Positions 1 through 13,358 of a stretch of DNA of 13,358 bases are shown here, piece after piece. The DNA lies in NCBI GenBank assembly GCA_023250585.1, contig JAHFAK010000041.1:3668-17025 (forward strand), written 5' to 3'. This stretch comes from Deltaproteobacteria bacterium. GTDB lineage: Bacteria; Bdellovibrionota_F; JAHFAK01. Below the pieces are notes generated by a model, which was not told where the DNA came from, ran no database searches, and saw nothing but the letters and a program-made list of their open reading frames with translations. Position 1 is the first letter of the stretch, and each line of letters opens with the position of its first letter. Both the position numbers and the translations under genes were made by a program.

Positions 1-74
1 CATGCACAGTTTTCACAAGTTATTCCGTGTTTTAATGTTTTCATAAGTATACCATCATCACTTTGTAATAGCAT
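1..74 (-). CDS. 5' end of an unidentified CxxC protein (partial, leaves window)
   Basis: A reading frame on the minus strand is open from an ATG at 74 to the window edge, with a second in-frame ATG at 44. From the second ATG the peptide reads MKTLKHGITCENCA, so a C-x2-C pair lies close to the N-terminus, as in small metal- or FeS-binding proteins. A credible minus-strand promoter (TTGAAA, 17 nt, TAGTAT) lies just upstream, which is the main reason for believing the gene. Neither ATG has a strong Shine-Dalgarno sequence. The gene would be divergent from the hemerythrin-like gene. Only 14 to 24 codons are visible, so no family can be named, and the frame could be fortuitous. Confidence 0.3.
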   Translation of the reverse strand, partial: MLLQSDDGILMKTLKHGITCENCA

Positions 75-89
75 TCTTAAATTTTTTTT

Positions 90-118
90 ATACTACCCAC
101 AAGGACAATACATTTCAA
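90..118 (-). promoter_or_regulatory. Putative promoter for the leftmost minus-strand gene
   Basis: On the minus strand there is a -35 TTGAAA at 118-113, a 17-nt spacer and a -10 TAGTAT at 95-90, giving a predicted start near 83. It overlaps the left arm of the inverted repeat at 104-134, so that repeat is well placed to act as an operator. Confidence 0.4.
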
Positions 119-134
119 TTGTATTTGTATTGTC
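104..134. promoter_or_regulatory. Inverted repeat, possible operator between divergent genes
   Basis: GACAATAC at 104-111 and GTATTGTC at 127-134 are perfect 8-bp inverted arms separated by 15 nt. No T-run follows on either strand, so it does not look like a terminator. The left arm sits in the spacer of the minus-strand promoter, and the whole repeat lies about 100 bp upstream of the hemerythrin start. A dimeric regulator site is the simplest reading; the regulator is unknown. No convincing plus-strand promoter was found for the hemerythrin gene in the remainder of 1-236. Confidence 0.35.
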
Positions 135-236
135 TATACTAACAATCAGTCTAAACATGACATTTATCATACCCTCTCTTTTCATTTGATATATACTTAA
201 AGTGCAATTTAAAGGTAAACAAAAGGAGGCTTTAGT

Positions 237-689
237 ATGAAAGCAACAGAATGTCTCAATACTGAGCATGGCATATTCATTATCCAATTAAACATACTCA
301 AAGAAATGATAGAACAGAAGGCATCGTTGAATGAACTCCGTGCGGCCGTAAAACCAATTGCAGCTGCCGTTGAAAAACATCGTGATGTTGAAGATAAACT
401 TCTCTATCCAGTAATCCTTAAAGAATGCGGAAAAGATTTTTCTCCAATCAAGGTTATGCAAAAAGAACACGATGAAATTACCGCGTATCTGAAAGAAATT
501 GAATCTCCTGCACTCGCAAGCGATGACCCTGTAAAAAAATTTATTCGTGTCTTAAGCGAACATATTGATAAAGAAATCAAAATATTATTTCCTATGATTG
601 AAGAAACACTTTCCTGTGAAGAACTTGAAGCAATCGCAAAAACATGCGATGAAAAGAACTGCTGTGGTGGCTGTAATAACAACAAATGA
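237..689 (+). CDS. Hemerythrin-like (HHE domain) diiron protein with Cys-rich tail
   Basis: This is a 150-residue cytoplasmic protein with the four-helix HHE cation-binding pattern. Candidate iron ligands are H11 (TEHG), H48 and E52 (KHRDVED, H-x3-E), H78 (EHDE) and H109 with E113 (EHIDKE, H-x3-E). Proteins of this family bind a non-haem diiron centre and serve in oxygen, NO or iron handling; the exact role here cannot be read from sequence. The last 25 residues contain six cysteines (C127, C137, C142, C143, C146 and neighbours in a CDEKNCCGGC tail), which is unusual for a bare HHE domain and could bind metal. The start is fixed by AGGAGG at 224-229, 7 nt before the ATG. The gene is convergent with nrdJ, with 16 nt between the two stop codons and no terminator hairpin visible. 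An RIC-type (iron-sulfur repair) relative is possible, but the N-terminal ScdA domain is absent. Confidence 0.85.
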   Translation: MKATECLNTEHGIFIIQLNILKEMIEQKASLNELRAAVKPIAAAVEKHRDVEDKLLYPVILKECGKDFSPIKVMQKEHDEITAYLKEIESPALASDDPVKKFIRVLSEHIDKEIKILFPMIEETLSCEELEAIAKTCDEKNCCGGCNNNK

Positions 690-705
690 TAATTCTGCCT
701 CTCTC

Positions 706-2997
706 TCACCCACATTCTGAATACCCACATGCCTTGCAGGTCGCGCAGCCGCTTTCGTGTTCAAGTGTGCCGCCGCAATCAGGACACGCACCCATGGTAC
801 ATCCATTTTGAACATCTCGATTAATTTCCTCAATATCTTTTTCAAACCCTTTTGAAGCAAGATATCGTTCAATAGTCATACCAATAGCATCAGCACAGGA
901 AACAATTTTATTTCCATTATCCCAACCAGGTTTATGACAGGAAATGCCTTTTAATTGTTTCATGATGGGTTTTAGATCCATACCTAAGCGAAGCGAATAG
1001 GAAATAAGCCTCGATATAGCCTCGCATTGACTTGCAGCGCATCCACCTCCTTTACCCATTTGACTAAAAAGTTCAAACGGCTTGCCTTCTGTATCCTCAT
1101 TTATCGTTACATAGAGATTGCCACAGCCTGTATGCATTTTCCTCGTTGTTCCGGTCATTACGGGAGGTCGCGGGATAACGTGTTTTTTCTCGCTCGATTC
1201 TTTTTTTGTTTCAGGTGTGTTTAAATTAAGCACTTGCTCTCCACGACACCCATCACGAAATACGGTAACTCCTTTGCATTCCGAATAATATGCACGAAGA
1301 TACACATTTTTAACATCCTCGACCGTTACATCATGAGCAAAATTTACCGTTTTTGAAACTGCACTATCGGTATATTTTTGGAATATCGCTTGCATCTCTA
1401 TATGCTGCAAAGGAGGGATATCATGGCTTGTAACAAAAATATTTTTACACTCTTCACTTAAGTCATTTATTTTTTGAATACTCCCCTCTTTAATTACCTT
1501 TTCCATAATTGATTGTGAAAGCATTTTATTATTGTGTAAAAAATTTTCAAAATAAGGGTTCATTTCAGTGAGCTTATCATTATCCATTACAGTACGATAA
1601 TAAGCGAGCGCGAAATAGGGTTCAATTCCGCTTGAACAATTTGCTAGTATGCTAATTGTTCCTGTTGGCGCAATAGTTGTTACATTGGAATTACGCATAT
1701 GAGTAATTTTTCTCTCTGGAAAAGTACTTATGAAAAAATCAGGAAAATTACCCCGAGTTTTTCCTAACTCGACTGAAGTACTTTGCGCTTTATCATGGAC
1801 AAATTTCATAACCTCTTCGGCACACATGAGAGCTTTTTTACTATTATATGAAATACCCAATTGTACGAGCAAATCAGCAAAACCCATAACTCCCAAACCA
1901 ATTTTTCGATTTGCTTTCGTCTTTTCTTCAATTTGTTTTAATGGGTAGTTATTGACATCAATAACATTATCTAAAAAACGGACAGCAGTCTGAACTGTTT
2001 CCCCCAGTTTTACGAAATCTATGGTTGGCTCATTTATTTTAGAACATAGCATTTGCGCAAGATTAATTGATCCTAAATTGCATGATTCATAAGGGAGCAA
2101 TGGTTGCTCTCCACAAGGGTTAGTACTTTCAATATACTCAACATTATGCAAGGGATTGTGTTTGTTAATTGTATCAATAAAAATAACTCCTGGATCGCCG
2201 CTCTTCCACGCACTTGCAGTTATGCGATCAAATACTTCACGAGCATTCAAGGTACCCACCACTTTTTGTGTACGTGGATTAATTAATTCAAACTCTGTCT
2301 GAGTTTCATACGCTTTCATGAACGCATCAGTGAGTGCAACTGAAATATTGAAGTTAGTAAGTTGTTTCAAATCATTTTTAACAGAAATAAATTCCAAAAT
2401 ATCGGGATGATGAACACTCAAAATTCCCATATTAGCGCCCCGCCGTGTTCCTCCTTGTTTTATTGCCTCAGTGGCGCTGTCAAAAACCTTCATGAATGAA
2501 ACCGGACCACTTGATATTCCTTGCGTTGATTTTACGACATCATTGCGAGGACGCAAGCGTGAAAAAGAAAATCCTGTCCCTCCCCCGCTTTGATGAATAA
2601 GCGCCGTGTGTTTGACTGTCTCAAAGATTGCTTCCATTGAATCTTCTACCGGAAGCACAAAACAAGCAGAAAGCTGCCCAAGTGGTCTTCCTGCATTCAT
2701 AAGCGTGGGAGAGTTTGGAAGAAAATATAAATTCCTCATAACGTGAAAGAAACGTTCTTCGTCCTTTTTGGTTTCTTCTTCTCCTTCATAGCCAATGGTT
2801 GCTTGAGCAATTGCCAAAGCAACTCTTTGGAGTAATTCATCAGGAGTTTCGCATACCTTGCCATGTTCATCCTTCATTAAATACCTCTTTTGTAAAACCG
2901 TAAGAGCATTTGAAGAAAACGGAGGATATTCTTTTGCTTTCGTTTTTTTGTGTCGGACGTTTTTACGATGCTCATGAGACTGTGTTGGTTCAAACAT
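706..2997 (-). CDS. nrdJ: Adenosylcobalamin-dependent (class II) ribonucleotide reductase
   Basis: This enzyme reduces ribonucleotides to deoxyribonucleotides using a thiyl radical generated from coenzyme B12, with no oxygen requirement. The 763-residue protein has the class II landmarks: FLPNSPTLMNAG (92-103), the redox cysteine C112 in SACFVLP, GGGTGFSFSRLRP (138-150), the active-site N293-x-C295-x-E297 in NPCGEQ, the partner cysteine C306 in ESCNLGS, and APTGTISIL (443-451). A TSCPD-type domain follows around 612-715, and the C-terminus is a Cys-rich zinc-ribbon-like tail (C738, C741, C751, C754, C757, C762) probably involved in re-reducing the active site. No ATP-cone is present at the N-terminus. 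The ATG at 2997 has an AAAGGA just upstream. It starts 16 nt after the octaheme cytochrome stop, so it is the last gene of the Rieske/cytochrome b operon; that leaves no room for a cobalamin riboswitch of its own. Confidence 0.95.
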   Translation of the reverse strand: MFEPTQSHEHRKNVRHKKTKAKEYPPFSSNALTVLQKRYLMKDEHGKVCETPDELLQRVALAIAQATIGYEGEEETKKDEERFFHVMRNLYFLPNSPTLMNAGRPLGQLSACFVLPVEDSMEAIFETVKHTALIHQSGGGTGFSFSRLRPRNDVVKSTQGISSGPVSFMKVFDSATEAIKQGGTRRGANMGILSVHHPDILEFISVKNDLKQLTNFNISVALTDAFMKAYETQTEFELINPRTQKVVGTLNAREVFDRITASAWKSGDPGVIFIDTINKHNPLHNVEYIESTNPCGEQPLLPYESCNLGSINLAQMLCSKINEPTIDFVKLGETVQTAVRFLDNVIDVNNYPLKQIEEKTKANRKIGLGVMGFADLLVQLGISYNSKKALMCAEEVMKFVHDKAQSTSVELGKTRGNFPDFFISTFPERKITHMRNSNVTTIAPTGTISILANCSSGIEPYFALAYYRTVMDNDKLTEMNPYFENFLHNNKMLSQSIMEKVIKEGSIQKINDLSEECKNIFVTSHDIPPLQHIEMQAIFQKYTDSAVSKTVNFAHDVTVEDVKNVYLRAYYSECKGVTVFRDGCRGEQVLNLNTPETKKESSEKKHVIPRPPVMTGTTRKMHTGCGNLYVTINEDTEGKPFELFSQMGKGGGCAASQCEAISRLISYSLRLGMDLKPIMKQLKGISCHKPGWDNGNKIVSCADAIGMTIERYLASKGFEKDIEEINRDVQNGCTMGACPDCGGTLEHESGCATCKACGYSECG

Positions 2998-3013
2998 AGG
3001 ATTCCTTTATTTA

Positions 3014-4609
3014 TTATTGATTATATCGTTCTTTATACATCTTTTGTAAGGCTTGTGCTTCTTCAGGATTTAAGCCTTTTTTCCAGCGATGTTCTTCGTG
3101 TGTCATGAGTTCATCAATACGCTTCCGATATTTTTCACCAAGTTCATGACTCTTTGATTCTGCAGCTTCAATAACTGCAGGGAAGAATTTATTATAGTAA
3201 TGTTTCGACACTTCATACATTCCATGCCAATGGGTATAATCTGGTCCCATCATGCTTGCACCATGACGCGCACGACGTCCTTCATGATGCCAGAGTTCAT
3301 AAAATATCCACTGAACTTCATGCTCAAATGGTGCATTTTTATTAAGCACTCCGTCACGAGTGAGATCATCCATAAATTCTTGAGCAGGTCGTGCAAATTT
3401 TTCATTGTAGAGTTCAACGAGGCTATCAAATTGCGCATAAAAATTATCGACATAGGTATTGTTATGACAATTGAGACATGCTCCTTTCATAGTATCCCGC
3501 CTTTCTTTCCAGGTAACGATGCGGAGAACTCGTCGTGCGACTTTACTAGTCTCAAGTTTTTCATTCTGAACAACTTTTTCTTCTGTTGCTACGATATCAC
3601 CAATTTTTGGAAGTGCGCGGCCTTCAGGATAATCTTCTTTATAGTTATCCTCATATATAACCATATTAAGTTTAGTGCTAATAACCGGTCGTAAGGTCCA
3701 ACTAATACGTTCACCGACATCATGACTATTACCTTTTGATACGCCCTGAGGAGTCATATAACTACCGATGTGGCATGTAGTACACGTTGCTGAAGCAGAA
3801 TAATCACGGCCTAAAACCCAATCTCCTTCTTTATCCAAATTCATTTCTTTTCTATTCGCATAAAAAGCAATGCCATGTTTTGATTCATTATACACTTCTA
3901 TTTGTGGATGATCAGGACCCATGTGGCATTTACCGCAATTTTCCGGTGATCGGGAAAGCTTTGCTTCAAATGCATGCCGTGCATGGCATGCATGACATGA
4001 TCCTTTTGACCCGTCGGGATTAAGGCGACCCATTCCGCTATTGGGCCAAGTTGTTGGATCAATGACTGGTTTACCTTCAGAACCTTGCCGAACAATCTCT
4101 CCTTTTTCATCTCGAATAAATTTAATTAATGAACCGTGACATTGCCAACATCCATTAACTGCATCGGCTTTATTATGAGGAAGACCTGCAACTTTTTCTG
4201 CGAGGATATTATCGAGACTTGCAAGTATCTCACCTGCTTTTGCATGATGGCTTCCTCTAAATTCTTCATGCTCTTTTGCATGACACGAAGCACAGTCCTT
4301 TGGAGTGACTAACGCTGAGATATAAACGCCTTCGTGTTTCCATGCATCGATTTCACCTTCTTTTGCTCTATGACAATCAATACAACCGACCCCAAGCTTT
4401 GCATGACGAGATCGTTCCCATTCCATGATAAGCGCAGGTTCTTTTGTTCGATGACATTCAACACACGATTTATTCTCTTGAGTAATAACAGCCTCAAGTT
4501 TTTTTTCAATACGCTTCATTTTCGATTCTTGATACGCAACCAGTAAAAGCGCTGCTAAAAAAAGAATTGATAAGGCAGCAATAAGATATCGTTTCATCTC
4601 TAAGCTCAT
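3014..4609 (-). CDS. Membrane-anchored octaheme cytochrome c, hydroxylamine oxidoreductase (HAO) family
   Basis: A 531-residue protein with exactly eight CxxCH haem c motifs, beginning at C49, C76, C106, C154, C205, C225, C276 and C378. The segment after haem 6 (CGKCHMGPDHPQ) and the SKHG that follows match the HAO family; D233-H234 would correspond to the active-site Asp-His pair of Nitrosomonas HAO. The fourth motif, CWQCHG (154-159), would then be the catalytic haem. After haem 8 comes the helical HAO C-terminal domain (ELWHHEGRRARHGA, then DYTHWHGMYE at 457-466). Residues 7-26 form one hydrophobic segment without a clear cleavage site, so it is probably an uncleaved anchor with the haems outside the membrane. 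AGGAG lies 6 nt before the chosen ATG. Family members oxidise hydroxylamine or hydrazine, or run as nitrite/hydroxylamine reductases; the direction here is unknown. Its place beside Rieske and cytochrome b suggests it is the c-type subunit of a quinol complex. Confidence 0.88.
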   Translation of the reverse strand: MSLEMKRYLIAALSILFLAALLLVAYQESKMKRIEKKLEAVITQENKSCVECHRTKEPALIMEWERSRHAKLGVGCIDCHRAKEGEIDAWKHEGVYISALVTPKDCASCHAKEHEEFRGSHHAKAGEILASLDNILAEKVAGLPHNKADAVNGCWQCHGSLIKFIRDEKGEIVRQGSEGKPVIDPTTWPNSGMGRLNPDGSKGSCHACHARHAFEAKLSRSPENCGKCHMGPDHPQIEVYNESKHGIAFYANRKEMNLDKEGDWVLGRDYSASATCTTCHIGSYMTPQGVSKGNSHDVGERISWTLRPVISTKLNMVIYEDNYKEDYPEGRALPKIGDIVATEEKVVQNEKLETSKVARRVLRIVTWKERRDTMKGACLNCHNNTYVDNFYAQFDSLVELYNEKFARPAQEFMDDLTRDGVLNKNAPFEHEVQWIFYELWHHEGRRARHGASMMGPDYTHWHGMYEVSKHYYNKFFPAVIEAAESKSHELGEKYRKRIDELMTHEEHRWKKGLNPEEAQALQKMYKERYNQ

Positions 4610-4624
4610 ATGACTCTCCTCATA

Positions 4625-5695
4625 TTAATGACTAAAACTTTCCCATACGGTTAAAATCATAAATCCTAAAAATCCAAAAACACCGAGCGATGTGTATACA
4701 CGATCAGAAAATCTATATTTTTTTGTGAGCCAACTCTCAATAAAAGGCCAAAAGAAAACTACAAATGCGAGCATTCCCGTAAGTACTACCGAAAGCTTGA
4801 GTGAAGTCAGTTTCAATAATCTGAAATTAAAATAAAAATACCATTCAGGTTTTATATGGAGTGGAGTTTTATTTGGGTTAGCAATTTCACCAAGCTCGAG
4901 AGGAAAGATAAGAGAACATATTGTAAGGATATACATAAGCACAATACCAACGAGCATTTCAGTGGTTATGTGATCAGGCCAAAATTTAAAATATTTTTTT
5001 TCTCTCGGCATAACTTCATTTTTAAAGTTCAATTCTTTGATTCCGTGAATGCGAATCAAAAATATATGAAGGCCAACGAGAATAAATGCTATTGTGGGAA
5101 GAAGTCCAATATGTAAAATAAAAAACCGTGTTAGGGTATTTGGACTTATTTCAGGTCCACCCCGCATGAAATTTGCAATATAGGGACCAACAAGAGGCAC
5201 GGCTTCCGCCAAGTTTGTGGCAACCGTTGCTCCCCAGAAACTCAGTTGCTCATACACGAGCGAATAGCCCGTAAATCCGAAGCTAAGCGTAACTCCTAAA
5301 AGCAATACTCCTATCATCCAATTAAGTTGCCGCGGATGTCGATACGCGCCCGTGAAATACACACGAAGCATATGTAAAAAAACAGCAATAATCATAAAAT
5401 TCGAAGACCATTTATGAAGCGAACGGATGAACCATCCAAATCGAATTTCATGGGTAATTGCTTCAATACTTTGATATGCAAATTCAGGTGAAGGAACATA
5501 ATAAAAGGTAAGCATAATTCCCGTAATAATTTGAACTATGAAAAGGTACATCACGGTTCCACCGAGACAAAACCACCATTTTTTTAAATGATACGGAATT
5601 GGTTCGGCACCTGCATGACGGAGGAGTTCCCAATTAAAAGGAATCAATTCTTTTATCATTGTACGTACACTTTGTTTTTCTTCAATGCCGTTCAT
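4625..5695 (-). CDS. Cytochrome b of a b6f/bc-type complex (b6-subunit IV fusion)
   Basis: This 356-residue membrane subunit carries the quinol-oxidising and quinone-reducing sites of a Rieske/cytochrome b complex. Haem b ligands are H94 and H108 (13 residues between) and H195 and H210 (14 residues between); the 14-residue spacing is the b6-type signature. About seven membrane segments are visible (near 43-65, 98-115, 126-145, 190-213, 245-265, 302-318, 335-353), equal to four from b6 plus three from subunit IV in one chain. The Qo-site PEWY motif is at 283-286. C43 in FCLGG aligns with the Cys that covalently binds haem ci (cn) in cytochrome b6 and in Bacillus QcrB. The ATG is 1 nt after the Rieske stop (TAA T ATG), with AAAGG inside the end of the Rieske gene as ribosome site, so the two are translationally coupled. 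Confidence 0.92.
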   Translation of the reverse strand: MNGIEEKQSVRTMIKELIPFNWELLRHAGAEPIPYHLKKWWFCLGGTVMYLFIVQIITGIMLTFYYVPSPEFAYQSIEAITHEIRFGWFIRSLHKWSSNFMIIAVFLHMLRVYFTGAYRHPRQLNWMIGVLLLGVTLSFGFTGYSLVYEQLSFWGATVATNLAEAVPLVGPYIANFMRGGPEISPNTLTRFFILHIGLLPTIAFILVGLHIFLIRIHGIKELNFKNEVMPREKKYFKFWPDHITTEMLVGIVLMYILTICSLIFPLELGEIANPNKTPLHIKPEWYFYFNFRLLKLTSLKLSVVLTGMLAFVVFFWPFIESWLTKKYRFSDRVYTSLGVFGFLGFMILTVWESFSH

Positions 5696-5696
5696 A

Positions 5697-6155
5697 TTAA
5701 ACCTTTATTTCCACATACACAGTTCCGCTTTCTTCATCGACAATTAAAGGAACAGGGTACATATTTTGATTTCCATCTTTTGGAGGTCCTGCGATTGCAA
5801 TACCGTTTTCATCAAATGCACCGCGATGACAGGGACAAAAAAACTGCTTTTCCTTGTCTTCCCAGCGGACTTTACATCCCAAGTGTGGACAGGTTGAACT
5901 AAACGCCTTGAATCCCTGTGTGTCTCTTTTAATTAAAACTTCATTTCCTTTATGATCGTAGAAACTTCTCACGCTTCCCATAGAAAATTGACCCATAGGA
6001 CCTACGAATAACTTTCGCGTAGATTTTCTTAAACTGTGTGGAAGAAGGAATGATAAACCCTCAAATGCAAAAAACCCATAGCTTATGACTATCCCAATAC
6101 CTGCAAGTACTGATGCAAACCATGTCCGACGAGTCATGAGGTTATTCTCATCCAT
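5697..6155 (-). CDS. Rieske [2Fe-2S] iron-sulfur protein of cytochrome b complex
   Basis: This 152-residue protein transfers electrons from quinol bound at cytochrome b to the c-type partner. It has both cluster-binding boxes: CPHLGC (C89, H91 ligands; C94) and CPCHRGAF (C107, H110 ligands; C109), with C94 and C109 the expected disulfide pair. Near the N-terminus TRRTWFA followed by a hydrophobic stretch is a twin-arginine signal anchor, fitting Tat export of a pre-folded FeS protein. I start it at 6155 because GGAGG (6164-6168) sits 8 nt upstream; the in-frame ATG at 6170 would overlap this ribosome site and has none of its own. It is the first gene of the minus-strand operon. No cytochrome c1 or f gene accompanies it. 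Confidence 0.93.
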   Translation of the reverse strand: MDENNLMTRRTWFASVLAGIGIVISYGFFAFEGLSFLLPHSLRKSTRKLFVGPMGQFSMGSVRSFYDHKGNEVLIKRDTQGFKAFSSTCPHLGCKVRWEDKEKQFFCPCHRGAFDENGIAIAGPPKDGNQNMYPVPLIVDEESGTVYVEIKV

Positions 6156-6185
6156 AATTACATCCTCCATGAAAATTTAGAAGGT

Positions 6186-6230
6186 ATTATACATATATCG
6201 TTTGCGTATTATATGATATTTATCAGGTTA
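6186..6230 (-). promoter_or_regulatory. Promoter region of the Rieske-cytochrome b-octaheme-nrdJ operon
   Basis: On the minus strand two perfect -10 boxes TATAAT occur at 6213-6208 and 6191-6186. Each lies within an 8-bp direct repeat (GTATTATA on the plus strand at 6184-6191 and 6206-6213) with a 22-bp period. The distal box has a weak -35 (TTTCAA, 17-nt spacing; TTCAAT at 16). The proximal box lacks a -35 but has TG directly before it; it would start near 6179, about 24 nt before the ATG. The rest of the 228-bp gap between the divergent genes (6156-6383) holds only AT-rich sequence and the AbiE promoter. Confidence 0.45.
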
Positions 6231-6332
6231 TTGAAAAAAATTTGATTCAGATGGTATGCGAGCAATAATATCCTTGTGAATGAACATAAAATTAAGAAAA
6301 TAAATTTTTTGATAGATAAAAAAAATATACTC

Positions 6333-6360
6333 TTGACATAGATCCTATTTTTAGTATAAT
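6333..6360 (+). promoter_or_regulatory. Consensus sigma70-type promoter for the abiE pair
   Basis: TTGACA at 6333-6338 and TATAAT at 6355-6360 are both perfect consensus hexamers, separated by 16 nt. Transcription would begin near 6367, only about 17 nt before the abiEi ATG, and no Shine-Dalgarno sequence lies in that leader. The strength of the promoter fits a toxin-antitoxin operon that is held down by autorepression. Confidence 0.75.
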
Positions 6361-6385
6361 ATTATACAGAATATAGAATCTATAT
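6338..6385. promoter_or_regulatory. Three palindromes over the abiE promoter, likely AbiEi operators
   Basis: GTATAATATTATAC (6354-6367) is a perfect 14-bp palindrome containing the -10 box and the predicted start site. ATATAGA (6371-6377) and TCTATAT (6379-6385) form a 7-bp-arm palindrome that runs into the abiEi start codon. ATAGATCCTAT (6338-6348), in the promoter spacer, matches the core of that palindrome (ATAGAATCTAT, 6373-6383) at 9 of 11 positions, 35 bp away. AbiEi-family antitoxins are known to repress their own promoter through inverted repeats, so these are the best candidates. Confidence 0.55.
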
Positions 6386-6965
6386 GAAGATAGATGAAAT
6401 AATAAAAAAACTTCTCTCCTTAAATAAAAAAATTTTTAGTCTTCTCGATTTGAAGAAATTGCTCAGCATATCGTCAGATAATACCACGTATAAAACATTA
6501 GAAAAACTCGTTACAAAGGAAATTGTTATTCGTCTCAAAAATGGAATTTATGCATGTAATCTTGCTATGCCCAATGAATTTGAGATTGCTCAGCATCTTT
6601 CAGCTCCTTCATATATTTCTTGCGAAACAGCACTCAATTTTTATGGAATACTTTCTCAGTTTCCCTATACAATAACTTCAGTGACTTTAAAAAAATCACA
6701 AAAATTTAATGTACTTCAAAAAGAGTACGACTTTGCGCATATCCAAAAAAATCTATTTTGGGGTTATTACAAAGAAGATAATTTTCTTATTGCATCCCCA
6801 GAAAAAGCCCTGCTCGATCAAATATATCTTGCTTCAAAAGGATTTCGAACGCTCGATCTGAGTGAGCTTGATTATTCAAAAATCGACAAAAAAAAATTAT
6901 ATACCTATATAAAAAAAATTAGCTATAAACCTTTTGTGCGTTATTGTAAAATGCTCAAAATATGA
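6384..6965 (+). CDS. abiEi: AbiEi-type antitoxin / transcriptional repressor of a type IV TA system
   Basis: A 193-residue protein with the layout of AbiEi antitoxins: a winged-helix N-terminal domain (about 1-57, ending in the characteristic NGIYA at 53-57), then YISCETALNFYGI (77-89) and ASPEKALLDQIY (137-148), motifs seen across the family. In characterised members the protein represses its own operon and counters the toxin without forming a stable complex with it. The start follows a consensus promoter by about 17 nt, with no ribosome site, so translation is nearly leaderless. The stop overlaps the abiEii start by 4 nt (ATGA). The coding sequence is very AT-rich, with many A and T runs, more so than the flanking housekeeping genes, which suits acquisition as a mobile defence module. 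Confidence 0.85.
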   Translation: MKIDEIIKKLLSLNKKIFSLLDLKKLLSISSDNTTYKTLEKLVTKEIVIRLKNGIYACNLAMPNEFEIAQHLSAPSYISCETALNFYGILSQFPYTITSVTLKKSQKFNVLQKEYDFAHIQKNLFWGYYKEDNFLIASPEKALLDQIYLASKGFRTLDLSELDYSKIDKKKLYTYIKKISYKPFVRYCKMLKI

Positions 6966-7732
6966 TTACACAAGAACAAATAAAAGAGCTTGCAAAAAAA
7001 TTTCAGATCGATGAATTTTCAATTATGAGAGAATATATTCAGCTTCTTTTTCTCAAATATCTCTATGAACAGAAAAAAAGTGAAAACATATTCTTTAAAG
7101 GCGGAACTGCTATACACTTACTCTATCATTCATTTCGTTTTTCTGAAGATTTAGATTTTACTGCATTAGAGATCCCACAAAAAATTGAAAAATTAATTAA
7201 TGAAATCATGATTCGCCTTGAAAAAGAGATCGGAGATTTGAGTCTCTCTGATAATGCTTCTAAGGACAATAGTTTATCAAAAACAATCAAATATCAAGGT
7301 GGTTTTAAATATCCGTTAACTATAAGACTTGATTTCTCATTTCGTGAAAAGCCGCTGACTCGTGTAATGAGCCCTCTCGAAACTGCATTTCCTATCTTAC
7401 CGTATCCACTAGTTGTTCACATTGATAGCGAGGAACTAATGGCAGAAAAAGTTCGCGCACTCATTATGCGAAAAAAAGGCAGAGACCTCTTTGATCTATG
7501 GTTTCTCCTTTCAAAAAATATTCTCATACGAGAAGATTTCATGGATAGCAAAATGAACTATTACAAAAAAAAGTATACCGTTAAAGATGTTATTACTGCT
7601 ATTAATACTTTTGATGTTAAAGAAGTTGAAAGAGATTTAGGAAAATTCCTTCCGAAAAATTACCGATCCATTATTAAAGATTTTAAACAAAAGGTTTTAG
7701 AAAAAATGAATGCATTCAATAAATTGTCCTAA
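6962..7732 (+). CDS. abiEii: AbiEii-type nucleotidyltransferase toxin
   Basis: A 256-residue protein of the AbiEii/toxin nucleotidyltransferase family. Visible motifs are GGTA (47-50) followed by SEDLDF (61-66, with metal-binding D63 and D65), a third acidic residue D124 in IRLDFS, EELMAEKVRAL (157-167, K163) and RDLFDLW (174-180). Characterised members are bacteriostatic; related MenT toxins add nucleotides to tRNA acceptor ends. All catalytic residues appear intact, so the toxin is probably active. Translation is coupled to the antitoxin through the ATGA overlap, and there is no separate ribosome site. The gene is convergent with rimI. AbiE pairs provide phage abortive infection or stabilise DNA; which applies here is unknown. 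Confidence 0.88.
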   Translation: MITQEQIKELAKKFQIDEFSIMREYIQLLFLKYLYEQKKSENIFFKGGTAIHLLYHSFRFSEDLDFTALEIPQKIEKLINEIMIRLEKEIGDLSLSDNASKDNSLSKTIKYQGGFKYPLTIRLDFSFREKPLTRVMSPLETAFPILPYPLVVHIDSEELMAEKVRALIMRKKGRDLFDLWFLLSKNILIREDFMDSKMNYYKKKYTVKDVITAINTFDVKEVERDLGKFLPKNYRSIIKDFKQKVLEKMNAFNKLS

Positions 7733-7765
7733 GAGAAAGGTGTGACGCTACTGGCAGTCCATTCG

Positions 7766-7810
7766 GGTACAGGCATATTTATGTACCAAGGGTTGTAGGA
7801 GAAGATCCTA
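7766..7810. other. Small hairpins in the abiEii-rimI gap
   Basis: The 81-bp gap between the convergent genes holds GGTACA/TGTACC (7766-7771 and 7782-7787, 10-nt loop) and TAGGA/TCCTA (7796-7800 and 7806-7810, 5-nt loop). Neither is followed by a T-run in the right orientation, so a role as a rho-independent terminator is weak. Confidence 0.2.
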
Positions 7811-7813
7811 TAG

Positions 7814-8260
7814 TCATACAAAAAAATACCTCATCGTTAATGCATCATCACCGTTTACATAATACTTTGGACGCTTACTATATATTTCATAGCCTTGCTT
7901 TATATAAAAATGAATTGCTTGTACGTTATGCTCATTGACTTCAAGAAAGGCGGTTTTTACTTTCTGATTCCGCGCGAAGGTGTGTACATGAGTAAGGAGC
8001 ATCTGTCCATATCCCTTACTTTGAAATTCCTGAGCAACTGCAATATTCAAAATTGTCACTTCATCTTCAATAAGTAAAAATAAAACATATCCAAATATGA
8101 TCGTATCGCATTTCAAAATACTACTATACGAATACACAGCATCGAACGTTTTCAAGAAATTATCTTTTGACCACGGAGTAGGACTGACTGAACTTTCAAT
8201 TGCATACACCGCATCGATATCTTCTTTGCTCATTTTTTGAATGTGGAGTTGCATATTCAT
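7814..8260 (-). CDS. rimI: RimI-type ribosomal-protein N-alpha-acetyltransferase (GNAT)
   Basis: A 148-residue single-domain GNAT enzyme that would transfer acetyl from acetyl-CoA to a protein N-terminus, in the family that acetylates ribosomal protein S18. Visible features are the N-terminal EDIDAVYAIE and PWSKDNF segments, DEVTILNIAVAQEFQSKGYG (core strand plus the Q-x2-G-x-G acetyl-CoA loop), FLEVNEHNVQAIHFYIKQGYE, and a C-terminal YY-x2-G-DAL-x-M, all typical of RimI. Length is normal. The start codon overlaps the stop of the upstream SurA-N-like gene by 4 nt (ATGA), so the two are translationally coupled, an unusual partnering. Substrate assignment is by family similarity only. Confidence 0.85.
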   Translation of the reverse strand: MNMQLHIQKMSKEDIDAVYAIESSVSPTPWSKDNFLKTFDAVYSYSSILKCDTIIFGYVLFLLIEDEVTILNIAVAQEFQSKGYGQMLLTHVHTFARNQKVKTAFLEVNEHNVQAIHFYIKQGYEIYSKRPKYYVNGDDALTMRYFFV

Positions 8261-8823
8261 ACCCGTGGCTCGCTTTGAACGGGATACGTAATGCTATATT
8301 TTTTATGCATACCCTCATATACTTCTCCTAGTTTTTTTTGTTCTTCATCCTTGAGAGACGCAAAAATATCTATCCGATAAATATCTAAAATGTACCCTCG
8401 CGCTGTATAAAGGGTAGTAAGAATTTTTTTAATAGTCTCATCATTGAGATCGAGTTTTTTGAAAAACGAATCACTCAAATCTTGTGATACAAATTTAGTG
8501 TTAAATTCTTGAATATATTTTTGTAATGTTATCCGCGAAATTTTCTTAGCAAATTTTAATTTTACGGTGTCCTGATATATAAGATAGATATCCAAAATAC
8601 GTTGTAGAGATTCAGATGAATAAGCATAGTCATTAAGAAAATTGAGTGTCTTTACTTTTTCTGATCGTAATACGTGTACTATACATGTATACGTTTTCAC
8701 ATCATATGCGGTAAATACACGATTTTCTAGGCGAGCAACAATTTGATTCGTAAAAGAATATGATGTAGTTACAAAAAAGACCGTTACTAAAAAAACCCTT
8801 AATCTTATCTGCATACTACGCAT
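8257..8823 (-). CDS. Secreted protein resembling the SurA N-terminal chaperone domain
   Basis: A 188-residue protein with an N-terminal signal peptide (basic MRSMQIRLR, hydrophobic FLVTVFFV, likely cleavage after about residue 23). The mature part opens with NQIVARLENRVFTAYDV, the pattern of SurA/peptidyl-prolyl isomerase-like proteins (IVA-x-V-N-x-x-x-I-T-x-x-D), followed by amphipathic helices (ILDIYLIYQDTVKLKF, then RITLQKYIQEF). No parvulin isomerase domain follows, so it is a chaperone-domain-only form or a diverged relative. A periplasmic role with outer-membrane protein clients is inference. There is no ribosome site. The ATG lies 1 nt after the stop of a short open stretch that may be the true end of the upstream gene. 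It overlaps rimI by 4 nt. Confidence 0.6.
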   Translation of the reverse strand: MRSMQIRLRVFLVTVFFVTTSYSFTNQIVARLENRVFTAYDVKTYTCIVHVLRSEKVKTLNFLNDYAYSSESLQRILDIYLIYQDTVKLKFAKKISRITLQKYIQEFNTKFVSQDLSDSFFKKLDLNDETIKKILTTLYTARGYILDIYRIDIFASLKDEEQKKLGEVYEGMHKKYSITYPVQSEPRV

Positions 8824-8907
8824 ATTATGAGACTGTCACATTATTTTCAAGAATGATCTGTAATGGCTCAGTAAATGGGGGAGTTAGGGGATAAGCATGA
8901 TCTATGG

Positions 8908-10200
8908 TTATCGGCCATGTCTTTCGTCATAATCGGCGATCATGTATTCTTTTAAGGCATCAAAGATTGAGATACTTTTTCCTTGCGCGATATTTTCAAT
9001 GTTTCTATAGTTGCTTAAAGCATCAGATGATCCAAAAAGGTGATCGTTGGAAGAATCACCTTGTATGGTAATCGGTATGCCCATTTTTTTTAGTTGTTGC
9101 AGAAACTTATCGGGCACCTTATCCCGTATATATACCTCACGAAAACGTATAAATTCAATTAGTGTTACAAGACCTTGCGTAAGCACGGGATTTTTATTTT
9201 GTCGACATTCATTTACAAGATTAGGTTTTGTAATTTCAAGTCGCTTCATGAGCTCCGCTAATCTTTCAGATGCTTCAGCTGCTACACCATAGCGATACAG
9301 CATATTAATTATCTCAGCAGTATCTGTAAATAATGGTTGGCCACCGACGAGTGGATTCCTTATGATCATTTTCTCGATTGCAAGTGCTTGCAGCATTCTT
9401 TCATTGATAGCAGGGAATTCGACTAATGCACCTAAAACTGCAGGGTCTCCTACAACAAGATAATTTCCTTCAGCATGAGGAATCAGTACATAGGGAATGT
9501 GGAGTTGAAAAAGCTTATGTTGTCTTTCTGTATCACCATAGATAATCAAAGCATGCTGTTTAAAATCGAGAAGCTGTGGTGATTTAATTACCCACCCCGT
9601 TTTTCCTTCAAGATTTTGAACGAAAGCAAAAGCACCTCGATCATCCAAAAGTTCTACCACTTGAGATTGAGTCCGCATTTCCGTAGCATCTCTGGGGGTG
9701 TTCCATGATTGCCTTTCCCAAACTTTCAAAATCATCGGAGAATGAGATTCTTTTGCTTTCGAGAAATTTCCATCAATAACGATACGATAGAAATCTCTCT
9801 GGTATACACCTTCAGGTAGTATGAGTGTTCTTCCCTTCGTCAGATTCTTCAAGTAATACGTCTTATTTCCTCGATCATCAGAAGTTACTCGAGCCAGCAC
9901 TAAGATATCAATGATCGGGTCATTAAGTAATTCTAATGCTTCTCCATAATTAATATATACGACTATTTCTCTCTTTTTCATTTCCCGCAATGTTTCGAGC
10001 CTTATAAAATGAGCATTACCGTATTCGCTAATAATTTTTTCAATTTTTCGCGAAACAAGGGGATTCAGACTTTCTTTTGGGCTCCCTGAGTTATAAAACC
10101 TACTCATAAAAGAAAAAATATTGCAGGGAATAAGCGAGTACGCAGGTGTAGTAATACTTACCATCAAAAAAATTATCATCTTGAAAGAAATTCGGTCCAT
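8908..10200 (-). CDS. Secreted protein of unknown function with SH3-like segment
   Basis: I do not recognise the family. From the ATG at 10200 the product is 430 residues and begins with a signal peptide (MDRISFK, then IIFLMVSITTPAYS, cleavage near residue 22). The frame stays open to an ATG at 10263, but that start overlaps serS and would bury the signal peptide, so I prefer 10200; GGGAG lies 10 nt upstream. Residues about 179-207 (VVELLDDRGAFAFVQ, then EGKTGWV) look like a bacterial SH3-type fold, which often binds cell-wall peptides. The C-terminal half is helical and charged. The gene is divergent from serS, 36 bp away, and heads the SurA-N-like/rimI cluster. Its apparent stop at 8910-8908 may result from a frameshift, because another frame continues to 8825 and ends 1 nt before the next gene. 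Confidence 0.7.
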   Translation of the reverse strand: MDRISFKMIIFLMVSITTPAYSLIPCNIFSFMSRFYNSGSPKESLNPLVSRKIEKIISEYGNAHFIRLETLREMKKREIVVYINYGEALELLNDPIIDILVLARVTSDDRGNKTYYLKNLTKGRTLILPEGVYQRDFYRIVIDGNFSKAKESHSPMILKVWERQSWNTPRDATEMRTQSQVVELLDDRGAFAFVQNLEGKTGWVIKSPQLLDFKQHALIIYGDTERQHKLFQLHIPYVLIPHAEGNYLVVGDPAVLGALVEFPAINERMLQALAIEKMIIRNPLVGGQPLFTDTAEIINMLYRYGVAAEASERLAELMKRLEITKPNLVNECRQNKNPVLTQGLVTLIEFIRFREVYIRDKVPDKFLQQLKKMGIPITIQGDSSNDHLFGSSDALSNYRNIENIAQGKSISIFDALKEYMIADYDERHGR

Positions 10201-10209
10201 GGCTAATAT
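10181..10209 (+). promoter_or_regulatory. serS promoter
   Basis: TTGAAA at 10181-10186 and TAATAT at 10204-10209 are separated by 17 nt, with a predicted start near 10216 and a leader of about 20 nt carrying AAGGAG (10225-10230). It lies inside the signal-peptide region of the divergent gene. There is no space for a T-box leader. Confidence 0.55.
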
Positions 10210-10236
10210 ACTCCCACTAAATATAAGGAGACCTCT

Positions 10237-11508
10237 ATGCTTGATATCCACTATATTCGGCATAATATAGACAAAATTAAAAAAGGCGCAAGTATTAAAG
10301 GCTTTGCGGTAGATCTTGACCTAATTATCGTTCTCGACGATAAGAAACGAGAACTACTTTATACCATTGAAAATATTCGTGCCCAGCGTAACCAAAATGC
10401 AAAAGCTCTGCCAAAGCTTACGAATACGGAAAGAGCAGATGCCATTCAGAAAGGAAAAGAACTAAAAGAAGCATTAACAAAAGAAGAAGCATCTCTAGCT
10501 ACTATTGATGCCGAGCTCAAAGAACTTCTGTTATATGTACCGAATCCCCCTCTTGATGGAATTCCTGCAGGTAAGGATGATCGAGATAATGTTGAAATAA
10601 AAAAATGGGGGCATATTCCTCAATTTGAATTTCAACCAAAATCACATGATGAGTTAGGAGAGCTACTCGATATTATTGATGTAAATCAATCTGCAAAATT
10701 TGCAGGTAGTCGTACGTATATTCTTAAAAATGAAGGCGCCTTACTTGAACATGCGGTAACAAGATTTGCGGTTGATCACATCTTAAAAAAAGGCTTTGAG
10801 CTTTTTTCCATTCCTGTCATCGTACGGGATGAGGCAATGATTGGCACAGGCTTTTTTCCACTTGGTAAAGAAGACACCTATACGATGGAAAAAGATGCTC
10901 TGTATCTTATTGGGACGAGCGAAGTATCCCTTGTATCATATTATTCGAATGAAATTTTAGATGTGAAAAATCTTCCCAAAAAATCAGTTACTCTTTCAAC
11001 GTGCTTCAGACGTGAAGCAGGCACATATGGAAAAGATACAAAAGGCCTCTACCGTGTTCATCAATTCCAAAAAGTAGAACAGGTAATTATCTGCAAAAAT
11101 GACATCAATGTTTCAGAAACAATGCATACGTTACTACTTCAAAATTCAGAAGAAATTCTTCAAGCTTTAGGCATTCCTTATCGTGTTGCTCTTGCATGTG
11201 GAGCTGAAACAGGACTAGGCCAAGTAAAGAAAAATGAAATTGAATCATGGATGCCAAGCCGTAATGCCTATGCGGAAACTCATTCATGCTCGAGTCTCCA
11301 TGAGTTTCAGGCACGTCGTTCAAATATTCGTTATCGAGATGAAGAGGGGAAAATTCATTTTGTTCATACACTTAATAATACAGCAATTGCCTCTCCACGC
11401 ATTTTGATTCCGCTTCTTGAACTCAATCAAAATAAAGACGGGAGCGTGAATATACCAAAAGTTTTACAGCCATATATGAATGGAATATCCATGATCAAAA
11501 AAAAGTAG
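10237..11508 (+). CDS. serS: Serine--tRNA ligase
   Basis: A 423-residue class II aminoacyl-tRNA synthetase that charges tRNA-Ser (and tRNA-Sec where present). The N-terminal tRNA-binding coiled-coil arm spans about 30-100. The catalytic domain shows the serine-binding TSE motif in LIGTSEVSL (224-232), motif 2 around FRREAGTYGKDTKGLYRVHQF (257-277; R258, R259 and R273 region), and motif 3 NNTAIASPRILIPLLE (380-395, with R388). Motif 3 reads ASPR where many bacteria have AVGR, a variant within the family. AAGGAG sits 6 nt before the ATG. pruA begins 18 nt after the stop, suggesting co-transcription. Confidence 0.97.
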   Translation: MLDIHYIRHNIDKIKKGASIKGFAVDLDLIIVLDDKKRELLYTIENIRAQRNQNAKALPKLTNTERADAIQKGKELKEALTKEEASLATIDAELKELLLYVPNPPLDGIPAGKDDRDNVEIKKWGHIPQFEFQPKSHDELGELLDIIDVNQSAKFAGSRTYILKNEGALLEHAVTRFAVDHILKKGFELFSIPVIVRDEAMIGTGFFPLGKEDTYTMEKDALYLIGTSEVSLVSYYSNEILDVKNLPKKSVTLSTCFRREAGTYGKDTKGLYRVHQFQKVEQVIICKNDINVSETMHTLLLQNSEEILQALGIPYRVALACGAETGLGQVKKNEIESWMPSRNAYAETHSCSSLHEFQARRSNIRYRDEEGKIHFVHTLNNTAIASPRILIPLLELNQNKDGSVNIPKVLQPYMNGISMIKKK

Positions 11509-11525
11509 GAGCATATAGGAGCATA
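11506..11525 (+). repeat. Perfect 10-bp tandem duplication giving two Shine-Dalgarno sites before pruA
   Basis: TAGGAGCATA occurs twice head to tail (11506-11515 and 11516-11525). The first copy supplies the serS stop codon (TAG) and one AGGAG; the second supplies the AGGAG 5 nt before the pruA ATG. A recent duplication is the simplest explanation. Confidence 0.85.
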
Positions 11526-11526
11526 C

Positions 11527-13098
11527 ATGAATACTTTTACCAATGAGCCATTAACTGATTTTTCTAAAGCCGAGAATAAAAATAAAATGCTTGCTGCTTT
11601 AGAAAAAGTCTCCCATGAATGTGGAAAAACATATCCCTTAATTATTAATGGCGAAGAAATAATGACCAAGGCTACAATTCAATCTATTAATCCATCGAAT
11701 GTTGACCAAACAATTGGCATAGTGTCCAAAGCCTCGAAGCATGAAGCAGAGAAAGCACTTGAAGCAGCATATAATACGTTTACTCTTTGTGCAGACTGGA
11801 AAAGCACGACACCTAAAATTCGCGCGGACTACTGTTTTAAAGCCGCTCAACGCCTTCAAGAACAACGCTTTGAGTTTGCTGCATGGATGACATATGAAGT
11901 TGGAAAAAATTGGGCAGAGGCAGATGCTGATGTTGCTGAAGCAATTGATTTTTTAAATTTCTATGGTCATGAGGCAATTCGCTTTGGCAAAGGTGGAGAT
12001 GTACTTCAATATCCCGGCGAAAAAAATGAGTTAGTATACATTCCTCTTGGTGTTTGTGTAGTAATTCCACCGTGGAACTTTCCATTGGCAATTCTTGTTG
12101 GAATGACAAGTGCTGCGTTTGTAACAGGCAATACAGTTGTCCTCAAACCTTCATCAGAAACACCGGTTATCGCTTACAAATTTGTCAAGCTTCTTGAAGA
12201 AATTGGACTTCCCCCGGGAGTGGTTAATTATGTTCCTGGCTCTGGCAGTGAAGTGGGAGATTATCTTGTTACGCATCCAAAAACACGAATGATTGCCTTT
12301 ACGGGTAGTAAAGATGTTGGCCTTCATATTAATGAACTTGCGGCTAAAACCGCTCCGACACAAAAATGGATTAAACGAGTTATTGTTGAGATGGGAGGCA
12401 AAGACACTATTATTGTTGATAAAGACTGTAATTTTGAAAGTGCAGTCGATGGCGTTATTGCTTCGGCATTTGGTTTTTCTGGTCAGAAGTGCAGCGCGTG
12501 TTCACGCGTGGTTATTGATGAATCACTTTACGACAAATTTATTGAGCAACTTGTACAAAAAGCCAAAACAATAACCATAGATGAAGCACAAAAAAATCCA
12601 CCTATGGGCCCTGTCAGTTCAAAACAAGCATTCACGTCGATCCTGAATTACATAGAAATTGGGAAAAAAGAAGGAGAGCTTGTTCTTGGCGGAAAAAAAA
12701 TTGAAAAAAACGGTTATTATATTGAACCAACAATTATAAAAGATGTTTCCCCAACAGCACGAATTGCACAAGAAGAAATATTTGGGCCAGTGCTTGCATG
12801 TATTAAATCTAAGAGTTTTGATGAATCACTCGCTATTGTAAATAATACAATGTACGGACTCACCGGCGCTGTGTATTCAAATAATAAAAAAAATCTCGAT
12901 AAAGCAAAACATGAATTCTATATCGGAAATCTCTATCTCAATCGAAAATGTACCGGCGCTCTTGTAGGAGTTCACCCATTCGGAGGCTTCAATATGTCCG
13001 GCACTGATTCCAAGGCCGGTGGCAATGACTATCTCCTCCTCTTTCTCCAAGCAAAATCCATTGCAGAAAAAGAAAACGTGCCCGGCAACTCTCGGTAA
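11527..13098 (+). CDS. pruA: L-glutamate gamma-semialdehyde (1-pyrroline-5-carboxylate) dehydrogenase
   Basis: A 523-residue aldehyde dehydrogenase of the RocA/P5CDH group, which oxidises glutamate semialdehyde (from proline or arginine breakdown) to glutamate with NAD+. Visible are the PPWNFPLAI loop (N184), K207 in LKPSSETP, the general base E288 in VEMGGKD, the catalytic C322 in GQKCSACSR, EEIFGPVLA (416-424), and a C-terminal FGGFNMSGTDSKAGG then LQAKSIAEK typical of P5CDH rather than generic aldehyde dehydrogenases. The final residues ENVPGNSR are encoded by a GC-rich repeat that overlaps the gene end, so the native terminus was probably near residue 515. No proline dehydrogenase gene is in the window. 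It appears co-transcribed with serS and is preceded by a duplicated ribosome site. Confidence 0.95.
   Translation: MNTFTNEPLTDFSKAENKNKMLAALEKVSHECGKTYPLIINGEEIMTKATIQSINPSNVDQTIGIVSKASKHEAEKALEAAYNTFTLCADWKSTTPKIRADYCFKAAQRLQEQRFEFAAWMTYEVGKNWAEADADVAEAIDFLNFYGHEAIRFGKGGDVLQYPGEKNELVYIPLGVCVVIPPWNFPLAILVGMTSAAFVTGNTVVLKPSSETPVIAYKFVKLLEEIGLPPGVVNYVPGSGSEVGDYLVTHPKTRMIAFTGSKDVGLHINELAAKTAPTQKWIKRVIVEMGGKDTIIVDKDCNFESAVDGVIASAFGFSGQKCSACSRVVIDESLYDKFIEQLVQKAKTITIDEAQKNPPMGPVSSKQAFTSILNYIEIGKKEGELVLGGKKIEKNGYYIEPTIIKDVSPTARIAQEEIFGPVLACIKSKSFDESLAIVNNTMYGLTGAVYSNNKKNLDKAKHEFYIGNLYLNRKCTGALVGVHPFGGFNMSGTDSKAGGNDYLLLFLQAKSIAEKENVPGNSR
13075..13096 (+). repeat. Truncated REP-like unit fused to the 3' end of pruA
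   Basis: AACGTGCCCGGCAACTCTCGG plus T matches positions 13112-13133 at 21 of 22 bases (one C/T difference). It lacks the left GACCGA arm and supplies the last pruA codons; the pruA stop begins at its final base. Confidence 0.8.
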
Positions 13099-13105
13099 GT
13101 TTTCA

Positions 13106-13134
13106 GACCGAAACGTGCCCGGCAACTTTCGGTC
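13106..13134 (+). repeat. REP-like 29-nt palindromic unit, forward copy
   Basis: Perfect outer arms GACCGAAA and TTTCGGTC flank an inner TGCC-C-GGCA core, with two unpaired positions on each side. It is exactly repeated in inverted orientation at 13209-13237. Confidence 0.85.
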
Positions 13135-13208
13135 CATTTTCCGACCAAACGGTACACCTCATTGTAAATCATCTTTGAAATATGGGGGTACCTTTTTGTC
13201 GATTTTGC

Positions 13209-13237
13209 GACCGAAAGTTGCCGGGCACGTTTCGGTC
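13209..13237 (-). repeat. REP-like 29-nt palindromic unit, inverted copy
   Basis: Exact reverse complement of 13106-13134. Its last base (13237) is also the last base of the stop codon of the minus-strand gene entering from the right. Confidence 0.85.
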
Positions 13238-13358
13238 TACGCTCTTCCTTGTACTTGAGGGTGAAATTCATCTACATCATTTTTAAAGACATACCGAGGT
13301 TGTTTATTGTGAATAAAAAAGTCGTGATCAATGATACATTGACTGAGATTCTTCATTG
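13237..13358 (-). CDS. 3' end (or short ORF) of an unidentified protein, partial
   Basis: On the minus strand a frame is open from the window edge to a TAG at 13239-13237. The 39 residues from an ATG at 13356 begin MKNLSQCIIDHDFFIHNKQP and end DEFHPQVQGRA. The ATG may be internal, since the frame is open to the edge. Composition (charged, aromatic, balanced) looks coding, but I recognise no family. It is convergent with pruA, and its stop codon abuts the inverted REP-like unit, so its natural C-terminus may have been altered by that element. Confidence 0.5.
   Translation of the reverse strand, partial: MKNLSQCIIDHDFFIHNKQPRYVFKNDVDEFHPQVQGRA

Follow-up and report, generated by a model that had tools for sequence, protein, structure and literature searches.

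A conserved Rieske–cytochrome b–octahaem cytochrome c gene trio in a deltaproteobacterial genome and its possible role as a quinol-linked reductase of nitrogen oxides

Gene organization of the locus

The 13,358-nt stretch of DNA analysed here (the window), from a Deltaproteobacteria bacterium, contains a Rieske and a cytochrome b gene followed by a gene for an octahaem cytochrome c of the HAO superfamily. The question raised by this locus is whether an HAO-family protein can take the place of cytochrome c1 or f in a Rieske/cytochrome b complex and, if so, what it does there. The three ORFs all lie on the minus strand in a tight operon, with gaps of 1 and 15 nt, as an earlier reading made without database searches (the sequence-only reading) had described.

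5697..6170, minus strand: Rieske [2Fe-2S] protein (157 aa; PF00355, 2.4e-10)
4625..5695, minus strand: cytochrome b (356 aa; PF00033, 9e-54; PF00032, 1.2e-9)
3014..4609, minus strand: octahaem cytochrome c, HAO superfamily, epsilonHao-like (531 aa, 8 CxxCH; PF13447, 7.6e-20)

That reading had set the operon at 3014-6155; its three genes are retained, but the Rieske gene starts at 6170, and 6155 is an in-frame downstream ATG. Neighbouring genes in the window and on the contig include those for NrdJ, hemerythrin, AbiE and others; nrdJ is the downstream neighbour of the operon, with the hemerythrin gene (237-689) just past it.

The sequence-only reading had also reported no c1 or f gene. A family search of the genome found no member of the cytochrome c1 family, and so no c1 partner encoded elsewhere, and no cytochrome f was seen in the operon. 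Cytochrome c1 was the one haem-c acceptor for the Rieske protein searched for genome-wide; the octahaem protein, for its part, is encoded next to the other two and carries an anchor.

Recurrence of the trio

The neighbourhood search for Rieske, cytochrome b and octahaem triplets that the sequence-only reading had proposed recovered the same gene order in at least 22 public loci and in genome G017, giving, with the window, at least 24 loci from at least 10 bacterial phyla; partners and anchors were surveyed in the best 80 of 432 relatives. The gap between the cytochrome b and octahaem genes is 8-41 nt across the trio loci, and that between the Rieske and cytochrome b genes is in most of them no more than 20 nt; a single outlier, at 214 nt, was taken to the aligned rather than the annotated start. 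Distances among the octahaem proteins are correlated with those among the Rieske proteins (Spearman 0.62) and the cytochromes b (0.74; permutation p 0.001-0.002), and after thinning the values are 0.46 and 0.60, respectively, as expected for a co-inherited unit. Because the same order recurs across phyla, the trio is regarded as a conserved unit rather than a chance arrangement, which supports the compact Rieske/b complex with an HAO-family protein in the c1/f place that had been suggested earlier. A literature search found no biochemistry for any trio member.

Nitrate-reductase-type genes lie beside the trio in three loci (L006, L009 and L012), the last of which also has NapD. These neighbours, together with those in Caldithrix and with the nitrite reduction shown for HAO-family proteins of Campylobacterota (PMC9213671), argue against a sulfur oxyanion or another non-nitrogen acceptor as the substrate. 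Within the multihaem fold family, other members reduce sulfite or tetrathionate, and reduction of sulfur compounds has been proposed for an HAO-family protein in Tharpellota (PMC9213671), but we regard such a substrate as highly improbable for the trio.

Features of the Rieske protein and cytochrome b

The Rieske protein of the window shares 41-54% identity with those of other trios. Its N-terminus has a twin-arginine sequence (TRRTWF) and one hydrophobic helix which, with the PF00355 match, agrees with its earlier description as Tat-type.

5874..5891, minus strand: Rieske cluster box 1, CPHLGC (invariant, 21/21 trios)
5814..5837, minus strand: Rieske cluster box 2, CPCHRGAF (Gly and Phe at the Ser and Tyr places of high-potential Rieske proteins)
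5567..5569, minus strand: Cys43 of WWFCLGG in cytochrome b (kept in 19/21 trios; Ala in L063 and L075)

Ser and Tyr, which raise the potential of the Rieske cluster (PMC12954380), are both absent at the cluster in all 21 trios examined. The trio is thus predicted, on sequence grounds, to form a low-potential, menaquinol-type complex. Two further Rieske matches in the genome do not appear to be respiratory proteins: of those on contigs C107 and C69, one is a 101-aa soluble ferredoxin-like protein and the other lies in a radical-SAM/glycosyltransferase region.

The cytochrome b of the window, the only one in the genome, has cytochrome b6 as its best PDB matches. The b6-like H-x14-H spacing in the fourth helix and the PEWY/F quinol-oxidation motif (PEWY in the window) are present in 21/21 trios, and the second-helix His pair is visible in the alignment, giving the four haem-b ligand histidines. 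We equate Cys43 of WWFCLGG with the cysteine that serves haem c_n (c_i) in cytochrome b6. The label b6-type given earlier is apt for the His spacing and this cysteine but not for the chain as a whole, which is no bare four-helix b6: a b6-like part is fused to a subunit-IV-like part in a single polypeptide. The His spacing, the cysteine and the subunit-IV-like part are shared with the cytochrome b6f complex, from which the trio differs in the fusion of b6 and subunit IV and in having an octahaem protein, and no cytochrome f, in the operon.

Family and active site of the octahaem cytochrome

The octahaem protein has eight CxxCH motifs and, as modelled, an HAO fold. In phmmer searches it matched the octahaem cytochrome of Ignicoccus hospitalis (4qo5) at 3.5e-43 and HAOs at about 1e-13, and its structure model, which is of moderate confidence (pLDDT 73.5) and was built without haems from sequence rows excluding two plasmid-derived ones, gave Z scores of 17.3 to 4qo5 and 11-13 to HAO/HOX/HDH, the next unrelated row scoring 7.2. 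When the C-terminal segment was aligned alone to PDB chains, only chance matches were obtained. Motifs, PF13447 match, fold and membrane anchor (see the next subsection) uphold the earlier description of an anchored octahaem protein with the HAO signature GPDHPQ.

3908..3913, minus strand: active-site Asp-His of GPDHPQ, beside the catalytic haem (aligns with the matching DH of HAO)
3227..3229, minus strand: Trp461 (W460 if the start Met is not counted), standing where HAO has its cross-link Tyr (no variation among the 35 rows of alignment A2)
3251..3253, minus strand: Met453 (M452 in Met-less numbering), eight residues ahead of the Trp (invariant in A2)

GPDHP is invariant in 40 relatives of the protein. 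Trp in place of the cross-link Tyr, with Met eight residues earlier, is the mark of reductive epsilonHao (PMC8940962), and by this mark the protein is assigned to the epsilonHao type, the Tyr place being located through the published Trp/Met pattern rather than by residue-level alignment with Nitrosomonas HAO.

Nitrifier HAO enzymes oxidise hydroxylamine, and membership of the same family would suit a complex working in the oxidative direction, in which the octahaem protein oxidises some reduced nitrogen compound, such as hydroxylamine, while the Rieske/b part runs in reverse or receives electrons. The cross-link Tyr (P460 catalytic haem) is tied to oxidative function (PMC12758564), and Trp stands at its place throughout the family. 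The protein was accordingly rejected as an oxidative HAO, the sequence-only reading's option of conserving energy from reduced nitrogen was not supported, and the chance of an oxidative role is considered very slight.

The invariant residues also bear on the idea that the octahaem subunit is merely an electron wire, standing in for c1/f and feeding soluble cytochrome c and the aa3 oxidase or other periplasmic enzymes. In its favour, the genome encodes a cytochrome c oxidase of the CtaD type, the contig of the trio also carries a gene for a monohaem cytochrome c, and a multihaem c subunit of Kuenenia R/b-2 has no known catalysis (PMC12954380). A relay would not need the Asp-His pair and epsilonHao marks, which are invariant even in free-standing relatives, and an ACIII/Qrc-like complex is already available to the oxidase; a pure wire is therefore judged unlikely.

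Membrane anchor and linkage

4526..4597, minus strand: N-terminal membrane anchor of the octahaem protein (KRYLIAALSILFLAALLLVAYQES; anchor in 24/24 trio proteins)

The anchor lies 22 residues from the first haem in 23 of the 24 trio octahaem proteins. Relatives outside trios, 65-72% identical, have a signal peptide or lipobox, and an anchor was found in none that was readable. An unlinked octahaem gene in close relatives had been named beforehand as evidence against a complex. Such genes do exist at this level of identity, but their products lack the anchor, which favours a complex in the linked forms rather than opposing it. In the test of independence between anchor and linkage, only two independent evolutionary contrasts had support. 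Both agree with the association, but we claim no significance from so small a number. That close octahaem relatives function without Rieske/b genes was counted against a trio complex.

Comparison with known systems

The gene order of the trio had been described once in print before. The closest published match is not Kuenenia, as first thought, but Caldithrix abyssi, in which Cabys_2558-2557-2556 encode a Rieske protein, cytochrome b and epsilonHao, matching the trio, as compared by description, in gene content, adjacency and numerical order (PMC5317091); Kuenenia is a looser counterpart. Direct transfer from Rieske/b to epsilonHao was suggested as one route there in 2017 (PMC5317091). The Caldithrix genome, like that of the window, has ACIII and no canonical bc1 complex, but its trio adjoins a Nap nitrate-reductase cluster, with NapM thought to mediate (PMC5317091), whereas no Nap was found in the window genome.

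In Kuenenia stuttgartiensis, the R/b-3 Rieske/cytochrome b complex (kuste4569-4574) migrates together with an HAO-like octahaem protein for which nitrite reduction has been proposed (PMC12954380, PMC12485887). R/b-3 has six genes, including a separate SUIV, an extra multihaem c subunit and an NAD(P) oxidoreductase, and neither extra gene type lies beside the window trio. Its Rieske protein, Kuste4569, has Ser/Tyr and a potential of +303 mV (PMC12954380), as against Gly/Phe in the window and neither Ser nor Tyr in trio Rieske proteins. In its published description, Kuste4574 is closely homologous to HAOr (kustc0458; 6h5l), to which the window protein is no more than distantly related. R/b-3 was rejected as a parent system on account of its extra subunits, high-potential Rieske protein and differently related octahaem protein.

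The epsilonHao of Campylobacterota (reverse-HURM; Nautilia, PMC3701875) shares the Trp/Met mark, the Asp-His pair and quinol-linked nitrite reduction, but is secreted, whereas the trio protein is anchored, and has as its electron donor a NapC/NrfH-type cytochrome or, at loci L080 and L083, NrfC/NrfD-like proteins. The Ignicoccus protein, the best match among solved structures in both sequence and fold, has DPDVPA where the window family has GPDHPQ, and thus lacks the active-site His. We know of no linkage of this cytochrome to Rieske/b.

Genome background

The genome (a 97%-complete draft in 164 contigs) encodes an ACIII/Qrc-like complex and a CtaD-type aa3 cytochrome c oxidase, so the trio complex need not serve oxygen respiration. 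The sequence-only reading had proposed a search for nrfA, nirK/S and oxidases: the aa3 oxidase is present, NrfA, NirK, Hcp and nitrate reductase were not found in this draft, and a NirS-like match on contig C44 falls under the curated cut-off. The single NrfA match is the octahaem gene itself. As no nitrate reductase was seen, nitrite would need an outside source.

This background would also fit detoxification rather than respiration, the complex acting as a quinol-driven sink for environmental NO, hydroxylamine or nitrite. Besides the missing nitrate reductase, NrfA and Hcp, this option can claim the hemerythrin gene past nrdJ, with weak similarity to RIC/YtfE repair proteins, and a CRP/FNR-type regulator farther along. 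A whole Rieske/b complex would be a costly sink, and in other phyla the Nap-type genes adjoining the trio suggest respiration; we consider detoxification rather unlikely, if slightly less so than a pure electron wire.

Proposed mechanism and implications

We give modest preference to a reading in which the trio forms a Rieske/cytochrome b-class quinol:N-oxide reductase in the membrane, with an anchored octahaem reductase of the epsilonHao type substituting for c1/f. The physical complex, direct transfer from the Rieske protein to the octahaem protein, substrate, product, direction and Q-cycle are all inferred. Menaquinol would be oxidised at the PEWY quinol site, and one electron would pass from the low-potential Rieske cluster through the octahaem chain to the catalytic haem, which is open and has the Asp-His pair beside it. 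Nitrite, and possibly NO or hydroxylamine, would be reduced there, with ammonium or hydroxylamine as the probable product. The second electron would travel by way of the b haems, and probably haem c_n, back into the quinone pool, which would make turnover electrogenic. The Trp/Met marks, the invariant Asp-His, the Nap-type neighbours and the activity of the Campylobacterota HAO-family proteins, which convert nitrite to ammonium in vitro (PMC9213671), are counted in favour of a nitrite reductase.

A bolder proposal, which we rate at somewhat under an even chance, is that the trio is a self-contained electrogenic quinol:nitrite reductase, built as a low-potential Rieske/b complex whose obligate anchored c-type subunit is the terminal reductase. 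Ammonification would then conserve energy by a Q-cycle, unlike that by NrfHA, and the trio would be an old module in at least 10 phyla, with free-standing, NapC-linked or NrfD-linked epsilonHao as relatives whose quinol-oxidising partner has been exchanged. In nitrite ammonification by NrfHA, to our knowledge, no energy conservation is thought to occur at the quinol step. If the terminal reductase is a Q-cycle subunit, this step would pump protons, and there would no longer be a border between 'complex III' and 'terminal reductase'. The trio would also offer a simple, expressible three-gene version of the anammox complexes, which are far larger and of debated role, and would mark likely nitrite-reducing capacity in many uncultured phyla, in which its genes would be annotated merely as cytochrome b and multihaem cytochrome.

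Gene organization and type of the octahaem cytochrome

In the window, genes for a Rieske protein, a cytochrome b and an octahaem cytochrome c form a compact operon, as follows.

6170-3014, minus strand: Rieske-cytochrome b-octahaem trio, three consecutive genes with gaps of 1 and 15 nt
First gene of 6170-3014, minus strand: Rieske protein, 157 aa, with a twin-arginine N-terminus
Second gene of 6170-3014, minus strand: cytochrome b, 356 aa
Third gene of 6170-3014, minus strand: octahaem cytochrome, 531 aa, with eight CxxCH motifs

The names of all three genes are consistent with their matches in Pfam and PDB searches. The sequence-only reading had described the cytochrome b as b6-type; these searches found the b6-like part, but the protein is not a bare b6, as a subunit-IV-like part lies in the same chain. 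A B12-dependent ribonucleotide reductase gene 16 nt downstream is probably an unrelated neighbour, because the downstream genes differ at other trio loci. An AbiEi/AbiEii type IV toxin-antitoxin pair (6384-7732, plus strand; PADLOC, 8e-36 and 1.3e-35) adjoins the operon on the opposite strand, and a hemerythrin-domain gene (237-689, plus strand) is weakly similar to RIC/YtfE iron-sulfur repair proteins.

The AlphaFold2 model of the octahaem protein (moderate confidence, mean pLDDT 73.5) matched the Ignicoccus octahaem protein 4qo5 with a Z score of 17.3 and HAO, HOX, HDH and the reducing HAO-like protein of Kuenenia with Z scores of 11-13, the next unrelated match scoring 7.2. GPDHP of the GPDHPQ motif is invariant across 40 relatives and aligned with the corresponding HAO motif. 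The epsilonHao type is marked by a Trp at the position of the cross-link Tyr and a Met eight residues before it (PMC8940962); W460 and M452 (start Met not counted) match this mark and are invariant in 35 sequences. In an alignment of ranges rather than single residues, position 489 of the model pairs with residue 495 of 1fgj, consistent with the W460 assignment.

Conservation of the trio

Using one genome per species, 432 octahaem relatives were identified. Among the best 80 of these 432, relatives of the window cytochrome b lie upstream on the same strand in 22, accompanied by a Rieske gene wherever the contig reaches. The carriers are MAGs labelled Acidobacteriota, Ignavibacteriota, Latescibacterota, KSB1, Deltaproteobacteria/Myxococcota, Gemmatimonadota, Calditrichota, Binatota, Zixibacteria and Neomarinimicrobiota, and one FCB bacterium. 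A more distant trio was found in genome G017 (identity to the window approximately 50% for the octahaem protein, 47% for cytochrome b and 41% for the Rieske protein). The gap between the cytochrome b and octahaem genes is 8-41 nt across all trios, and that between the Rieske and cytochrome b genes ranges from a short overlap to 20 nt in most, a single value of 214 nt resting on an aligned start. The distance matrices of the three proteins correlate with one another. Seven trios (L004, at 9612-10229, L005, L008, L012, L030, L051 and L060) share a conserved gene that follows the octahaem gene and encodes 203-223 aa; no Pfam family matched the L012 copy, and the gene was not seen in the window. 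This gene is a possible fourth partner.

The same N-terminal hydrophobic helix (consensus M[TS]L..KR..VA.LSFLFLA.LLVVA..ES) is present in all 24 linked octahaem proteins (those of the window, the 22 loci and G017), and in 23 of them its distance to the first haem is exactly 22 residues (24 in G017). The N-termini of unlinked or otherwise-linked relatives (all but two readable) are signal-peptide-like or lipobox-like and lack the anchor sequence. More than any other single sign, the anchor suggests that the linked octahaem protein is an integral subunit. With only two supported independent contrasts, both concordant, significance is out of reach, and the association between anchor and linkage has few independent origins.

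Residues of the Rieske protein and cytochrome b

High potential is tied to two residues beside the Rieske cluster, Ser and Tyr, whose loss costs approximately 130 and 65 mV in a roughly additive manner, and potentials below 200 mV are linked with low-potential quinones (PMC12954380). CPHLGC and CPCH.[GA].F are found in all 21 trio Rieske proteins examined, with both residues absent, and a low potential is predicted from this absence; Kustd1480, whose potential is higher than its residues suggested, is one exception to such predictions (PMC12954380). The trio cytochromes b retain H-x14-H and PEWY/F, and the haem c_n cysteine is present in 19 of 21.

Octahaem relatives outside trios

The remaining relatives among the best 80 of 432 include genes of Brocadia, Kuenenia hertensis, Scalindua, Jettenia, Elusimicrobia, Verrucomicrobia and Zixibacteria, and for most of them identity over the matched part is 62-74%; no window-like cytochrome b or Rieske gene was found in the available flanks, the contig ending nearby in some loci. 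In five anammox or other planctomycete relatives (L018, L020, L029, L013 and L016; approximately 70% identical), the N-terminus is lipobox-like and Rieske/b genes are missing from the neighbourhood. At L080, L081 and L083 (Campylobacterota and one deltaproteobacterium), the partners are NrfC/NrfD-like proteins and a tetrahaem cytochrome, and on two plasmids of sulfate-reducer relatives the partner is a NapC/NirT cytochrome. Counting the trio, the quinol-oxidising partners of the octahaem module are therefore of at least three kinds. When the trio label is mapped on a tree built from 61 octahaem proteins, it requires four changes, at least two of them imposed by branches with good support; resolution is lacking at the base of the main clade, and the G017 protein is placed with weak support.

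Genome context and possible function

The window genome (2.24 Mb, 164 contigs, 97% complete draft) holds one cytochrome b, one PF13447 protein and one haem-copper oxidase of the CtaD type with other subunits, as well as NuoG, further complex I genes and an alternative complex III/Qrc-like gene set. No cytochrome c1 was found in this draft. Nor were NrfA (apart from the octahaem gene as a match), Hcp, a Cu-oxidase_3 (NirK) match or a molybdopterin nitrate reductase found in it, and a NirS-like match was weak and under its cut-off; such absences from a draft carry low weight. Further along, the contig carries a monohaem cytochrome c gene, a NapC/NirT tetrahaem gene and the gene of a CRP/FNR-type regulator. 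A cluster just outside the window (L103, 170-2632, contig C95) combines a NapC/NirT tetrahaem cytochrome with a monohaem cytochrome c and with a protein of 496 aa that has one CxxCH, a masked stretch and no Pfam match. Among the 59 genomes searched as relatives (this one included), one is of the same class and the others share only the domain; within this set, the genome is a deeply isolated lineage.

The most economical reading of the trio is a quinol:N-oxide reductase. Nitrate-reductase-type genes adjoin the trio in L006, L009 and L012, the last also with NapD, and likewise in Caldithrix abyssi, for which electron flow from Rieske/b to epsilonHao, direct or via NapM, was proposed (PMC5317091). 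HAO-family proteins of Campylobacterota are stated to convert nitrite to ammonium in vitro (PMC9213671). Compared with a relay role only, oxidation or a sulfur substrate, detoxification is the rival hardest to exclude, being favoured by the nearby hemerythrin gene and by the failure to find a nitrate reductase in the genome.

The Rieske-cytochrome b-epsilonHao gene order of C. abyssi was already in print in 2017, and the related complex known from Kuenenia is larger than the trio. In the literature searched, which lacks most subscription journals, no paper on the breadth, the anchor, the missing Rieske residues or the module view was found. What is added to prior knowledge is the breadth of the trio across at least 10 phyla, an anchor specific to trios, the uniform absence of two potential-raising Rieske residues, and the idea that epsilonHao is a module combined with several quinol-oxidising partners.
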